Shown here piece by piece: positions 1 through 64,000 of a DNA stretch of 64,000 bases (positions within the stretch are counted from its first letter, which is position 1; each line of letters starts with the position of its first letter). The DNA is from Bacteroidota bacterium (GTDB lineage: Bacteria; Bacteroidota; Bacteroidia; Bacteroidales; Prolixibacteraceae): contig JAHEYT010000022.1 of assembly GCA_023251455.1 (NCBI GenBank), forward strand, positions 1 to 64,000, read 5' to 3'. The translations under genes and the position numbers were made by a program. The notes under the pieces are model-generated. The model was not told where the DNA came from. It saw only the letters and a program-made list of their open reading frames with translations, and did no database searches.

Positions 1-530
1 TGAATAATGCTTATGAATTGGGCGATTTAAGAAAAGACTACTCTATGGCATCGTCATATGTCGATAACAAAACCGGGAAAACCATATCCATCAGACACGT
101 AAAAAAATACAGGGACGTGCCTTACCAGAGCGGCGATGCAAACATTGATTTTCCTGTAATCCGCTACGCCGATGTGTTGTTAATGTATGCTGAAGCTTTA
201 AATGAAAACGGCAAAACTTCGGAAGCCTGCTCGATGCTAAATAAAGTAAGGCGCAGGGGATTTGGTTATCAGTCAACCGAAACATCAGCTGTTGATATCA
301 GCACCGCAGACAAGGTCGTCTTTCGCGATAAAGTTTTGCAGGAAAGAAGAGTTGAGTTGGCTTTTGAAGGTCAGCGTTGGTTCGACCTAATCCGCACAGG
401 TCGTGCCGTGCAATTGATGAAATCAAAAGGATTTAAAATAAACGATACACAGTTAATTTGTCCGATTCCTCAAAAACAGGTCGACATCAACCCTGGAGTA
501 ATGGTGCAAAACACATATCGCATCGACTAA
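1..530 (+). CDS. SusD/RagB-family outer-membrane lipoprotein, C-terminal part
   Basis: The reading frame is open from the first bases of the window, so the gene starts upstream; the TTG at 18 listed in the ORF track is not a real start. The visible ~175 residues are the C-terminal part of a SusD/RagB protein: the helical stretch DVLLMYAEALNENG, the conserved VLQERRVELAFEGQRWFDLI segment and the terminal PIPQKQVDINPG. SusD proteins sit on the outer-membrane surface, bind glycans or other nutrients and work with a SusC-type TonB transporter, which would be expected just upstream, outside the window. The gene ends before a strong terminator. The family call is firm; the substrate cannot be read. 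Confidence 0.93.
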   Translation, partial: NNAYELGDLRKDYSMASSYVDNKTGKTISIRHVKKYRDVPYQSGDANIDFPVIRYADVLLMYAEALNENGKTSEACSMLNKVRRRGFGYQSTETSAVDISTADKVVFRDKVLQERRVELAFEGQRWFDLIRTGRAVQLMKSKGFKINDTQLICPIPQKQVDINPGVMVQNTYRID

Positions 531-561
531 AGCATCGCATAAGATCGCAGCAAATAATTTC

Positions 562-606
562 AACAAGGGAGAAGTAGGTCAATCTACTTCTCCTTTGTTA
601 TTTTTA
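562..606 (+). terminator. Rho-independent terminator after susD-like gene
   Basis: Inverted repeat GGGAGAAGTAG / CTACTTCTCCT extended outward by AACAA/TTGTT, short loop, followed by ATTTTTTAAA. It lies 30 bases after the susD stop and closes that transcription unit. Confidence 0.85.
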
Positions 607-758
607 AATAAGGAGCTTCACTTAAACAATTTCACTTTTCTTAATAAGCAATTGAACCGATTTATTAGGATTGCCATTGCAAATCCTTATTTTTGAATCG
701 TAATTCTAAACACTAAATCAACCCGACTCACCATGTGGGTTATTCTAAAAATCAAATC

Positions 759-1496
759 ATGAAGAGAAACATTTTAATGACTTTATCATTAGCCATTGTG
801 CTTTTGATAGCAATTCCCGGATTTTCACAGACCGTGAACAAGCTTTCGAAAAAAGAGCAAAAAGAAGGCTGGGTGCTGTTGTTTAACGGCAAAAATTTTG
901 ACGGCTGGAGACAATGTAACGGAACCGCCATGCCTGCAAACTGGGTGCTCGAAGAAGATGCCATGAAAGTATTTACCGGCGCGGGTAAAACCCCCGGACA
1001 AGGCGCAAATGGCGACATTCTTTTCCCAGGGAAAAAATTTAAAAACTTCGAACTTTCGATCGACTGGAAAGCCAGCAAAATGGCCAACTCAGGAATTTTC
1101 TACAATGTGCGCGAAGTTCCGGGCAAACCGATTTATTATGCCGCTCCTGAAATTCAGGTTCTCGACAATGTGGATGCTACCGACAATAAAATCGACAGCC
1201 ATCTGGCTGGCTCGTTATACGACATACTTCCTGCTGATCCAAAAACAGTTCATCCGGCAGGACAGTGGAACACCATCGTAATCAAGGTGAAAGATGGCCA
1301 GGTCACCCACACTCAAAACGGCGTGAAAGTAGTTTCGTATACTTTGTGGACTCCGGAATGGGATGCCATGGTTGCCAAAAGTAAATTCAAAGATTTTCCG
1401 GGCTGGACTGAAGGAATTTCAAAAGACGGTTATATTGGTCTTCAGGATCACGGATACCCGGTTTGGTTCCGCAACATCAAGATCCGCGAACTTTAA
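759..1496 (+). CDS. DUF1080 (3-keto-disaccharide hydrolase type) secreted protein
   Basis: Family PF06439 proteins have a concanavalin-like beta-sandwich and act on glycosides, several on 3-keto-glycosides. The N-terminus MKRNILMTLSLAIVLLIAIPGFSQ is a signal peptide, so the ATG at 759 is preferred over the GTG at 735 in the ORF track. The motif LFNGKNFDGWRQ and the later segments NSGIFYNVRE, APEIQVLDN and DGYIGLQDHG are characteristic. Length ~245 residues is normal. It is a single-gene unit between two terminators and next to a SusD gene, which suggests a role in carbohydrate use in the periplasm. The substrate is unknown. Confidence 0.9.
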   Translation: MKRNILMTLSLAIVLLIAIPGFSQTVNKLSKKEQKEGWVLLFNGKNFDGWRQCNGTAMPANWVLEEDAMKVFTGAGKTPGQGANGDILFPGKKFKNFELSIDWKASKMANSGIFYNVREVPGKPIYYAAPEIQVLDNVDATDNKIDSHLAGSLYDILPADPKTVHPAGQWNTIVIKVKDGQVTHTQNGVKVVSYTLWTPEWDAMVAKSKFKDFPGWTEGISKDGYIGLQDHGYPVWFRNIKIREL

Positions 1497-1544
1497 GACG
1501 TGTCTCAGCAAATTAAAACAGCTGGTTAATCAACAATATTTCAT

Positions 1545-1587
1545 AAAAAGGGAATGATCCGAAAGGGTTGTTCCCTTTTGTTTTTTA
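1545..1587 (+). terminator. Terminator after DUF1080 gene
   Basis: AAAAGGGAA / TTCCCTTTT stem separated by ~17 bases and followed by GTTTTTT. The remaining 214 bases up to the gene at 1802 hold no ORF and no clear repeat. Confidence 0.75.
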
Positions 1588-1801
1588 GAAGAAATTAGCA
1601 GTTTCTAATACCGGTATCAAGAAGCATGTTACCACCAAAGTCTTCGATCAGATAAATCGGGAGTATAACTTCTAACGTTATCGGCAACCCGGAATATGAG
1701 CTTGACATATTTTTAACTTTTTCTGGAATAATTCGTATTTAATCAGACAGTTATCAAATTGCTGGTTTTAATATTTACTTACACTTTAATACTAAAACCA
1801 T

Positions 1802-2371
1802 ATGATTTCAACAATGGTTTTAATTATCTCTTTGTTGTTAATGATCTTGATAACAGCAGTTGTTGGAAGGGCAATAATCAAGAAACAACAAATTATTGGT
1901 CGCCCCCCTATTCCTGCCGTATTTTTCTTACTCGCAAAAACTCTTGTACTCGTAAACCTCACATTTCTACTCTTGAAAGGACTAAATATTTATGTCAATA
2001 GACTCTTTGTTCCCAATGAATTCATCGACATCATTGCTTTATCCTTTCTAATCGCCGGAACTGTGATATTATTTCTCTCTACAATAAAGCTGAATAAAGA
2101 TCTGGTATTCGGTTTATCTTCTTCTGAAACTCACCGACTACAAACAAATGGTATTTATTCGGTAAGTCGGCATCCATTCTATTTAGGATTTATATTCATC
2201 CTGTTTTCGTCATGCCTTTTCAATCCTCATTATTTAAATATACTGGCATTCATTGGTGCTTGGATCATACACCATTTTATAATGATTAAGGAAGAGCAAT
2301 TCCTTAGTTTTCAATATGGCGAAGAGTACAGACAATACAAAAAAAGAGTGAACAGATACCTTACTTTTTAA
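1802..2371 (+). CDS. Isoprenylcysteine carboxyl methyltransferase-like membrane protein
   Basis: A 189-residue protein with about five hydrophobic segments. The C-terminal half carries the pattern typical of the ICMT/phospholipid methyltransferase/NnrU-like superfamily: TNGIYSVSRHPFYLGFI, then a hydrophobic helix, then KEEQFLSFQYGEEYRQYKKRV, where the E-x-x-L and YxxYxxxV part contacts S-adenosylmethionine in known members. In bacteria such enzymes methylate lipids or small molecules at the membrane; the substrate here cannot be told. The next gene starts 11 bases downstream, so the two are probably co-transcribed. Confidence 0.8.
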   Translation: MISTMVLIISLLLMILITAVVGRAIIKKQQIIGRPPIPAVFFLLAKTLVLVNLTFLLLKGLNIYVNRLFVPNEFIDIIALSFLIAGTVILFLSTIKLNKDLVFGLSSSETHRLQTNGIYSVSRHPFYLGFIFILFSSCLFNPHYLNILAFIGAWIIHHFIMIKEEQFLSFQYGEEYRQYKKRVNRYLTF

Positions 2372-2382
2372 AAGCCCCAGCC

Positions 2383-3129
2383 ATGAAAGTACTAATCGTT
2401 TATGCACATCCAAATCCGATGTCATTCACAAAAGCAATCCTTGATAACTTTGTTAAAGGGCTCAGGGAAGCCGGACATCAGTATGAAATTCTCGATTTGT
2501 ACAAGGAAAAGTTCAATCCTGTATTTCAGGATATAGATTTTTCATTTTTTGTTGATCAGGATATACCCAAAGATATTTTTCAGCAGATGAACCTGAGAGC
2601 CATGATTGTTACTCTGGCAGGCGGTCCAATAAAGCGGATGATGGCAAAATGGTATATCAGAAATAAGACCGATGATGAACTAATAAAACTGATCAACTCA
2701 CAAAAGCCAAAAGATGTTTTGTTACATCAAAAGAAGGTAGCCGGGGCCGATGTTCTTGTGTTTATTACGCAGGTTTTCTGGATGCACTTCCCTGCAATGG
2801 TCAAAGGTTGGATGGAAAGAGTTTTAACCTATGGATTCGCCTACAAATTGAATGAGAAGGGTTGGAGTGGAGACCCTGATGGACGGATACCATTACTTAA
2901 AATAAAAAAAGCTGTGATCATGCATCCTACATTCTTTAATGAAAAAGTATACCTTGAAAAAGGATTTAAAGCTGCTATGGAAAAAACAATTGATGACTGG
3001 AGCCTGAAATATCCAGGCATCGAAAATGTTGACCATATTTATTTTCATTCAATTTTATCAGTAAGTCCGGAGACAAGGAAAAAATATCTTGAAATCGCTT
3101 ATTTAAAAGGAAAAGAATTGAAATATTAA
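2383..3129 (+). CDS. Flavodoxin-fold NAD(P)H quinone oxidoreductase
   Basis: The N-terminus MKVLIVYAHPNPMSFT is the phosphate-binding loop of the Flavodoxin_2 family (MdaB/KefF/NQO1 type). The central FITQVFWMHFPAMVKGWMERVLTYGFAY segment is the usual FMN/quinone-site region. Such soluble enzymes reduce quinones or related acceptors by two electrons with NAD(P)H and protect against redox stress. At 248 residues it is slightly longer than the ~200-residue core because of an insertion around residues 60-110. It follows the methyltransferase-like gene by 11 bases. Confidence 0.85.
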   Translation: MKVLIVYAHPNPMSFTKAILDNFVKGLREAGHQYEILDLYKEKFNPVFQDIDFSFFVDQDIPKDIFQQMNLRAMIVTLAGGPIKRMMAKWYIRNKTDDELIKLINSQKPKDVLLHQKKVAGADVLVFITQVFWMHFPAMVKGWMERVLTYGFAYKLNEKGWSGDPDGRIPLLKIKKAVIMHPTFFNEKVYLEKGFKAAMEKTIDDWSLKYPGIENVDHIYFHSILSVSPETRKKYLEIAYLKGKELKY

Positions 3130-3251
3130 TATAATGGGCTACAGCTTACATGCGGTAATTTGAATTTGAATACATTCCTAAACAACACAACTTTTTGAAG
3201 GTTATCTTCCGCGATCCGCCTCTGCGTAAAATTTCTAAAGCAAATCTCCAG

Positions 3252-3806
3252 TTAAAACCCCAACTCATCGCTGATTTCCTGCATAGCTGTTAAAGCCAGT
3301 TCTGCAAAATCGTTGATGGGGATTCCAATTAGCTCACATTCCAGAATATTTTCGCGTTTCACCGAAGCTGCAAACGCCTTTTCCTTCATGCGTTTGGTGA
3401 TGGATTTGGTTTTAACCGATGCCAGTTTTCGGTCGGGGTAAACCATTGCGGTTGCCATGATAAGTCCGGTGATGGTTTCGCCAGCCGCCAGCGCGTGTTG
3501 AAAAACGGTTGTCCGCTCTTTACCGGTAGCCATTTCGTTGTGCATCACAATGGCGTCGATGGCTTCCGCCGAAAGTAAACCATCGAGCATACCGGCAGCG
3601 TACGGGCCATGTTTGTACGGATCGGCATTGGTAATTTCAACGTCGATGTCGTGCAGCAATCCGGCTATCCCCCACTCTTCCTGATCTTTGTCCAGTTTTT
3701 GGGCAATGGCGCGCAGAACAGCCTCGCTGGCAACACAATGTTTGATCATGTTAGTATTTTGAATGTGCTGATTCAAAAGTTTATACGCATTTTCACGTGA
3801 AATCAT
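3252..3806 (-). CDS. HD-domain hydrolase
   Basis: The ORF track extends to 4001, but the part before residue 66 is an antisense reading of the CYTH gene. The ATG at 3806 gives MISRENAYKLLNQHI and a 184-residue protein. The HD motif is visible as H (residue ~23), LLHDID (~50) and a later MHNE histidine, followed by an aspartate-containing helical tail. HD-superfamily proteins are metal-dependent phosphohydrolases acting on nucleotides or similar phosphoesters; no substrate can be assigned. It is transcribed divergently from the CYTH gene with about 50 bases between the starts. Confidence 0.82.
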   Translation of the reverse strand: MISRENAYKLLNQHIQNTNMIKHCVASEAVLRAIAQKLDKDQEEWGIAGLLHDIDVEITNADPYKHGPYAAGMLDGLLSAEAIDAIVMHNEMATGKERTTVFQHALAAGETITGLIMATAMVYPDRKLASVKTKSITKRMKEKAFAASVKRENILECELIGIPINDFAELALTAMQEISDELGF

Positions 3807-3859
3807 CGCAGTAGTTTTAATTTTGCTGCTGCAAATTAGCAAAAACAAACCGAAACCAG

Positions 3860-4369
3860 ATGCCTCTCGAAATTGAACGTAAATTTTTGGTCGACACACG
3901 GAAATGGAACCCAACAGTAGAGGGAACCCGATTGGTACAGGCTTACCTGAGCATTGACCCGAACCCAACTGTGCGAGTACGTATTGCCGGAGAGAAGGCA
4001 TTTTTAACTATCAAAGGCCGCACAAAGACCATTTCGCGTCCGGAGTTTGAATACGAGATACCGGTTAACGAAGCTCAGGAGATGATGATGCTGGCCATTT
4101 CGAATCCGGTTGAAAAAATACGTTACGAAATAATGCACGAAGGTTTTCTTTGGGAAGTTGATATTTTTTCAGGAAAAAATGAAGGACTGGTTATTGCCGA
4201 ACTCGAACTTGAATCAGAAGATCAGCTATTTCCGCGACCCGACTGGCTTTTAACCGAAGTTTCGGGCGACAGGCGATACTATAATTCCTACCTTTCGGAG
4301 CACCCTTTTCAGGAATGGACAGACCAGGATGGCCTGATTTTTGAAACGCCAGACAACAAGTTGAAGTAA
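3860..4369 (+). CDS. CYTH-domain phosphohydrolase/cyclase family protein
   Basis: MPLEIERKFLV contains the ExExK signature at the N-terminus that defines the CYTH (CyaB/thiamine triphosphatase) superfamily; it is followed by the basic and acidic strands of the triphosphate tunnel (TVRVRIAGEKAFLTIKGRT, FEYEIP, EVDIFSG, ELELES). Members hydrolyse inorganic tripolyphosphate, ThTP or other triphosphates. Length 169 is normal for the single-domain bacterial form. Divergent with an HD hydrolase, also a phosphohydrolase, which may hint at linked nucleotide/polyphosphate metabolism; this link is only inferred. Confidence 0.9.
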   Translation: MPLEIERKFLVDTRKWNPTVEGTRLVQAYLSIDPNPTVRVRIAGEKAFLTIKGRTKTISRPEFEYEIPVNEAQEMMMLAISNPVEKIRYEIMHEGFLWEVDIFSGKNEGLVIAELELESEDQLFPRPDWLLTEVSGDRRYYNSYLSEHPFQEWTDQDGLIFETPDNKLK

Positions 4370-4405
4370 AAAACGTTTTTTAGATAGCCAATTAACCGAA
4401 TAGAT

Positions 4406-6397
4406 ATGCAGCTTAAAAAACTTTGTGCAGGATTTATCATCCTGATCAGTGTTTCCTTATTCGCAGCGACCAATCCCGTCGACAAAAAGAAAGAAATTAT
4501 ACTCAGCAAAGCAGATTCCATCAAGTTGGGGATCGATTTTCTGAAAAAGCACATCCAACCGAATACGGCCTGGCAATCGGAGAATCCTGAAATATTACGC
4601 ACTGTAAACGGACTGATCCATTTTGCGGAAGACGAACGCATCGACACCATCCTGGTAAAACTTCAGAAATTCCAGAATAATAGCGACTTAAGGTACATCA
4701 GCCGTTCACCCGAAAATGTAAGCGATTCATTACAGGTTCAAGGCTATCAGGATTATCGTACAATTTTGGAGAAAATGAAGCAACTCGACCGAGCCATCTG
4801 GAATGGAGTGGATATGAAAACAATTCCGCTGCCGGAAAACCTGACTGCCGATCCGGATAATAAAATTCAACTCATTGCTGAGGGAGACGAAGAGGCGATC
4901 ATTCGGAGAACCCGAATTATTTTACCCGATAGTTTGAAGAATGTGTTTGCTGTTCAGGATTCGCTTGGAAAGGCCGCAAACGATTTCAACAAAATTAAAA
5001 ATCGCCAGAAAGCGCGCAGTTTCCTGCTTGAAGCTGCCCGTCAACGGTTCAATACCCAAATCGAAAAAATGAATCTCGATTCGACCATCACAGCCTACCG
5101 GAAATATGCAGTACGAGTATTCTCCGACTCGCTGCAAACCCAACTAAGCGATTCGTTAAAACTTCGAAACCAGCAAATTCTGGCTCATTACAACGATTCA
5201 ATTGTTCGGTCGGTTAACGATTCGATCAATGTATTTGTACAAACCTTGCAGCGATACGCTCAAAACGATTCTATTCCGGTTTATATACAAAGCTTATCCG
5301 GAAAGCCTTCGCAGCTTTGGCTCCGGAATAACCAACGTGCAATCAACCGAATGTATATCAAAAACATACAGAACGACTCCATTGGAATCCAGCTGATGAA
5401 CATCGACAAACAAACCATCGGGATTGCCATTGAGGACAACATTACTTTTACCCGGATAGCGCAGAAACAACACCGCGATTTTGTGTTTCAAAAGTTTACT
5501 CCCAATCAGAAACTAACCAAAATCCAAAAGAAATACGATATTGTTGCGCCCTGGGATTTGGGAGGAAACGGAACTTTAGGGTTTACCCAAATGTATCTCA
5601 GCAATTGGAAAGCCGGGGGAAGAAGCGCACTTTCGTTCCTGAGCGTATTGAAGGGATATGCCAATTATTCAAGCGACAGTAAACTAAAATGGGAAAATAG
5701 CGGTGAAATCCGGAATGGTTGGGTCAGACAAGGTGGCGATATTGACCAGACACAGAAAAATGACGATAAATTGGAACTGATTTCGCGCTTGGGTGTAAAT
5801 GCATTTAAGAATTGGTATTACAGTGCTGAAATTGATTTTAAAACACAGTTTTTTAATGGGTACAATTATCCCAATGATTCTGTTCCGATTTCAACTTATA
5901 TGTCGCCCGCCACAACCTTTATCAAACTTGGACTCGACTATAAACCGAACAAGAATTTTTCTTTATTTCTGTCGCCAATCACGGCAAAGTACGTTTTTGT
6001 GCGCGATACTGCATTGATAGACCAAACCAAATACGGGGTTTCAGCCACCAGCCGAAGTTTCTGGGAACCTGGGCTCAACGTTGATCTCCGTTACAAAATA
6101 GATTTTACCCCGCGAATCAGTTATGAAACCAAGTATAAAATGTTCCTGAATTACCAGCAGCCATTTAAAAAAGTTGACATAAACTGGGAAAATACGATAG
6201 TCGCCCAGCTCACCAACCGGATTAGTATGACATTTATGCTGTACATGCTTTACGATGACAATGTGACCTTTCCGACCGGAAAATTTGCAACCGACGGTAC
6301 TGAAATATATAAGGCCAAATGGCAAACAAAAGAGCTGACCACTGTTGGCTTCTCTTACAAAATTAACAAGCACATTTATCAGCGAAAAAAGATTTAA
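4406..6397 (+). CDS. DUF3078 outer-membrane protein with long N-terminal region
   Basis: A signal peptide (MQLKKLCAGFIILISVSLFAAT) is followed by ~330 residues rich in helices and repeated DS(I/L) segments and then by a ~280-residue C-terminal domain matching DUF3078 (WDLGGNGTLGFTQMYLSNWKAGG, ELISRLGVNAFKNWYYSAEIDFKTQ). That domain alternates aromatic and polar residues as in an outer-membrane beta-barrel and ends in a beta strand, VGFSYKINKHIYQR. The long N-terminal part is more than the domain alone needs and may be periplasmic. Function unknown; the gene stands alone, 36 bases after the CYTH gene. Confidence 0.8.
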   Translation: MQLKKLCAGFIILISVSLFAATNPVDKKKEIILSKADSIKLGIDFLKKHIQPNTAWQSENPEILRTVNGLIHFAEDERIDTILVKLQKFQNNSDLRYISRSPENVSDSLQVQGYQDYRTILEKMKQLDRAIWNGVDMKTIPLPENLTADPDNKIQLIAEGDEEAIIRRTRIILPDSLKNVFAVQDSLGKAANDFNKIKNRQKARSFLLEAARQRFNTQIEKMNLDSTITAYRKYAVRVFSDSLQTQLSDSLKLRNQQILAHYNDSIVRSVNDSINVFVQTLQRYAQNDSIPVYIQSLSGKPSQLWLRNNQRAINRMYIKNIQNDSIGIQLMNIDKQTIGIAIEDNITFTRIAQKQHRDFVFQKFTPNQKLTKIQKKYDIVAPWDLGGNGTLGFTQMYLSNWKAGGRSALSFLSVLKGYANYSSDSKLKWENSGEIRNGWVRQGGDIDQTQKNDDKLELISRLGVNAFKNWYYSAEIDFKTQFFNGYNYPNDSVPISTYMSPATTFIKLGLDYKPNKNFSLFLSPITAKYVFVRDTALIDQTKYGVSATSRSFWEPGLNVDLRYKIDFTPRISYETKYKMFLNYQQPFKKVDINWENTIVAQLTNRISMTFMLYMLYDDNVTFPTGKFATDGTEIYKAKWQTKELTTVGFSYKINKHIYQRKKI

Positions 6398-6454
6398 GGA
6401 AAAGACGGAAGACTGGAGGCCGGAGCACCGCTCCCTGAGCAGCGGGTTTCCTGA

Positions 6455-6502
6455 GAGTTCGACTGAGCTCACACCGAAGTCAGCGAAGCGTGTCGAAGGA
6501 AG
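6455..6502. repeat. Dispersed TTCGAC/GTCGAAG intergenic repeat, copy 1
   Basis: GTTCGACTGAGCTCACACCG and GCGAAGCGTGTCGAAGG form imperfect arms of a TTCGAC...GTCGAA element just after the DUF3078 gene. The same core recurs at 7595 and 17519, in each case between genes. Confidence 0.5.
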
Positions 6503-6615
6503 CATCCATCTGGCAGGCCGTAATCAAATGTACAACGCGGAATCTCATAAATTAACCTATATTTGGATGCTGTACCTTTAATCCCAAAAATCATCATTAA
6601 AAAAAAACGACAAAA

Positions 6616-7002
6616 ATGAAAACATATAAAAAATACTTCAAGATAACTGCCGAACCCGCCGATGTTTACAATGCACTGACAAACAAAGTGATGATTGAAA
6701 TCTGGACAGGGGAAGATGCAGTGATGGAACCAGTTGCCGGAACCGAATTCTCGATGTGGGAAGAAAGCATTTGCGGATTGAACCTCGAATTTGAACAGGA
6801 TAAAAAAATCGTTCAGGAATGGTTTTTTGGTGAAGAAGATGAGGATAAAAAATCGATTGTAACCATCAAATTACACCCTGATAAAGGCGGCACCAGCATG
6901 GAAGTGGTGCAAACCAATATTCCTGACGAAGCTTACCGAAACATTTCTGAAGGCTGGGAAGAAGACTATTTCAACGGGCTGAACGAGCTGTTTAAGCAGT
7001 AA
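6616..7002 (+). CDS. SRPBCC (AHSA1-like) domain protein
   Basis: A 128-residue single-domain protein of the START/AHSA1-like superfamily: KKYFKITAEPADVYNALTNKVMIEIWTGEDAVMEPVAG at the N-terminus, the strand GLNLEFEQDKKIVQEWFFG, and the C-terminal helix SEGWEEDYFNGLNELF. Such domains form a helix-grip fold that binds hydrophobic ligands or, in eukaryotic Aha1, Hsp90. The ligand is unknown. A long inverted repeat follows the stop codon. Confidence 0.82.
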   Translation: MKTYKKYFKITAEPADVYNALTNKVMIEIWTGEDAVMEPVAGTEFSMWEESICGLNLEFEQDKKIVQEWFFGEEDEDKKSIVTIKLHPDKGGTSMEVVQTNIPDEAYRNISEGWEEDYFNGLNELFKQ

Positions 7003-7004
7003 GA

Positions 7005-7094
7005 AAATAAGGAAAAGTCATTAGTCATTCGGAAAGCTGGTTTTCAATGTCTTCTTTCCCAATGACTAATTGACTAATAACTATTTCCTTATTT
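7005..7094. repeat. Long intergenic inverted repeat (AGTCATTAG family), convergent terminator
   Basis: Arms AAATAAGGAAA-GTCATTAGTCATT and AATGACTAATTGAC...TTTCCTTATTT face each other between the convergent genes at 6616 and 7089. The inner GTCATTAGTCATT/AATGACTAAT sequence recurs at 16713-16770 and 47198-47253. It probably terminates transcription from both sides. Confidence 0.6.
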
Positions 7095-7535
7095 GTTTGA
7101 AAGCCCCTCATTGCCGGTATCGGCAATATATTTCCAGCGACCGTTTTTATCTTTCTTCCAGACAGTCATGTAAGTACCACGTGAAGTATCTTTTTGTGCG
7201 ACAAATGTCCAGAAACCATAGGTATAACCCAGCTCGCCGCTTGTAGCAATTATTGCTTTAGCCGGTCGCCAGGTCAGGACAACACCACTGTCGCTCTTGC
7301 CTTCATAACTTTTGATCAGGCTCAGTTTCCCAACAATAGGCATCTGTTTGGGTTTCAGCAAAACTACGCTATCGTCAGCAAATTCGATGAATGACTTTTG
7401 AATGCCATGCTTGACTGAATAATCAGAAAAAGCAATATCGGCATCTTTCAAAACCTGAGGATCGGCTACGGATTTCTTTTCAGAACAGGAAAACAAAACC
7501 CAAATGATCAGTAGTAGAAGTATTGATGTCTTCAT
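7089..7535 (-). CDS. Lipoprotein with NTF2-like (DUF4440-type) domain
   Basis: The N-terminus MKTSILLLLIIWVLFSCSEKK has a hydrophobic stretch ending in a lipobox-like LFSC, so the mature protein is probably lipid-anchored. The rest fits a cystatin/NTF2-like fold: a helical start DADIAFSDYSVKHGIQKSFIEF, ADDSVVLL, and late strands ELGYTYGFWTF and YMTVWKKDKNGRWKYIADTG. DUF4440-type domains are found in dehydratases, isomerases and carrier proteins. Nothing shows a specific activity here. Confidence 0.75.
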   Translation of the reverse strand: MKTSILLLLIIWVLFSCSEKKSVADPQVLKDADIAFSDYSVKHGIQKSFIEFADDSVVLLKPKQMPIVGKLSLIKSYEGKSDSGVVLTWRPAKAIIATSGELGYTYGFWTFVAQKDTSRGTYMTVWKKDKNGRWKYIADTGNEGLSNK

Positions 7536-7594
7536 AACCTGAATAAATATTAAAATCGAACAAGAAATAAGAATGTCTCAAATCTGCGTTAAAT

Positions 7595-7618
7595 CGATGG
7601 CTGAGCTTGTCGAAGCCG
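7595..7618. repeat. Dispersed TTCGAC/GTCGAAG repeat, copy 2 (half element)
   Basis: GATGGCTGAGCTTGTCGAAGCCGG lies between the lipoprotein gene and the DMT transporter. It shares GTCGAAG and the following CCGG with the copy near 17540. Confidence 0.45.
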
Positions 7619-7621
7619 GAA

Positions 7622-8524
7622 CTATTTCGATCCCAGCGAAATTAATAAAATACCGATTAATATTCCGGCAAGATAGACAGCTTTCCGGGGAATATTTTTC
7701 TCTTTGAAAACAAGTGCTCCTACTGCAAATGAAATAACCACTCCCCCACGCCTCAGTGCTGATACAATGGAGATCATCGATTCGGGGTGACTCAACGAAT
7801 TAAAGTACAAGTAATCGGCGAGCACCAGAAAGACACCAATCAGCGGAATTGACCACCGCCAGTGAAACGAAGTCCGTTCTCCTTTGGGTAACCGCCAACG
7901 ATTGACTGCCAGGACAGGCAATAATATGGCCACCTGGTAAAACGAAAACCATGCCTGCACCGCCATCCGGTCGATTCGGCGCATCAGGAATTTATCGTAC
8001 AAACCGCTGGCTGCTCCCAAAAACGTTCCGGCCATAATGAAGAAAACCCATTTATTCGTCGAGAAGTGTATGCCTTCTGACTTTCCGGTAGTGGAAAGCA
8101 TATAGAAAAACAGCAAAGTGATAATTACCCCAACCCACTGGAAGGGATTGAGGTGTTCGCTGAAAATCACAATGGCGCCCAGCAAGGTCCAGATTGGACC
8201 GGTGGCACGGATTGGGGCAACAATGGTGATCGGAAGATTTTTGACCGCATAAAATGCCAGAATCCAGCTTGAAACCACCAACATCGATTTCAGGAAAATG
8301 AACCCGTGTTGTTCTAAGGTGATTTCAGGAACAAAAAGCTGAATGGTTTTGAAGAATTCGGGATAAATATTTGAACCAACAGTAATTGGCAAAAAGATGA
8401 TTGAACTGGTTAACGTGGAAATGAAAAGTACCGGTATCACCGCATTTTTATGAACCGAGAGCTTTTTAAAAACTTCATAAATTCCCAATAAAACGGCAGA
8501 TGCCAAGGCTAAAATTACCCACAT
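7622..8524 (-). CDS. EamA/DMT-family transporter
   Basis: A 300-residue, very hydrophobic protein with about ten transmembrane helices in two homologous halves, as in EamA-type drug/metabolite transporters. The first half opens MWVILALASAVLLGIYEVFKKLSV; the second half has GAASGLYDKFLMRRID and ends with VFKEKNIPRKAVYLAGILIGILLIS, a typical DMT terminal helix. It acts in the inner membrane, probably exporting a small metabolite that cannot be identified. It lies upstream of another DMT gene in genome order, but on the same strand and downstream in transcription, separated by ~150 bases. Confidence 0.85.
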   Translation of the reverse strand: MWVILALASAVLLGIYEVFKKLSVHKNAVIPVLFISTLTSSIIFLPITVGSNIYPEFFKTIQLFVPEITLEQHGFIFLKSMLVVSSWILAFYAVKNLPITIVAPIRATGPIWTLLGAIVIFSEHLNPFQWVGVIITLLFFYMLSTTGKSEGIHFSTNKWVFFIMAGTFLGAASGLYDKFLMRRIDRMAVQAWFSFYQVAILLPVLAVNRWRLPKGERTSFHWRWSIPLIGVFLVLADYLYFNSLSHPESMISIVSALRRGGVVISFAVGALVFKEKNIPRKAVYLAGILIGILLISLGSK

Positions 8525-8540
8525 ATTTTCGCTATGCTAG

Positions 8541-8560
8541 AGACACAATGCATTGCGTCT
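8541..8560. repeat. Near-perfect 20-base palindrome between DMT genes
   Basis: AGACACAATGCATTGCGTCT is a palindrome with one mismatched pair. It sits between two minus-strand genes without a following T-run, and so resembles a dispersed repeat rather than a terminator. Confidence 0.45.
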
Positions 8561-8672
8561 GTACATTTTTCATTTCCGACAGCAAAACTAGAAAGACTTG
8601 AAGACCAACCGATCGATTGACCTTCAGGAGAAGTATTTGTTTATTGAAACTTAATGTTATCCGATAAATTCC

Positions 8673-9584
8673 CTAAACTTCTTCCGGTTTCCTTTTTTTC
8701 CTGACCACTAAAATGGCTCCAGACAAGGCAAGCAAAGCTCCTAGTATCGAAAGTACAGAAAAATGTTCAGGGGCGATCCAGCTTACCTGAAGCCAGGTGA
8801 GAACACCCATGATAACAAAAGTGATGATCGGATTCATAATCAGCAAAACGCTGACCTTTCCGGCTTCCATATATTTGAGGGCAAGCGACAAACACACGTA
8901 AGAGATGAGCGTGTTGGCTCCCAGAAAAATTAAAAGCAACCAATAGCCGAAACTTAAATGCGCGAGACTTTCGAAATTAGCAAAGGGCAAATAGAGCAGA
9001 ATTGGTAATCCGAAGATGAATAAATTCAAGGTAGTTACCGGATGCTGGCGGATTAGCTTTTTCTGCATGGCCGCATAAACCGCCCAGGTGAGAGCTGCGG
9101 AAACCGTTAGCAACATCCCTTTGGTGTATTCGCTTTTGTTGGCGGGCAAAGCGGTTAAATGCTGCTGGTAAAAAATCCAGAAGCCAATTAGTGCAAGCAG
9201 AAAGCCAAGTCCCTGAACCAACGAAAGTTTTTCTTTGAAAAAGACAACTCCGAAAATAGCCAGTACAACCTGACCTGTTTGAACGGCAACCTGCGCATTC
9301 CCCGGAGTGGTGTACTGAACACCCCACATAAAACCAATGTAATTCCAGGCTAGCATTAAGGTTGAAATAACAAGGATCAACGAAGGTTTATATAGAATTT
9401 TTAGGGCTTTGGGGTCGTTAAAAAGAGCCCAAACAGCCATTCCTGAAAAGGCCAATGAAAACCTGAACCAAACAATGGTTGGCGAATCAATCGCTTTGGA
9501 GGCAACTTTTAGCGCAATGGCCAAAACACCCCACATCAAAACGGTAATTAGTGTAAATAAAATTCCTTTTGCCTGATTGCTCAT
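8673..9584 (-). CDS. EamA/DMT-family transporter
   Basis: 303 residues with about ten transmembrane helices and two EamA repeats. N-terminus MSNQAKGILFTLITVLMWGVLAIALK and WVQYTTPGNAQVAVQTGQVVLAIFGVVFFKEKLS in the first half; GMLLTVSAALTWAVYAAMQKKL starts the second half, and the protein ends in a basic tail RKKRKPEEV that probably faces the cytoplasm. Distinct in sequence from the neighbouring DMT protein, so it is not a recent duplicate. Substrate unknown. Confidence 0.87.
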   Translation of the reverse strand: MSNQAKGILFTLITVLMWGVLAIALKVASKAIDSPTIVWFRFSLAFSGMAVWALFNDPKALKILYKPSLILVISTLMLAWNYIGFMWGVQYTTPGNAQVAVQTGQVVLAIFGVVFFKEKLSLVQGLGFLLALIGFWIFYQQHLTALPANKSEYTKGMLLTVSAALTWAVYAAMQKKLIRQHPVTTLNLFIFGLPILLYLPFANFESLAHLSFGYWLLLIFLGANTLISYVCLSLALKYMEAGKVSVLLIMNPIITFVIMGVLTWLQVSWIAPEHFSVLSILGALLALSGAILVVRKKRKPEEV

Positions 9585-9591
9585 TGAAAAA

Positions 9592-9617
9592 GTTCCAAGT
9601 TTCAGGTTTCAAGTTGT
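9592..9617. repeat. Dispersed TTCCAAGTTTCAG repeat, half copy
   Basis: GTTCCAAGTTTCAGGTTTCA lies just upstream of the DMT start codon. The same sequence appears as a complete inverted repeat at 20444-20515 and as half copies at 26399 and 47667. Confidence 0.5.
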
Positions 9618-9676
9618 CAAAACAATGAATGACAATTTAATGACGTGAAACGAATGACTATAATTGACTAATTAAA

Positions 9677-9709
9677 AAAGGTGTCACCGAAATGAACAGC
9701 GACACCTTT
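9677..9709 (-). terminator. Terminator of pheT
   Basis: AAAGGTGTC / GACACCTTT stem with a 15-base loop; read on the minus strand it is followed by TTTTTTAATT. It lies 27 bases downstream of the pheT stop. Confidence 0.8.
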
Positions 9710-9735
9710 CAAAAGTTTTTATCTGTTATCAGAAA

Positions 9736-12186
9736 TTACCGCAACTGAGCGCCCAATTCGCGCTCGTAAGTAGAGACCAGTTTCTGCATAATTTTTTCAA
9801 TCTGTTTGTCGTTCAGCGTCATTTCATCGTTGCGCAAAATGTAGCTGATGGCGTATGATTTTTTGCCTTCCGGAACACCCTTTCCTTCGTAAACGTCAAA
9901 CAAATCGACCGATTGCAACAGTTTACGTTCTGAACGGAAAGCCAAATCGCGCAGTTGGTTGAACTGAACAGTTTTATCGATCAGCAAGGCCAAATCGCGG
10001 CGAACTTCAGGATATTTAGGTAATTCAGCAAACACCACTTTGTTGTTTTTCAGCTCAACAAACACAGTATCCATACTGAAATCGGCAAAATAGACCGGAC
10101 TTCCAATACTAAAAGCTTTCAGCGTTTTTCCTGAAACCACACCAAATTCGACCAGCTTTTTGCCATTAATGAAATATTGCACTCCTTCGCTGATCAACTC
10201 ATTTGAAAAACCTTCTGACTTTAGGTTCAAAACCGAAAAGCCAAGACGTTTCAGAATGTTTTCGGCATACGATTTCAGAAGGAAGAATGAAGTTTTGTTA
10301 GCCGAATTCGACCAATTGGCAGCCTCTTTGTCGCCAGTGACGAATATGCCCAAATGTTCTTCTTCTCGATAATTACGAACCGGATTTTCTTTCAGGCTGC
10401 TGCCGTTAAAGAAATAACAGTTTCCGAATTCATATAAACGCAGATCAGGATTTTTACGGTTTGCATTGTGGGCAATCGACTCTAAACCACCGTAAAGCAA
10501 GGTCTGGCGCATACTTCCCAAATCGTTGCTCAGCGGATTAAACAGTTTCACCGTACTTTCGATCGGGTGAACCGAATTGGTTTCGTAATATGATGTTTTA
10601 GTGAGCGAATTCGACCAAATTTCGTTGAAGCCTTGTGCAGTAAGCATTTCAGCAATCAGATTGCGGAGTTTAGTCGGATTTGGCTTCACCGAATATTGCA
10701 GCGATGAATTGACATTGATTGGCAATTCGATGTTGTTGTAACCATAAATGCGGAGAATTTCTTCGATCACATCGCATTCACGTTTTACATCAACACGATA
10801 TGGTGGAACAAGCAACGAAAGTCCGTTTTCAGTTTCAGATTCGATACAGATTTCAAGAGCATCCAAAATCTGCTTAATTTTCTCTTTACCCAGATCAACG
10901 CCAATCAGTCGCTTGATGTTGGTATAAGTTACATCTACTTTAAAATCGGAAACCGGGTTTGGATAAACGTCAACGATTTCCGAAGAAATTTCGCCGCCAG
11001 CCACTTCTTTAATAAGCAGAGCTGCACGTTTCAGTGCATAAATAGTTCCGTTCGGATCGGTTCCACGTTCAAAGCGGAACGAAGCATCGGTACTCAAAGT
11101 GTGACGACGAGCAGTTTTGCGAATATAAACCGAATCGAACCAGGCGCTTTCGAGGAAAACACTGGTTGTTGAGTCTTTCACGCCTGAATGCAAACCTCCA
11201 AAAACACCGGCAATACACATGCCTTCCGATTCATTGCAGATCAACAAATCGTCTTGGTGCATTTCGCGTTCGATTCCATCCAAAGTGACAAATTTTGAGC
11301 CAGCAGCAGCAGTGCGAACCACCACTTTTCCACCTTTAATTTCAGCCGCATCAAATGCGTGAAGCGGCTGACCTGTTTCGAAAAGCACAAAGTTGGTGAC
11401 GTCAACAATATTATTAATTGGCCTGATGCCAATAAGTTTCAAATTATTTTTAAGCCATTCAGGAGATTCTTTCACTGTAATATTCGAAACAGTAACTCCG
11501 GAATAACGCGGACACGCAGCCGAATTCTGGACTTCAACCGGAATTTCGAGTGAATGGTTATCCACTTTAAAAGCCTCAACCGAAGGACGGTGATAGCTAA
11601 TCGGATGTTTTTGTTTGATGTAAGCAGCCAAATCGCGGGCAATACCAATGTGTGAAGCGCTGTCGATGCGGTTTGGAGTCAAATCGACTTCAAGCATAAA
11701 ATCCGATTCGATTTTGAAATACTCGCTGGCAGGAGTTCCGGGAACAGCCGACGAATCAAGTATCATAATTCCATCGTGACTGGTGCCAAGTCCGATTTCG
11801 TCTTCGGCACAAATCATTCCCTCAGAAACTTCGCCCCTGATTTTTGACTTTTTAATTTTAAACTCAGTATCGCCATCGTACAAGGTAGTACCGACCACGG
11901 CCACCACCACTTTTTGTCCGGCAGCCACATTTGGAGCTCCGCAAACAATGGGTAAAACTTCACCGCTACCCACATTCACCGTTGTTTTGCTTAGGTGATC
12001 CGAATCCGGATGTTGTTCACAAGTCAAAACTTCGCCAATCACCAATCCGCGTAAACCACCTTTAATGGTTTCCACTTCTTCCATGCTTCCAACTTCCAAT
12101 CCAATCTGCGTAAGGAAAGCGGAGACTTCATCAGCAGTATAATCGAGATTGATGTATTCTTTTAACCAGCGGTAAGATATGTTCAT
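9736..12186 (-). CDS. pheT: Phenylalanine--tRNA ligase beta subunit
   Basis: PheT forms the alpha2-beta2 enzyme that charges tRNA-Phe. The start is taken at 12186 (MNISYRWLKEYINLDYTADEV), the usual PheT N-terminus; the ten extra residues of the ORF track are unsupported. The order of domains is complete: tRNA-binding EMAP-like domain (~residues 40-150, PIVCGAPN), B3/B4 editing region (~210-370, SRFERGTDPN nearby), B5 (~400-480), catalytic-like core and a C-terminal FDX-ACB anticodon-binding domain (~720-816, PEVRRDLALLID). 816 residues is standard. The gene is alone, without pheS beside it, which is common in Bacteroidota. Confidence 0.97.
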   Translation of the reverse strand: MNISYRWLKEYINLDYTADEVSAFLTQIGLEVGSMEEVETIKGGLRGLVIGEVLTCEQHPDSDHLSKTTVNVGSGEVLPIVCGAPNVAAGQKVVVAVVGTTLYDGDTEFKIKKSKIRGEVSEGMICAEDEIGLGTSHDGIMILDSSAVPGTPASEYFKIESDFMLEVDLTPNRIDSASHIGIARDLAAYIKQKHPISYHRPSVEAFKVDNHSLEIPVEVQNSAACPRYSGVTVSNITVKESPEWLKNNLKLIGIRPINNIVDVTNFVLFETGQPLHAFDAAEIKGGKVVVRTAAAGSKFVTLDGIEREMHQDDLLICNESEGMCIAGVFGGLHSGVKDSTTSVFLESAWFDSVYIRKTARRHTLSTDASFRFERGTDPNGTIYALKRAALLIKEVAGGEISSEIVDVYPNPVSDFKVDVTYTNIKRLIGVDLGKEKIKQILDALEICIESETENGLSLLVPPYRVDVKRECDVIEEILRIYGYNNIELPINVNSSLQYSVKPNPTKLRNLIAEMLTAQGFNEIWSNSLTKTSYYETNSVHPIESTVKLFNPLSNDLGSMRQTLLYGGLESIAHNANRKNPDLRLYEFGNCYFFNGSSLKENPVRNYREEEHLGIFVTGDKEAANWSNSANKTSFFLLKSYAENILKRLGFSVLNLKSEGFSNELISEGVQYFINGKKLVEFGVVSGKTLKAFSIGSPVYFADFSMDTVFVELKNNKVVFAELPKYPEVRRDLALLIDKTVQFNQLRDLAFRSERKLLQSVDLFDVYEGKGVPEGKKSYAISYILRNDEMTLNDKQIEKIMQKLVSTYERELGAQLR

Positions 12187-12453
12187 GATAAAATGTCTTT
12201 TATGTCTGAAATTCAATGATCGGCAAAAGTAATGATTTTTTAGGGTGGGGAAACAAAAAAGCTTGTCAAAATAACATCCTTAACAATGACATTCAGACCA
12301 AATGAATATTGCGAAAATTAGGATTGTGGTGCTCTCCAATACCTGAAATTCCTGAAATAAATCATATTCCTGTGAATTTAACGACTTTTATCAGCTTTGT
12401 AACAGGTCTAAATTTCTATATTTCAACCCAAATAAAAACCAAAGCCTTCCAGA

Positions 12454-14559
12454 ATGAAGAAGATCGGAATATCAATTGCTGCATTTTCATTATGCCTATG
12501 TTCGTGCTTCACTATTAATGCCCAAACGAGAGACATGAATAACCCATTTTTCAGCGAATACAAAACGCCTTTTCAGGTTCCGCCTTTTAACGAAATAAAG
12601 TTGGAACATTTCAAACCAGCCATGGAAGCCGGCATGGCCGATCAACTTGCTGAAATTAAAGCGATAACTGAGAATAAGGAAGCTCCAAACTTTGATAACA
12701 CTATACTGGCGTTTGACAATTCGGGCGAATTACTTACGAAATCACGTATCTTTTCGAACCTGAACTCGGCTAACACCAACGACCAGATGCAGGCACTGGC
12801 ACGTGAAATTACCCCAATGCAATCGGCTCACCGCGACAATATCATGCTCAATATGGATCTTTTCAAACGGGTAAAGGTCGTTTTTGAAAAACGAAATTCC
12901 ATGAATCTGAATCATGATCAACTGCGTTTGGTGGAAAAAGTCTATAAAGATTTTGAGCGAAGCGGTGCTAATCTTCCGGAGGAGAAACAGGCAGAATTGC
13001 GCAAACTGAATGAACAACTTTCGATGCTTAGCCTCAAATTCGGTGAAAATACACTGGCCGAAACCAACAAGAATTTCAAAATGGTTGTCGACAATAAGGA
13101 AGACCTGAAAGGTTTACCTGATGATGTTATTACTTCGGCTGCCGAACTGGCTAAAAAAGCTGGTCAGGAAGGAAAATGGATTTTCACACTTCAAAAACCA
13201 AGCATGTTACCGTTTCTTCAGTATGCCGAAAACCGCAGTCTGCGCGAAAAGTTATATAAAGGCTACCTGAATCGCGGAAATTATAACAATGCCTTCGACA
13301 ACAAACAAGTTATTGCAAACATCATCAAGTTGCGTGACGAGCGGGCAAAACTTTTAGGATTTCCGAATTTTGCATCCTACGTGGTAGATGAAAACATGGC
13401 CAAGACTCCCGAAAATGTTAATGACTTTCTGATGAAACTTTGGGTTCCGGCACTTGAACGTGCAAAAAAGGAACGGGACGACATGCAGGCCATGATTAAC
13501 AAGGAAGGTGGCCAATTCAAGCTCGAATCATGGGATTGGTGGTTTTATGCCGAAAAGGTTCGTAAAGCCAAATACGATCTGGATGGAGCCCAGTTGAAAC
13601 CTTATTTCAAACTCGAAAATGTAATCGACGGGATGTTTTATGTGGCCAACAAATTGTATGGTGTAAAATTCATCAAACGCACCGATCTTCCTGTTTATAA
13701 TGAAGAGGTAATGACTTATGAAGTTCAGGAAGCAGATGGCCGCCACATCGGAATTTTCTATATGGATTTTCATCCACGTGCCGGTAAAAATAATGGAGCA
13801 TGGTGCACATCCTTTCGTTCTCAATCATACAAAGACGGGAAACTCATAACACCAGTCGTTTCCATCGTTTGTAACTTTACCCGCCCGGCTGGCGATGTTC
13901 CGGCTCTTTTGAGTTTTGAGGAAGTAACCACATTGTTCCATGAATCAGGCCATGCTTTCCACGGGTTATTTACCGACGGACCGTACAAGCGCACTGCCCG
14001 CGATGTTCCACGCGATTTCGTAGAACTTCCATCGCAAATCATGGAAAACTGGGCTTCGGAACCCGCTGTTTTGCGTGTTTATGCCAAACATTACAAAACC
14101 GGCCAGGTCATTCCGGAAGAATTGATCACCAAGCTAACCAAGAGTGCACAATTCAACCAGGGATTCGAAACTGTTGAATATTTGGCTGCCTCATTGCTCG
14201 ACATGGACTATCATACCAATTCGGTTAATGTTGATGCCGCTGCCTTCGAAAAAGCCTCGATGGATAAGATTGGCTTGATTAATGAAATTGCTCCGCGTTA
14301 CCGAAGCACCTATTTCTCACACATTTTCTCGGGAGGTTATTCTGCCGGATATTACGTTTACATCTGGGCTGCTGTGCTCGACGCCGATGCGTTTGATGCT
14401 TTCAAACAAAGCGGAAATTTGTTTAATCCTGAACTGGCGGCCAAATTCAGAACCTTGTTAACCAAATCGGGTTCCGACGAAGGAATGACTATTTACAAGA
14501 ATTTCCGTGGTCAGGAACCATCGATTGAACCTTTATTGAAACGCCGGGGACTAAAATAG
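12454..14559 (+). CDS. dcp: M3-family zinc metallopeptidase (Dcp-like), copy 1
   Basis: A 701-residue M3 peptidase of the peptidyl-dipeptidase Dcp type. The zinc motif HESGH lies at about residue 495 (TTLFHESGHAFHGLF) with the third ligand region DFVELPSQIMENW following. MKKIGISIAAFSLCLCSCFTINAQ is a signal peptide, possibly lipoprotein type. The C-terminal SGGYSAGYYVY and KSGSDEGMTIYKNFRG segments match the family. It removes dipeptides from the C-termini of peptides in the periplasm. The next gene is a close paralogue starting 25 bases after this stop, so this is a tandem duplication. Confidence 0.93.
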   Translation: MKKIGISIAAFSLCLCSCFTINAQTRDMNNPFFSEYKTPFQVPPFNEIKLEHFKPAMEAGMADQLAEIKAITENKEAPNFDNTILAFDNSGELLTKSRIFSNLNSANTNDQMQALAREITPMQSAHRDNIMLNMDLFKRVKVVFEKRNSMNLNHDQLRLVEKVYKDFERSGANLPEEKQAELRKLNEQLSMLSLKFGENTLAETNKNFKMVVDNKEDLKGLPDDVITSAAELAKKAGQEGKWIFTLQKPSMLPFLQYAENRSLREKLYKGYLNRGNYNNAFDNKQVIANIIKLRDERAKLLGFPNFASYVVDENMAKTPENVNDFLMKLWVPALERAKKERDDMQAMINKEGGQFKLESWDWWFYAEKVRKAKYDLDGAQLKPYFKLENVIDGMFYVANKLYGVKFIKRTDLPVYNEEVMTYEVQEADGRHIGIFYMDFHPRAGKNNGAWCTSFRSQSYKDGKLITPVVSIVCNFTRPAGDVPALLSFEEVTTLFHESGHAFHGLFTDGPYKRTARDVPRDFVELPSQIMENWASEPAVLRVYAKHYKTGQVIPEELITKLTKSAQFNQGFETVEYLAASLLDMDYHTNSVNVDAAAFEKASMDKIGLINEIAPRYRSTYFSHIFSGGYSAGYYVYIWAAVLDADAFDAFKQSGNLFNPELAAKFRTLLTKSGSDEGMTIYKNFRGQEPSIEPLLKRRGLK

Positions 14560-14583
14560 AATTTACACTAAAAAAATAAATCC

Positions 14584-16698
14584 ATGAAGAAAATCGGTTT
14601 ATCAGTTGTTGCATTAGCATTGATATTGAATGCATGCAATACGACCAAAGAACAAAAAAAAGACATGAACAATCCATTCTTTAAAGAGTACACCACTCCA
14701 TTTCAGGTTCCGCCATTCAACGAAATCAAGCTGGAACATTTCCTGCCTGCCATTGAAGCAGGAATTACCGATCATCTGGCTGAAATTAAAACAATTACCG
14801 ACAACAAAGAAGAGCCAACTTTCGAAAATACCATTCAGGCATTCGATGAGTCTGGATTACTCTTATCAAGGGCAAACCTGACTTTTAGTAACCTAAATTC
14901 AGCAAACACCAATGATGAGATGCAGGCTCTGGCACGCGAAATTACTCCAAAAATTACGACTCACAGCGACAATATCATGCTGAATAAAGCGCTTTTCACC
15001 CGTATTAAAGCGGTGTACGACAAGCGAAAAGAAATAAATCTGAATCCGGAACAACTTCGGGTGACTGAAAAATACTACGAGGATTTTGTTCGCAGCGGCG
15101 CCAACCTTCCGGATGACAAGCAGACCGAATTGCGCAAACTGAACGATGAATTGTCGATGCTTTGTTTGAAATATGGTGAAAATATATTGGCTGAGACAAA
15201 CAAAAATTTCAAATTGGTGGTTGACAATGAAGCGGATCTGAAAGGTTTGCCTGCTGATGTTATTGCAGGTGCTGCCGATCAGGCTAAAAACGACAGTCTG
15301 GCTGGGAAATGGGTATTTACCCTTCAAAAACCAAGCTGGATACCATTCCTTCAGTATGCCGAAAACCGCGAGTTACGCAAAAAACTTTACGATGGTTGGC
15401 TCATGCGGGGCAATAACAACAATGCCAACGACAATAAGGAAATCGTTGCAAAAGTGGTTACCCTTCGCGAACAGCGGGCTAAATTACTCGGATTCGATTC
15501 ACATGCGGCTTATGTGGTTGACATTAACATGGCCAAAACTCCGGGTAATGTGTACGATTTTCTTCATAAACTTTGGACTCCGACTTTAAACCGTGCAAAA
15601 GTTGAACTTGCCGACATGCAGGCTTTGAGCGATAAAGAAGGTGGAAAATTTAAGCTCGAGATGTCGGATTGGTGGTATTATGCCGAAAAAGTACGCAAAG
15701 CCAAATTCGATTTAGACGAATCGGCTACCAAACCATATTTTAGCCTCGATAATGTGGTTAAAGGAATGATGCATGTTTCGGGCAAATTGTACGGAATTAA
15801 ATTCGTCGAACGCACCGATTTACCAATATATAATGAAGAAGTAAAAGCTTATGAAGTTCAGGAAGCTGATGGTTCACACATTGGTGTTTTTTACATGGAT
15901 TTCCATCCGAGACCAGGCAAAGGTGGTGGTGCATGGTGTACCTCCTTCCGTGACACATGGTACCAGAATGGAAAGAAAGTTACTCCTGTAGTTTCAATCG
16001 TTTGTAACTTCACCCGACCAGTTGGCGATGTGCCTGCCCTTCTGAGCCTCGACGAAGTAACCACTTTGTTTCACGAAGCAGGCCATGCACTGCACGGTTT
16101 ATTTACCGACGGGCCTTATCGCCGCACTGCCGGAAATGTTCCACGCGATTTTGTAGAACTGCCATCGCAGATTATGGAAAATTGGGCTACTGAACCTGAA
16201 GTATTGCGGGCTTATGCCAAACATTACAAAACCGGAGAGGTAATGCCTGATGCATTGATTGAAAAAATATCAAAAAGCGCCCAGTTTAATCAGGGCTTTA
16301 TCACCGGAGAATACATTGCAGCTTCCTTATTGGATATGGATTGGCACAGCAAACCATTTACCGGAGATGTACTTGCCTTCGAAAAAGCTTCGATGGACAA
16401 CATCGGATTAATACCGGAAATTGCACCACGATACAGAAGCACCTATTTCTCACACATCTTCTCCGGAGGATTTGATTATTCCGCAGGTTACTATGTTTAT
16501 TTGTGGGCTGCCGTGCTCGACGCAGATGCTTTTGATGCATTCGAAAAAAGCGGCAATATCTTTAATCCTGAAATTGCTGCCAAATTCCGCACCCTGCTTG
16601 CCAAAAGCGGATCGGACGAGGGAATGACCATTTACCGCAACTTCCGTGGACAAGATCCATCGTTGGAACCACTTTTGAAAAACAGAGGTTTGAAATAG
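14584..16698 (+). CDS. dcp: M3-family zinc metallopeptidase (Dcp-like), copy 2
   Basis: 704 residues, closely similar to copy 1 over the whole length. The zinc motif is HEAGH (~residue 495). The leader MKKIGLSVVALALILNACNTTKEQKK ends in a lipobox (LNAC), so the protein is predicted to be lipid-anchored, in contrast to the differing leader of copy 1. It carries two extra residues in a conserved C-terminal loop, SGGFDYSAGYY against SGGYSAGYY. The different leaders and loop suggest the copies have started to specialise. Co-transcription with copy 1 is likely because only 25 bases separate them. Confidence 0.93.
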   Translation: MKKIGLSVVALALILNACNTTKEQKKDMNNPFFKEYTTPFQVPPFNEIKLEHFLPAIEAGITDHLAEIKTITDNKEEPTFENTIQAFDESGLLLSRANLTFSNLNSANTNDEMQALAREITPKITTHSDNIMLNKALFTRIKAVYDKRKEINLNPEQLRVTEKYYEDFVRSGANLPDDKQTELRKLNDELSMLCLKYGENILAETNKNFKLVVDNEADLKGLPADVIAGAADQAKNDSLAGKWVFTLQKPSWIPFLQYAENRELRKKLYDGWLMRGNNNNANDNKEIVAKVVTLREQRAKLLGFDSHAAYVVDINMAKTPGNVYDFLHKLWTPTLNRAKVELADMQALSDKEGGKFKLEMSDWWYYAEKVRKAKFDLDESATKPYFSLDNVVKGMMHVSGKLYGIKFVERTDLPIYNEEVKAYEVQEADGSHIGVFYMDFHPRPGKGGGAWCTSFRDTWYQNGKKVTPVVSIVCNFTRPVGDVPALLSLDEVTTLFHEAGHALHGLFTDGPYRRTAGNVPRDFVELPSQIMENWATEPEVLRAYAKHYKTGEVMPDALIEKISKSAQFNQGFITGEYIAASLLDMDWHSKPFTGDVLAFEKASMDNIGLIPEIAPRYRSTYFSHIFSGGFDYSAGYYVYLWAAVLDADAFDAFEKSGNIFNPEIAAKFRTLLAKSGSDEGMTIYRNFRGQDPSLEPLLKNRGLK

Positions 16699-16712
16699 AA
16701 AAATTCTTTAGG

Positions 16713-16770
16713 AAATAGTCATGAGTCATTAGAAAAGTAGGTTTTCAACCATTTCAAAATGACTATTGAC
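16713..16770. repeat. AGTCATTAG-family inverted repeat after the M3 pair
   Basis: AATAGTCATGAGTCATT and AATGACTATTGAC form imperfect arms. The sequence matches the palindromes at 7005-7094 and 47198-47253. Confidence 0.5.
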
Positions 16771-16793
16771 TTTTTACTGTTGATTAAGGGACC

Positions 16794-16830
16794 AAGGGCC
16801 CGTTTCGCTTAGGTGAAACGGGCCTTTTTT
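16794..16830 (+). terminator. Strong terminator of the M3 peptidase operon
   Basis: GGCCCGTTTC / GAAACGGGCC, short loop, then TTTTTT. It separates the M3 peptidases from the endolysin-holin unit. Confidence 0.9.
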
Positions 16831-16886
16831 GTGTCAGATTTTCGATAAGGAAAAATAAATCAAAATGAGGGGTAACCTTTTCAATC

Positions 16887-16954
16887 TTAAGTGGATAAAA
16901 ATATAAAGACACACATATCTTTTATAAGGTAAGATATCACAATTTCCCACTTAA
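16887..16954 (+). promoter_or_regulatory. Nested inverted repeats upstream of endolysin gene
   Basis: Outer arms TTAAGTGG (16887) and CCACTTAA (16947) enclose inner arms ATATCTT (16915) and AAGATAT (16931). The block ends 12 bases before the endolysin ATG, so it could act as a leader structure or operator controlling the cassette. Confidence 0.45.
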
Positions 16955-16966
16955 AACACAAATCTT

Positions 16967-17500
16967 ATGGCCGATTTTACTCAAGCATTCCAGTTAATGA
17001 TAGCCCACGAAGGTGGCTACGTTAACGATCCGGATGATCCGGGAGGCGAGACCTACAAAGGGGTTGCCCGTAAAATTCACAGTAAATGGGATGGCTGGCA
17101 AAACGTAGACATGCTGAAACGCCAGACCGGATTTCCTGCCAATCTCGACAAAGATGCTGAACTTCAGGAAGCTATTGCCGATTTTTATCGGATTAACTTC
17201 TGGGATAAAGTTAAAGGAGATAACATTGAAAATCAAAAGATCGCCGAATCGATTTTTGATTTTGCCGTCAACGCCGGAGTTGGAACCAGCGCTTCATTGG
17301 CACAATTGGTTATTGAGTCTAAAACCGATGGGGTAATTGGGCCCGAATCAATTGCCAAAATCAACGCATTTAACATCGACCACTTCCTGGCTGCATTTAC
17401 CGTAGCTAAAATTGCCCGTTACGTTAGTATCGTAAAGAAAAGACCTACCAGCCGGAAATATTTCTACGGATGGGTTTTACGCGCCCTTGGCGAAAATTAA
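16967..17500 (+). CDS. GH108 N-acetylmuramidase (phage-type endolysin)
   Basis: 177 residues. The N-terminus FQLMIAHEGGYVNDPDDPGGETYKGV is the GH108 signature with the catalytic glutamate in EGGY. The C-terminal half with FDFAVNAGVGTSASLAQLVI and DGVIGPESIAKIN matches the PG_binding_3 domain that follows GH108. Such enzymes cleave the MurNAc-GlcNAc bond of peptidoglycan and are known from phage lysis modules and some secretion systems. No signal peptide is seen, so export would need a holin or similar pore; the gene 75 bases downstream is holin-like. It lies in host sequence, 14 kb from the Mu-like element. Confidence 0.92.
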   Translation: MADFTQAFQLMIAHEGGYVNDPDDPGGETYKGVARKIHSKWDGWQNVDMLKRQTGFPANLDKDAELQEAIADFYRINFWDKVKGDNIENQKIAESIFDFAVNAGVGTSASLAQLVIESKTDGVIGPESIAKINAFNIDHFLAAFTVAKIARYVSIVKKRPTSRKYFYGWVLRALGEN

Positions 17501-17518
17501 ATATTAACTCACTTCTGA

Positions 17519-17551
17519 CTTCGACATGCTACTAAGCGTAGCGTGTCGAAG
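17519..17551. repeat. Palindromic TTCGAC/GTCGAAG repeat, copy 3 (complete)
   Basis: CTTCGACATGCTAC and GTAGCGTGTCGAAG are inverted arms with one mismatch around a 5-base loop. It sits between the endolysin and holin-like genes, where a hairpin in the mRNA may affect the relative amounts of the two proteins. Confidence 0.7.
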
Positions 17552-17574
17552 CCGGAAGGCAAATCAAACAAATC

Positions 17575-18060
17575 ATGGGATTTTTACAAAACCTATTTTC
17601 AGGAGGAGCCAATACGCTTGTCGATTCGGTAGGCAAAGTGCTCGACAATGTGGTCACGACCAAAGAAGAAAAAATGCAGCTTGAAAACGAAATCCGTAAA
17701 TCAGAGATGCAGTTTCAACTTGATCTAAAAAAGCTTTCGAACGAAGAACAACAAATGATACTTGGCGACATCAGCAGCGCCAGACAACGGGAGGCTCAAG
17801 TGCAAACCAGCGAACATGCTACAAAACTGGCAAAAAATGTTTCTCCGTATTTAGCCCTGGGAACAACTTTCATCACGCTTACTCTGTTTTTTGTCCTAAT
17901 ATTCAGGCCGGGAAATGTACCCCAGGAAAGTAAAGAGATTATCCTTTACATTCTTGGGGTTCTGAGCGCCATATTGACACAAATCTACAGTTACTATTTT
18001 GGCTCTTCGGCAGGCAGTGCAGCAAAATCACAAACAATTGCCAGTATAAAAGAAAGATAG
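17575..18060 (+). CDS. Holin-like membrane protein (3TM holin type)
   Basis: 161 residues: a short N-terminal GFLQNLFSGGANTLVDSVGKVLDNV segment, a charged helical stretch (~28-80) and two clear C-terminal membrane helices (YLALGTTFITLTLFFVLIF and IILYILGVLSAILTQIYSYYFG) followed by SSAGSAAKSQTIASIK. This layout and the small-residue C-terminus resemble the GTA/phage 3TM holin family. Placed right behind a GH108 endolysin, it probably makes the membrane lesion that lets the enzyme out. The pair has its own terminator. Confidence 0.75.
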   Translation: MGFLQNLFSGGANTLVDSVGKVLDNVVTTKEEKMQLENEIRKSEMQFQLDLKKLSNEEQQMILGDISSARQREAQVQTSEHATKLAKNVSPYLALGTTFITLTLFFVLIFRPGNVPQESKEIILYILGVLSAILTQIYSYYFGSSAGSAAKSQTIASIKER

Positions 18061-18075
18061 GCAGATAATATTGAG

Positions 18076-18116
18076 ATACAGCCCGCTTCTGGGTTCAGAA
18101 GCGGGCTGTATTTTTA
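18076..18116 (+). terminator. Terminator of the endolysin-holin unit
   Basis: Perfect 16-base stem ATACAGCCCGCTTCTG / CAGAAGCGGGCTGTAT with a 4-base loop followed by TTTT. It lies between convergent genes and can serve both. Confidence 0.92.
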
Positions 18117-18162
18117 ATATTGTAGAACCAACTTAAAGGGCTTTACGGAAGCACTGAATTAA

Positions 18163-19548
18163 TTATCTCATCAAATCTTCAATTTCATCCGGGGTAATTG
18201 GAATCCTGTCGCCAATGATTTCACTTCCTGTTGCAGTGACCAGAATATCATCCTCCAGACGAATTCCTCCAAAATCAAGATATTCTGAAAGGCGATTAAA
18301 GTTGATAAAATCAGTATTTATCTTCTCAGCTTTCCATTTTTCAATCAATGCCGGAATAAAGTAAATTCCAGGCTCGTTGGTGATTACAAATCCAGGTTGA
18401 AGTTTTCGGCCCATGCGCAAATATGCGGTTCCAAACTGGTCAACCGGACGGGTTTCGTCATCGTATCCGACATAAATCTGTCCCAAATCTTCCATATCAT
18501 GAACATCCAAACCAAGCATGTGCCCCAATCCGTGCGGCATAAACAAGGCATGTGCCCCATTCCTGACTGCTTCTTTTACATCACCTTTCATCAGGCCAAT
18601 TTCTTTTAATCCTGAAGCAATCACCTCTGCAGCAGACAAATGAACAGACAAATAAGTCGATCCAGGTTTGGTCAGTTCGCGGCCACGGTTGTTTGCGGCT
18701 AATACAATCTCGTAAATTTCGCGTTGCTTCTGGGTAAATTTTCCACTAACCGGAACAGTTCGGGTAAAATCGGAGGCATAATGAGAACCTATTTCAGCAC
18801 CAGCATCAACAAGTAATAACCTGCCATTTTGCAATGTTTTGGAATGATCGTGGTTATGTAGCGTTTCGCCATTCTGCGATAAAATAACCGGGAACGAAAC
18901 CATTCCTCCGCCTGCATTGGCAATTCCTTCGATGGTCCCGGCAATGGTTTGTTCCCAAACACCGGCTTTTGCCATTTTCATTGCTGTAACATGCATTTGG
19001 TAACCAACAGAACAGGCTTTCCTGATCTCTGCAATTTCCTGATCTTCTTTAACCGATCGCAAGGCGATTATTGCTTTAATCAGTTCAAGCGAAGAATACG
19101 CTTTTAGTTTTGATGGGGAAATACCAAAAAGATCGCTGAGTAAAAGTTTATTTTCGGCGCGGTATGGAGGTAAAAAATGAATTCTACGGCCGGAATGAAT
19201 TGCCTTTTCAATGACAAATTGCAGATTTTTATAGGAATCCGTTCTGGCAATTCCTACGGTAGCGGCTTTTTCTTTCAATGGAACCTGTGGCCCCATCCAG
19301 ATAATATCTTCCATGCTGACATCATCACCAAAAATGGTTTCTTCGCCAGTCTCGGTGTCAATAATACCCGCCAAACGCTGAAAATCAAGCCCGAAGAAGT
19401 AAAGAAACGAACTATCCTGCCTGAAATAGTAGGTATTATCGGCATAATTCATCGGAACATCAACATTTCCTAACAAAACAATTAAGCCTTCCGATATATT
19501 GTGTTTTAAATACTGACGACGTGCAATATAAGTATCTGAATTAAACAT
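18163..19548 (-). CDS. pepP: Xaa-Pro aminopeptidase (M24B)
   Basis: 461 residues. The N-terminal AMP_N domain (residues ~1-140, RQDSSFLYFFGLD) is followed by the pita-bread catalytic domain. Metal ligands are visible in VDAGAEIGSHYASDFTRT (two Asp), HGLGHMLGLDVHD (His), TNEPGIYF (Glu) and GIRLEDDI (Glu). It removes the N-terminal residue from peptides beginning Xaa-Pro, and is cytoplasmic because there is no signal peptide. Start at the ATG 19548 gives MFNSDTYIARR, typical for Bacteroidota PepP. Confidence 0.95.
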   Translation of the reverse strand: MFNSDTYIARRQYLKHNISEGLIVLLGNVDVPMNYADNTYYFRQDSSFLYFFGLDFQRLAGIIDTETGEETIFGDDVSMEDIIWMGPQVPLKEKAATVGIARTDSYKNLQFVIEKAIHSGRRIHFLPPYRAENKLLLSDLFGISPSKLKAYSSLELIKAIIALRSVKEDQEIAEIRKACSVGYQMHVTAMKMAKAGVWEQTIAGTIEGIANAGGGMVSFPVILSQNGETLHNHDHSKTLQNGRLLLVDAGAEIGSHYASDFTRTVPVSGKFTQKQREIYEIVLAANNRGRELTKPGSTYLSVHLSAAEVIASGLKEIGLMKGDVKEAVRNGAHALFMPHGLGHMLGLDVHDMEDLGQIYVGYDDETRPVDQFGTAYLRMGRKLQPGFVITNEPGIYFIPALIEKWKAEKINTDFINFNRLSEYLDFGGIRLEDDILVTATGSEIIGDRIPITPDEIEDLMR

Positions 19549-19719
19549 GTGCTTTAAATTTTAATTAGTCAGGGAAGATAGAAAAAATACCCTACACAAG
19601 AAAGGATTAAGCTAATACAAATGTTTTATACCATATAATTTAAGATAAAATCAGACAATAAAATTTCCAACCGATATTTAAATATTTCGTAAATTATAGT
19701 AACCCAAAAACTCAACACC

Positions 19720-20442
19720 ATGAACAATACTTTAATGGTTTATTTGAATAAAAGGCTGCACCAAAATGGTCCAAAATATTTGGACCACAACAGCCAACCA
19801 GGACCTGTAATTTGTATTTCAAGAGAAGTCGGTTGTGGTGGAGTTAACATTGCCAAACAACTGGCCAATGAACTTGATAAACAATGCCTGTGCAAAAAAT
19901 GGAAAGTCCTGAGTAAAGAAATCCTCGAAGAAAGCGCCCGTGGCTTAGACATGGATCCGAATAAGCTTCGGAATTATCTGAAAGAAGGTGACCGCGGTAT
20001 CTTTGATGATGTTTTATCGGCCTTCAGTGAAAAAAGATACAAAAGCGACCGAAAAATTAGTAAAACGCTGATTGATCTGGTATTAAGTTTTGCTAACGAT
20101 GGCTATTGCATCATTGTTGGACGAGCCGGGCATATTATTGCCAAAGATATTGAAAAGTCACTGCTGGTGAAATTGACAGCGCCACTCGATTGGCGGATTA
20201 AACAAATCATGGAAAAGAATAATCTGAACATGAGAGAAGCCATCGAGTTTATTGAAAAAACGGAAAAGGAACGCGAGAATCTCCGCAAACACATCGCTGG
20301 CGATCATGCAAATACCGGTGAATTTGATCTGACAATCAACTTGTCAAGAATAAAAGTTGAAAATGCCATCTCATTAATCTGTTACGCATCACAGATCAAA
20401 GGAATACTTGAAACGAATAAAAGTAAAGTAGAAGTTTTTTAG
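19720..20442 (+). CDS. Cytidylate kinase-like family protein
   Basis: 240 residues. After ~27 leading residues comes VICISREVGCGGVNIAKQLANEL, the altered P-loop of the cytidylate kinase-like family (AAA_26), then DGYCIIVGRAGHIIAKD and the lid region RKHIAGDHANTGEFDLTINLSRI. True Cmk has GxxGxGKS/T; here the glycine-rich loop reads REVGCGG, so nucleotide binding is likely but the phosphate acceptor is unclear. Proteins of this type are common in Bacteroidota beside Cmk itself. The gene ends at a long inverted repeat. Confidence 0.82.
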   Translation: MNNTLMVYLNKRLHQNGPKYLDHNSQPGPVICISREVGCGGVNIAKQLANELDKQCLCKKWKVLSKEILEESARGLDMDPNKLRNYLKEGDRGIFDDVLSAFSEKRYKSDRKISKTLIDLVLSFANDGYCIIVGRAGHIIAKDIEKSLLVKLTAPLDWRIKQIMEKNNLNMREAIEFIEKTEKERENLRKHIAGDHANTGEFDLTINLSRIKVENAISLICYASQIKGILETNKSKVEVF

Positions 20443-20443
20443 G

Positions 20444-20515
20444 AATTCCAAGTTTCAGATTTCAAGTTCCAAGTCTGCACTATGCCTTGGAACTTGAAAT
20501 CTTGAATTTGGAATT
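20444..20515. repeat. Complete inverted repeat of the TTCCAAGTTTCAG family
   Basis: The left arm AATTCCAAGTTTCAGATTTC plus AAGTTCCAAG (20444-20472) and the right arm CTTGGAACTTGAAATC plus TTGAATTTGGAATT (20486-20515) pair over about 30 bases. It lies between convergent genes and reaches into the stop codon of the S9 peptidase gene. Half copies occur at 9592, 26399 and 47667. Confidence 0.75.
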
Positions 20516-22598
20516 ATTTGAGCCATTTATCCAGCCATTGTTTAAATACCCGCTGCCATAAAATTCCGTTTTGCGGTTGCAAAACCCAATGATTTTCGTC
20601 CGGAAAGATTAGCATTTGAGCAGGGACTCCGCGTAAAACGGCGGCATTAAAAGCGGCCATACCCTGAGACGCTAGAATCCGGTAATCTTTTTCTCCATGA
20701 ATTACCAGAATTGGCGAATCCCATTTGTCAACAAACAAGTGCGGCGAATTGGCATACGAACGTTGGGCAACGGCATTCGTTTTATCCCAGTATGGTCCAC
20801 CCAAATCCCAGTTTACAAACCACATTTCTTCGGTTTCCAGATATTGCTGTTCTAGGTTAAACATTCCATCGTGCGAAATGAATGCCTTAAACCTTTTTTC
20901 GTGATGTCCGGCCAGCCAGTATACAGAGAAGCCTCCATAACTAGCACCAACACAGCCCAGTTTATCTTTATCAACGAATGGTTCTTTGGCAACTTCATCA
21001 ATGGCCGAAAGGTAATCCTTCATATTTTGGCCACCATAATCGCCACTGATTTGCTCCAGCCATTCCTGTCCAAAACCGGGTAATCCACGGCGATTTGGTG
21101 CAACAACAATATATCCGTTGGCTGCCATCTGCTGAAAATTCCAGCGATACGACCAAAATTGACTGACCGTTGACTGGGGCCCACCTTCGCAAAACAAAAG
21201 GGTTGGATATTTCTTATTCGGATCAAAATGAGGTGGATAAATTACCCAGGTTTGCATCTGTTTATTATCGGTAGTTTTTATCCAGCGTTCTTCCACCTTT
21301 GCCAATGTCAGTTGATCCAAAATTGGTTTATTCAAGAACGAAAGTTCTGTCTCGGCACCTGTTTTTGGATTGATAACGTAAATCTCATCAGGTTTGCTCA
21401 TCGAATGTTTCATTCCAATAAGCTTGTCTTTAGCTTCGGCTACAAAAGCATAATCCTGAACACCTTTTGTAATCTGAGTGATTTTTTTGCTGGCCAAATC
21501 CAAACTATAAACCTGTGTTAATGCGTGCCAACAGCTCACAAAATAAAGGGTTTTGCTATCGGAACTCCAGGCCAGGTTGCTTGAGTTCTGGTCGAAATTC
21601 GCTGACATATCTGTTTTTTCACCGGTTAGCAGATTCATCACAAACAGGCGATTTTTGTCGGCTTCGTAGCCATCGCGTTCCATACTTTCCCAGGCCATCC
21701 ATTTTCCATCGGGCGAAAAAACAGGATTCTGGTCATAACCCATCATTCCCTGGGTTTTGTTCTCCGTTTTCTTCGTTTCAACGTTGTAGAAATAAATATC
21801 AGAATTGGTTGAAAGTGCATATTCTTTGCCTGTTTTCTTCCGGCAAGTATAAGCTATTGTTTTGCTGTCAGGGCTCCAATCCAATTGTTCAACGCCACCA
21901 AAAGGCTTCATTGGGCTTTCGTAAGGTTCGCCTTCCAATAAATCAACCGCATTGGTGATTTTATCGTCTTTATAATCAGCTACAAACGGATGAGGAACAG
22001 TTTGTACCCATTCGTCCCAGTGCTTGTACATCAAATCGTTTTCAAGATAAGCATTGGCTTTGGGCAGATCTGGGAACAGATCGTGAACATCCTTTTTCAT
22101 TTTCACATCGGCAGTAAAAAGGATTTTTGACCCATCCAGAGAATATTTAAATCCTGAAATACCACCTTTTATTTCTGAAATCTGAGTAGGTTCCGAACCA
22201 TCAGTATTCATTTCCCAAAGTTGCATTTCTCCTGACTTTGACGACAAAAAGCCAATCTTTGTACCGCCAGGTTTCCAAACGGCAGATGATTCTTTTTCAG
22301 GAGTTGAAGTGATGCGTAAAGGATTGCCTCCATTAACCGAAACGGTATATAAATCGCGGTACGACTTATTTTCTTCAATGTTGTAATTGGTCACTGCATA
22401 CAAAACTTTCGTTCCATCGGGCGAAACAACAGGCTCACCAATTCGGCCAAAGCTCCATAAAACTTCCGGAGTCATAATATCTGAAGCTAGTTTTGGAACT
22501 TCAGGATTCAAATTCATTGTCATTTCTTTTGTCGTTTTCGGATTTGTAAATGAAAACAAAATAGCCATCAAGGCAAGTGAACAAACAGACTTTATCAT
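20514..22598 (-). CDS. S9 family peptidase (DPP5/acylaminoacyl-peptidase type)
   Basis: 694 residues. A signal peptide (MIKSVCSLALMAILFSFTNPK) leads to a beta-propeller (~residues 40-430) with several TolB-like repeats such as WSPDSKTIAYTCRK and FSPDGKWMAWESM. The C-terminal alpha/beta-hydrolase has the nucleophile motif GASYGG (~residue 550), the aspartate in HGEKDYRI and the histidine in PDENHWV. The family includes the dipeptidyl-peptidase 5 of Porphyromonas. It releases dipeptides from peptides in the periplasm, fitting the other peptidases of this region. Confidence 0.93.
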   Translation of the reverse strand: MIKSVCSLALMAILFSFTNPKTTKEMTMNLNPEVPKLASDIMTPEVLWSFGRIGEPVVSPDGTKVLYAVTNYNIEENKSYRDLYTVSVNGGNPLRITSTPEKESSAVWKPGGTKIGFLSSKSGEMQLWEMNTDGSEPTQISEIKGGISGFKYSLDGSKILFTADVKMKKDVHDLFPDLPKANAYLENDLMYKHWDEWVQTVPHPFVADYKDDKITNAVDLLEGEPYESPMKPFGGVEQLDWSPDSKTIAYTCRKKTGKEYALSTNSDIYFYNVETKKTENKTQGMMGYDQNPVFSPDGKWMAWESMERDGYEADKNRLFVMNLLTGEKTDMSANFDQNSSNLAWSSDSKTLYFVSCWHALTQVYSLDLASKKITQITKGVQDYAFVAEAKDKLIGMKHSMSKPDEIYVINPKTGAETELSFLNKPILDQLTLAKVEERWIKTTDNKQMQTWVIYPPHFDPNKKYPTLLFCEGGPQSTVSQFWSYRWNFQQMAANGYIVVAPNRRGLPGFGQEWLEQISGDYGGQNMKDYLSAIDEVAKEPFVDKDKLGCVGASYGGFSVYWLAGHHEKRFKAFISHDGMFNLEQQYLETEEMWFVNWDLGGPYWDKTNAVAQRSYANSPHLFVDKWDSPILVIHGEKDYRILASQGMAAFNAAVLRGVPAQMLIFPDENHWVLQPQNGILWQRVFKQWLDKWLK

Positions 22599-22775
22599 GA
22601 TGATTAGTTTAAATATTTTGCTGCATTAAATGATTTAGTGGCGGTGAATGTAAGTATTGTCGGGGAAATAAAAAATGAAACGAGTCATGAGAAATACTTC
22701 TCGGAGAGAAAATAATCCGCCAGCTGAAGGATGGCAAGTTCCATGTGGTAACTAAAAATCAAATCATAAACACAT

Positions 22776-22809
22776 AAAAAAGCATCTGCTATTGAATAAC
22801 AGATGCTTT
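22776..22809 (-). terminator. Terminator of the NigD-like gene
   Basis: AAAGCATCTG / CAGATGCTTT stem around an 11-base loop, followed on the minus strand by TTTTTT. The rest of the 240-base gap to the S9 gene contains no ORF. Confidence 0.85.
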
Positions 22810-22840
22810 AATAAAAAAACCGAATTGATTGAAACCGTTT

Positions 22841-23524
22841 CTAGTATTTGTATTCTCCGGTATATTCAAAGTCTTTGCCGTCGAATCCTTTGGCAATTAC
22901 TTTGAATGGTGTACTGTTTTTACCAGTCACTTTAAGCGCACTTAAATCGAATGAAACGAAAGCGGAAAGTGGAATCTCCTCTGCATCATCATTAGCGTTG
23001 TGCCTCAATTCAAGGACCACAGGCCCGTTGGCAGTATTGATCGCTCCAGGCTGTTTCACCAGATTGATAAAATGAGTTTTATTGCCACCCCAGTACTTTA
23101 ATTCAAAATTCAACATGTTGTTTTTAATCCATTTATCTTCAACATGAATAGGATCGTTGCCGATACTGTCTTCCTTTGCCGGGGTAATGTCGAAAATCCC
23201 CTTGTACAAAATCTTGCGCAACGAATTGATCTGCACATAGTAGTATTCATTATGATCCGGATTATCCTTATTACCGAGAATGGTAAAGTTCACCAGAACA
23301 CGTTCGTTATTGAACACATCATCGTCAAATCTTGAATGGGTAGCAGGGTAAAGAACTTCGCCGTCGTCCATCGTAATTGTAAACGATTCAGACGAAGCGT
23401 CTTTATTCACCAATCCAAATCCGACCCAGGCATTGTCTAAGGAATATCCGTCATCATCCATATCGCAGCCAGGCAACAGGCTGAATAAGGAACCCACCAG
23501 TAATAAAACAAATAGCTTTTTCAT
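22841..23524 (-). CDS. NigD-like lipoprotein
   Basis: 227 residues. MKKLFVLLLVGSLFSLLPGCDMDDDGYSLDNAWVGFG is a lipoprotein leader with the lipobox LPGC and the DDDGYSLD stretch typical of NigD-like proteins of Bacteroidales. The family has an N-terminal OB-like domain (VLYPATHSRF, RVLVNFTILG) and a C-terminal beta-sandwich (VVLELRHNANDD). NigD is named after a bacteriocin-associated gene, but most copies, including this one, are isolated and of unknown function. It is likely anchored in the cell envelope. Confidence 0.85.
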   Translation of the reverse strand: MKKLFVLLLVGSLFSLLPGCDMDDDGYSLDNAWVGFGLVNKDASSESFTITMDDGEVLYPATHSRFDDDVFNNERVLVNFTILGNKDNPDHNEYYYVQINSLRKILYKGIFDITPAKEDSIGNDPIHVEDKWIKNNMLNFELKYWGGNKTHFINLVKQPGAINTANGPVVLELRHNANDDAEEIPLSAFVSFDLSALKVTGKNSTPFKVIAKGFDGKDFEYTGEYKY

Positions 23525-23787
23525 TTTAATTCTATATTTATAATTGTTTTCATTTGCTCTAACTTATCGCGGATAATCTCGCTAAAGAAAACTTTAAGGT
23601 TTTCCGACATGTTATAGATTTCAAAAAGTAGAATATGGTTGCGTTGCCTGATTATTTTTTTCGCCGGAATGTCAGTCGACATGAAAGAAAAGCTTCTGGC
23701 ACAATAATTGAATTAATATATCTATATATTTATATTTTTATATTTGAATTCAAACCATAAATACAAACAATTAATAAACAGTAAATT

Positions 23788-24291
23788 ATGAAACATCTAT
23801 TTCTGACATTGATGATCACTTCTATCGTTTTTTCAGCCTGCGGAAATAAAAACCCGGAAGGCAGTAAAAACACTGAGCTAGCCAACTCTTCAGTAAAAAC
23901 AAGCAATTCAAATAGTTCCGAGAAATTGACAAAAGCACTTTTCGTTCAAAAAGTTTGGGACTTCACCAAATCGCCTAACGATTGGAAATACTTGGGCAGT
24001 AAACCAGCGATCGTTGATTTTTATGCGGATTGGTGCGGACCATGCAAAATTGCAAGTCCGATACTTGACGAAATTGGCAGCGAATATGCTGGTAAAATTC
24101 TGGTTTATAAAATCAATACGGATCAGGAGCGCGAATTGGCTCAGGTATTTGGTATTACCGGAATTCCAGCTTTCCTCTACATTCCAGCCAATGGGAAACC
24201 AGTCATGATGTCAGGAATTGGCAGATCGAAAGAAGATACCAAAAAGATGTTTATTGAGAATATTGAAAAATATCTTTTGGTGAAGAAATAA
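23788..24291 (+). CDS. Thioredoxin-like lipoprotein
   Basis: 167 residues. The leader MKHLFLTLMITSIVFSACGNK carries a lipobox (FSAC). A linker rich in Ser and Asn is followed by a thioredoxin domain (~residues 60-165) with WCGPC in DFYADWCGPCKIASPIL and the cis-proline loop GITGIPAFLYI. The complete active site suggests real disulfide reductase or isomerase activity in the periplasm. It is a single gene with its own terminator. Confidence 0.93.
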   Translation: MKHLFLTLMITSIVFSACGNKNPEGSKNTELANSSVKTSNSNSSEKLTKALFVQKVWDFTKSPNDWKYLGSKPAIVDFYADWCGPCKIASPILDEIGSEYAGKILVYKINTDQERELAQVFGITGIPAFLYIPANGKPVMMSGIGRSKEDTKKMFIENIEKYLLVKK

Positions 24292-24340
24292 CACAGGAGA
24301 CGGAAGTCAGAAGCAAGAAGACTGAAGATCGAAAAAAAAC

Positions 24341-24370
24341 AAAAACCCCGAAATCACTTTCGGGGTTTTC
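24341..24370. terminator. Bidirectional terminator between thioredoxin gene and pfp
   Basis: AAAACCCCGAAA / TTTCGGGGTTTT with a 5-base loop, between two convergent genes. Confidence 0.9.
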
Positions 24371-24396
24371 TATTTAATCGAATTGATTGATCAAAA

Positions 24397-26052
24397 TTAT
24401 TTAGCTCTTTCCAGCGTAATGGTTTTAGTTGGCTGATCGCAAACTTCGGTCGGTCCCCAATATTGGATAGGTCCAGGATAAACAAATGAAGTTTCAATGG
24501 CCCATTTCTCACGATTAGCAGCCAGGTATTTGAACGGAGCGCTTTCCAATTCCACCAAAGCTTTCTGAATAACCGGTTTCATGTGTCCGTGGCGACGTTC
24601 CATGTTCATCATCATCGTTACCGGAACACCACCAGCAATCCATTCTGCGGCAGGAGCTGTAAGGTTACGAACCGATGACATATAACCTGTTTTGCCTTCA
24701 GCAATCAGGAATGAAGCATTGTAGCCCAATGAATAGCAGTAGTCGGCATCGAAGTTTGATGGAGCAGCACAACGACCTTCGTATCCGAAGAAATGATACT
24801 GTGTTCCGAATTTGCCTTTGAATTCTCCAGCTTTTTTCATTTCTTTCAATTTGCTCTTCACCATTTCGCCCAACAGTTTTTCAGTTTCGATGAGCGATAC
24901 CTGCACGTTTCCGTGTGGGTCGCGGTCGAGAGTTAACTGATCGGCAATTCCGGAAGGAAGTGAAGTATATACTTTTGCCGATTCGGCTGATAAAATTCCG
25001 GCAACGAATGCGCGGCCTTCAGCTTTATTGGTAAACGATTTGAATTTCTGTTCTGTTTCGGATCCTTCAGCCAATAAATCGTTCAATTCCGAAATCAATG
25101 CTTTCATTTCAGGAACAAATTCAACCAAACCTTCAGGAATTAAAGCTACACCAAAGTTTTCGCCGTTAGCTGCACGTTTGGCAACGATTCCGGCCATATA
25201 ATCTACGATTTCACCTAAAGTCTGTTTCTTCAACTCAACTTCTTCTGAAATCAAAGTAATGTTTGGCTGGGTCTGTAAAGCACATTCCAAACCGATGTGA
25301 GAAGCTGAACGTCCCATCAGTTTAATGAAATGCCAGTATTTTTTAGCAGAATTGGCATCGCGTTCGATGTTACCAATCAGTTCTGAATAAACTTTGGTTG
25401 CAGTATCGAAACCGAATGAAGTTTCGATCATGTCGTTTTTCAAGTCACCATCAATCGTTTTTGGACAACCGATTACCTGTATTCCGGTATTTTGAGCGGC
25501 ATAATATTCGGCCAACACACAAGCGTTGGTATTACTGTCGTCACCACCAATAATGATGAGTGCTTTAATGCCCAATTCTCTCATAATCTCGGTACCTTTA
25601 TCGTACTGAGCGGTTTCTTCGAGTTTGGTGCGACCTGAGCCAATGATATCGAAACCACCTGTATTGCGGAATTCGTCGATAACCGAAGCGGTAAGTTCTA
25701 CATAGCTATGATCAACCAGGCCACCGGGGCCACCTAAAAAACCATACAATTTACTTTCAGGATTGATGTTTTTGATACCATCGAAAATGCCTGAAATCAC
25801 ATTGTGACCGCCAGGAGCCTGACCGCCAGAAAGGATCACTCCAACATTCACTGCCGGATATTGTTTTTTCTCACCGGCCTCGAATGTAATCAAAGGCATA
25901 CCATAAGTATTCGGGAAAAGCTTCTTAATTGCATCCTGATCAGCAACCGACTGGGTGTTTTCACCTTCAACCAGTTTAACTGATGATTGTAATGATTTAG
26001 GAAGTTTTGGCTGATATTTAGCCCTTTCTGATTGCAATGCGCTAATGGTCAT
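24397..26052 (-). CDS. pfp: Diphosphate--fructose-6-phosphate 1-phosphotransferase
   Basis: 551 residues, the long form of PPi-dependent phosphofructokinase. The motif [10 protein letters not shown] (~residue 170) has the GGDD aspartate that marks PPi rather than ATP use; [13 protein letters not shown] (~75) is the first phosphate-binding loop, PKTIDGDL contains catalytic Thr-Ile-Asp-Gly-Asp, and [11 protein letters not shown] follows. The cytoplasmic enzyme reversibly converts fructose 6-phosphate to fructose 1,6-bisphosphate and is the usual glycolytic PFK of many anaerobic Bacteroidota. Confidence 0.96.
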
Positions 26053-26173
26053 AGTTTTTATTTTTTGATAGGATTTACTTTTTTGAACCGACGCAAAATT
26101 AAACTAAAACCATGATTTTACAATCAGATTGAAAGCACATTCATCTTATTTAAAGTAAATTTAAACAGATTAG

Positions 26174-26383
26174 CTAACCTATCAAAAAATCAGCAACATT
26201 GCCCAAAGTACTGACTGAGCCTTTATAAAACTCACTGAATTTACAGTGGCTACAGGTTACGACAGTGAACTTTCGGTTTTGAATGTCGAAAAAACGGGAA
26301 AATCCGCTTCCGGTTGTTCTGATTTCATCAATTTCAGCTTTCATATTGCCGCATTTAGGGCAATGATACTTTGTTGGTTGCAT
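26174..26383 (-). CDS. Small zinc-ribbon protein
   Basis: 69 residues with CPKCG near the N-terminus and CSHC about 30 residues later, a four-cysteine zinc ribbon. The tail FSEFYKGSVSTLGNVADFLIG is typical of the small zinc-ribbon family annotated as nucleic-acid-binding. It has no visible catalytic residues and may bind RNA, DNA or protein. It is transcribed alone, between pfp and an Arc-like gene. Confidence 0.75.
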   Translation of the reverse strand: MQPTKYHCPKCGNMKAEIDEIRTTGSGFSRFFDIQNRKFTVVTCSHCKFSEFYKGSVSTLGNVADFLIG

Positions 26384-26398
26384 GGTTTAAAAGTTTAA

Positions 26399-26417
26399 AA
26401 TTCCAAATTTCAAGTTA
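26399..26417. repeat. Dispersed TTCCAAATTTCAAG repeat, half copy
   Basis: AATTCCAAATTTCAAGTTA sits just upstream of the zinc-ribbon gene. It matches an arm of the inverted repeat at 20444. Confidence 0.4.
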
Positions 26418-26509
26418 CTAATGATGGCACAAATAATTAGCGATATTTTACAACTGCCATCAGTTCCAAACATCAGCCGTCATAATCATTTTGTGACTAA
26501 AGCCTGAGA

Positions 26510-26704
26510 CTAGTCACTTATATTTCCCTCCTTGCCTTCATCGGTAGTTGTCTTTTCAACTGTCCGGCGGGCATCACGAAGAGCCTTGTTAATTATCCAT
26601 TCTATTTGTCCGTTTGCACTTCGAAATTCCTGAGCAGCCCATTTTTCAACGGCATCATACACGTCAGGATCAATCCGGAGTACAAATGATTTTTTCTTTG
26701 CCAT
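26510..26704 (-). CDS. Arc-like ribbon-helix-helix DNA-binding protein
   Basis: 64 residues. KKKSFVLRIDPDVYDAVEKWAAQEFRSANGQIEWIINKAL fits a ribbon-helix-helix: a basic strand, then two helices. The acidic tail is not conserved in such proteins. It lies 68 bases downstream of the alpha/beta-hydrolase gene and is probably the last gene of the SPFH operon. Without a toxin gene beside it, a role as a regulator is more likely than an antitoxin. Confidence 0.8.
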   Translation of the reverse strand: MAKKKSFVLRIDPDVYDAVEKWAAQEFRSANGQIEWIINKALRDARRTVEKTTTDEGKEGNISD

Positions 26705-26772
26705 ATCTCACTCCCCTCTTTTTCTCATTCCAAAATCACATCAAACATTAAATTTCAATTTTGACTAAAGCG

Positions 26773-27708
26773 CTATTTGGTCAATACAAAACTACTGATT
26801 GCTTCAACAAGATCATTGTTTATAGGCAATTCCGGCTGATTGTAAGTTTGAAGATTCTTCATTCGGTCAACCTCAGCATCTTTAAAAATATGGTTCATGC
26901 CTTTAATAATCACCAATTTCGCATCAGGTTTTGCTGTCTGAAGCCGTTTAGCATCCTCAACACTAACCTGAATGTCGGTAGTGCCCTGAACGATTAAAGT
27001 TGGCTTTTTCAGTTTCGCAATTTCAGTTTGCGGATCGTATTTGAACCATGAAATCATATAAGGCTGGACACTAGGCCGGAAAAGCGAGAAGAGCATTTGT
27101 GGAACATTTTCAACCTTGTTTCCTTTGATCAATTCGTCCAAAATCGGTGTCGACTGATCTAAAACAATCTGAGGTTGTGCCTTTAATTGCTCTCGGATGA
27201 TCTGATCGGCGGCTTGTCCAGCTCCGGCAATGGAAACAAATTTTCCGACGAGTTTATTTTGGGAAACGACTATTCCAATCAGCGATCCTTCGCTGTGTCC
27301 AATCACAGTAATCGATGAGAAGCTCTTATTTTGCTTCAGAAATTGCACCCAACTTACTGCATCCTGAATATAGTCTTCAAAACGTAAGTCGGCTTCTTTA
27401 ATTCCAGCCTGTTGGCTTTTAGCAATGCCACGTTTATCGTATCTGAGCGATGCAATTCCTTTTTTCACCAATTCGGAAGAAAGCATCTTCAGCGAGTTAT
27501 TCTTCATCATTGGGTTATTGCCATCCCTGTCGGTTGGACCAGAACCAGCAATAATCAATGCAACCGGAAAGGGAAGTTTTATTTCTGGCATAGTTAAGGT
27601 TCCTTCAATATTGCCTGTCTCAGTTTTTAATGTAATTGTTTCTTCTGATTGTGCCAGTGCAGCTAATGCAACTAAAAACCCAATAATAAAAATAATATGC
27701 GCCTTCAT
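26773..27708 (-). CDS. Secreted alpha/beta hydrolase
   Basis: 311 residues with a signal peptide (MKAHIIFIIGFLVALAALAQSEE). The hydrolase core has the oxyanion-hole region VALIIAGSGPTDRDGNN, the nucleophile elbow VIGHSEGSLIG (~residue 140), a late aspartate in VQGTTDIQVSVEDA and the histidine of GMNHIF. The GSGPTDRDGN motif recurs in a bacterial family of secreted hydrolases/acyltransferases of uncertain substrate. It follows the membrane protein gene by 4 bases, so it is translated from the same operon. Confidence 0.85.
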   Translation of the reverse strand: MKAHIIFIIGFLVALAALAQSEETITLKTETGNIEGTLTMPEIKLPFPVALIIAGSGPTDRDGNNPMMKNNSLKMLSSELVKKGIASLRYDKRGIAKSQQAGIKEADLRFEDYIQDAVSWVQFLKQNKSFSSITVIGHSEGSLIGIVVSQNKLVGKFVSIAGAGQAADQIIREQLKAQPQIVLDQSTPILDELIKGNKVENVPQMLFSLFRPSVQPYMISWFKYDPQTEIAKLKKPTLIVQGTTDIQVSVEDAKRLQTAKPDAKLVIIKGMNHIFKDAEVDRMKNLQTYNQPELPINNDLVEAISSFVLTK

Positions 27709-27712
27709 GATT

Positions 27713-28252
27713 TTAGTATTTTCTTGTTTCTGGTTTTGGTTTCATTATTTCGTCCATGGCATACATGATTGCCTGCGACCGTTGCGTTCCAAACAGAACC
27801 TTCTTCCCGTTGGTTAAATAAAGCTGTAAGCCAATATTTCCGCTAACATTGTATGCTTTTTGCCATTTCCGGCCAAAACCACGACGAACACCCCAACCAC
27901 CATATTCTATAATTGGTTTGTATTTCCGGATTTCATACCGTTGAATTTCAGCTTTTGAGATCAGCATATTCTTACGAATAAGAGGAAAAAATCGGTAATG
28001 AATCCCTTCCTGATCAATCCACACCTCAAGTTTCAGTGAAAAATAAACCCAAAGCATGATACACATAAAAACAAACACTACAATCAGTACTCCATTGGGA
28101 GCAGGACTATCACCAACCTGAATACCACGAACCAGTTGCTGATAAAGTGAATAAATTGATGTGACCATGACCGGAACAGTTGTTCCCAGAATCATAACAA
28201 TCCACCACCATTGCCTGAATTGCTGCTCTTCTTTAAATAAAACTTTGTTCAT
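27713..28252 (-). CDS. Membrane protein of unknown function, SPFH-operon partner
   Basis: 179 residues. Two membrane helices near the N-terminus (WWWIVMILGTTVPVMVTSIYSLY and GVLIVVFVFMCIMLWVYFSL) are followed by a cytoplasmic beta-rich domain, EVWIDQEGIHYRFFPL, KAEIQRYEIRKYKP, YGGWGVRRGFG and GLQLYLTNGKKVLFGTQ. The layout resembles PH-like membrane proteins and probably belongs to family DUF6141, though I cannot confirm this. It is separated by 3 bases from the SPFH gene and 4 from the hydrolase gene. Confidence 0.65.
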   Translation of the reverse strand: MNKVLFKEEQQFRQWWWIVMILGTTVPVMVTSIYSLYQQLVRGIQVGDSPAPNGVLIVVFVFMCIMLWVYFSLKLEVWIDQEGIHYRFFPLIRKNMLISKAEIQRYEIRKYKPIIEYGGWGVRRGFGRKWQKAYNVSGNIGLQLYLTNGKKVLFGTQRSQAIMYAMDEIMKPKPETRKY

Positions 28253-28255
28253 TTC

Positions 28256-29104
28256 TTATTGATAGAGGGTGCCAGTATTTACAACTGGAGTGGCTTCTTT
28301 GTCGCCGCACAAAACAACCAATAAATTACTAACCATGGTTGCTTTTTTGTCTTCGTCGAGAGTTACAATCTCACGTTTGCTCAATTCGTCCAAAGCCATT
28401 TCAACCATACTTACCGCCCCTTCCACTATTTTAAACCGGGCTGCAACAATGGCGGTTGCTTGCTGACGTTTCAACATGGCCTGTGCAATTTCCTGCGCAT
28501 ATGCAATGTAATTGATGCGAGCTTCAATCACATGAATACCTGCAATATCCAACCGTTCACGAATTTCGTTTTCAAGGACAGAATTAACCTCTTCCCCACC
28601 GTCGCGAAGTGTAATTTTCGCATGGTCATCTTCAATGTTGTCATACGGATACAGGCCAGCCAACTTGCGCAAAGCGGCTTCGCTCTGCACAACGACGAAA
28701 TGCTCGTATTCGTCAACACCAAAAGCCGCACGGTATGTTTCTTCAATCTTCCAAACCAGAACCAGACCAATCATAATCGGATTCCCAAGTTTGTCATTCA
28801 CCTTAATCGGTTCGCTGTTAAAATTTCGGGCTCGAAGCGAAAATTTCTTTTTCACGAAGAATGGGTTTACCCAGAAGAACCCATTGTCCTTCAGAGTTCC
28901 TTTGTATGCTCCGAAAAGGACTAAAACATAACACTGATTCGGATCGACAGCAATAAAGCCAGGCGCCAGAAGAATAAACAAAAAGATCAGGATAACAGAC
29001 GGAACTACAATTCCAGAAACAAATCCGGTAATTGCTAAGGCCAGAAATATAAATTCTAAAACCAGGAACAAATAACCGGAACGGGCAGTAAAAGATTTTT
29101 CCAT
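28256..29104 (-). CDS. SPFH/band 7 family membrane protein
   Basis: 282 residues. Two adjacent N-terminal membrane helices (GYLFLVLEFIFLALAITGFVSG, VPSVILIFLFILLAPGFIAV) precede the SPFH domain with PNQCYVLVLFGAYKGTLKDNGFFWVNPF and LVWKIEETYRAAFGVDEYEHFVVVQSEAALRKLAGLYPYD. A coiled C-terminal part ILKRQQATAIVAARFKIVEG follows. Such stomatin-like proteins form membrane-associated oligomers and scaffolds. It starts an operon with a two-helix membrane protein, a secreted hydrolase and an Arc-like protein and has a clear promoter. Confidence 0.92.
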   Translation of the reverse strand: MEKSFTARSGYLFLVLEFIFLALAITGFVSGIVVPSVILIFLFILLAPGFIAVDPNQCYVLVLFGAYKGTLKDNGFFWVNPFFVKKKFSLRARNFNSEPIKVNDKLGNPIMIGLVLVWKIEETYRAAFGVDEYEHFVVVQSEAALRKLAGLYPYDNIEDDHAKITLRDGGEEVNSVLENEIRERLDIAGIHVIEARINYIAYAQEIAQAMLKRQQATAIVAARFKIVEGAVSMVEMALDELSKREIVTLDEDKKATMVSNLLVVLCGDKEATPVVNTGTLYQ

Positions 29105-29144
29105 ACTATCAGATTTAAATTATTTTGATATTATATTGATATCA

Positions 29145-29175
29145 CAAATATAAATAAAAAAAGCACCTTTGTCAA
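29145..29175 (-). promoter_or_regulatory. Bacteroidota-type promoter of the SPFH operon
   Basis: On the minus strand TTG is followed after 20 bases by TATATTTG, matching the TTG-N19-21-TAnnTTTG consensus of the primary sigma factor of Bacteroidota. The start codon is about 40 bases downstream. Confidence 0.65.
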
Positions 29176-29196
29176 GATGCTTTTAAATATATAATC

Positions 29197-29233
29197 GGCA
29201 AAACGATTTGCTATTATTTGTTAAAACGATTTG
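29197..29233 (+). repeat. Two direct copies of AAAACGATTTG (candidate element-end sites)
   Basis: GGCAAAACGATTTGCTA at 29197 and AAAACGATTTG at 29223 are spaced 23 bases apart. The reverse strand at 43217-43233 has GGCAAAACAAATTGCTA, 15 of 17 identical to the first, with another partial copy at 43286. They bracket the accessory block as an inverted pair. Confidence 0.4.
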
Positions 29234-29259
29234 TCGTTGAAACGCACACGGATCATCTT

Positions 29260-29307
29260 ATCTAAAAGAAATAGAGCAGTATTGTTACCGCCCTATTTCT
29301 TTTAGAT
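29260..29307 (-). terminator. Hairpin at the end of the RelA/SpoT-domain gene
   Basis: Perfect 15-base arms ATCTAAAAGAAATAG / CTATTTCTTTTAGAT around an 18-base loop. The inner edge overlaps the stop codon of the gene at 29302. It lacks a long U-run, so it may stabilise the mRNA end as much as terminate it. Confidence 0.6.
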
Positions 29308-30330
29308 GTCCTTGTTAGAATACCCCAATGATGAAAAAACTTCACTTAAAACATCTTGTTCGAATTTCCAAGATTCCTTCAGTTTGTAACCTAATCTTTG
29401 TATAATAAAGAACATCAAAAGAAGAACTACCGGTTGTTGTCTTAAATGAGACTTTAGCGACTCAACAGCGATCCGTATTTCTTTTTTGTGATTTCTTAAA
29501 ACTTCAACAACATTTTCTAATGTATATTTTGACGGCAATTCAACAACATTAAATATTTCCTTAGAAATGGCAAAATCAACATCATTAAAATTAAAAGGTA
29601 ATTCTAATATTTCATTTGAAAAAGAAATAAGTTGTCTAACTATGTTTTTTTCATTTTGCGATTGGGTAACCATGTGATTATTTGCTGAAATAAAATATTC
29701 ATCAGTTATTTCCATAAGAGCCATAGATTTTGCCATAATTCTTTTTAGATCATTATCATATTCAAACTCTCCTTTATATATTGTATCATGGCTAATCTGA
29801 GCCCAAGCATGCTGAAGTAAAGTTTTTAATTGGACTTCGCAAACATACAAATCCAGATCTTCTTCAATTATTTCATCTATAAAAATGACACTCAGGGGTC
29901 TCAATAAAACATGCACAGCGCAATATGAGAATTTCTCAGCATCTAAATTAAATGAATATTCGTCTTTTATTTCAACGATTGACCAAACTTCTTTGTTTGA
30001 AATTATAGCATCTTTTATTAAATCTTGTTCTTTTTTTGATGTTACTACTATTCTAGTGCGTACTTTATCAGTTATTTCTTTTAACGGATCTTTGTATTTC
30101 TTATCTCTATAAAAAGCTTTTTTTAAAATAGAATCATCAGATTTAAGACAAAAATTTGGTGGAATCTCCAGGTTAATATCCTTATTAAAACCGTCCAAAG
30201 AGTTCATTAATTCATTTAACTTATGGTCGAAAGCTTGTCCAACTAATTCTAAATTAGGTTTTAGACTTTCGAAACTTGAAATGAATATTTGCTCTTTAAG
30301 CTTCTCTTCCATAAGGCTCTCCTTTAACAA
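29302..30330 (-). CDS. RelA/SpoT-domain protein (putative (p)ppGpp synthetase-like)
   Basis: 342 residues. Residues ~20-200 fit the RelA_SpoT synthetase domain: a leading helix, KKYKDPLKEITDKVRTRIVVTS, FSYCAVHVLL, and the best-conserved block CEVQLKTLLQHAWAQISHDTIYKGEFEYD, where the Glu of E-x-Q is catalytic. The Asp of the first block is kept, but the usual D-x-x-G-x-R glycine is lost and the G-Y-x-S-x-H segment reads SYCAVH. A helical C-terminal tail of ~140 residues is added. It may make an alarmone or related nucleotide, or be a changed derivative. It overlaps the nucleoid-protein gene by ~35 bases (17 if MEEKL at 30312 is the start), so the two are translationally coupled. Confidence 0.8.
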   Translation of the reverse strand: MLKESLMEEKLKEQIFISSFESLKPNLELVGQAFDHKLNELMNSLDGFNKDINLEIPPNFCLKSDDSILKKAFYRDKKYKDPLKEITDKVRTRIVVTSKKEQDLIKDAIISNKEVWSIVEIKDEYSFNLDAEKFSYCAVHVLLRPLSVIFIDEIIEEDLDLYVCEVQLKTLLQHAWAQISHDTIYKGEFEYDNDLKRIMAKSMALMEITDEYFISANNHMVTQSQNEKNIVRQLISFSNEILELPFNFNDVDFAISKEIFNVVELPSKYTLENVVEVLRNHKKEIRIAVESLKSHLRQQPVVLLLMFFIIQRLGYKLKESWKFEQDVLSEVFSSLGYSNKDI

Positions 30331-31384
30331 GGATTAAAGAATTACCACCAGAATTTGTTCTCAATAATTCATTTAGTGCTTCCTCCGAAATAATAGGAAT
30401 AACCTGAACATTTCTATCAAATGTATCTTCGGGCCCTTCGATTCTTACTTTATTAGGAAAAAAAACTTTCTTTGTTTTTAATGAAAAATCAAGTAATGTC
30501 GTATTTTTCACGAATGGTCTTGGATAGTCAATTAGAATTTGAGTTGAAAAATTTTGTTTTATATCATCATTCCTGCTAAAAAATCTATCTCTAATCGATT
30601 CAGGGTCAATTATATCTGAAACATCATATTTCATAGTATTCCTCATCAGCGATGTCAATTCGATTCTTTCAATAGGATTTTCAATTTGATCATAAATGAA
30701 GTCGTTAACTTGATCATAAAACCTTCTGGTTAAAATCTTATCATTGGAATTTAAATCAAGTCCGAGAAAGTCTTTAGAAAAGAATTCCGCAGGATTCAGT
30801 GTCGGATTAAATTGATTATCAAACAGCAAGCTAGAATATAAGTTATTGGGGAATGATTCATTGGCATTATTTTCTTCATAAATTATTCCTAGTTTGTAAA
30901 ATTTAGTTGATGGCGAAAGAAATATATCTTCAACAAATTGAATATCAACTTTACCATTTGTATGCTTTAAGGAAAGCGCATTATGTACCTCCGCTTTTAA
31001 CGCTATGACAAAATTTTCCTCGTTAAAGCTTTTACCCTTAATAATGAAAATATATCCTCCTGGGATATTTGACCTCTTTTGACTTTTCGCAAGCCTTTGC
31101 GCAATTCCTTTAGAATGTGAAATAAAATCACCATTATTCTTAATTATATCATCTACATACCTAAAAAAACTATCTTCATTAAAATCAGAAATCTTTAATT
31201 GAAATGATTTTGATTCAATGCCAATAGCATTGTTAATTCTTTTCTTTAAAAGTTCAACAATTCTGGCCTCTAAATCCAATGTTTCATTTTCAAACTCGCA
31301 AATTGAATGCTGTTGATCTCGTTGTTTTTTAAAAATTGTATGTACTACAATTTTTAAAAAGTTAGTCTGTGTGATGTTGATCAT
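30296..31384 (-). CDS. NdpA/YejK-like nucleoid-associated protein
   Basis: 362 residues. The middle block AEFFSKDFLGLDLNSNDKILTRRFYDQVNDF and the C-terminal LLDFSLKTKKVFFPNKVRIEGPEDTF line up by eye with E. coli YejK (ADFFMDFLGAS..., INFDAMLLGERIFWDPA...). The N-terminal part with NIPGGYIFIIKG also fits. Family members bind DNA and sit on the nucleoid. Here the gene is AT-rich, isolated from typical neighbours, and coupled to a RelA/SpoT-domain gene, which suggests an accessory rather than a housekeeping role. The family call is from remembered sequences only. Confidence 0.68.
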   Translation of the reverse strand: MINITQTNFLKIVVHTIFKKQRDQQHSICEFENETLDLEARIVELLKKRINNAIGIESKSFQLKISDFNEDSFFRYVDDIIKNNGDFISHSKGIAQRLAKSQKRSNIPGGYIFIIKGKSFNEENFVIALKAEVHNALSLKHTNGKVDIQFVEDIFLSPSTKFYKLGIIYEENNANESFPNNLYSSLLFDNQFNPTLNPAEFFSKDFLGLDLNSNDKILTRRFYDQVNDFIYDQIENPIERIELTSLMRNTMKYDVSDIIDPESIRDRFFSRNDDIKQNFSTQILIDYPRPFVKNTTLLDFSLKTKKVFFPNKVRIEGPEDTFDRNVQVIPIISEEALNELLRTNSGGNSLILVKGEPYGREA

Positions 31385-31489
31385 GATTTAATTTTTAGTT
31401 GTATCGTTTGATAGTTATGGTAATTAACTTGGGAAAAGCGATCAGTCTGCTAAAATAATAACATCACAATAACAACAATCTACACTTAT

Positions 31490-31501
31490 TAAAGCAGATT
31501 T
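31490..31501 (-). repeat. Candidate left terminal inverted repeat of the Mu-like element
   Basis: Reading outward on the minus strand, AAATCTGCTTTA is followed 11 bases later by TTGTTG. The same 12 bases and TTGTTG at the same offset are found reading outward at 42598-42609. Confidence 0.45.
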
Positions 31502-31730
31502 AAGTATCAAAATTATTTCTTGATTCTACTAAATTAAATCTTTTTTCAATCATAATAGCTGTATATGACAATAATAATATTTTAAACTTCATTAAGCACT
31601 ATTACTTAATGCACAGCAAATTATCTTTATAGGAATAAATAAGCTTCTGTCCTAGTGAAAAATAGAGCTGACACACCTTTATTTTTAAGCCTGGGGCTTA
31701 GAAACTCACTAATGAGGAGTTGGAGCCAAT

Positions 31731-31758
31731 AAAAAAGAGCCGAATAAATCGGCTCTTT
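31731..31758 (-). terminator. Terminator of the MuA-MuB operon
   Basis: AAAGAGCCGA / TCGGCTCTTT with a 5-base loop; on the minus strand TTTTTT follows. It lies ~140 bases after the MuB stop. Confidence 0.88.
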
Positions 31759-31899
31759 GCGGGTTAATCCTGATATGCTTTTGTAAAACGCTTTTGTCCC
31801 CATCGCCCGCTAGGTGTTGGCTAAACTTACCGACACAACAGAACTTGAACAAATATATTGAATTATTTAATCATGAAATAGTTTCGTGTATTCGTTAGC

Positions 31900-32796
31900 C
31901 TAACTTAGGATCAGCAAACTCTCTGCCCTTCGAAGGCCACCAATGCCGCCGTTATTGTCGTTAATCAGACACCGGCTGATGATCCGGTTCATTTGTTCGC
32001 TTGGACAATTATTCGCCTCTAAAACGTCAGAAATAAGCTTCTTATAAAAGTTGCTTCTTTCTCTTTGATCAATTGGAACTATGCGAGTGAATTTTTCGCT
32101 AAACCGGCTAAAAATTTCAGCGTATCCAACAGTTCTGTTACTTATCCCTCGTTCAATTTTAGCGCGTAACCCATCAGCACCCATCATGTACCAACCTACA
32201 AACCCCTCGGTCGCATTCCAAAATTCTTTCAATTCAAGAAAGGCCTGATATTCCAAGTCTCCCGCCTCGTCAATAATCAAAATGGGTTTATTCATCGTCT
32301 TTAAATGTATTTTCAACGATGTTTTAACGTCATAATAACGCCCTTTAAATTCAGTTCCAACGCTTTTTGCGATCAGGCGAATAAACTGAGTTTTAGTTTT
32401 TGCCTGTGAACAATCGATGTAAAAACAGTTTTTTAAAGTTCTGGCAATGTACTTAGCTGAGTATGTTTTGCCAATTCCGCAATCATCAACAAAAATTCTG
32501 GCTTTGCTATTGATTTTACAGAAAATAATTTCTTCCTCAATTATCTTAAACACATCCGTTTTTGCTGTTTTCCACTTCCTGCTATCAAGCAAAACGTCAA
32601 ACTCCTGAGCAAGTAACAACCATTTTAAAGGCGACAATACACCTTCTCTTTCTCCGTTGTGAATTCGCGTAAAAATTGCCCCTGACAGACCATACATTCT
32701 GGCAAACTGACCGTTTGTGCCGTCAAAATTACGACGCCGCAACATCATAGCCTCGTAAACTCTTTCTTTAATTTCGGGTGTAATTGTGATAGCCAT
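31900..32796 (-). CDS. MuB-like AAA+ ATPase, transposition target protein
   Basis: 298 residues. A helical N-terminal DNA-binding region (GTNGQFARMYGLSGAIFTRIHNG) precedes the ATPase with Walker A DDCGIGKTYSA (~residue 103) and Walker B PILIIDEAGD (~175), then a sensor-type region NRTVGYAEIFSRFSEKFTRIV. In Mu and related elements MuB binds DNA, selects targets and stimulates MuA. It follows the MuA gene by 14 bases. It is intact, so the transposition machinery looks complete. Confidence 0.9.
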   Translation of the reverse strand: MAITITPEIKERVYEAMMLRRRNFDGTNGQFARMYGLSGAIFTRIHNGEREGVLSPLKWLLLAQEFDVLLDSRKWKTAKTDVFKIIEEEIIFCKINSKARIFVDDCGIGKTYSAKYIARTLKNCFYIDCSQAKTKTQFIRLIAKSVGTEFKGRYYDVKTSLKIHLKTMNKPILIIDEAGDLEYQAFLELKEFWNATEGFVGWYMMGADGLRAKIERGISNRTVGYAEIFSRFSEKFTRIVPIDQRERSNFYKKLISDVLEANNCPSEQMNRIISRCLINDNNGGIGGLRRAESLLILS

Positions 32797-32810
32797 AACT
32801 TGGTTCTTTG

Positions 32811-34877
32811 TTAAAATCTATCTTTTAAACTCATATTAAATGGTGTTGAAATAGTCTTAAAAATATCATCTTCATCTTCAACGTCTTCCATGATCTCTAC
32901 TGGCCCAATACGTTCTGTAATTGGTTTTCGTAATCCTGTAATCTGAAATTTATTATTTAGTGTCTTTGGCGTATTGTCGATCACGGTTACTTTTTCGATC
33001 GCTTTTTTCCTGCGGTTGATATATCCATCAATTGAGGATACATATTTTGCCATCGCTTCATAGTTGAAAAGATCGTCGGGTGTGCGTTCAATCTGAGCCT
33101 TATTGTGAGCCGGTTTAGCTACGGCCTCACAAACACATCGGTCGGTACCGCGCAAATAGACCAGAGCTTTCATTATATGGCCATCGTTGCCATCGAGCCA
33201 GTAAACATCAAGCTCTTTTCCTTCAATTTGTTCAATAATTCCGGTTAATCGGTTGCTATAAACAATTCGTCCATTTTCGCCAATCAGGTACTTTTTATTA
33301 TTCAGCTTAATCTGACCGACATTGCATGATGTTTCTGTCTTATGTCCAAGGTAAGGAAGGAAAGCGCGCCAGTTTGTTGGTTTTACTTCAGGGTTTTGTG
33401 TTTCCAGAAATACTTCCCATCTGGTTTTACCTTTTATTTTGGAGTGTTCCATGTTATTCCAGGTTTCAATGTCTTTCAAACAACCTTCAGCCAGTAAATC
33501 GTAAGGCACAATAGGTTGCGGTTTTGCTCCAGCCTGATTCGATTCTGAAAGAGCAAACGGACGAGCCAACCAGCCTTCACGCTCTTTCTCCAAATCGTAA
33601 CGTAATGGACGGTAATAAGCTTCAATTCGTTTTCCGCGGGCATTATTGGCTTCAATATGTATGTATTGAAACATGGAGCCTTCCTGAAGGAAAGTATTCA
33701 GGAATGAGCTGTTTAAACTCATTTCACCCTCTAATTCTGCCGGAAGGTTCAAACCCCATCCGGTATAGTTGCGAACCATTTGACGGTAAAAATCAATGAT
33801 AATTCCCTCTTTGGTTTGTCCGTAAACCCATGTTGTGAAGGCTTCAGAGCCCAAATCAATCGCATTGTAAAACCACATGCGCTTACCTTTGGCATATTCG
33901 AATGGTGGCTGACGGTCATCAATAGAAATGATTGAGTTAGCAAACTTAGGCTGTATCATGTCGTGGTATGGTCTAAATTTCGACATCCAAACCTGACGAT
34001 TTCCGGAGCGAATGGTATGTGTTCCAACTTTCGAAGACCATTTAGATAAATAACTTTTAATTGTTGATTGAGATAGTTTTGGGAACTCCCCCGGATCGTA
34101 AATTTCGCCGGTTCCGTTGTTTATTACTTCAACATATCCGGATAGAAAACCATCGTACTGGCGTGAGATCTTTGTGGCTGTTGGTTTATCCGTTTGATAG
34201 GAAAACATCGAATCAAGCAACTCCTTAACTCGTTCGTCGAGCTTAACCGCCGATTTATTACAGAAATTGCCGTGAATCAATGCCTCATAACCTTCCTTTT
34301 TGTAGTCTTTCATTTTGCGTTGTAAGGCGGTTGAGCTTTCGGGTAGTGTATGTGGCCGAATAACTTTAAACCGGTTACATTCGCTCGAAACGATTTGCCA
34401 GGTTCCTCTTATGCTTCCTCTTAAATTGCGTCTAAGCGCAATACGTTTAGAATGTACACGTTCAACACAATTAAGAACAGACGCGTTTAAAGTACATTCG
34501 TCGATAATATTACCTGGCAACAATTTCCCATCATTAATTCGATAATTGATAAAATATTCATAAGCGGCAAGGTCTTTTTCAAAATGCTTTTCAAAAATTG
34601 ACTTTTTAGGTTGATGCTCTGGATTTCCAAAAGCCTGAATAAGTATTTTTTGCCACGAGGGTGGTACTGTTTCAAAAGTAATTAGCATCGGAGTATTAGG
34701 GCCACGCATACGAGAACGTTTTATATAACCCTTTTCAATTCTTTTTTGGAGTCCTCTTTCTCCAATTAATTGCAAACTTTCATTATCGGCGCTTTTTCCC
34801 GAAATAAGATAACGAGCTTTTACGCAAAGTTCACCGTTATAGTATTCAAAAGGTTTCCCAGATAATTCGTAATTCAT
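32811..34877 (-). CDS. MuA-like DDE transposase
   Basis: 688 residues. The N-terminal part has DNA-binding domains (RGLQKRIEKGYIKRSRMRG, then a Mu-type HTH region); the integrase core begins near residue 300 with SIISIDDRQPP, DLGSEAFTTWVYG and YIHIEANNARGKRIEAYYRPLRYDLEKEREGWLARPFA (~410-440), and a Mu-type C-terminal beta-barrel follows (WEVFLETQNP, NNKKYLIGENGRIVY). The second catalytic acid of D-D-E proteins is often in a DN motif; here the aligned spot is NN, so the residue assignment is open. The protein pairs and joins element ends during transposition. A hairpin unit precedes the gene. Confidence 0.92.
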   Translation of the reverse strand: MNYELSGKPFEYYNGELCVKARYLISGKSADNESLQLIGERGLQKRIEKGYIKRSRMRGPNTPMLITFETVPPSWQKILIQAFGNPEHQPKKSIFEKHFEKDLAAYEYFINYRINDGKLLPGNIIDECTLNASVLNCVERVHSKRIALRRNLRGSIRGTWQIVSSECNRFKVIRPHTLPESSTALQRKMKDYKKEGYEALIHGNFCNKSAVKLDERVKELLDSMFSYQTDKPTATKISRQYDGFLSGYVEVINNGTGEIYDPGEFPKLSQSTIKSYLSKWSSKVGTHTIRSGNRQVWMSKFRPYHDMIQPKFANSIISIDDRQPPFEYAKGKRMWFYNAIDLGSEAFTTWVYGQTKEGIIIDFYRQMVRNYTGWGLNLPAELEGEMSLNSSFLNTFLQEGSMFQYIHIEANNARGKRIEAYYRPLRYDLEKEREGWLARPFALSESNQAGAKPQPIVPYDLLAEGCLKDIETWNNMEHSKIKGKTRWEVFLETQNPEVKPTNWRAFLPYLGHKTETSCNVGQIKLNNKKYLIGENGRIVYSNRLTGIIEQIEGKELDVYWLDGNDGHIMKALVYLRGTDRCVCEAVAKPAHNKAQIERTPDDLFNYEAMAKYVSSIDGYINRRKKAIEKVTVIDNTPKTLNNKFQITGLRKPITERIGPVEIMEDVEDEDDIFKTISTPFNMSLKDRF

Positions 34878-34918
34878 TTTTCTTTTTGGTAAGTGGCTAT
34901 AAGTCTTATTGTATCATC

Positions 34919-34950
34919 AGAACTCGGTTCCGGTCAGAGAACCGAGTTCT
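34919..34950. repeat. Hairpin unit 1 with GGTCAG loop, upstream of MuA
   Basis: AGAACTCGGTTC / GAACCGAGTTCT, a perfect 12-base stem, loop CGGTCAGA. It is preceded by AGTGGCTATAAG, which is close to GTGGCTAAAGG beside the hairpin at 36055. T-rich sequence follows on the plus strand, opposite to gene direction. Confidence 0.75.
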
Positions 34951-34983
34951 TTATAAGTCAATTACATGTTACAACGCCGATTA

Positions 34984-35469
34984 TTAACCGTCATGAAGCT
35001 TTTGTCCGCCATAAAAGGCTTGTTTTATCTCTGATGAATTATAAGAGTTAATTGATTCAGAAATATCTTTTTCAATAGATAAAAATTCTTTTCTTTTCTT
35101 TTTGAAATCGCGACATATAGCTCTAAGTTTATTGACGGGGATCTCATCAAAGAATCTCATTCCGCTTTCACTGATTGCTATAATTTTTGCGGCATCAATG
35201 TTTCTTTCTTTGCCGAATAAATCTAACCATGATACTATTGAATCGATGGTTTTTATTCTCATTGTTTCAGTTTCAGGGGCTTTAGGGTTTAATATGTATT
35301 CAAACCTTAAACAAAAATCAGTCAACGTCTCGTTATCCATATCCATCGGACTATTTTTAACCAGAACGTTAATCTCATCGCTCGTAATTCCTTCCTGATT
35401 CAACCGTCGTAAAAGGACATAATATCTCTTTACTAGTTGATTGTGGTTAATTTCATCTAGCATTTTCAT
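34984..35469 (-). CDS. Uncharacterised phage-type protein upstream of MuA
   Basis: 161 residues, predicted largely helical (NHNQLVKRYYVLLRRLNQEGITSDEINVLVKN, then IKTIDSIVSWLDLFGKE, and a lysine-rich helix FKKKRKEFLSIEKDISESI). There is no motif I recognise; the position just before MuA in the operon suggests an early regulatory or DNA-associated role, but nothing in the sequence proves this. It is on the same strand as all genes of the element. Confidence 0.6.
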   Translation of the reverse strand: MKMLDEINHNQLVKRYYVLLRRLNQEGITSDEINVLVKNSPMDMDNETLTDFCLRFEYILNPKAPETETMRIKTIDSIVSWLDLFGKERNIDAAKIIAISESGMRFFDEIPVNKLRAICRDFKKKRKEFLSIEKDISESINSYNSSEIKQAFYGGQKLHDG

Positions 35470-35503
35470 ATTATTTATTTAAATGGAACTTCTCTATTTT
35501 TAA

Positions 35504-35545
35504 GATTCCGGGGCCGCCCTGAGAATCGGCGGTTATCCCGGAATC
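35504..35545. repeat. Double hairpin between the 141- and 161-residue genes
   Basis: GATTCCGGG / CCCGGAATC encloses CCGCC / GGCGG. It differs in sequence from the three GGTCAG-loop hairpins but occupies the same type of intergenic position. Confidence 0.7.
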
Positions 35546-35579
35546 ATTGCTAAAAAATGCTGTTTAAACGGCGTTTAAA

Positions 35580-35933
35580 TTACCCTACCTTTTTGAGTGC
35601 CTGAAATACAAGGTTTGTGCTGTTCGTTGCCGGTTCTGTCTCAATCAGGCTCAAGGCCTCCCTTATTCCTGTTTTTTGTTTGTCTGTTAAGTTTTTCGGC
35701 AGTTTGACGTGTCTCTCTTCAACGGAAAACGCTCTTTCGGTTTGGTCATCGTTAAGTAACATTTCTTCCAGCAAGTTCATCGCCCAAAAAATCTCACCAT
35801 TCTGAGGCGGATAATCATTAAAATTATAACATTGGACCAGCCTTACTATACTAAGTTGCATGTTCAATAATGAGCTGGAGTCTCCTGATAGGGTCACTGT
35901 AATTTTTAGGTTTTCTTTGTCTAATTCAACCAT
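35580..35933 (-). CDS. Uncharacterised protein of the Mu-like operon
   Basis: The ORF opens at 36005, but MVELDKENLKITVTLSGDSSSLL at 35933 is a more natural start for a ~117-residue protein. The N-terminal part has beta-strand character, and the C-terminal part is helical (KLPKNLTDKQKTGIREALSLIE, TNLVFQALKKVG). No family recognised. It lies between the tape-measure and MuA blocks. The extended start at 36005 remains possible. Confidence 0.55.
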   Translation of the reverse strand: MVELDKENLKITVTLSGDSSSLLNMQLSIVRLVQCYNFNDYPPQNGEIFWAMNLLEEMLLNDDQTERAFSVEERHVKLPKNLTDKQKTGIREALSLIETEPATNSTNLVFQALKKVG

Positions 35934-36054
35934 GATTTTTAATCTTTTAGGTAAGTAATTCAGTTGTTTTGCTATATTTGTATTGGATTTATAATTTTCA
36001 TTCATTTGTTTTTAGGTGAGTGGCTAAAGGTTGGGTTTAAGAGTTTACCATGAT

Positions 36055-36082
36055 AAAGCGGTTCCGGTCAGGGAAGCGCTTT
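36055..36082. repeat. Hairpin unit 2 with GGTCAG loop, downstream of tape measure
   Basis: AAAGCG-TTCC / GGAA-CGCTTT with one bulged pair and loop GGTCAG, followed on the plus strand by TTTTT. The orientation fits a terminator for antisense (plus-strand) transcription rather than for the genes. GTGGCTAAAGG and ACCATGA lie just before it. Confidence 0.75.
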
Positions 36083-36084
36083 TT

Positions 36085-39000
36085 TTATAGCCTATCCTTT
36101 AAAGTTTTGTTCATATCCTTCATTTCATCCCGAATGACAACAAGCTCTTTGTTGTATGATGTATTTTCCGCTATTTGCCTCATATAAAGCAGCGTTCTGC
36201 TTGCATCATCCTGACCCATTGCAATCTGTTTTAAAACATCTTTAATATCTATCCTTACAGCCGTTAATTGTCCGATTAATGCCGATCCGGTATCTTCTGT
36301 TAGATTTCTGTATATACCCGTCATGGCAGTACTCGAACTTGCCCCAACGCCATATTGGTCGGTAACCAACTTAACTGCCGCGGAGTTTTCTTCTCCTGAT
36401 TTTACAATTGTACTATATATACCCTCTAAAATTGCCTGCTCGCGTGGACTTATTTTTTCGCCGTTAGGGCCGACTTCATCATTCTGAAGGAATTCTTTAA
36501 TTTTCGGCAAAAAGTTGGTAGTGATATCGGTATTTGTTGAGTCAATTATCGCTTGCATCAACGCCTTTTTCATCAACTCACCAAAAGATTGGGCAAAACC
36601 GCCAAGACTATTTTCCCCCAATCTCAATCCGTCTTCAATTCCCTGATAAATTGAATCTGAAACCTCAGAAGCATCAAAACCAAGTGCATTCCTAAAAGTT
36701 TCCTGAAGCAATTCGGCTCGTTGTTTTTGAGATTCAACAATACCCTGAACCCATTCAATCTGTTGTTTATCTAAAACTAAACTACCATCAGCATAAGCCT
36801 TAACAAAATCATCTGGAGTCCAATTGGCCGTTTCTCCGCTCAACTGGCTTCTATATTTCTGCCATCCAATCTGCGCAAGTGGCCCATTTGGAAAATCTTT
36901 CTTTTGCTGATTGAAGTATTTCTGAGCCGCGGCATATTCCTCTTTGGTGAGAATATGAGAGGTTTGTAGTTTTTGGTTATTTAAATCAATGGCTTTGCCA
37001 TATTCATCGAATTGCTTCGCGGCAAGTTCAAAATAATTACTTCCGGCCAAATTTGCCAGAATAGTTGATTGTTGTTTTAAAAGTTCATTAACGTTTTCAA
37101 GAGCCTTTGTTGTGGGGTCTTCTTTTTTTGTTCCGGAAGAAAGCGCAGTTATTAGAGTAGAAGCAGCGCCAAATGCAGCGCCTACAAAGTTGCCCGAAGC
37201 AAGGTTCATGACAATATCAGCCATACCCTGCAGCTGCTTACTTTCGTCCTGGCTTAATCCAAGCTGTTCAATCATCTCACCGGTAAACTGGCGGGCACTG
37301 TTTAAAATATCATCCTGAAGTTTTGACTTGCGTGTAAGGGTTTCAATTTCGATTTCGCCCTGCAATAACTGTGCATTTTGTTTGTCTTTCGGATCGTTCG
37401 ACTTTTTAAGGAGCGCAATGCGTTGGTTGTTGTATTTTACCCAAGTATCGAAGTTAAGCTTCATCAACTTTGCTTCGCGATCGAACCCCGTAGCCTGAAT
37501 CTGGTTTTTTTGTTTCTCTATTTTTTCCTCAAAATCAATTTTTTGTAAGGCATATTTATTGTCAATTTCTGTGTTTGCACTGTTACGCAATGTCGGTATT
37601 GCAGCTAATAAAGCAGCATCCTTAGCCTCTGTGGCAGACTTCTCCTGTTCGTCGTAATATTTGTTAATCGCGGCCTTTTCTTTCTCAATTCCTTTGAGCC
37701 GGAAGTCAGATACTTCCTGCCATATTTCTTTAATCTTTTCGCCAGCCTTTTCGTTGATAGCGTCAACTTTGCTGTTTTTTAATTCTTCGGCAGCAATTAC
37801 TTTCTCATCAACTTGTTTCTGATCAGCTTCGGGAAGAACAGAAACGTACTTATCCGTTTTTTTTCCGGTTTTCAGGTCAATACCTCCGTTGGCCTCATTC
37901 ACTTTTTTTAACTGACTCTCTTTTTGGTTGGCAATGTCAACGAGGGTTTTCCTAAAATCCAGTTCGGCTTGTTTGCGTTGTTTTTCGGCGCTGTCTTTTT
38001 GGGAATTCAAAAGGGTTTGTTCAATTTCAATCTGGTTGCTTATGCGTTGCCGGCCAATCTCACTTTCGTAGTCGATTTGCTTTTTCGATAGCTGATTAGC
38101 TTTGTCCTGTGCTTTTTGGGCAGCTTCATCCACGGCAGTTTGTTTTCTGTTGATTGCTGCCGCCAGTTGGTTTTCATCCCGGCGACTTCCTATCTGCGAC
38201 TGGCCTTCAAGCTGAACCTGCGATTTTTTCAGTTCGGCCAGCGATTTAAGGGCTTTAAGGGTAGGCTTTTCAAACTTGGCAACCAAATCAACGGCCTCTT
38301 TGCCCGTCATACCATAGGCAGTCTCCAGTTCCGAATTGATGAGTAAAAGTTCATTTTTTAATTCGGTATATTTTTCAGGGCGCGAACGTTGTAAATAATC
38401 AGATTTAATGCCGGCACCTAATTTCTTCGACACCTCGTTATACCGTTCAGCCAATGCCATTAACTGCTCATTTTTCGTATATTCAAAGGTCAATGCCTCA
38501 ATCTTATCAGCCGACATCTTGTTATCAAGTGCCATCTGATTTTTTGTAAGCTCGTATTTATCCTTAGCAATTACAGCCTGTCGCGTAAAATCTACTTTTT
38601 GAATCTCAATAATTTTACTGAGGTTCTGAATAAGTTTGTCGGTATTTTCAACGCCTTTATCGAACGTTCCTGAGCGCAAATCACTTATTTGTTTTTGTGC
38701 CTCGGCGCTTTTAACCTCCTGCTCAATGGTTCGCCGTTCAACCTTCTCCATTTCTTCGGTATATTTCACAGCGCCCAATACAGCCCGGTCCATTCCTTCC
38801 CAAAAGTTACTCCAATCGCCAGAGGCAATGGCGCGGAAAAAATAATTTGTTGCGGTTGTTGCCGCATTCATCGTTTTTTCAAAAAAGCTGGAAGTCTTTT
38901 CCGTTGATTCAATAATTTCCTTTGTAACTTTCATCGCAGCAACAACCGAGAACAGTCCAACAGCCCAACGGCCAAGGCCACCAATTAACGACGTTTGCGA

Positions 39001-39387
39001 TTTTTCTTCCGCTACATTTCCGGAAGTAAGTTGCTTTTGCATGGCAAGCAATGCGCCCTGCTCTGCTACAAGGTCGCGCCTTGCGGTTGCCAGTGCCGAG
39101 GAAGCTGCAATCTTATCTTTACCCGTTGAGCTGCTAACAGTATTATTTAGTTCCTTGATTTGTTGCTGAAGGTCTTTTATGGCCTGCTTCTGAATCTGAA
39201 TAGATGCCTTTAATTGCGTTGCAGTCTGGGTGGCAAAATCGTTCATTGCCTTGGTCATCTTTACCGCTTCTTTCTCAACAGTATCAGTAACACCGGCAAT
39301 CTCAGCTTTCATCTTTGCACCCTCTGCCGCAAAATTGGTATGCTTCAGTACAAAATCAATATCTACAGGTTCAACAGAGTTGCTCAT
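36085..39387 (-). CDS. Phage tail tape-measure-like protein
   Basis: 1100 residues. The beginning (VDIDFVLKHTNFAAEGAKMKAEIAGV) and the long coiled-coil, Lys/Glu/Gln-rich centre (~residues 380-720) are typical for tape-measure proteins of Bacteroidota phages. Two hydrophobic stretches, LGRWAVGLFSVVAAMKV (~residue 140) and DIVMNLASGNFVGAAFGAASTLITALS, fit the membrane-interacting parts. The C-terminus (LLYMRQIAENTSYNKELVVIRDEMKDMN) is a common ending. Its length would correspond to a long tail of roughly 150 nm by the usual rule, but no tail tube or baseplate gene is near it. Confidence 0.85.
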   Translation of the reverse strand: MSNSVEPVDIDFVLKHTNFAAEGAKMKAEIAGVTDTVEKEAVKMTKAMNDFATQTATQLKASIQIQKQAIKDLQQQIKELNNTVSSSTGKDKIAASSALATARRDLVAEQGALLAMQKQLTSGNVAEEKSQTSLIGGLGRWAVGLFSVVAAMKVTKEIIESTEKTSSFFEKTMNAATTATNYFFRAIASGDWSNFWEGMDRAVLGAVKYTEEMEKVERRTIEQEVKSAEAQKQISDLRSGTFDKGVENTDKLIQNLSKIIEIQKVDFTRQAVIAKDKYELTKNQMALDNKMSADKIEALTFEYTKNEQLMALAERYNEVSKKLGAGIKSDYLQRSRPEKYTELKNELLLINSELETAYGMTGKEAVDLVAKFEKPTLKALKSLAELKKSQVQLEGQSQIGSRRDENQLAAAINRKQTAVDEAAQKAQDKANQLSKKQIDYESEIGRQRISNQIEIEQTLLNSQKDSAEKQRKQAELDFRKTLVDIANQKESQLKKVNEANGGIDLKTGKKTDKYVSVLPEADQKQVDEKVIAAEELKNSKVDAINEKAGEKIKEIWQEVSDFRLKGIEKEKAAINKYYDEQEKSATEAKDAALLAAIPTLRNSANTEIDNKYALQKIDFEEKIEKQKNQIQATGFDREAKLMKLNFDTWVKYNNQRIALLKKSNDPKDKQNAQLLQGEIEIETLTRKSKLQDDILNSARQFTGEMIEQLGLSQDESKQLQGMADIVMNLASGNFVGAAFGAASTLITALSSGTKKEDPTTKALENVNELLKQQSTILANLAGSNYFELAAKQFDEYGKAIDLNNQKLQTSHILTKEEYAAAQKYFNQQKKDFPNGPLAQIGWQKYRSQLSGETANWTPDDFVKAYADGSLVLDKQQIEWVQGIVESQKQRAELLQETFRNALGFDASEVSDSIYQGIEDGLRLGENSLGGFAQSFGELMKKALMQAIIDSTNTDITTNFLPKIKEFLQNDEVGPNGEKISPREQAILEGIYSTIVKSGEENSAAVKLVTDQYGVGASSSTAMTGIYRNLTEDTGSALIGQLTAVRIDIKDVLKQIAMGQDDASRTLLYMRQIAENTSYNKELVVIRDEMKDMNKTLKDRL

Positions 39388-39427
39388 CTTTTTGTTATTT
39401 AGTTTTTGAATAATTTGATTTTAAAAT

Positions 39428-39453
39428 GTCCGGGGAAGGTCAGTCCCCCGGAC
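39428..39453. repeat. Hairpin unit 3 with GGTCAG in the loop, upstream of tape measure
   Basis: GTCCGGGG / CCCCGGAC around AAGGTCAGTC, followed by AAAGGCTAAAGGCT and later CTACCATGAGAATT. The loop and the ACCATGA box recur at 36055; the GGTCAG loop recurs at 34919. Confidence 0.72.
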
Positions 39454-39499
39454 AAAGGCTAAAGGCTGTGAGAAAGAGCCGAAAAGCCTACCATGAGAA

Positions 39500-40141
39500 T
39501 TAATATTTTCGTATGAAATGTACGTCAAGTTGACCGCGTCCATTTATCCAACGAATCCCTGGAACAACTTCCTGTCTGTGTATTTGTTGGCCTGTAACTT
39601 TTTCCAATTCAGTAAGGCCGTCGCAAACTTTCCAAAGTAATTTAGTTACTTCAATCTGCTTTTTGCCAACTGCATAAACAGTGTGCAAATCATCAATCAT
39701 TGTTTTATAGTTTGGATTTAAAACAACCTTATTTTCTTCCTTATTAAAATCTGTGTAATTGAAGTATCTCCAATCTTCTGGGCTTAATTCAGTTAGTAAT
39801 GTCAAAACCGTTTTAATCTCTTCATGATTAATCTCCAACAGTTCATAGAACTTTTCTTTCTTAAGTTTAAGCCCTAATATTTTTTGGTCGGTGTGATTAG
39901 AATCAATCGTCAGTTGCTTTAAATAATTGCTGATAATTCGTTCTGAGTGTTCTTCGAAATCAAACTCTAGCATTATAGAGCAATAGTTGTGCAACGTTTG
40001 TTCAAGCTTGTCCAAGTCTGGGGAATAACCCCATTCTTGCAATTTGGTTAATACAGTACCTAAAATTTTGCATACATGTGGGCATCTTTCAACTTCGGAT
40101 TCAATGGCCAGCGTGTCTTTTGTAATAACTAGTTTTTCCAT
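39500..40141 (-). CDS. Uncharacterised protein upstream of the tape measure
   Basis: 213 residues, mixed helical (ERCPHVCKILGTVLTKLQEWGYSPDLDKLEQTLHNY) with a basic C-terminal part (GIRWINGRGQLDVHFIRKY). No signal peptide or membrane helix. No family recognised. In tailed phages genes just before the tape measure often encode tail assembly chaperones or tail tube proteins; here that is only an inference from position. Confidence 0.55.
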   Translation of the reverse strand: MEKLVITKDTLAIESEVERCPHVCKILGTVLTKLQEWGYSPDLDKLEQTLHNYCSIMLEFDFEEHSERIISNYLKQLTIDSNHTDQKILGLKLKKEKFYELLEINHEEIKTVLTLLTELSPEDWRYFNYTDFNKEENKVVLNPNYKTMIDDLHTVYAVGKKQIEVTKLLWKVCDGLTELEKVTGQQIHRQEVVPGIRWINGRGQLDVHFIRKY

Positions 40142-40165
40142 GATTTGATTATTTTAAAATTAAGG

Positions 40166-40651
40166 TCAAAATTTCTTTGTAAGGGATTCAATATCTGTAA
40201 AAAGACGTTTTTTTGCTTCTCCATAGTTATTATCGCATAGCGTCAGGTAGTCATTCACTTTTTGTTTTATCGCCTCTTTGGGTATGCCCTTATAGTCTAC
40301 CAACATAATGAACATCTTTTCAATAGTTTCGAGGTAAAGCAAATTTTCAGGAGAGTCGGATAAGCCTATCTTACTGGCTTCTTTAGCTTTAAAATTTAAA
40401 ACGTTTGGTAAATCGGTCAGAAGAGTCTTTTTTGCTTTCTCGTAGTCGTATCTATTTTCAATTAGGCAACAGTCAACCTTCTTTTTTAGGTTTTGTGATG
40501 AGAACGTACTATCAACCATTTTCATCATAAATTCAATACTCTCAAAAAAAAGATTATTCGCTTTTATATCGAGAGGTGTAAGTTTTTGGGCAGTTAATTT
40601 GTCGCTTAGCAGGATGGGGTATATACTTCCATAAATAATTGGATCAGACAT
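40166..40651 (-). CDS. Uncharacterised protein with two copies of a KVNDYL-type repeat
   Basis: 161 residues. Two repeats are visible: LFFESIEFMMKMVD...KKKVDCCLIENRYDYEKAKKTLLTD and LLYLETIEKMFIMLVD...KQKVNDYLTLCDNNYGEAKKRLFTD. A third relative of the same repeat makes up most of the next gene's product. Each repeat would give two helices with an aspartate- and asparagine-rich turn. No known family is apparent. It sits between a 213-residue and an 89-residue gene in the operon. Confidence 0.65.
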   Translation of the reverse strand: MSDPIIYGSIYPILLSDKLTAQKLTPLDIKANNLFFESIEFMMKMVDSTFSSQNLKKKVDCCLIENRYDYEKAKKTLLTDLPNVLNFKAKEASKIGLSDSPENLLYLETIEKMFIMLVDYKGIPKEAIKQKVNDYLTLCDNNYGEAKKRLFTDIESLTKKF

Positions 40652-40670
40652 AGCTTTGATATTTTAAAGT

Positions 40671-40940
40671 TTAGGGTTGTGTTTCTATGGGAGTCTGAAT
40701 CTGGGTTTCAAAATCAGCAAAAAGATGTTTTTTCGCTTCCTCATAATTGTTGTCATATTGCACCAGGTAGTCATTCACTTTTTGCCTTAGCATCTCAGTT
40801 GTACCGTCATCAATCATTTCAAATAGCATGATCAGCGATTCGATATAAAGCACATTCGCATAAGAACCTGCAAAGTCAATTGTTTTGGCCTTACTTTTAG
40901 TTGATCGAAAGAACTTCGGGATTTTTAATTTAAATGTCAT
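40671..40940 (-). CDS. Uncharacterised small protein with one KVNDYL-type repeat
   Basis: 89 residues. A basic N-terminus MTFKLKIPKFFRSTKSKAK precedes a single repeat, VLYIESLIMLFEMIDD...RQKVNDYLVQYDNNYEEAKKHLFADFE, that is closely similar to the second repeat of the neighbouring 161-residue protein. The pair most likely arose by duplication. Function unknown. Confidence 0.65.
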   Translation of the reverse strand: MTFKLKIPKFFRSTKSKAKTIDFAGSYANVLYIESLIMLFEMIDDGTTEMLRQKVNDYLVQYDNNYEEAKKHLFADFETQIQTPIETQP

Positions 40941-40951
40941 ATCGGTAGTTT

Positions 40952-41260
40952 TTAAAGTATTGGGCTTGATCCTTCACCGTATTTTTCAGCTTGGTAATTC
41001 ATCCGGGCGGAGAACTGTTCGGAGGGTTCGGTATTCAAAGCCTCTGAAATGGCTTTCATGGCCTCAGTTTCCTTAGTTTTATTTTCAGTTAAGTATTCGG
41101 CTGTGGCTTTTAATACGTCGGGGAAGTGCAGATTTCTAACGTCACCGTTCAAAACTCTTAAAACGGTATAGTAGCCTAATCCGGAACGGTCGGAAATAGC
41201 TTTTACCGCCCCATGAGCTAACCTTTTTCGAACGTCTGATAAATCAATAATTGTGTCCAT
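40952..41260 (-). CDS. HTH (Cro/LacI-like) DNA-binding regulator
   Basis: The ORF begins at 41329, but the ATG at 41260 gives MDTIIDLSDVRKRLAHGAVKAISDRSGLGYYTVLRVLNGDVRNLHFPDVLKATAEYL, a classical small helix-turn-helix (SDRSGLGYYTVLRVLNG). The extra upstream residues would read through the promoter and operator. It is first in the operon, immediately downstream of two matching palindromes, so it most likely represses its own operon. About 102 residues with an unordered C-terminal tail (EQFSARMNYQAEKYGEGSS). Confidence 0.8.
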   Translation of the reverse strand: MDTIIDLSDVRKRLAHGAVKAISDRSGLGYYTVLRVLNGDVRNLHFPDVLKATAEYLTENKTKETEAMKAISEALNTEPSEQFSARMNYQAEKYGEGSSPIL

Positions 41261-41288
41261 TTGTGCAGCTTTATTATTTATAACTGCA

Positions 41289-41296
41289 CAAATATA
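41289..41296 (-). promoter_or_regulatory. -7 element of the Mu-like operon promoter
   Basis: TATATTTG on the minus strand matches TAnnTTTG. It lies 29 bases before the regulator start and directly beside the first operator; a TTG 24 bases upstream lies inside that operator. Confidence 0.5.
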
Positions 41297-41302
41297 AATA
41301 AA

Positions 41303-41358
41303 TGTTTGACTAATATTAGTCAAACACAATAAAATGTTTGAATAAAATTACTCAAACA
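41303..41358 (-). promoter_or_regulatory. Two tandem 24-base palindromic operators
   Basis: Operator 1 (41303-41326) is the perfect palindrome TGTTTGACTAAT/ATTAGTCAAACA. Operator 2 (41335-41358) has TGTTTGAATAAA/ATTACTCAAACA and is identical to operator 1 at 21 of 24 positions. They are 32 bases centre to centre, about three DNA turns, and lie between the promoter and the upstream terminator. Confidence 0.8.
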
Positions 41359-41368
41359 TTGTTAAAAC

Positions 41369-41401
41369 AAATAAAGTCAGGTGTTTAGCCTGACTTTATT
41401 T
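41369..41401 (-). terminator. Terminator separating the 243-residue gene from the Mu-like operon
   Basis: Perfect 13-base stem AAATAAAGTCAGG / CCTGACTTTATTT with a 7-base loop. It closes the unit of the gene ending at 41427 before the operators begin. Confidence 0.88.
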
Positions 41402-41426
41402 TAAACTGGTGGCTATATTTCTTAAA

Positions 41427-42152
41427 TTAAATGCTTAGTTCTTTGTAATACGGCCTAGTATGTTCATCTGTAAAATCGAAAATGTTACAATATTTCTCTA
41501 CCAAACCTTCAAACTTTCGTCCCCCTCTGAAAATCCAATTTAGCTTCTCAAAACTCTTATAAAAAATAATTCTATTCAGTATCTCAATTGTTCTTTTAAC
41601 ATCATACAGGCAATTATTTTCAATTAAGAAACGTTCAAGTTCGGTTTGAACAATAGAAGAATACCAACTAAAAAGACTCATTCCCTTTGATTGATTTTCA
41701 TTTAATGAAAATGGCTCATTGAAAAATAAATCGATATTAATCCCGGCTTTATTTTTGTCTCGTTCATACAAATTTACAGTCAACGACTCGCCAGCCCATC
41801 GGTTTTCAAAGGAATCTAAATCCAGTTCAAGAATAAAAATACTCTGATAATAATTATAAATAGCTGCAAACAGAGTTGTATCAAAATCATTGAATTCAGT
41901 GATTAACATGTTGGCTACATTGGTTATTATAATCGCTTCGTTTTCAATAATTTTGATGCATTCTTTATTGTCAGAATTTGTTATTTCAGCAAAATCATTT
42001 TCAGTATAGTACTCATTAAAAGCTTTTGATTTTACCTTCGTATTTTGTCTGTTGGCAGTAACGAGGGCATAAATGCTAAAATACCGATCACCATTAATGA
42101 TGTAAGGCTTAAGATTAGTATTTAAATAGTGTTTTACTGTTATCTTTCCCAT
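41427..42152 (-). CDS. Uncharacterised protein near the upstream edge of the Mu-like element
   Basis: About 241 residues (MGKITVKHYLNTNLKPYIINGDRYFSIYALVTANRQNTKVKS). The N-terminal part is reminiscent of the arm-type start of Bacteroidota integrases, but the rest has no integrase catalytic residues and is asparagine/isoleucine-rich and AT-rich in codon use. Its own terminator follows. Function unknown; it may be cargo or a regulator. Confidence 0.6.
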   Translation of the reverse strand: MGKITVKHYLNTNLKPYIINGDRYFSIYALVTANRQNTKVKSKAFNEYYTENDFAEITNSDNKECIKIIENEAIIITNVANMLITEFNDFDTTLFAAIYNYYQSIFILELDLDSFENRWAGESLTVNLYERDKNKAGINIDLFFNEPFSLNENQSKGMSLFSWYSSIVQTELERFLIENNCLYDVKRTIEILNRIIFYKSFEKLNWIFRGGRKFEGLVEKYCNIFDFTDEHTRPYYKELSI

Positions 42153-42261
42153 TATCAAGCTTTAAAATGCTGAAAAATTGGTTTTTATACTCGTTCTATT
42201 CTCACAAAGATACAGCGATTGCCGGAAAAATAAAATGTCTAACAGTTATAAACAAATTAAC

Positions 42262-42573
42262 CTACCATTTAAAGTGTGGAATTTCGATCTTTAGTTTCTG
42301 TGGGGTGGGTTTTAACTTCATTACTTCGTTGATCTGATCGTTATTCAACTGGAGCCGGTCTGTGATGGTTCTTTCAGCTAAATCAAATTCATTAATGAGT
42401 TGCTTTATTGTCTCTTCGTACTTTAACCGGCATATTGAAGTGTGATAATAGTAGCGCAAAATCAATTTTCTGTCTCTTTTATTGATTAGGGTTTCAGATC
42501 GACCGCGGCCCAGCTTAATGGGTCCCGTTTCTTCAGCAAAAAAGGGCTTAAATAACTTTTGATTACCCCGCAT
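42262..42573 (-). CDS. Small HTH-like protein of Bacteroidota Mu-type elements
   Basis: 103 residues. The segment GRGRSETLINKRDRKLILRYYYHTSICRLKYEETIKQLINEFDLAERTITDRL combines a basic start with a helix-turn-helix. Short proteins with an RxxxLIxKRDxxLxxRYYY pattern are common next to MuA-type genes in Bacteroidota, so I assign it to that group by pattern, without a database check. It is the outermost gene on this side, 25 bases inside the candidate terminal repeat. Confidence 0.6.
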   Translation of the reverse strand: MRGNQKLFKPFFAEETGPIKLGRGRSETLINKRDRKLILRYYYHTSICRLKYEETIKQLINEFDLAERTITDRLQLNNDQINEVMKLKPTPQKLKIEIPHFKW

Positions 42574-42597
42574 ACTTTGGTTTTCAACAAAAATAAA

Positions 42598-42609
42598 AAA
42601 TCTGCTTTA
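42598..42609 (+). repeat. Candidate right terminal inverted repeat of the Mu-like element
   Basis: AAATCTGCTTTA, exact inverse partner of 31490-31501, with TTGTTG at the same offset further outward. The two copies bracket all recognised genes of the element. Confidence 0.45.
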
Positions 42610-43216
42610 TTAGTATGCGCTTGTTGCTTAAAGGTTATAAACAATTAATCTATTATCCGGATCATTGTCAAAATGATCTAAGTCCTTGTTAAATTATGGC
42701 ATTGCGTATCGAATATTCGCGTTAACAAACCCCGCTTGCAGCGCATTAAAACCTGCGCACACACGTTTTTAATTGCAAAATCAACAAAAATTTAACTAAA
42801 TTAGCTGTAAATAAGCTATTTACACACTCTTAAGAATATTATGTTGTGGTATTATAGGGGGGTGTATCCCTGCATTTTACACCACTTTAGGCATATTTTT
42901 TAGCACTAATGGGGTACTTATCCCTATGTTTTTTAGTGCTTTTTGTTCGGGTGTTACCCTTTCTTCTGTTCGGGTAAAGCCATTTTAAGGACATTTTAAG
43001 CGTAAAACTTTAACTATCCTGGAAGTGCCTTTTGGGTCTTTAAATGGCATTTTTATCTCATTTAAAGGAGTTTTAAGTAAAGCCCTAAATGGTGCAAATG
43101 GCCTTATTTTATTAGGATTTCCATCGTTATTCACAGCTAAATTAAACTTACACAAAAAAAAGGCCCAAAAATGAGCCCTGTAATTAAAGTAAGTTTAAAC
43201 CGAAATTAAACTTTCG

Positions 43217-43297
43217 TAGCAATTTGTTTTGCCTCGCTAATTTTTAAGTTGTAGTTAATCAGATAAATACAAACTGTTGTTTTATGCAATTTGTTTT
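43217..43297 (-). repeat. Two copies of AAAACAAATTGC (candidate element-end sites)
   Basis: The minus strand has GGCAAAACAAATTGCTA (43233-43217) and AAAACAAATTGC (43297-43286). The first agrees at 15 of 17 positions with GGCAAAACGATTTGCTA at 29197 in inverted orientation. Confidence 0.4.
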
Positions 43298-43322
43298 ATC
43301 CCCCTTAAATACTTTTTTTGGT

Positions 43323-43547
43323 TCAATTCAAATTCAATTCAATATTACCGACATTCCCTGATTTCAATACTCCAAGTTGTGATGCAAAGTTTAAAATTGC
43401 ATCAATACTGCTCTGTGAGGGTTCGAAACCGATCTGATTAAAATCGACATCAAATTCATCCGAATTATTAAGATGTAGGATTTCAACTTCCTTTTTACCG
43501 GCATAATATGAATTGATCAAATAATTCAAGGTAGAGAATTTACTCAT
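43323..43547 (-). CDS. Small protein co-transcribed with ECF sigma factor
   Basis: 74 residues (MSKFSTLNYLINSYYAGKKEVEILHLNNSDEFD). It follows the sigma factor gene by 69 bases on the same strand. No membrane helix or anti-sigma motif is visible, so it is not an obvious anti-sigma factor. The C-terminal part (SQSSIDAILNFASQLGVLKS) is helical. It probably belongs to the host rather than the element. Function unknown. Confidence 0.6.
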   Translation of the reverse strand: MSKFSTLNYLINSYYAGKKEVEILHLNNSDEFDVDFNQIGFEPSQSSIDAILNFASQLGVLKSGNVGNIELNLN

Positions 43548-43616
43548 AGGCTAACGTTATTGTTTTTAGTTATGCAGAAATAACGCAGCCTGAGTATTAT
43601 TATTGCGATGCTCTTC

Positions 43617-44210
43617 TTAAATTTTCGTCAGGCTCAGATTTTTTTTCTCAATCAATTTCCGGAGATTGATCAGGGCATAACGCATCCGACCCAAAGCCGT
43701 GTTAATACTGACGTCCGTCAAATCGGAAATCTCCTTGAAACTTAATCCCTGATAATGCCTCATCATAATTACCTGACGCTGGTCGTCTGGCAATTCCTCA
43801 ATCAAAAGGCGTACATCACTGGTAATTTGGTCGTAAACCAACTTGTCTTCGATATTCTCTTCCGAATATTTCTGAGAATTGAAAAGGTCGATGCTGGTGT
43901 CATCGTTCGAAGTAGTACTTAGCAATTTCTCTTTCCTGAAATGATCGATAATCAGGTTATGGGAAATACGAAGCACCCAGGAAATAAATTTACCGTTTTC
44001 GGTATATTTCCCAGATTTCAACGATCGGATAACCTTAATAAAGGTATCCTGAAAGATGTCCTCTGCAAGATGATGGTTTTTTACGATTAAAACAATGTAG
44101 GTAAAAACTCTCTTTTTATGGCGGGCAATTAATAGTTCAATAGATGCCTGATCACCATCGACAAATTGTTTTACGAGCGAATTGTCGCTCAGATCTTCTG
44201 TTCTGAACAT
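43617..44210 (-). CDS. ECF RNA polymerase sigma factor (sigma-70 family)
   Basis: 197 residues. Region 2 is visible as HHLAEDIFQDTFIKVIRSLKSGKYTENGKFISWVLRISHNLIIDHFRKEK (~residues 45-95) and region 4 as LPDDQRQVIMMRHYQGLSFKEISDLTDVSINTALGRMRYALINLRK (~135-185), joined by an acidic linker. No gene for an anti-sigma factor is adjacent. It is divergent from uvrA. Such factors redirect RNA polymerase to a small regulon; the signal cannot be inferred. Confidence 0.93.
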   Translation of the reverse strand: MFRTEDLSDNSLVKQFVDGDQASIELLIARHKKRVFTYIVLIVKNHHLAEDIFQDTFIKVIRSLKSGKYTENGKFISWVLRISHNLIIDHFRKEKLLSTTSNDDTSIDLFNSQKYSEENIEDKLVYDQITSDVRLLIEELPDDQRQVIMMRHYQGLSFKEISDLTDVSINTALGRMRYALINLRKLIEKKNLSLTKI

Positions 44211-44278
44211 GACTCTGAATTATTATGTGACTGTTTTCAATAATTAAAGAGTATAGTTCCGTCGATAGGCAAGCTTTT

Positions 44279-44310
44279 TTGAATGAGAGTTAAACAATTT
44301 GCTAATTTTG
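44279..44310 (+). promoter_or_regulatory. Promoter of uvrA
   Basis: TTG at 44279 and TAATTTTG at 44303 with a 21-base spacer fit the Bacteroidota promoter consensus. The uvrA start codon is 67 bases further. Confidence 0.6.
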
Positions 44311-44376
44311 TGCTGGTAAAAGTCGATCAATTTTTCGAATAAACCAAATTTTTTTGCATTTATAATAACATAACGA

Positions 44377-47184
44377 ATGAGTTCTCCTTCAAATTTTTCA
44401 TCATATATCCAAATAAAAGGCGCCAGAGTTCACAATCTCAAAAATATTGATTTAAAAATAGATCGAAATAAATTCATTGTAATCAGTGGATTATCAGGCT
44501 CCGGAAAGTCATCTCTTGCATTTGACACCCTTTATGCCGAAGGCCAGCGTCGGTATGTTGAAAGTTTATCGTCATACGCCCGCCAGTTTCTCGGGCGAAT
44601 TAACAAACCCGAAGTTGATTACATCAAAGGAATACCACCGGCAATTGCCATTGAGCAAAAAGTGAATACGCGTAATCCACGCTCAACAGTTGGGACTTCA
44701 ACCGAAATTTATGATTACCTGAAATTGCTTTTTGCCCGAATCGGGAAAACAATCTCCCCTATTTCCGGGAAAGAAGTTAAACAGCACCATGTAAGTGATG
44801 TGATTAACTTTATTCAATCCTTTCCTGAAAATACCCGTTTCATGATCGGATCACCATTAAAAATTAAGAATGGCCGTACCTTAATTCAGGAAGCCGAATT
44901 ATTGCTTCAGCAAGGATTTTCGCGCCTTGAGCTTGGTGGAGAAGTCCGTAAAATTGATGAAATTCTGAAAGGAAATAATCAGGAAGAATGTAAGGACTCG
45001 ACTTGCAACATTGTTATCGATAGGGCTACTGTTCTACTTAACGATGAAGACAACGTAAGTAGAATAGCTGACTCGGTACAAACAGCTTTTTTTGAAGGCC
45101 ATGGTGAATGTATCATTAAAATTTATGAGGATTCGGATGTCAAGGAAGAGCATTTTTCCAATCTTTTTGAAGCTGACGGCATCGAATTCGAAGAGCCTAC
45201 CGTCCATATGTTCAGTTTTAATAATCCGATTGGCGCCTGTAAAACCTGCGAAGGATACGGAAAAGTAATCGGGATTGACGAAGACCTTGTTATTCCGAAT
45301 AAATCTCTATCGGTATATCAGGATGCCGTTGCCTGCTGGAAGGGAGAAAAAATGGGCGAATGGAAAGATGCACTGGTTTATGCTGCTGAAAAATTCAATT
45401 TCCCGATTCATAAACCATACTATGAACTGACCGAAGAACAAAGACATCTTTTATGGACTGGCAACAAGCATTTTCAGGGATTGAACCAGTTCTTCAAAAT
45501 GCTTGAAGAAAACACCTATAAAATTCAGTATCGGGTCATGCTTTCGCGATACCGTGGAAAAACCAACTGCCCCGATTGTTTGGGCACTCGCCTTAAAAAG
45601 GAAGCCATGTATGTGAAAGTCGGCGAGAAATCTGTTCAGGATTTGGTATTGCTACCGATTGACGAACTTCAGAAATTCTTTCTGCACCTGAAACTTTCAG
45701 AACACGAAACAAAAATAGCCGAACGAATTTTGACCGAAATAAACAACCGACTTGATTTTTTAACTGATGTTGGTCTGGGATATTTAACCCTCAACCGACT
45801 TTCTGCTACCCTTTCAGGCGGCGAATCGCAGCGCATTAACCTGGCCACTTCATTGGGAAGTAGTCTGGTTGGTTCGATGTATATTCTGGATGAACCCAGC
45901 ATTGGTCTGCATTCCAGAGACACCCAACGACTAATTAGGGTATTGCGGAAACTACAAAAACTAGGAAATACAGTTATCGTTGTTGAACACGACGAAGAAA
46001 TTATTCGTGAAGCTGATGAAATTATCGACATTGGTCCATTGGCAGGAAGACTGGGCGGCGAAGTAGTTTTCCAGGGAACTCACGAACAACTGGAGTCAAC
46101 TTCAGAAAGCATGACCGCCAAATACCTCACCGGCAAAGAAAAAATTGATGTGCCCAAAACCCGCCGCAAATGGAGCAATTTCATTGAAATTACCGGAGCT
46201 CGCGAGAACAACCTGAAGAATGTCGATGTCAAATTTCCGCTCAACACCATTTGCGTGGTGACCGGAGTGAGTGGGTCAGGAAAATCGTCATTAGTTACCA
46301 AGGTCCTGTATCCGGCAATGGCTAAAATGTTTGGCGGATTCAGCGAAAAGACCGGACAACACGATATCATCCGGGGCGATTTCAACCTGATTACTTCTGT
46401 CGAATTTGTAGATCAGAACCCAATCGGAAAATCCTCGAGGTCTAATCCAGCGACCTACCTGAAAGTTTACGACGAAATCCGGAAATTATATTCTGAACTG
46501 CAAAGTTCGAAATACAATGGATTTAAACCGTCCCATTTTTCATTTAACATTGAAGGTGGCAGATGCGAAGAATGTCAGGGAGAAGGCGAGATTACAGTGG
46601 AAATGCAGTTTATGGCCGACATTCACCTAGAGTGCGAAAGCTGCAAAGGAAAACGGTTTAAAGACGAAATTTTGGAAGTCACCTTTGAAGAAAAAAACAT
46701 CTACGATATTCTGGATTTAACGGTTGACGAGGCCATCGATTTTTTCAACAGCCACAAATCAACTTCATCAAAAAAGATTGCCAAACTGCTGAAACCGTTA
46801 CAGGACGTTGGTTTGGGATACGTCAAACTCGGACAATCATCCAGTACTTTATCGGGCGGTGAAAGCCAAAGAATCAAACTGGCATCTTTTCTGGCCAAAG
46901 AAAAAGGAAGCCCATCGCTGTTTATTTTCGACGAACCAACTACAGGGCTTCACTTTCACGACATCCGGAAATTACTCGATTCGTTCAACGCGCTGATTGC
47001 CCGTGGGCATAGCATCATTATTATTGAGCACAATCTGGACGTAATTAAATGTGCCGATTGGGTTATCGATTTAGGTCCGGAAGGTGGAAAAGACGGTGGA
47101 AAAATTTTATTCCAGGGAACACCTGAAGATTTGGTGAAAATTCAGGAATCGTATACAGGCGCGGCACTAAAGGAGAAACTCTGA
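44377..47184 (+). CDS. uvrA: Excinuclease ABC subunit A
   Basis: UvrA finds damaged DNA in nucleotide excision repair and hands it to UvrB. 935 residues is standard. Both ATPase modules are complete: Walker A GLSGSGKSS (~residue 37) and GVSGSGKSS (~residue 635), ABC signatures LSGGESQRINLA and LSGGESQRIKLA, and Walker B-like YILDEPSIGLH and FIFDEPTTGLH. Zinc-binding cysteine pairs are seen in CKTCEGYG, CPDCLG and CEECQGEGEI-CESCKG. Cytoplasmic; single gene with its own promoter. Confidence 0.98.
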   Translation: MSSPSNFSSYIQIKGARVHNLKNIDLKIDRNKFIVISGLSGSGKSSLAFDTLYAEGQRRYVESLSSYARQFLGRINKPEVDYIKGIPPAIAIEQKVNTRNPRSTVGTSTEIYDYLKLLFARIGKTISPISGKEVKQHHVSDVINFIQSFPENTRFMIGSPLKIKNGRTLIQEAELLLQQGFSRLELGGEVRKIDEILKGNNQEECKDSTCNIVIDRATVLLNDEDNVSRIADSVQTAFFEGHGECIIKIYEDSDVKEEHFSNLFEADGIEFEEPTVHMFSFNNPIGACKTCEGYGKVIGIDEDLVIPNKSLSVYQDAVACWKGEKMGEWKDALVYAAEKFNFPIHKPYYELTEEQRHLLWTGNKHFQGLNQFFKMLEENTYKIQYRVMLSRYRGKTNCPDCLGTRLKKEAMYVKVGEKSVQDLVLLPIDELQKFFLHLKLSEHETKIAERILTEINNRLDFLTDVGLGYLTLNRLSATLSGGESQRINLATSLGSSLVGSMYILDEPSIGLHSRDTQRLIRVLRKLQKLGNTVIVVEHDEEIIREADEIIDIGPLAGRLGGEVVFQGTHEQLESTSESMTAKYLTGKEKIDVPKTRRKWSNFIEITGARENNLKNVDVKFPLNTICVVTGVSGSGKSSLVTKVLYPAMAKMFGGFSEKTGQHDIIRGDFNLITSVEFVDQNPIGKSSRSNPATYLKVYDEIRKLYSELQSSKYNGFKPSHFSFNIEGGRCEECQGEGEITVEMQFMADIHLECESCKGKRFKDEILEVTFEEKNIYDILDLTVDEAIDFFNSHKSTSSKKIAKLLKPLQDVGLGYVKLGQSSSTLSGGESQRIKLASFLAKEKGSPSLFIFDEPTTGLHFHDIRKLLDSFNALIARGHSIIIIEHNLDVIKCADWVIDLGPEGGKDGGKILFQGTPEDLVKIQESYTGAALKEKL

Positions 47185-47197
47185 GAAAAGGCCATTT

Positions 47198-47253
47198 GAA
47201 AAGAGTCAATAGTCATTAGAAAAACAGTTTCCTAATGACTATTGACTCTTTTC
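47198..47253. terminator. Perfect 22-base inverted repeat, bidirectional terminator (AGTCATTAG family)
   Basis: The arms GAAAAGAGTCAATAGTCATT(AG) and (CT)AATGACTATTGACTCTTTTC are perfectly complementary around a 12-base loop. They lie between the convergent uvrA and yjbQ genes. The core is shared with 7005-7094 and 16713-16770. Confidence 0.8.
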
Positions 47254-47663
47254 TATGATAATATTGTGATCACCAATTTGCGTCGGCCTCCGTAATTTCG
47301 GAATTCGCACAAATAAATACCTTGCCAGGTACCCATATTTAACTGATGCTTGGTAATTGGAATAGTCAAACTGGCGCCAATGAGCGATGATTTTAAGTGA
47401 GCAGGTTGATCGTCAGAACCTTCCAAAACGTGTGTAAAATCCGGGTCATTCTCCGGAACCAGCTTGTTCATAAAAGTCTCGAAATCGTAACGCACAGAAG
47501 GATCAGCATTTTCATTCAGGCTGATTCCTGCTGAAGTATGCTGAATCAGGATATTCAACAATCCTTTCTCCGGAAGTTTTGGCAACTGTCGTTCAATCAA
47601 ATCCGTTATCAGATGGTACCCGCGTTTGAAGGCAGGAAGAGTTATTTCGAGTTGTTCTATCAT
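47253..47663 (-). CDS. YjbQ/UPF0047 family protein
   Basis: 136 residues from the ATG at 47663 (MIEQLEITLPAFKRGYHLIT); the ORF track's start is a TTG inside a dispersed repeat. The family motifs are present: IQHTSAGISLNENAD, DDQPAHLKSSLIG and LGTWQGIYLCEFR-like GTWQGIYLCEFRNYGGRRKLVI. Members have been reported to support thiamine phosphate synthase-like activity in E. coli, but the physiological role is unsettled. The trimeric protein is cytoplasmic. Confidence 0.92.
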   Translation of the reverse strand: MIEQLEITLPAFKRGYHLITDLIERQLPKLPEKGLLNILIQHTSAGISLNENADPSVRYDFETFMNKLVPENDPDFTHVLEGSDDQPAHLKSSLIGASLTIPITKHQLNMGTWQGIYLCEFRNYGGRRKLVITILS

Positions 47664-47666
47664 TAT

Positions 47667-47695
47667 AAGTTCCAAATTTCAGATTTCAAATTCCA
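47667..47695. repeat. Dispersed TTCCAAATTTCAG repeat, half copy
   Basis: AGTTCCAAATTTCAGATTTC followed by AAATTCCA, just upstream of the yjbQ start. It matches an arm of the complete inverted repeat at 20444. Confidence 0.5.
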
Positions 47696-47724
47696 TGTTT
47701 TGGGTCACTTTAACTGACCACTAC

Positions 47725-48927
47725 TTAATGTTTCCCCATAAAATCATCGAATGCATTGTAAACACCACCTGATCGTTGTTTCTCGTGTTGAATGGCCTGC
47801 TGTTCTTTCCATTGTTCTGCCATTATTTTAAGTGTCGGATCGGCATGTTTTTGAAACATTTTTGTAGTGATGCAAAACCGCGGCTTACGGTGATCTTCCG
47901 GATCTTTGATGCGATCTTTGGTACATCCTCCATAACAATGACGTAACCAGCTACATTGACGACATTCGCGAGGCAAAACAGCTTTGGCTGCACCAAATGT
48001 CTGTTGGGTTTTCGAATTCAGCATATTGATGATCCGGTCGTGCATCACGTTGCCCAATTTCCATTTGGGTTCAACAAAAAAGTCGCAACTATAAACATTT
48101 CCGTTGTGCTCAACCACCACATAAGGTCCACATTCTTTCATCGAAGTGCATTCGGGTGCTTCCATCCCAACATACGAATGAAATACCGATTCAAAATGAC
48201 GGATCGAAGTGGTCGGAACGCCATCGACAAAATCGGCCAGCCACAAATCGAACATCCGGATCAGGAAATTTCCGTAATCGACGGCCGACACTGAAAAAGG
48301 CGCGGCTTTTGTTGGATCGTTTTTATCGGTTTCAACAATCGGGATAAACTGCATAAATGTGTATCCCAGGTTCTTGTAATAGGCGTACAATTCATCGGGG
48401 AATTGTACAGAATAGGAAGTCAGGCAGCACATGGCATTAGCCGCAACTCCTTCTTGCAGAAGCATGATAGCATTTTCCTCCACACGCTGGTGTGTGCCTT
48501 TTTGTCCTTTATCGAAACGGTAACGATTGTGAATATGTTCGGGGCCATCGAGCGAAACACCAACCAGCCAGTCGTATTCTTTCAGAAATGATGCCCAATT
48601 TTTGTCAAGCAGCATGCCATTGGTTTGCAAGCCGTTTCCAACCATTTGGTTATGCCCGTATTTTTTCTCCAGTTCGATGGCTCGCTTGTAAAAATCGAGC
48701 CCCATCAAGGTGGGTTCGCCGCCCTGCCAGGCCAGTGATACACTTTCGCCTGACTGCTGCATCACCTGTCGGATCAGCTCTTCCTGAATTTCAGGACTCA
48801 TTCGGTGTACCGGCGATTGCTTAAACAACTCCGATTTCTCCAAATAAAAACAATAGCTACAATCCAGGTTACAATCGGGACCGGTGGGTTTTATCAGAAC
48901 TGAATTTAGAGGACGATGCTTAGCCAT
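47725..48927 (-). CDS. Anaerobic sulfatase-maturating radical SAM enzyme
   Basis: 400 residues from the ATG at 48927 (MAKHRPLNSVLIKPTGPDCNLDCSYCFY); the longer ORF begins at TTG. The CxxxCxxC cluster at residues 19-26 binds the radical SAM iron-sulfur cluster, and a C-terminal SPASM region supplies further cysteines (CTSMKECGPYVVVEHNGNVYSCDFFVEP, CRQCSWLRHCYGGC). The enzyme converts a Cys or Ser of sulfatases to formylglycine. No sulfatase is in the window, so the target is encoded elsewhere. Confidence 0.92.
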   Translation of the reverse strand: MAKHRPLNSVLIKPTGPDCNLDCSYCFYLEKSELFKQSPVHRMSPEIQEELIRQVMQQSGESVSLAWQGGEPTLMGLDFYKRAIELEKKYGHNQMVGNGLQTNGMLLDKNWASFLKEYDWLVGVSLDGPEHIHNRYRFDKGQKGTHQRVEENAIMLLQEGVAANAMCCLTSYSVQFPDELYAYYKNLGYTFMQFIPIVETDKNDPTKAAPFSVSAVDYGNFLIRMFDLWLADFVDGVPTTSIRHFESVFHSYVGMEAPECTSMKECGPYVVVEHNGNVYSCDFFVEPKWKLGNVMHDRIINMLNSKTQQTFGAAKAVLPRECRQCSWLRHCYGGCTKDRIKDPEDHRKPRFCITTKMFQKHADPTLKIMAEQWKEQQAIQHEKQRSGGVYNAFDDFMGKH

Positions 48928-48993
48928 AACTATTACATTGGATTCTTTGTCAGGCAAACTTAAGAATAATCGGCTTCAAAAAAAGAGGAGAAG

Positions 48994-49425
48994 TTAGTCA
49001 ATGACACCCTTATGCAACAGCAATTCCTGAAGTTCCATAATTTTAGTTCGTCGTTCATACGAAAATACAGAACTGGTTTCCTGAAGATGAGTGAAAAGGA
49101 ACAAGGACTTCAACAAATAATTTATTTTAGCCAGCGAAAGCGAAGAACCAACATCCTGACCAAGAACTTTCAGTATGTCGGCCAGCTTTTCCAACTGATC
49201 TTCACTCGTAAAATACTGTTTTGCCACAGCCAGAAAATCATCATTATCAAGTACAACAACCTGATCAATATCCAGTTTTAATTCCTGAAGCAAGGCTTCT
49301 TTCACAACAGATTCAAGAGCTACCTGCTGGTTTTCTTCTTTCATTTTTAATATCCGGCGAAGCAAAATAGCCAGAAAAAGTCCCATTTCTTCGATCTGGC
49401 GGATAAGGTAGTCGCGCGATGCCAT
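48994..49425 (-). CDS. Uncharacterised helical protein
   Basis: 143 residues, almost all helical, starting MASRDYLIRQIEEMGLFLAILLRRILKMKEE and ending LQELLLHKGVID. The first helix resembles the DYLxRxIExL start of family DUF6483, but I cannot confirm membership. No membrane helix that looks like a true anchor and no catalytic motif. A large palindrome lies in its leader. Confidence 0.6.
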   Translation of the reverse strand: MASRDYLIRQIEEMGLFLAILLRRILKMKEENQQVALESVVKEALLQELKLDIDQVVVLDNDDFLAVAKQYFTSEDQLEKLADILKVLGQDVGSSLSLAKINYLLKSLFLFTHLQETSSVFSYERRTKIMELQELLLHKGVID

Positions 49426-49444
49426 AGTATTTACCCATTTTAGT

Positions 49445-49477
49445 ACTGACGGGGTGCCTTCGAGTCACCCCGTCAGT
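49445..49477. promoter_or_regulatory. 12-base perfect inverted repeat in a divergent gene interval
   Basis: ACTGACGGGGTG / CACCCCGTCAGT with a 9-base loop. It lies 19 bases before the minus-strand start at 49425 and ~100 bases before the TonB receptor. There is no T-run, so an operator or leader hairpin is more likely than a terminator. Confidence 0.55.
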
Positions 49478-49573
49478 CTGATTAATTTCTGAAACTTAAC
49501 AAAAATAAATTGAACGATACAATTAATAGAATACTGAACAGTTTATTATTTTGGAAATATTATTTTTGCCAGC

Positions 49574-52078
49574 ATGAGGTCGATTCAATTATTTATAACA
49601 ATTATCCTTCTGTTTCTGAGCTACACCGGCTTACAGGCACAAAGCAATAACGCAACCTTATTGGGGAAAGTTACCGACGGAACAGGGAAACCTCTTGAAT
49701 TGGCCAATATTTCGCTGAAAAATACATCCATCGGAACCGTTTCTAATCGTAATGGTTCATACCTACTTCGGATTCCGGCAAAAAAAAATATAACCATTGT
49801 GTATTCGATGGTTGGTTACCAATCTGTTGAAAAAAGCATTAAAGCTTCTGAAGAGCAGAAAATAGAATCAAATGTCTCGCTCAAGCAAATTGATCAGGAA
49901 ATTGAAGAAGTTCAGGTCACCCAGAATCGCCGGACTAAAACAAATATGAACCGGATCGATGCCAAATACATGACCAGCATGACTGATGCAGGAACCGGAG
50001 GAGTTGAAGCTTTAATCAAAACGTTGCCGGGAGTATCAACTAACAATGAACTGAGTTCGCAATATTCGGTACGTGGTGGAAATTTTGACGAAAACCTGGT
50101 GTATGTGAACGATATTGAAGTTTATCGGCCATTACTTACCCGGTCAGGACAACAGGAAGGAATGAGCTCCATAAATTCGGATATGGTTTCGTCAATCGAA
50201 TTTTCGGCAGGTGGTTTCGATGCCAAATACGGCGACAAAATGTCGTCGGTCCTCGATATCAAATACCGTAAACCAACTGAATTTGCAGGATCGGCGACTG
50301 CCAGCTTTTTGGGCGGATCGCTGCATGTGGAAGACTTGAGCAAAAACGGCAAGTTTTCGCACATTTCCGGAGTCCGCTATAAAACCAATCGATACTTATT
50401 GGGTTCTCTCGACGATAAAGGCGAATACAATCCAAGTTTCGTTGATTTTCAAACCTATCTGACCTATAAATTCAACCACTCGTTTGATGTTTCGTTCATG
50501 GGAAATGTGGCTAAAAACCAGTACAATTTCATGCCACAAACCCGGGAAACAAGTTTCGGAACAATTAACCAGCTTTACAATGCTACCGTATATTTCGAGG
50601 GTCAGGAAGCCGATAAATTTACAACTACAACAGGTGCGTTGGTTGCAAATTACCATCCCGGAGAAAGACTAAACCTGAAATTTATTGTTTCTGCTTTTCA
50701 ATCGAAAGAAGCTGAAACTTACGATATTCTCGGACATTATTTCCTGAACGAGATGGAACAGAACACGCAAACGGGTACCGCCGACAGCTCTCTAAACATT
50801 GGTGTTGCCACATTTCTAAACCACGCACGAAATTACCTGGATGTCAGTGTTTACAGTATGGAGCACAAAGGAGCATATAATTCTGAACATCACCTCCTAA
50901 ATTGGGGCGTCAAGTCTCAGATTGAGAAAATTGACGACCGCATGAATGAATGGGTTTTGCGCGATTCAACCGGGTATGCAATCCCCTACCAAGGCGACAA
51001 AATCGAGTTGTTCAGCACAACCAACATGAAATACAACATGAATTCGACCCGAATGACTGCTTTCATTCAGGATACGTACCAGATACCAATCAGCAAGGGT
51101 GCTTTGTACGCCACTGCCGGAATCCGGACACAATACTGGTCGTATTCAGGCGAATTTTTGGTTAGTCCAAGAGCGACATTGCGTTATTATCCTGAATGGA
51201 ACCAGAATTTTGTGTTCCATCTTTCAGGAGGAATTTATGATCAGCCCGCATTCTACAAGGAGTTGAAAGACCGGAATGGAATTATTTATCCGGATACAAA
51301 AGCTCAGCGGTCGACACAAATAGTTTTTGGTACCGACTATATTTTCAGGGCGTGGGACCGCCCGTTTAAATTTACTTCCGAGATGTACTACAAATTCATG
51401 TCGAACCTCACGCCTTACCAGATTGACAATGTGCGCATCCGCTATTTGCCCAATCAAAAGGCAAAAGGCTACGCAACCGGCCTCGACATGAAAGTAAACG
51501 GCGAATTTGTGAGTGGCATCGAATCGTGGGCAAGTCTTTCGGTGATGAAAACGGAAGAGGACATTATTGGTGATTTCTATTATAAATATTACAATCAGGC
51601 AGGCGAACAGATCATTCCCGGGGTGACAGAAGATCAAGTTCGCGCGTCCAGTCAGATTCAGCATCCGGGATACATTCCCCGTCCAACCGATCAGCGCTTT
51701 AATTTCAGCGTTTTCTTTCAGGATTATTTTCCCGGAAATCCGACCTGGAAGATGCACCTGACCGCTTTTTACGGATCGCGTCTACCTACCGGACCAGCAA
51801 ATTCAGAGCGATACATGGATGTTTTTCGCATTCCGCCCTACCGACGCATCGACCTGGGTTTTTCGAAAGTTTTGATTAATCAGGATCATAAAAAATTCCG
51901 GAATAAAGCGTTTAATTCGATCAAAGACATGTGGCTAAGCATGGAAGTATTTAACCTATTGGGAATCAACAACACGATTTCGTATCTGTGGGTGGCCAAC
52001 AACTCGGGCGATATGTTTGGTGTACCCAATTACCTGACCAAACGAAAATTGAATCTGAAACTGACTGTAAAATTCTAA
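49574..52078 (+). CDS. TonB-dependent receptor with carboxypeptidase-like regulatory domain
   Basis: 834 residues. A signal peptide (MRSIQLFITIILLFLSYTGLQAQ) is followed by the CarboxypepD_reg-like domain (GKVTDGTGKPLELANISLKNTSIGTVSNRNGSY), a plug domain (VEALIKTLPGVSTNNELSSQYSVRGGNFDENLVYVNDIEVY) and an outer-membrane barrel. It ends in KLTVKF, with the terminal aromatic residue of outer-membrane proteins. It imports an unknown ligand; the lack of a SusD partner suggests it is not a typical glycan system. Confidence 0.94.
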   Translation: MRSIQLFITIILLFLSYTGLQAQSNNATLLGKVTDGTGKPLELANISLKNTSIGTVSNRNGSYLLRIPAKKNITIVYSMVGYQSVEKSIKASEEQKIESNVSLKQIDQEIEEVQVTQNRRTKTNMNRIDAKYMTSMTDAGTGGVEALIKTLPGVSTNNELSSQYSVRGGNFDENLVYVNDIEVYRPLLTRSGQQEGMSSINSDMVSSIEFSAGGFDAKYGDKMSSVLDIKYRKPTEFAGSATASFLGGSLHVEDLSKNGKFSHISGVRYKTNRYLLGSLDDKGEYNPSFVDFQTYLTYKFNHSFDVSFMGNVAKNQYNFMPQTRETSFGTINQLYNATVYFEGQEADKFTTTTGALVANYHPGERLNLKFIVSAFQSKEAETYDILGHYFLNEMEQNTQTGTADSSLNIGVATFLNHARNYLDVSVYSMEHKGAYNSEHHLLNWGVKSQIEKIDDRMNEWVLRDSTGYAIPYQGDKIELFSTTNMKYNMNSTRMTAFIQDTYQIPISKGALYATAGIRTQYWSYSGEFLVSPRATLRYYPEWNQNFVFHLSGGIYDQPAFYKELKDRNGIIYPDTKAQRSTQIVFGTDYIFRAWDRPFKFTSEMYYKFMSNLTPYQIDNVRIRYLPNQKAKGYATGLDMKVNGEFVSGIESWASLSVMKTEEDIIGDFYYKYYNQAGEQIIPGVTEDQVRASSQIQHPGYIPRPTDQRFNFSVFFQDYFPGNPTWKMHLTAFYGSRLPTGPANSERYMDVFRIPPYRRIDLGFSKVLINQDHKKFRNKAFNSIKDMWLSMEVFNLLGINNTISYLWVANNSGDMFGVPNYLTKRKLNLKLTVKF

Positions 52079-52081
52079 AAA

Positions 52082-52864
52082 ATGAAACTTCAGATATTTC
52101 AGGCTGATGCTTTTGCTTCCAGCCTTTTCAAAGGGAATCCTGCCGCAGTAGTTCCATTAAAACAATGGCTTCCGGACGAACTGATGCAACAAATCGCATT
52201 GGAAAATAACTTATCCGAAACCGCCTTTTTCATTCCTGAAGGCGATCATTTTCATATTCGCTGGTTCACGCCCAAAGCCGAAGTCAGACTTTGCGGCCAT
52301 GCTACCTTGGCGACAGCTCATGTGATTTTCAATGAACTAGAATTTCAGGGTGAGCCAATAGAATTCAACAGCAAAAGCGGAATTCTGATAGTCAAAAAAG
52401 TTGAAGATAAAATGCAACTTGACTTTCCGGCCGACTTTGCTCAACCTGTAGAACCGGTTCCGGTTTTTGCAGAAGCTTTCGACACTCATCCTTTAGCAAC
52501 CTTCAAAGGAAGAACAGATTACCTTTTGCTTTTTGATTCAGAAGAAACAATACGAGAAATTCAGCCTGATATATCATTATTGCTGTCAACCAATGCCCGC
52601 GGAATCATGGTTACTGCAAAAGGAAACGAAGTTGATTTTGTGAGCCGTTTTTTTGCTCCGGCAGTTGGTGTAAACGAAGATCCGGTAACCGGCTCGGCAC
52701 ACACCACGCTGATTCCTTTCTGGGCGAAACGGTTGAATAAAACCGAAATGACGGCACTTCAATTGTCAGAACGTGGCGGCCAGTTGTGGTGTACCCTTTC
52801 CGAAGATCGGGTTTTAATTGCAGGGAAAGCGGTTACTTATTTGAGGGGCGAGATTGAGATCTGA
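52082..52864 (+). CDS. PhzF family isomerase/epimerase-like protein
   Basis: 260 residues. MKLQIFQADAFASSLFKGNPAAVV, ENNLSETAFFIPE (with the catalytic-region Glu), RWFTPKAEVRLCGHATLATAHV and FAPAVGVNEDPVTGSAHTTL are the standard motifs of the PhzF family. Members catalyse isomerisations, such as in phenazine synthesis, but most, including this one, are of unknown substrate. It starts 3 bases after the TonB receptor stop and may be co-transcribed. Confidence 0.93.
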   Translation: MKLQIFQADAFASSLFKGNPAAVVPLKQWLPDELMQQIALENNLSETAFFIPEGDHFHIRWFTPKAEVRLCGHATLATAHVIFNELEFQGEPIEFNSKSGILIVKKVEDKMQLDFPADFAQPVEPVPVFAEAFDTHPLATFKGRTDYLLLFDSEETIREIQPDISLLLSTNARGIMVTAKGNEVDFVSRFFAPAVGVNEDPVTGSAHTTLIPFWAKRLNKTEMTALQLSERGGQLWCTLSEDRVLIAGKAVTYLRGEIEI

Positions 52865-52934
52865 ATCAAAATTTGAGTTGACAACTTTTTTGTCTACAAA
52901 TTCGTACCTTTATACAGTTGAAATAAGTTCTGTT

Positions 52935-53171
52935 ATGACCACATTTGAATTAAAGAAATTGCTCATTAGTCGAATAAAAGAAATAAATGACACCTCATTT
53001 TTGAATGAGATCAAGTCTCTTCTTGAATCCAAATCATCTGAGAAGATGCTCGTATTGACTTCAGAACAAAAGGATGAAATTAATAAATCAAAAAAGGAGA
53101 TTAAAAAGGGACATTTCATTGACCAATCTGAATTAGACAAAGCGGTTGAAAAATGGGCAAACGAAAAATAA
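52935..53171 (+). CDS. Antitoxin of a RelE/ParE-type module
   Basis: 78 residues from the ATG at 52935 (MTTFELKKLLISRIKEINDTSFLNEIKSLLES); the ORF from 52854 overlaps the phzF end. The product is helical and charged, with a C-terminal LTSEQKDEINKSKKEIKKGHFIDQSELDKAVEKWANEK typical of such antitoxins. It overlaps the toxin gene by 19 bases. It probably neutralises the toxin and represses the operon. Confidence 0.8.
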   Translation: MTTFELKKLLISRIKEINDTSFLNEIKSLLESKSSEKMLVLTSEQKDEINKSKKEIKKGHFIDQSELDKAVEKWANEK

Positions 53172-53452
53172 TTTGGTCTCACAGAGCACAAATAAAGCTT
53201 TTTCAAATTCTCGAATTCTATTCCGAACGAAATCAAAGTAAAGTCTATTCGTTGAAACTGAACGCGGCAATTAAAAAGCAATTATTACAAATACAAAGGC
53301 AACCCGAAATTGGTATTAAATCAGAAATTGAATCTGTTCGTGGATTGATCTATGATAATTTCATTATTTTCTATGAGGTAGACTCAAACAATATCATTAT
53401 CCACTCCATTTGGGATTGCCGCCAAAATCCTGAAGATTTGAAGATCGTTTAG
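53153..53452 (+). CDS. RelE/ParE-family toxin
   Basis: 99 residues, basic (KRKIIWSHRAQIKLFQILEFYSERNQSKVYSLKLNAAIKKQLLQIQRQPEIGIKSE). The pattern of an N-terminal strand, two helices and the strands VRGLIYDNFIIFYEVDSNNIIIHSIWDCRQNPE fits the RelE/ParE superfamily. RelE members cut mRNA on the ribosome and ParE members poison gyrase; which type this is cannot be told by eye. Translationally coupled to the antitoxin. Confidence 0.87.
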   Translation: MGKRKIIWSHRAQIKLFQILEFYSERNQSKVYSLKLNAAIKKQLLQIQRQPEIGIKSEIESVRGLIYDNFIIFYEVDSNNIIIHSIWDCRQNPEDLKIV

Positions 53453-53527
53453 CAATTGCTTCTCAAATTATTCTAAAAACTTTCTTCCCACCCGCTTGTT
53501 TCCCTTATCAAATCTGAAAAGAGAAAC

Positions 53528-55555
53528 ATGGAACAATTTAATCATACCAATGCTCTGATTCACGAAACATCGCCGTATTTGTTGCAACATGCGCATAATC
53601 CGGTGAACTGGCAACCGTGGGGTGAAAAAGCGTTGAATCAGGCCAAAACCGAAAACAAACTTTTACTGATCAGCATTGGCTATTCGGCCTGCCACTGGTG
53701 CCATGTGATGGAACATGAGTCGTTTGAAGATGCAGAAGTGGCACAAATCATGAACAATCATTTTGTTTGCATCAAAGTTGACCGCGAGGAACGCCCCGAT
53801 ATCGACCACATTTATATGACTGCCGTGCAACTTTTAACCGGCCGCGGTGGCTGGCCCCTCAACTGTATTACTTTACCCGATGGACGGCCAATCTGGGGCG
53901 GAACCTACTTTCAGAAAGAGAAGTGGATACAGGCATTGGAAGCAGTTTCTATATTTTATGCTGAAAATCCGAAAGAAACATTCGAGTACGCTGCAAAACT
54001 ACAGCAGGGAATCGACCAAAACTCATTGGTCCCGATTTCGGGTGAAAATGCAGGAATTGATCCTTTGCTTTTGCCATCGCTTTTGAAAAAATGGCAAAGC
54101 TATTTCGACACGAAAAATGGCGGAACCAAAGGCGCTCCCAAATTTATGCTTCCTAACAACTGGCAGTTTTTATTGCAGGCGGGACAACAATTTCAGGATC
54201 AAACTATTCTTGATCAGGTGAAACTTACCCTTCAAAAAATGGCTTTTGGCGGACTTTACGACCAGATTAGCGGTGGTTTTGCCCGCTATTCGACCGACGA
54301 AAACTGGAAAGTTCCGCACTTCGAGAAAATGCTCTACGACAATACTCAGCTTCTCTCGCTATATGCTGAAGCTTATCAGACTGATCCAAATCCGCTTTAC
54401 CGTCAAGTGGTTTCTGAAACTATTGAATTTCTGAAACGGGAGTTACTTTCTCCTGAAATTGGTTTCTATTCGGCGCTCGATGCCGACAGCGAAGGCGAAG
54501 AAGGGAAATTTTATACCTGGACAAAGCCTGAATTGCAGCAACTTTTGGGTTCAGATTTTGATCTATTCAGCGATTATTACAATGTGAATTCATTCGGTTT
54601 TTGGGAACATAACCAATATATTTTGATGCGAACCGAAGACGATCATTCCTTTGCGCAGAAACATCAACTGGCAATTGACGATTTAAAAGCAAAAGTTCAT
54701 TCGTGGAAACAGCTTTTACTAAATGAACGTGCCAAACGAGTCCGACCGGGTTTAGATGATAAAATTCTCGCCTCGTGGAATGCGCTGACGATTTCAGGAT
54801 TAGTGAATTGCTACAGGGCTTTTGGCAATGCGGAGTATCTGGAATTGGCATTAGTAAATGCTAGCTTCCTGAAAGAAAAAATGATGAATGCAGATGGTAA
54901 ACTGCTCCATTCGTACAAAAACAATCAGGCAAAAATCTCCGGTTTTCTGGAAGATTATACGCTGGTAACCGAATCTTTCACAGCAATTTTTGAAACTACC
55001 GGACAAAAAGAATGGCTCGACACGGCTCAACACCTGACCGAAATTACATTTCAGGAGTTTTTTGACGAGCAAAAATCCATTTTTTATTTCACCTCTACTC
55101 AACAGCAGGATTTGATTACCCGAACCATCGAAATTCACGACAATGTGATTCCGTCATCGAACTCGGTCATGGCAAAAAATCTGTTCCGCCTCTCCTATTT
55201 GCTTGATCGACCCGATTACCTGAAAACTTCACAAAAGATGCTTGACCTTATCAGCGGCAATATGTCTGATTATCCATCTGGTTACAGTAACTGGTCGCAA
55301 CTGATGCTCGATTTGAGCGGCAATCATTTCGAAGTGGCAATTGTGGGAGAAAATGCCATCAGCTTGCTGAACGGACTTCAGAAAAACTATTTACCCAATG
55401 TAATTTTCTGCGCCGGAACAACTGAAAACGGTTTACCATTGCTTCAAAGCAGATATGTTTCAGGCAAAACACTGATCTATATTTGTCAGGACAACAGTTG
55501 CCAGCTTCCGGTTGAAACGGTGGCGGAAGCAATTGAGATAATCAGGAAACAATAG
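53528..55555 (+). CDS. Thioredoxin-domain DUF255 (YyaL/SPATA20-like) protein
   Basis: 675 residues. The N-terminal domain has [47 protein letters not shown] with a CxxC thioredoxin-like site and [30 protein letters not shown]; the C-terminal two-thirds are an (alpha/alpha)6 barrel of the N-acylglucosamine 2-epimerase-like type ([36 protein letters not shown]). The family is widespread and of unknown function. Standard length; no signal peptide. Confidence 0.94.
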
Positions 55556-55659
55556 TGTTCAGTCTCAGTAACCCAAAGTCGTTTATGGACATTAGGTTCA
55601 CATCATTTGTCGTTAAAAATCAAACAACAAACAAGTAGCCCACAACGAATGACTACTTA

Positions 55660-56214
55660 ATGACAAATAATAACAGGAAGATGAATCGCAAAGTGATCCT
55701 TTACATCGCCATGAGCCTCGATGGTTTTATTGCCAAACCTGATGGCGATATCAGTTTTTTATCACTGATGGAACAGGAAGGTGAAGATTACGGTTATTTG
55801 GACTTTACAGCAACGGTTGATACCGTCATCCTCGGACGAAAAACTTATGACAAAATTCTTTCAATGGGCATCGAAGTACCTTATGGCGATCGACAGGTAT
55901 TTGTTCTAACACGCAACCCGACTCACGCCACAGGTAATTTCACTTTTTATTCCGGGAGTCTTCCTGGTCTGATTTTCAAGCTAAAAAATCAGGATGGGAA
56001 ACACATTTATTGTGACGGCGGTGCTGAAACCGTTCACGCATTTCTGAAAGATTATTTATTTGACGAGCTGATTATTTCCATTATTCCAGTACTTCTTGGC
56101 GATGGAATCCGGCTTTTCGGGCAGAGTTTTCCGGAGCAGAAACTAAAACTGGTCGGTACAAAAGTGTTTGAAAAAGGTCTGGTGCAATTGCACTATATTC
56201 GGGCAAGAGATTGA
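55660..56214 (+). CDS. RibD C-terminal/dihydrofolate reductase-like protein
   Basis: 184 residues, or 177 if the ATG at 55681 is used (MNRKVILYIAMSLDGFIAKPDGDISFL). The core fits the RibD_C family: YIAMSLDGFIAKPDG, TVILGRKTYDKIL, IYCDGGAETVHAFLKDYLFDELIISIIPVLLGDGIRLF. Such proteins bind NADPH and reduce small pteridine- or riboflavin-related substrates; many are uncharacterised. Monocistronic. Confidence 0.9.
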   Translation: MTNNNRKMNRKVILYIAMSLDGFIAKPDGDISFLSLMEQEGEDYGYLDFTATVDTVILGRKTYDKILSMGIEVPYGDRQVFVLTRNPTHATGNFTFYSGSLPGLIFKLKNQDGKHIYCDGGAETVHAFLKDYLFDELIISIIPVLLGDGIRLFGQSFPEQKLKLVGTKVFEKGLVQLHYIRARD

Positions 56215-56270
56215 TAAATACCAAAGCAATCCGTATTTTGCAGGCATAACTAATCTTGACTTAATCTGCA

Positions 56271-57575
56271 ATGAAATCCTTTCTATTTTTAATCTTCTGC
56301 CTGACATTTTTGAATTCGTTCGGGCAACCAGACAAACAACAACTTGAGCGCGAATTATTCAATCTGCCCAATGTTTCGTTCATCAATGTAAGCAAACCCG
56401 GCGACCTTTTCCTAACATACGATTTGATGGTGAAACAGCCCATCGATCACCAGCACCCTGAAAAAGGATATTTCAATCAATGGGTACAATTGAAGCATCG
56501 GGGATTCAATAATCCAACCGTGATTGAAACGCATGGTTACCAAATGGGACGCGGTGGAAATGAAGTTGAACAAATATTGAATGCCAACAACATTGGAGTC
56601 GAATTTCGCTTCTTTGGCAAGTCTGTTCCCGATTCGATGCAATGGGAATACCTGTCGAACAAACAAGCTGCTGCCGACCTTCACTACGTTAACCAGCTTT
56701 TCAGACAGTTGTACAAAGGTAAATGGTTCAGCACCGGCATCAGCAAAGGCGGACAAACAACGCTGTACTACAAATACTTGTATCCGGAAGATGTGGACGT
56801 TGCTATCCCCTATGTGGCTCCAATCGACAACGCTTTTGAAGATACCCGTCTTTACACTTTCATGGATACCATTGGCACACCTGTATGTCGTCAGCGGATT
56901 TTCGATTTCCAGAAATTTTTACTGATGAACGAAAAAGAAGCTGTCGAAAAGCTGAAATGGTTTGCCAAAGGCGGAAATATGACATTTAGTTATGTGGGTG
57001 ATCTCGGTAAAACCTTTGAATACGCTGTTTTGGAATATCCGTTTGCATTTTGGCAATGGGGTCGTGCGTCTGACAGTATCCCGACAAACAAAAATCTCGA
57101 CGATTATCTCAGCGAATTGATGAAAACGTCCAGCATCTCCAATTTTTCTGATTCAGACATCAAAAAGTATGGTCCGCATTATTACCTGGCGGCCACCGAA
57201 ACCGGATATTACGGATATAATATTGCGCCATTAAAAAAATACATTCAGCATTTCACCTCAAATCCATCAGCTACATTTCCACCCAAGGAAGCCAAAGCGA
57301 CAACTTACGATGGAACTTTTCATGCAGGTTTGCAAAAATGGCTGGCTGAAAAAGGGAATAACATCCTATATATTTATGGAGGCATTGATGCCTGGTCGGC
57401 CGCACGGGTATTGGTTTCAGATCGGGTAAATTCCAAATCGTTCCTGATTCCGGGGGCAAGTCATGGTACCGCCCGAATCAAAAATTTGCCTGAAGGAATG
57501 AAAATAGAGTTTGTAGGAAAAATTAAAGATTGGACTGGGCTTGATTGTATAATGGATGTTCTGAAAACCAAATAA
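56271..57575 (+). CDS. Secreted S37 (PS-10) family peptidase
   Basis: 434 residues with a signal peptide (MKSFLFLIFCLTFLNSFGQ). Serine peptidase family S37 pattern: DHQHPEKGYFNQWVQLKHRG, ANNIGVEFRFFGKS, the nucleophile in STGISKGGQTTLYYKYLYP (GISKGG), an acidic residue in IYGGIDAWS and the histidine in PGASHGTARI. S37 members of actinomycetes release tripeptides from N-termini; the Bacteroidota activity is not established. The next gene starts 3 bases later. Confidence 0.85.
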   Translation: MKSFLFLIFCLTFLNSFGQPDKQQLERELFNLPNVSFINVSKPGDLFLTYDLMVKQPIDHQHPEKGYFNQWVQLKHRGFNNPTVIETHGYQMGRGGNEVEQILNANNIGVEFRFFGKSVPDSMQWEYLSNKQAAADLHYVNQLFRQLYKGKWFSTGISKGGQTTLYYKYLYPEDVDVAIPYVAPIDNAFEDTRLYTFMDTIGTPVCRQRIFDFQKFLLMNEKEAVEKLKWFAKGGNMTFSYVGDLGKTFEYAVLEYPFAFWQWGRASDSIPTNKNLDDYLSELMKTSSISNFSDSDIKKYGPHYYLAATETGYYGYNIAPLKKYIQHFTSNPSATFPPKEAKATTYDGTFHAGLQKWLAEKGNNILYIYGGIDAWSAARVLVSDRVNSKSFLIPGASHGTARIKNLPEGMKIEFVGKIKDWTGLDCIMDVLKTK

Positions 57576-57578
57576 AAT

Positions 57579-58463
57579 ATGAAGCTGACTTCCATTTTAT
57601 TCTTTTGTCTGCTCCAACTGATCGCACTTTCGCAACCTGTTAAACATTCGTTTGTTTGCACCGATTACACTCAGGGCAAGGTTTTTATTATTTCTGAAGA
57701 AGGAAAAGCCATCTGGGAATATCCGGCAACGAATTGCAACGATGTGTGGATGTTACCAAACGGGAATATTCTTTTCAATACAGGCAATGGCGTGAAAGAA
57801 GTTACGCGCGACAAACAGGTTGTTTTTCTGTATGATTCGAAAAGCGAAATTTATGCATGCCAGCGACTGGCAAATGGAAATACTTTTATTGGCGAATGCA
57901 ATTCGGGTAAACTGCTCGAATTGGCTCCTGATGGTAAAATCGTAAGATGTATTAGTCTGTTGCCTGATTCAGTTGATGGTGGTCATGCGTTTATGCGAAA
58001 CGCCCGCAAACTGGACAATGGCAATTACCTGGTAGCCCATTACGGACTGGACGTAGTTCGTGAATACAATGCTGGAGGAAAAGTAGTAATGGAATTTCCG
58101 GTAAAAGGTGGACCCCATTCGGTGATTAGATTACCTGACGGGAATACGCTGGTTGCCTGCTCCGACCACAACGGCGAACCTAAAGTTGTTGAATTTGACC
58201 CTTCAGGAAAGATTGTCTGGCAGGTGTTAAAAAACGATCTTCCGGGAATTGAACTCAAGTTTATGACCGGTTTGCAGCGGCTTCCAAATGGCAACACTGT
58301 AATGACCAATTGGCTTGGGCACAATCAGTTTGGCAAAGCTCCCCATGCCATTGAAGTTACGCGCGATAAAAAAGTGGTTTGGGTTTATAATGATTTTTCA
58401 TTTGTCCAAACGCTGTCAAGCATTCAATTGATTGATAAGGAGTACAATCCTATTCTTCACTAG
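57579..58463 (+). CDS. Secreted beta-propeller (PQQ-like) protein
   Basis: 294 residues with a signal peptide (MKLTSILFFCLLQLIALSQ). At least five blades share an LPNGN-type motif: WMLPNGNILFN, QRLANGNTFIG, RKLDNGNYLVA, IRLPDGNTLVA, QRLPNGNTVMT. The propeller is of the PQQ-dehydrogenase/arylsulfotransferase-like type but I see no catalytic residues of either. It is coupled to the S37 peptidase gene by 3 bases and may be a binding partner. Confidence 0.75.
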   Translation: MKLTSILFFCLLQLIALSQPVKHSFVCTDYTQGKVFIISEEGKAIWEYPATNCNDVWMLPNGNILFNTGNGVKEVTRDKQVVFLYDSKSEIYACQRLANGNTFIGECNSGKLLELAPDGKIVRCISLLPDSVDGGHAFMRNARKLDNGNYLVAHYGLDVVREYNAGGKVVMEFPVKGGPHSVIRLPDGNTLVACSDHNGEPKVVEFDPSGKIVWQVLKNDLPGIELKFMTGLQRLPNGNTVMTNWLGHNQFGKAPHAIEVTRDKKVVWVYNDFSFVQTLSSIQLIDKEYNPILH

Positions 58464-58478
58464 AAACTTCCATTCCAT

Positions 58479-58518
58479 AAAAAATCCCGAAACCGTTTAA
58501 CCGATTTCGGGATTTTTT
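58479..58518. terminator. Bidirectional terminator after the propeller gene and actF
   Basis: AAAATCCCGAAA / TTTCGGGATTTT with a 12-base loop, followed by T-runs on both strands. It separates convergent units. Confidence 0.9.
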
Positions 58519-58536
58519 ATTTTCGTAGTGAAGTTA

Positions 58537-59712
58537 TCAAAATTGATGAAAAACACTTTCTTCCAGATACGGATGGTTCTTTGGTACCAGATTGGCTTTC
58601 GATAAAGTGTTTGTAACCACCAAAGTAAATAGTCCGAGGAAACCAAGGTAGGTGCCGATTTCGAGTATTCCGAATTTAGCTTCATGGACCACGGCTGGCC
58701 AGATGTAATAATACAGTTCGGTATATTGGCCAATCATTAAAATAACAATCACTGGAAGGATAAATACCTTACTTCTGGAGGTCATTCTTGGCATCAGAAA
58801 CAGGAATGGAATAAACCAGTTCAGGATAATATTGGCATAAAATAAAACGCCAAAAGCACCATGAGAACGGCTCACGTAATAAATGGTCTCCTCAGGAAGA
58901 TTGCCATACCAGATGATCATGAATTCAGCAAAATTGAAATAGCCCCAAATAATGGAAAGCATAAAAATATACCTCGAAAAATCGTGCAAATGACTACGGT
59001 TCAACATCCGGTAATGTCCAACTTTATGCAGAATGATGACGATCAATGTAATTACCGTAGCGCCATGCAAGAAGGCAGCAATAAAGCTTTTGGCAGCAAA
59101 CAATCCGCTAAACCAATGCGGATCAAGCGACATGATCATATCAATCGCAAATAAAGTAAAGCTAATAGCGATGATAAAAATGAAGACCTTGGAATATTTT
59201 TCAGAGTCATAAAAGTGCTGCATTCCACCTTCTGCATCTTCTTTCAATGATATTTTGCGTAGAAGACGAACCATGATAATCCACAATCCGAAGAAAAGAA
59301 TAACCCGCAGGAAGAAAAACGGGATATTTAGGTAAGGCGCTTTATGGGCAAGTAAAGCATCTGTTTCGGTAATTCCTTCGTGCGACCAGTGAAAGATAGT
59401 GTGCATGCCAAAATACATCAGCAAAAAGAAAACAGCCGCCACAGGGATATAGGATGCAATCGCTTCCGGAATCCTTTTGAATGCTGACGACCAGCCCGCC
59501 TGTGCAATGTATTGTATCGCGCCAAAGAAGGCTGCGCCAATCGCTATTGAAACGAAATAATAATTGTTCAGCAGGTAATTCGCCCAAGCCCGGTGTGGGT
59601 CGAGTACAAAACCGGCAACCATCGAAATCAATCCGATGCCAATCAGCCCATACAACAGGGTTTTAAATTTCTGGGGAACAATCAATCTGTCTTCCAAGTT
59701 CATATTTTTCAT
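58537..59712 (-). CDS. actF: Alternative complex III subunit ActF
   Basis: 391 residues from the ATG at 59712 (MKNMNLEDRLIVPQKFKTLLYGLIGIGLIS); the ORF to 59772 runs upstream without support. About ten transmembrane helices, with the segments HTIFHWSHEGIT and FSFTLFAIDMIMSLDPHWFSGLFA typical of the ActF/ActC-type quinone-binding subunits. In alternative complex III this membrane subunit supports quinol oxidation and electron transfer to cytochrome c or the oxidase. It is the last act gene here; no oxidase gene follows before the terminator. Confidence 0.92.
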   Translation of the reverse strand: MKNMNLEDRLIVPQKFKTLLYGLIGIGLISMVAGFVLDPHRAWANYLLNNYYFVSIAIGAAFFGAIQYIAQAGWSSAFKRIPEAIASYIPVAAVFFLLMYFGMHTIFHWSHEGITETDALLAHKAPYLNIPFFFLRVILFFGLWIIMVRLLRKISLKEDAEGGMQHFYDSEKYSKVFIFIIAISFTLFAIDMIMSLDPHWFSGLFAAKSFIAAFLHGATVITLIVIILHKVGHYRMLNRSHLHDFSRYIFMLSIIWGYFNFAEFMIIWYGNLPEETIYYVSRSHGAFGVLFYANIILNWFIPFLFLMPRMTSRSKVFILPVIVILMIGQYTELYYYIWPAVVHEAKFGILEIGTYLGFLGLFTLVVTNTLSKANLVPKNHPYLEESVFHQF

Positions 59713-59898
59713 TCTGCCGTTTATTTTTTCCTCTTTTTGAGGGTTATTTCTTTTCCGTCCGAAAAGTGGCACCCGACATACTCATCGTAATACACAGACG
59801 GCTGTTTTTATTTTTATTATACCCGTCGGCTGAAGCCAACGGCAAAGGATAATCTATTAAAAAGTTCGCAACCCGAAACCTGTAACTCGTAACCCGAA
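59713..59898. repeat. Repeat-bearing gap between actE and actF
   Basis: It contains a hairpin CCGTCGGCT / AGCCAACGG (59823-59841) and two copies of AACCCGAA (near 59870 and 59890) in a stretch CGCAACCCGAAACCTGTAAC. The 186-base gap inside an operon is unusually long. Confidence 0.5.
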
Positions 59899-60465
59899 TC
59901 ATTGCTTGTGCAACACATCCTTGACATACATAGCCACTTTCCACCTGTCCTCGGGGCGCACTTGTGATCCATGTTGCGGCATCACTCCAAAACCAACGGT
60001 AACCACATGGTAAATCTCGCCTGCCGGAGCATTCCTGATTTTATCTGATAACAACGTCTTAGGTGGGAAAGGGTATTTCCCGCTTGTAAATAAAAAACCT
60101 TTTCCATCGCCCTTTTCACCGTGACAGCTTATGCAATAAACTGTAAATACCTGCTTCCCACGTTCCAGATTTTTGGCATTCGATTCGTATGGATTCACCA
60201 ATGCCAAACCTGCTTCCACCCGATCAGTATCATTTTTCTCATACAGGTAAGGCTCATAACCCAGAGGAATTGTGCCTTCAACGGGATTACGCATCGTTTT
60301 TCCATCAGCAAAATTTGGATTGGCGGTATAAGTTTCATAGGCTGCTGAATGCGCCATATCATCAAAATATTGCCAACCGGGATTATTCCGGTCGCGATCG
60401 CACGATCCGAAAACTATAATTAGGGCAATTGCCGCAAGACTTTTTATCGTGTTTTTCAAGTTCAT
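59899..60465 (-). CDS. actE: Alternative complex III cytochrome c subunit ActE
   Basis: 188 residues from the ATG at 60465 (MNLKNTIKSLAAIALIIVFGSCDRD); the longer ORF overlaps actD. The leader has a lipobox-like FGSC, so the protein is a lipid-anchored periplasmic subunit. One CXXCH heme motif, CISCH at residues 111-115 (FTVYCISCHGEKGDGKG), and a distal Met in VGFGVMPQHGSQV. It passes electrons from the ActB/ActC part to the acceptor. The start lies 14 bases after the actD stop. Confidence 0.93.
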   Translation of the reverse strand: MNLKNTIKSLAAIALIIVFGSCDRDRNNPGWQYFDDMAHSAAYETYTANPNFADGKTMRNPVEGTIPLGYEPYLYEKNDTDRVEAGLALVNPYESNAKNLERGKQVFTVYCISCHGEKGDGKGFLFTSGKYPFPPKTLLSDKIRNAPAGEIYHVVTVGFGVMPQHGSQVRPEDRWKVAMYVKDVLHKQ

Positions 60466-60478
60466 TCGATAATTATTT

Positions 60479-61009
60479 TCAGTTTGTGATGGCATCTTTT
60501 TCGTAGACCTCTGAGGCTCCATGCAACTCGAACAATTGGGTGATTTCGGGCTTCTTGATTCCCATTTTATCCTGATCCAGCAAAATGATAAACTTGTCAT
60601 CGGTAGCACGTATATCAATAATGTCAGCCTTTTTCCCCGGAAATATTTTTGACCGAACTGAAAAAGTAAACAAAGTCAAAAGAGTTATTGTCAAAATAGT
60701 TGCTACAATGGAAACCACGATAAACGATGGAAACGTATTGAAAGGTTTTCCTCCGAAATGCAAAGGCCAGTCGATCACAGCTGCGTAATACATACCTCCG
60801 ATAATAGCCGTTACACCAAATAATCCGAAGAAAAAAGCCGCAGTTGTAATGTTGGTTTTATTCTTCATCCCATGTAAAATTTCATGGATTGGATAAGGCG
60901 TATAAACTTCTTCTATGACGACGCCCTTTTCAAGAGCTTTCTCAAACGCATCGATCAGCGTATGCTCATCATTGAAAACACCTACTAGATATTTCTTATT
61001 CATAATCAT
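60479..61009 (-). CDS. actD: Alternative complex III subunit ActD (DUF3341)
   Basis: 176 residues. A soluble start, YLVGVFNDEHTLIDAFEKALEKGVVIEEVYTPYPIHEI, is followed by two membrane helices (ITTAAFFFGLFGVTAIIGGMYYAAV, FIVVSIVATILTITLLTLFTF) and an acidic tail. This is the DUF3341 layout of ActD, a small membrane subunit of unclear chemistry. The start (61009 or 61003) overlaps the actC stop. Confidence 0.93.
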   Translation of the reverse strand: MIMNKKYLVGVFNDEHTLIDAFEKALEKGVVIEEVYTPYPIHEILHGMKNKTNITTAAFFFGLFGVTAIIGGMYYAAVIDWPLHFGGKPFNTFPSFIVVSIVATILTITLLTLFTFSVRSKIFPGKKADIIDIRATDDKFIILLDQDKMGIKKPEITQLFELHGASEVYEKDAITN

Positions 61010-62390
61010 GGTGATGACCGGGTTTAAGGTGACTGGTCTGCTGTTTATTGTATTTCGAAATCATCTTCACTTCGCTGATGGCAATTTGCGGAATGTAGCG
61101 GAAGAACAACAATACTCCGGCTGAGAACATTCCAAGCGTACCAATGAAAAAACCAATTTCAATGAAGGTAGGATGATATTCGGCCCAACTCGCAGGCAAA
61201 TAGTTTTTAGACAATGAGGTGACAACAATATTGAATCGTTCGAACCACATACCTAAATTGATAAAGAGTGAAATAACAAAAACCACCCAAAGGTTGCGGC
61301 GAACTTTTCTCGACCAGAATAACTGCGGTAAAAGTGCATTAAAAATGAACATTCCCCAGAACTGCATGGCGTATTCGCCGGTAATACGGTTCTTAAAGAA
61401 GGTGTACATTTCGTATTCTGAGCCTGAATACCAGGCAATAAATATTTCAGTAATGTAAGCGGTTCCCATGATCAGGGAGATAAAAACCAATATACGACAA
61501 ACGGCATCGACATGGTTTTCGGTGATAAAATCGCCCATGTTATACAATTTCTTCATCAAGGTAACCAAAGTTAAAACCATGGCAAATCCGGAGAAGATAG
61601 CACCAACTACGAAATATGGAGGAAATAAGGTGGTATGCCAGCCTGGTTCAATCGAAACTGCAAAGTCGGTCGATACAATGGAGTGAACAGAAACTACCAA
61701 AACAGCAGCAATTCCGCCCAACACAAAAGCTAAACCTTCGTAGCGTAACCACTCACGTGATGAACCGACCCAACCGAATGCAAAAAATCCGTAAACAGCT
61801 TTTTTAACCTTCGACTTGGTGGTATCGCGAATTGTTGCAAAATCAGGAACCATTCCGAAATACCAGAAACTGGCAGAAATAAGTAAGTAGGCCGAAATTG
61901 CCATGAAATCCCAGAAGAGCGGCGAGTTAAAGTTTACCCACAAAGGACCACGTGTATTTGGATAAGGGAAAATGTAGAAGAACAACCAGGGACGACCCAT
62001 GTGCATCAACGGGAATAACGCCGCACAAAAAACAGCGACCACAGTCATTGCTTCAGCAGCTCGGTTAATGGCAGTTCTCCATTTCTGACGCAAAATTAAT
62101 AGGAAGATGGAGAAAGCAGTTCCTGCGTGCCCGATACCGATCCACCACACAAAATTGATGATTTCCCAACCCCAGGCCACGGTACTGTTAACACCCCATG
62201 TTCCGATACCTTGTGTGAGTGTTATGTATATGGCTCTCACGCCAACCGCAAGCATAACCAAACTGACTCCCATAGCGATATACCACCATTTGGGCACTTT
62301 GGCATCAATGGGTGCCAGAATCTCCTGCGAAATCTGACTGAGCGATTTCTCTCCGTCAATTAATTTTCCTCGTATGTCCGTTTTATACAT
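60996..62390 (-). CDS. actC: Alternative complex III subunit ActC (NrfD-like)
   Basis: 464 residues with about ten transmembrane helices of the NrfD/PsrC family (TQGIGTWGVNSTVAWGWEIINFVWWIGIGHAGTAFSIFLLILRQKWR, FYIFPYPNTRGPLWVNFNSPLFWDFMA). ActC holds the quinol-binding site. The protein ends in a basic, histidine-rich tail (LKPGHHHDYE). It follows actB by 28 bases. Confidence 0.95.
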   Translation of the reverse strand: MYKTDIRGKLIDGEKSLSQISQEILAPIDAKVPKWWYIAMGVSLVMLAVGVRAIYITLTQGIGTWGVNSTVAWGWEIINFVWWIGIGHAGTAFSIFLLILRQKWRTAINRAAEAMTVVAVFCAALFPLMHMGRPWLFFYIFPYPNTRGPLWVNFNSPLFWDFMAISAYLLISASFWYFGMVPDFATIRDTTKSKVKKAVYGFFAFGWVGSSREWLRYEGLAFVLGGIAAVLVVSVHSIVSTDFAVSIEPGWHTTLFPPYFVVGAIFSGFAMVLTLVTLMKKLYNMGDFITENHVDAVCRILVFISLIMGTAYITEIFIAWYSGSEYEMYTFFKNRITGEYAMQFWGMFIFNALLPQLFWSRKVRRNLWVVFVISLFINLGMWFERFNIVVTSLSKNYLPASWAEYHPTFIEIGFFIGTLGMFSAGVLLFFRYIPQIAISEVKMISKYNKQQTSHLKPGHHHDYE

Positions 62391-62418
62391 AGTTCAACCT
62401 ATTTCTTTTGATTGATGA

Positions 62419-64000
62419 TCATGCTTTATTATTTCTCACTTTGGTCAGGTAACCAACCGACGGCAAAGTGTGTAATTCTTCCAGCAAATGGTAATTGCGC
62501 TGGTCTTTAAACAGCTTCGAAATGCGGCTTTCCGGATTTTCCAGATCACCAAAAACAATGGCGTTTCCGGGGCACGACTGAGAACAAGCTGTTTTGATTT
62601 CGCCCTCAGCAATTGCCCGACCTTCCAATTTGGCCAACTGCTTTTTCTCCTGAATACGTTGAACGCACATCGAGCATTTTTCTACCACACCGCGCGAACG
62701 AACGGTTACATCCGGATTCAGAACCATTCGGCCCAAATCGCTATTCGAGGCGAAGTCGAATTTATCGTTCTTCACATACTGGAACCAGTTAAACCGGCGC
62801 ACCTTATAAGGGCAGTTATTCACGCAATATTTAGTTCCAACACAGCGGTTGTATGCCATCTGATTCAAACCTTCCTCGCTGTGAGGCGTTGCTGCTACTG
62901 GGCAAACATTTTCGCAAGGCGCATTTCCGCAATGCTGACACATCACCGGCTGAAACGAAACTTTCGGGTTCTCAGGATTTTCAGAATAATAACGGTCAAT
63001 GCGTATCCAATGCATGATTCGACGGTTCCGAACCTGTTCTTTTCCGATGACCTGAATATTGTTTTCGGCCTGGCATGCAATGGCGCAGTTTCCGCAACCA
63101 GTGCATGAATTCAGGTCAACAGCCATCCCCCAGTGATGCCCGTTATAAACCGGAGCTTCGTAAAGTGTAACCGACTTTTCTTCGTGTTCGGCTTTTATCT
63201 CGTTTCCTGAAACCGGATTTTTGATGTATTCGTCTAAAGTTGTTTCGCGAACAATCGGGCGACCTTCCATTGAATAATGGGTTTGCGAAATAGCCAACTC
63301 AAAAACTTTTCCCGCAACTTTCTCAACTTTTGCTGAAGTCAGGAAATATTGACGCGTTCCATTTTCGGTGCCGATACTCGGGTACAAGTTCGTTCCGGTT
63401 TGATCGCCAACTTTTCCGGAAATTTCACGGCCGTAGCCTAACGCAACTGAAATAGTATCTTTTGCTTGTCCGGGCTGAACAAATACAGGCAATTCAATGC
63501 CGTTTACCTGGATAACATCTTCGTTTTTCAGACCATTTTCGGTAGCGTAAGCAACCGGAACAGCAGCAAAATTATCCCAGCTGATTTTAGCAACCGGATC
63601 GGGTAATTCCTGCAACCACGGGTTGTTGGCCAGTTTTCCGTTGCCAATACCTACACTTTCGTAAAGGACAACTTCAATTCCTGAAACAGTACTTTTTATC
63701 TGGCTTGCCGCCTGAGAAAGTCCTTCCTGAGAATACACCAGTTTTGATTCCTGAGCCGTTTCGAAAACACCGTTTTGCAACGAAGTATTCCAGAACTGGC
63801 GGAAATCAGTTGTATTTTTTTGCTTCGGAAATTGATTCTCTTTCCAGAAGTTTTTGATATAGTCACGATAATTGGGGTCAACGCCAGTCCATTTCAGCAA
63901 AGTTGCCTGAGCTTGGCGGCTATTGAATATAGGAGCAATTACTGGCTGTGAAAGACTGTAAATACCAACTTTTGGCTCCAGATCGTTCCAGCTTTCCAGA
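62419..64000 (-). CDS. actB: Alternative complex III iron-sulfur subunit ActB, C-terminal part
   Basis: The frame is open to the window end, so the gene is cut at its 5' side; the TTG at 63900 is not a start. The visible ~527 residues include the end of the molybdopterin oxidoreductase-like domain (no cofactor is bound in known members) and a ferredoxin-type domain with four cysteine clusters (CTGCGNCAIACQAENN, CQHCGNAPCENVCP, CVGTKYCVNNCPYKV, CSMCVQRIQEKKQ-CSQSCPG). It carries electrons from quinol towards the heme subunits. actA is expected upstream. Confidence 0.95.
   Translation of the reverse strand, partial: LESWNDLEPKVGIYSLSQPVIAPIFNSRQAQATLLKWTGVDPNYRDYIKNFWKENQFPKQKNTTDFRQFWNTSLQNGVFETAQESKLVYSQEGLSQAASQIKSTVSGIEVVLYESVGIGNGKLANNPWLQELPDPVAKISWDNFAAVPVAYATENGLKNEDVIQVNGIELPVFVQPGQAKDTISVALGYGREISGKVGDQTGTNLYPSIGTENGTRQYFLTSAKVEKVAGKVFELAISQTHYSMEGRPIVRETTLDEYIKNPVSGNEIKAEHEEKSVTLYEAPVYNGHHWGMAVDLNSCTGCGNCAIACQAENNIQVIGKEQVRNRRIMHWIRIDRYYSENPENPKVSFQPVMCQHCGNAPCENVCPVAATPHSEEGLNQMAYNRCVGTKYCVNNCPYKVRRFNWFQYVKNDKFDFASNSDLGRMVLNPDVTVRSRGVVEKCSMCVQRIQEKKQLAKLEGRAIAEGEIKTACSQSCPGNAIVFGDLENPESRISKLFKDQRNYHLLEELHTLPSVGYLTKVRNNKA

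Follow-up and report, generated by a model that had tools for sequence, protein, structure and literature searches.

A probable Mu-type transposable phage satellite carrying its own tape measure protein in a Bacteroidota genome

Within the initial 64 kb (hereafter the window) of a 192-kb contig from a Bacteroidota genome, a MuA-like transposase, a MuB-like ATPase and a tape measure protein (TMP) are encoded in a common minus-strand run, in which other virion genes seem to be missing. What kind of element carries such a gene set, and how would it spread? A sequence-only reading of the locus had left three explanations side by side: a decayed prophage, a satellite depending on another phage, and a transposon that kept the tape measure for another use.

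Extent, ends and gene content of the element

Based on the empty sites in congeners and on matches to phage ends, the element spans positions 29190 to 43307 of the window (14,118 bp). The boundaries originally proposed (31490 and 42609) were wrong; they excluded the right end as well as the genes of a RelA/SpoT-domain protein and an NA37 family protein, two cargo genes that overlap each other. In the congeners compared a gene encoding a 74-aa protein directly adjoins an SPFH gene and thus marks the empty site, whereas in the window both genes are separated by the 14.1-kb insertion (Table 1). The insertion is flanked by a target-site duplication of 4 bp, a length that also fits the related element of the genome G005 and the Mu-like prophage of the genome G004 (see below).

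At both ends the element matches the termini of complete Mu-like phages from the same bacterial family. The non-coding DNA at the left end shares 69% identity over 226-234 bp with these phages (E 1e-14 to 1e-16), the matching region being located at an equal distance from the end in the element and in the phages, and no phage match was obtained with the reversed control of this DNA. In the phage contig L018 the homologous region separates the left end from the 3' end of the repressor gene. This location marks it as a candidate signal for packaging or transposition and not as the early operator.

Matches to the right end with one or two mismatches were also encountered outside the known elements. 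They looked like chance matches, as the control pattern matched many genomes as well, and the four that were inspected are located in or near unrelated genes. The viral contigs L187-L189, L191 and L195, which contain the left-end motif without MuA, were likewise judged to be chance matches.

Table 1. Features of the element and of its insertion site (positions in the window)
Feature	Position	Strand	Evidence or remark
SPFH gene	28256..29104		
Flank with intrinsic-terminator-like hairpin	29140..29190		hairpin just ahead of the insertion
Target-site duplication AATA, right-end copy	29186..29189	.	junction deduced from the empty sites of congeners
Right end	29190..29250	+	5'-TATAATCGGCAAAACGATTTG at 29190; AAAACGATTTG occurs again 23 bp inward, an arrangement also seen at the right ends of related Mu-like phages
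RelA/SpoT-domain cargo protein, 342 aa	29302..30330	-	PF04607, E 2e-9; weak PADLOC PDC-S33, E 3e-5
NA37 nucleoid-associated-family cargo protein, 362 aa	30296..31384	-	PF04245, E 9e-15; overlaps RelA/SpoT gene
MuB-like AAA+ target-capture ATPase, 298 aa	31900..32796	-	phrog_296, E 2e-31; AAA_22, E 1e-10
MuA-like transposase, 688 aa	32811..34877	-	phrog_310, E 2e-35; tree; dN/dS; conserved columns
161-aa protein	34984..35469	-	homologue of early phage gene downstream of MuB in complete phages; identity 24-31% to phage copies, 39% to G005
141-aa satellite gene	35580..36005	-	homologue in G005; distant one in G127/G131 in the same place, after TMP
Tape measure protein (TMP), 1100 aa	36085..39387	-	phrog_9959; full-length similarity to phage TMPs
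213-aa satellite-associated protein	39500..40141	-	29% full-length identity to G127/G131; distant homologues in three further element-like loci
161-aa small protein	40166..40651	-	related to neighbouring 89-aa gene and to 84/85-aa genes of G127/G131
89-aa small protein	40671..40940	-	same family as 161-aa gene at 40166..40651
HTH regulator, 125 aa	40952..41329	-	weak matches to transcriptional regulator PHROGs; 47% to G127 HTH
243-aa protein	41427..42158	-	N-terminus matches gene beside G127 integrase, 43% over 100 aa
103-aa protein	42262..42573	-	phage family phrog_17154, E 3e-9
Left end and ~600 bp of left-end non-coding DNA	42700..43307	-	5'-TAAGGGGGATAAAACAAA... at 43307; a second site further inward, followed by DNA with homology to the left ends of phages
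Target-site duplication AATA, left-end copy	43308..43311	.	
74-aa gene	43323..43547		

Ten ORFs of the element were compared with Pfam and PHROGs; for the two cargo genes, Pfam and PADLOC were used. All genes of the element are open, and MuA and MuB proved to be intact, as the sequence-only reading had suggested. Its tape-measure-like gene was likewise confirmed: the C-terminus of the predicted protein matches the TMP family phrog_9959 (E 2e-9) and its full-length sequence is 53% and 51% identical to TMPs of 1094 and 1090 aa, respectively, from Mu-like phage contigs; no match was found in INPHARED. Among the scanned ORFs neither head nor packaging, lysis or further tail genes were recognised by Pfam and PHROGs, or by Pfam and PADLOC in case of the cargo. 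As far as these family scans reach, the reported lack of capsid, portal, terminase and other tail genes is confirmed, the TMP being the only structural protein that they recognised. Pfam and PHROGs also gave no terminase small subunit, no capsid-size gene, no recognised tail chaperone gene and no match to an integrase, MuA-type ends being present instead, and the small genes beside the TMP gene gave no informative family match that would speak for or against tail chaperones or baseplate hubs. A divergent repressor gene is absent from the element as well. Pfam PF02914 did not match any genome, controls included, and is uninformative on absence.

In the alignment of MuA homologues at least 90% of the sequences keep the acidic residues D320, E383/E385 and E419, and no match to a solved structure was detected for the protein. 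Judging from the conserved columns only, this MuA family, phage members included, seems to have Glu in place of the middle catalytic Asp that would be expected in a DDE transposase. The two cargo genes (29302-31384) represent a candidate two-gene defence cargo.

Relationship to Mu-like phages and to a second element

The Bacteroidota Mu-like phages compared comprise the G004 prophage (G004:C40), IMG/VR 3300028862_000398 and, more distantly, the Bacteroides hankyphage p00. The element resembles them in the family of its MuA and MuB, in both end sequences, in the 4-bp target duplication (seen in the G004 prophage), in the left-end non-coding region and in the homology of its TMP. A 36-kb phage contig encodes a MuA 74% identical to that of the window and a TMP of about equal length (the 53% identical one), while the MuA of the phage contig L178, which abuts the same host terminator as the element, is 60% identical. 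However, these phages are ~33-38 kb in size, whereas the element comprises 14 kb with MuA and MuB near its right end, and it lacks head, terminase, lysis, other tail and divergent repressor genes of its own. The viral contigs L018 and L019 have the same phage left end but are flanked by different host DNA, which would be expected if the phages transpose.

In the complete phages of this group the left end is followed by the repressor, MuA, MuB, the early genes, the terminase, the head genes, the tail genes including TMP, and the right end. The element shows the opposite order of TMP and MuA-MuB; the earlier observation that MuA and MuB follow the tape measure at the downstream end is thus real. 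A decayed or rearranged Mu-like prophage would account for the MuA, MuB, ends and TMP in common with complete phages, but the comparison with these phages indicates that the order did not arise from theirs by deletion. In addition, its non-phage genes are collinear with elements of another genus.

A relative of the element (79% identity of MuA) was detected in G005, a Prolixibacteraceae MAG closely related to the genome of the window. It contains the 141-aa gene, the 161-aa gene, MuA and MuB in this order, MuB adjoining the right end without any cargo; hence no RelA/SpoT-type gene is found between MuB and the right end. It is split over two contigs, of which one has the right end next to the 74-aa gene and the other the left end next to the SPFH gene; the middle of the element is unassembled, and a search of G005 with the TMP of the window gave no matching copy in this element. 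Both elements are inserted at the same 4 bp, but they point in opposite directions and each has a duplication of its own; hence they look like separate insertions.

In the MuA tree the proteins of the window and of G005 form one clade with a support of 100/100, nested among phage MuAs. The dN/dS ratios between both elements amount to 0.07 for MuA and 0.054 for MuB, with synonymous sites near saturation. Due to the fully supported clade and the low dN/dS, decay seems unlikely. Taking furthermore into account the open frames, the intact ends and the second member of the lineage with clean ends and a duplication, the decayed-prophage reading is largely refuted, and we assign it the lowest probability of all explanations considered; neither broken genes nor relaxed selection nor an order created by deletion was found.

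The insertion point of the element immediately follows the hairpin of a sequence resembling an intrinsic terminator, which occurs at most once in each congener searched. The G004 prophage (G004:C40:11740-11803) follows a different hairpin and the flanks of L181 and L175 end in strong hairpins, which together suggests an insertion preference for terminators; no such hairpin was found in the other flanks of the group. Six of the 21 flanks contain a hairpin for which at most 1% of the shuffles were as stable, three of these six being the same host site. Insertions of this group of phages and satellites are often located within ~10 bp of the 3' foot of a terminator-like hairpin, and the phages of G004 and L017 have one further intergenic region in common.

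A tape-measure gene block in common with integrase-type elements

Elements of ~13 kb that encode a tyrosine recombinase and a TMP were identified in G127 and G131, which belong to another genus. No other structural gene was recognised among the proteins scanned, and a comparison with the empty sites in the genus of G127 shows a short repeat at the borders of the G127 insertion. Six genes are collinear between these elements and that of the window, namely the genes encoding the 243-aa protein, the HTH regulator, the 89/161-aa proteins, the 213-aa protein, the TMP and the 141-aa protein. Distant members of the 213-aa family occur in G067, G050 and G134, all of them in element-like surroundings. 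Thus, as far as can be deduced from these comparisons, the TMP block is a satellite-type module, which is paired with a Mu transposition module in the element of the window. The 213-aa protein had no match in INPHARED phages and none in the scan of viral contigs. Attempts to tie it to the proteins of further TMP elements by profile comparison gave a weak result, and only the three members in G067, G050 and G134 were kept.

TMP elements with an incomplete set of virion genes are also present in G005:C2, G016, G035, G050, G067 and G110. An integrase gene was seen beside the TMP gene in G005:C2, G067 and G110, and Terminase_2 is carried by the elements of G067, G110 and G035. Like the element of the window, the integrase-type elements (G127:C22, G131:C4, G067, G110, G005:C2 and others) have the TMP as their sole or nearly sole structural gene; they differ in moving by a tyrosine recombinase and, in several cases, in carrying Terminase_2 or DnaB/VapE replication genes. 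Five apparent satellites were located (G067:C1:543.4-556.2k, G110:C21:133.1-146.9k, G035:C1:2759-2769k, G005:C2:84.7-101.5k and G127:C22:249.6-263.0k), most of them with a tyrosine integrase and none with head or full tail gene sets. In G016 (C237:2957-4189) a 410-aa ORF on the opposite strand, probably an insertion sequence, splits the TMP gene of a satellite-like element.

The match of the TMP block to G127/G131 and of MuA, MuB and the ends to Mu-like phages could also reflect a one-off chimera, in which a G127-like integrase TMP satellite inserted into or recombined with the remnant of a Mu-like phage and now forms one transposon. Such an origin is compatible with a transposable satellite; if recent and unique, however, it would render the unit accidental. 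In the G005 element the 141-aa gene of the TMP block is joined in the same way to the module of the 161-aa gene, MuA and MuB, although the synonymous divergence is near saturation, which argues for an old and maintained combination. We consider such a one-off chimera very improbable.

A putative natural mini-Mu with its own tape measure

Among the three initial readings the satellite is best supported. We assign a probability of about 0.72 to a Mu-type transposable phage satellite, that is, a natural mini-Mu supplying its own TMP to the tails made by a helper. The element is discrete and mobile and lacks a complete virion gene set, its length falls into the range of ~7-20 kb expected of satellites, and its TMP, the 161-aa gene beside MuA, the ends and the left-end region are homologous to genes and signals of the potential helpers. 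Both Mu-like phage ends, ~600 bp of left-end DNA and its own MuA and MuB are retained, while the remainder of the phage genome has been replaced by the TMP-centred satellite gene block and by the cargo at the right end.

MuA and MuB would insert and copy the element by transposition, and a related helper phage growing in the same cell would supply heads, the other tail parts, packaging and lysis. As in mini-Mu, packaging would start at the conserved left end. The TMP of the element would enter the tails that carry it, resulting in chimeric particles or in disturbed helper tails. Since the TMP is the only virion gene carried, the element most likely exploits a related Mu-like virus for its spread. 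From analogy with known systems, and from one complete example of the element, we infer its helper dependence, its packaging and the chimeric tails.

Alternatively, the element may be a self-sufficient transposon or defence island, which MuA and MuB move within cells and which is not packaged; its TMP would then act against the tails of incoming phages, either as a decoy or by dominant-negative inhibition. This would agree with the absence of a packaging gene, with the RelA/SpoT-NA37 cargo pair and with the genome of the window, in which MuA and TMP gave one match each and no helper prophage was found. Moreover, anti-phage systems are known that act on tail assembly (PMC11364771, PMC10884400). 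However, the ~600 bp of phage left-end DNA seemingly exceed what transposition ends need, the TMP has kept the full length of a phage TMP (1100 aa vs 1090-1094 aa in the candidate helpers), and the collinear blocks in integrase elements as well as the small terminases in other TMP elements point to packaging. We therefore regard this explanation as unlikely; the related suggestion that the tape measure was kept for another use is also less supported, given that the TMP is part of a gene block in common with satellite-like elements and equals the TMPs of the candidate helpers in length.

The putative satellite may be compared with several known systems. Mini-Mu elements are laboratory derivatives of Mu with Mu-type ends and MuA/MuB but without virion genes, which are mobilised and packaged only with a helper. 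The element resembles them in combining Mu-type ends and MuA/MuB with the absence of head and other tail genes, but it is natural, belongs to an old lineage and carries its own TMP block and cargo, and its packaging is a prediction. With PICIs and cf-PICIs it has the size range and the partial phage gene set in common. These are, however, integrase-based and lack MuA/MuB, whereas the element has no tyrosine integrase with att sites, none of the terminase small subunits (TerS) found in many PICIs and no capsid genes.

The PLE satellites of Vibrio cholerae encode a TMP that replaces the TMP of ICP1 in chimeric tails; they represent the first report of satellite tape measures, from 2026, and some cf-PICIs carry putative tmp genes as well (PMC12987554). 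Like PLE, the element lacks most virion genes and encodes its own TMP; this likeness is one of gene content, and chimeric tails, known for PLE, are predicted for the element. PLE additionally possess genes for a tail chaperone and a baseplate hub, of which none was recognised in the element, and they parasitise a lytic phage, ICP1; no Mu-type transposition system has been described for them.

In the literature searched, which did not extend to most subscription papers, neither a transposable satellite nor a TMP satellite of Bacteroidota was found. We see even chances that the element represents an undescribed class of natural Mu-type transposable satellites of Bacteroidota, which combine helper-type ends and a left-end packaging region with a TMP of their own replacing that of the helper. 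Satellite mobility has so far been described through integrases, and a Mu-type mover would join two fields. If our reading is true, a natural mini-Mu would become open to study, and satellites of a second phylum would be seen to swap tape measures as a recurrent strategy, several integrase-type elements of the same family being further examples. In case of headful packaging from the left end, as in mini-Mu, the particles would carry long stretches of flanking host DNA and may thus act as gene-transfer vehicles.
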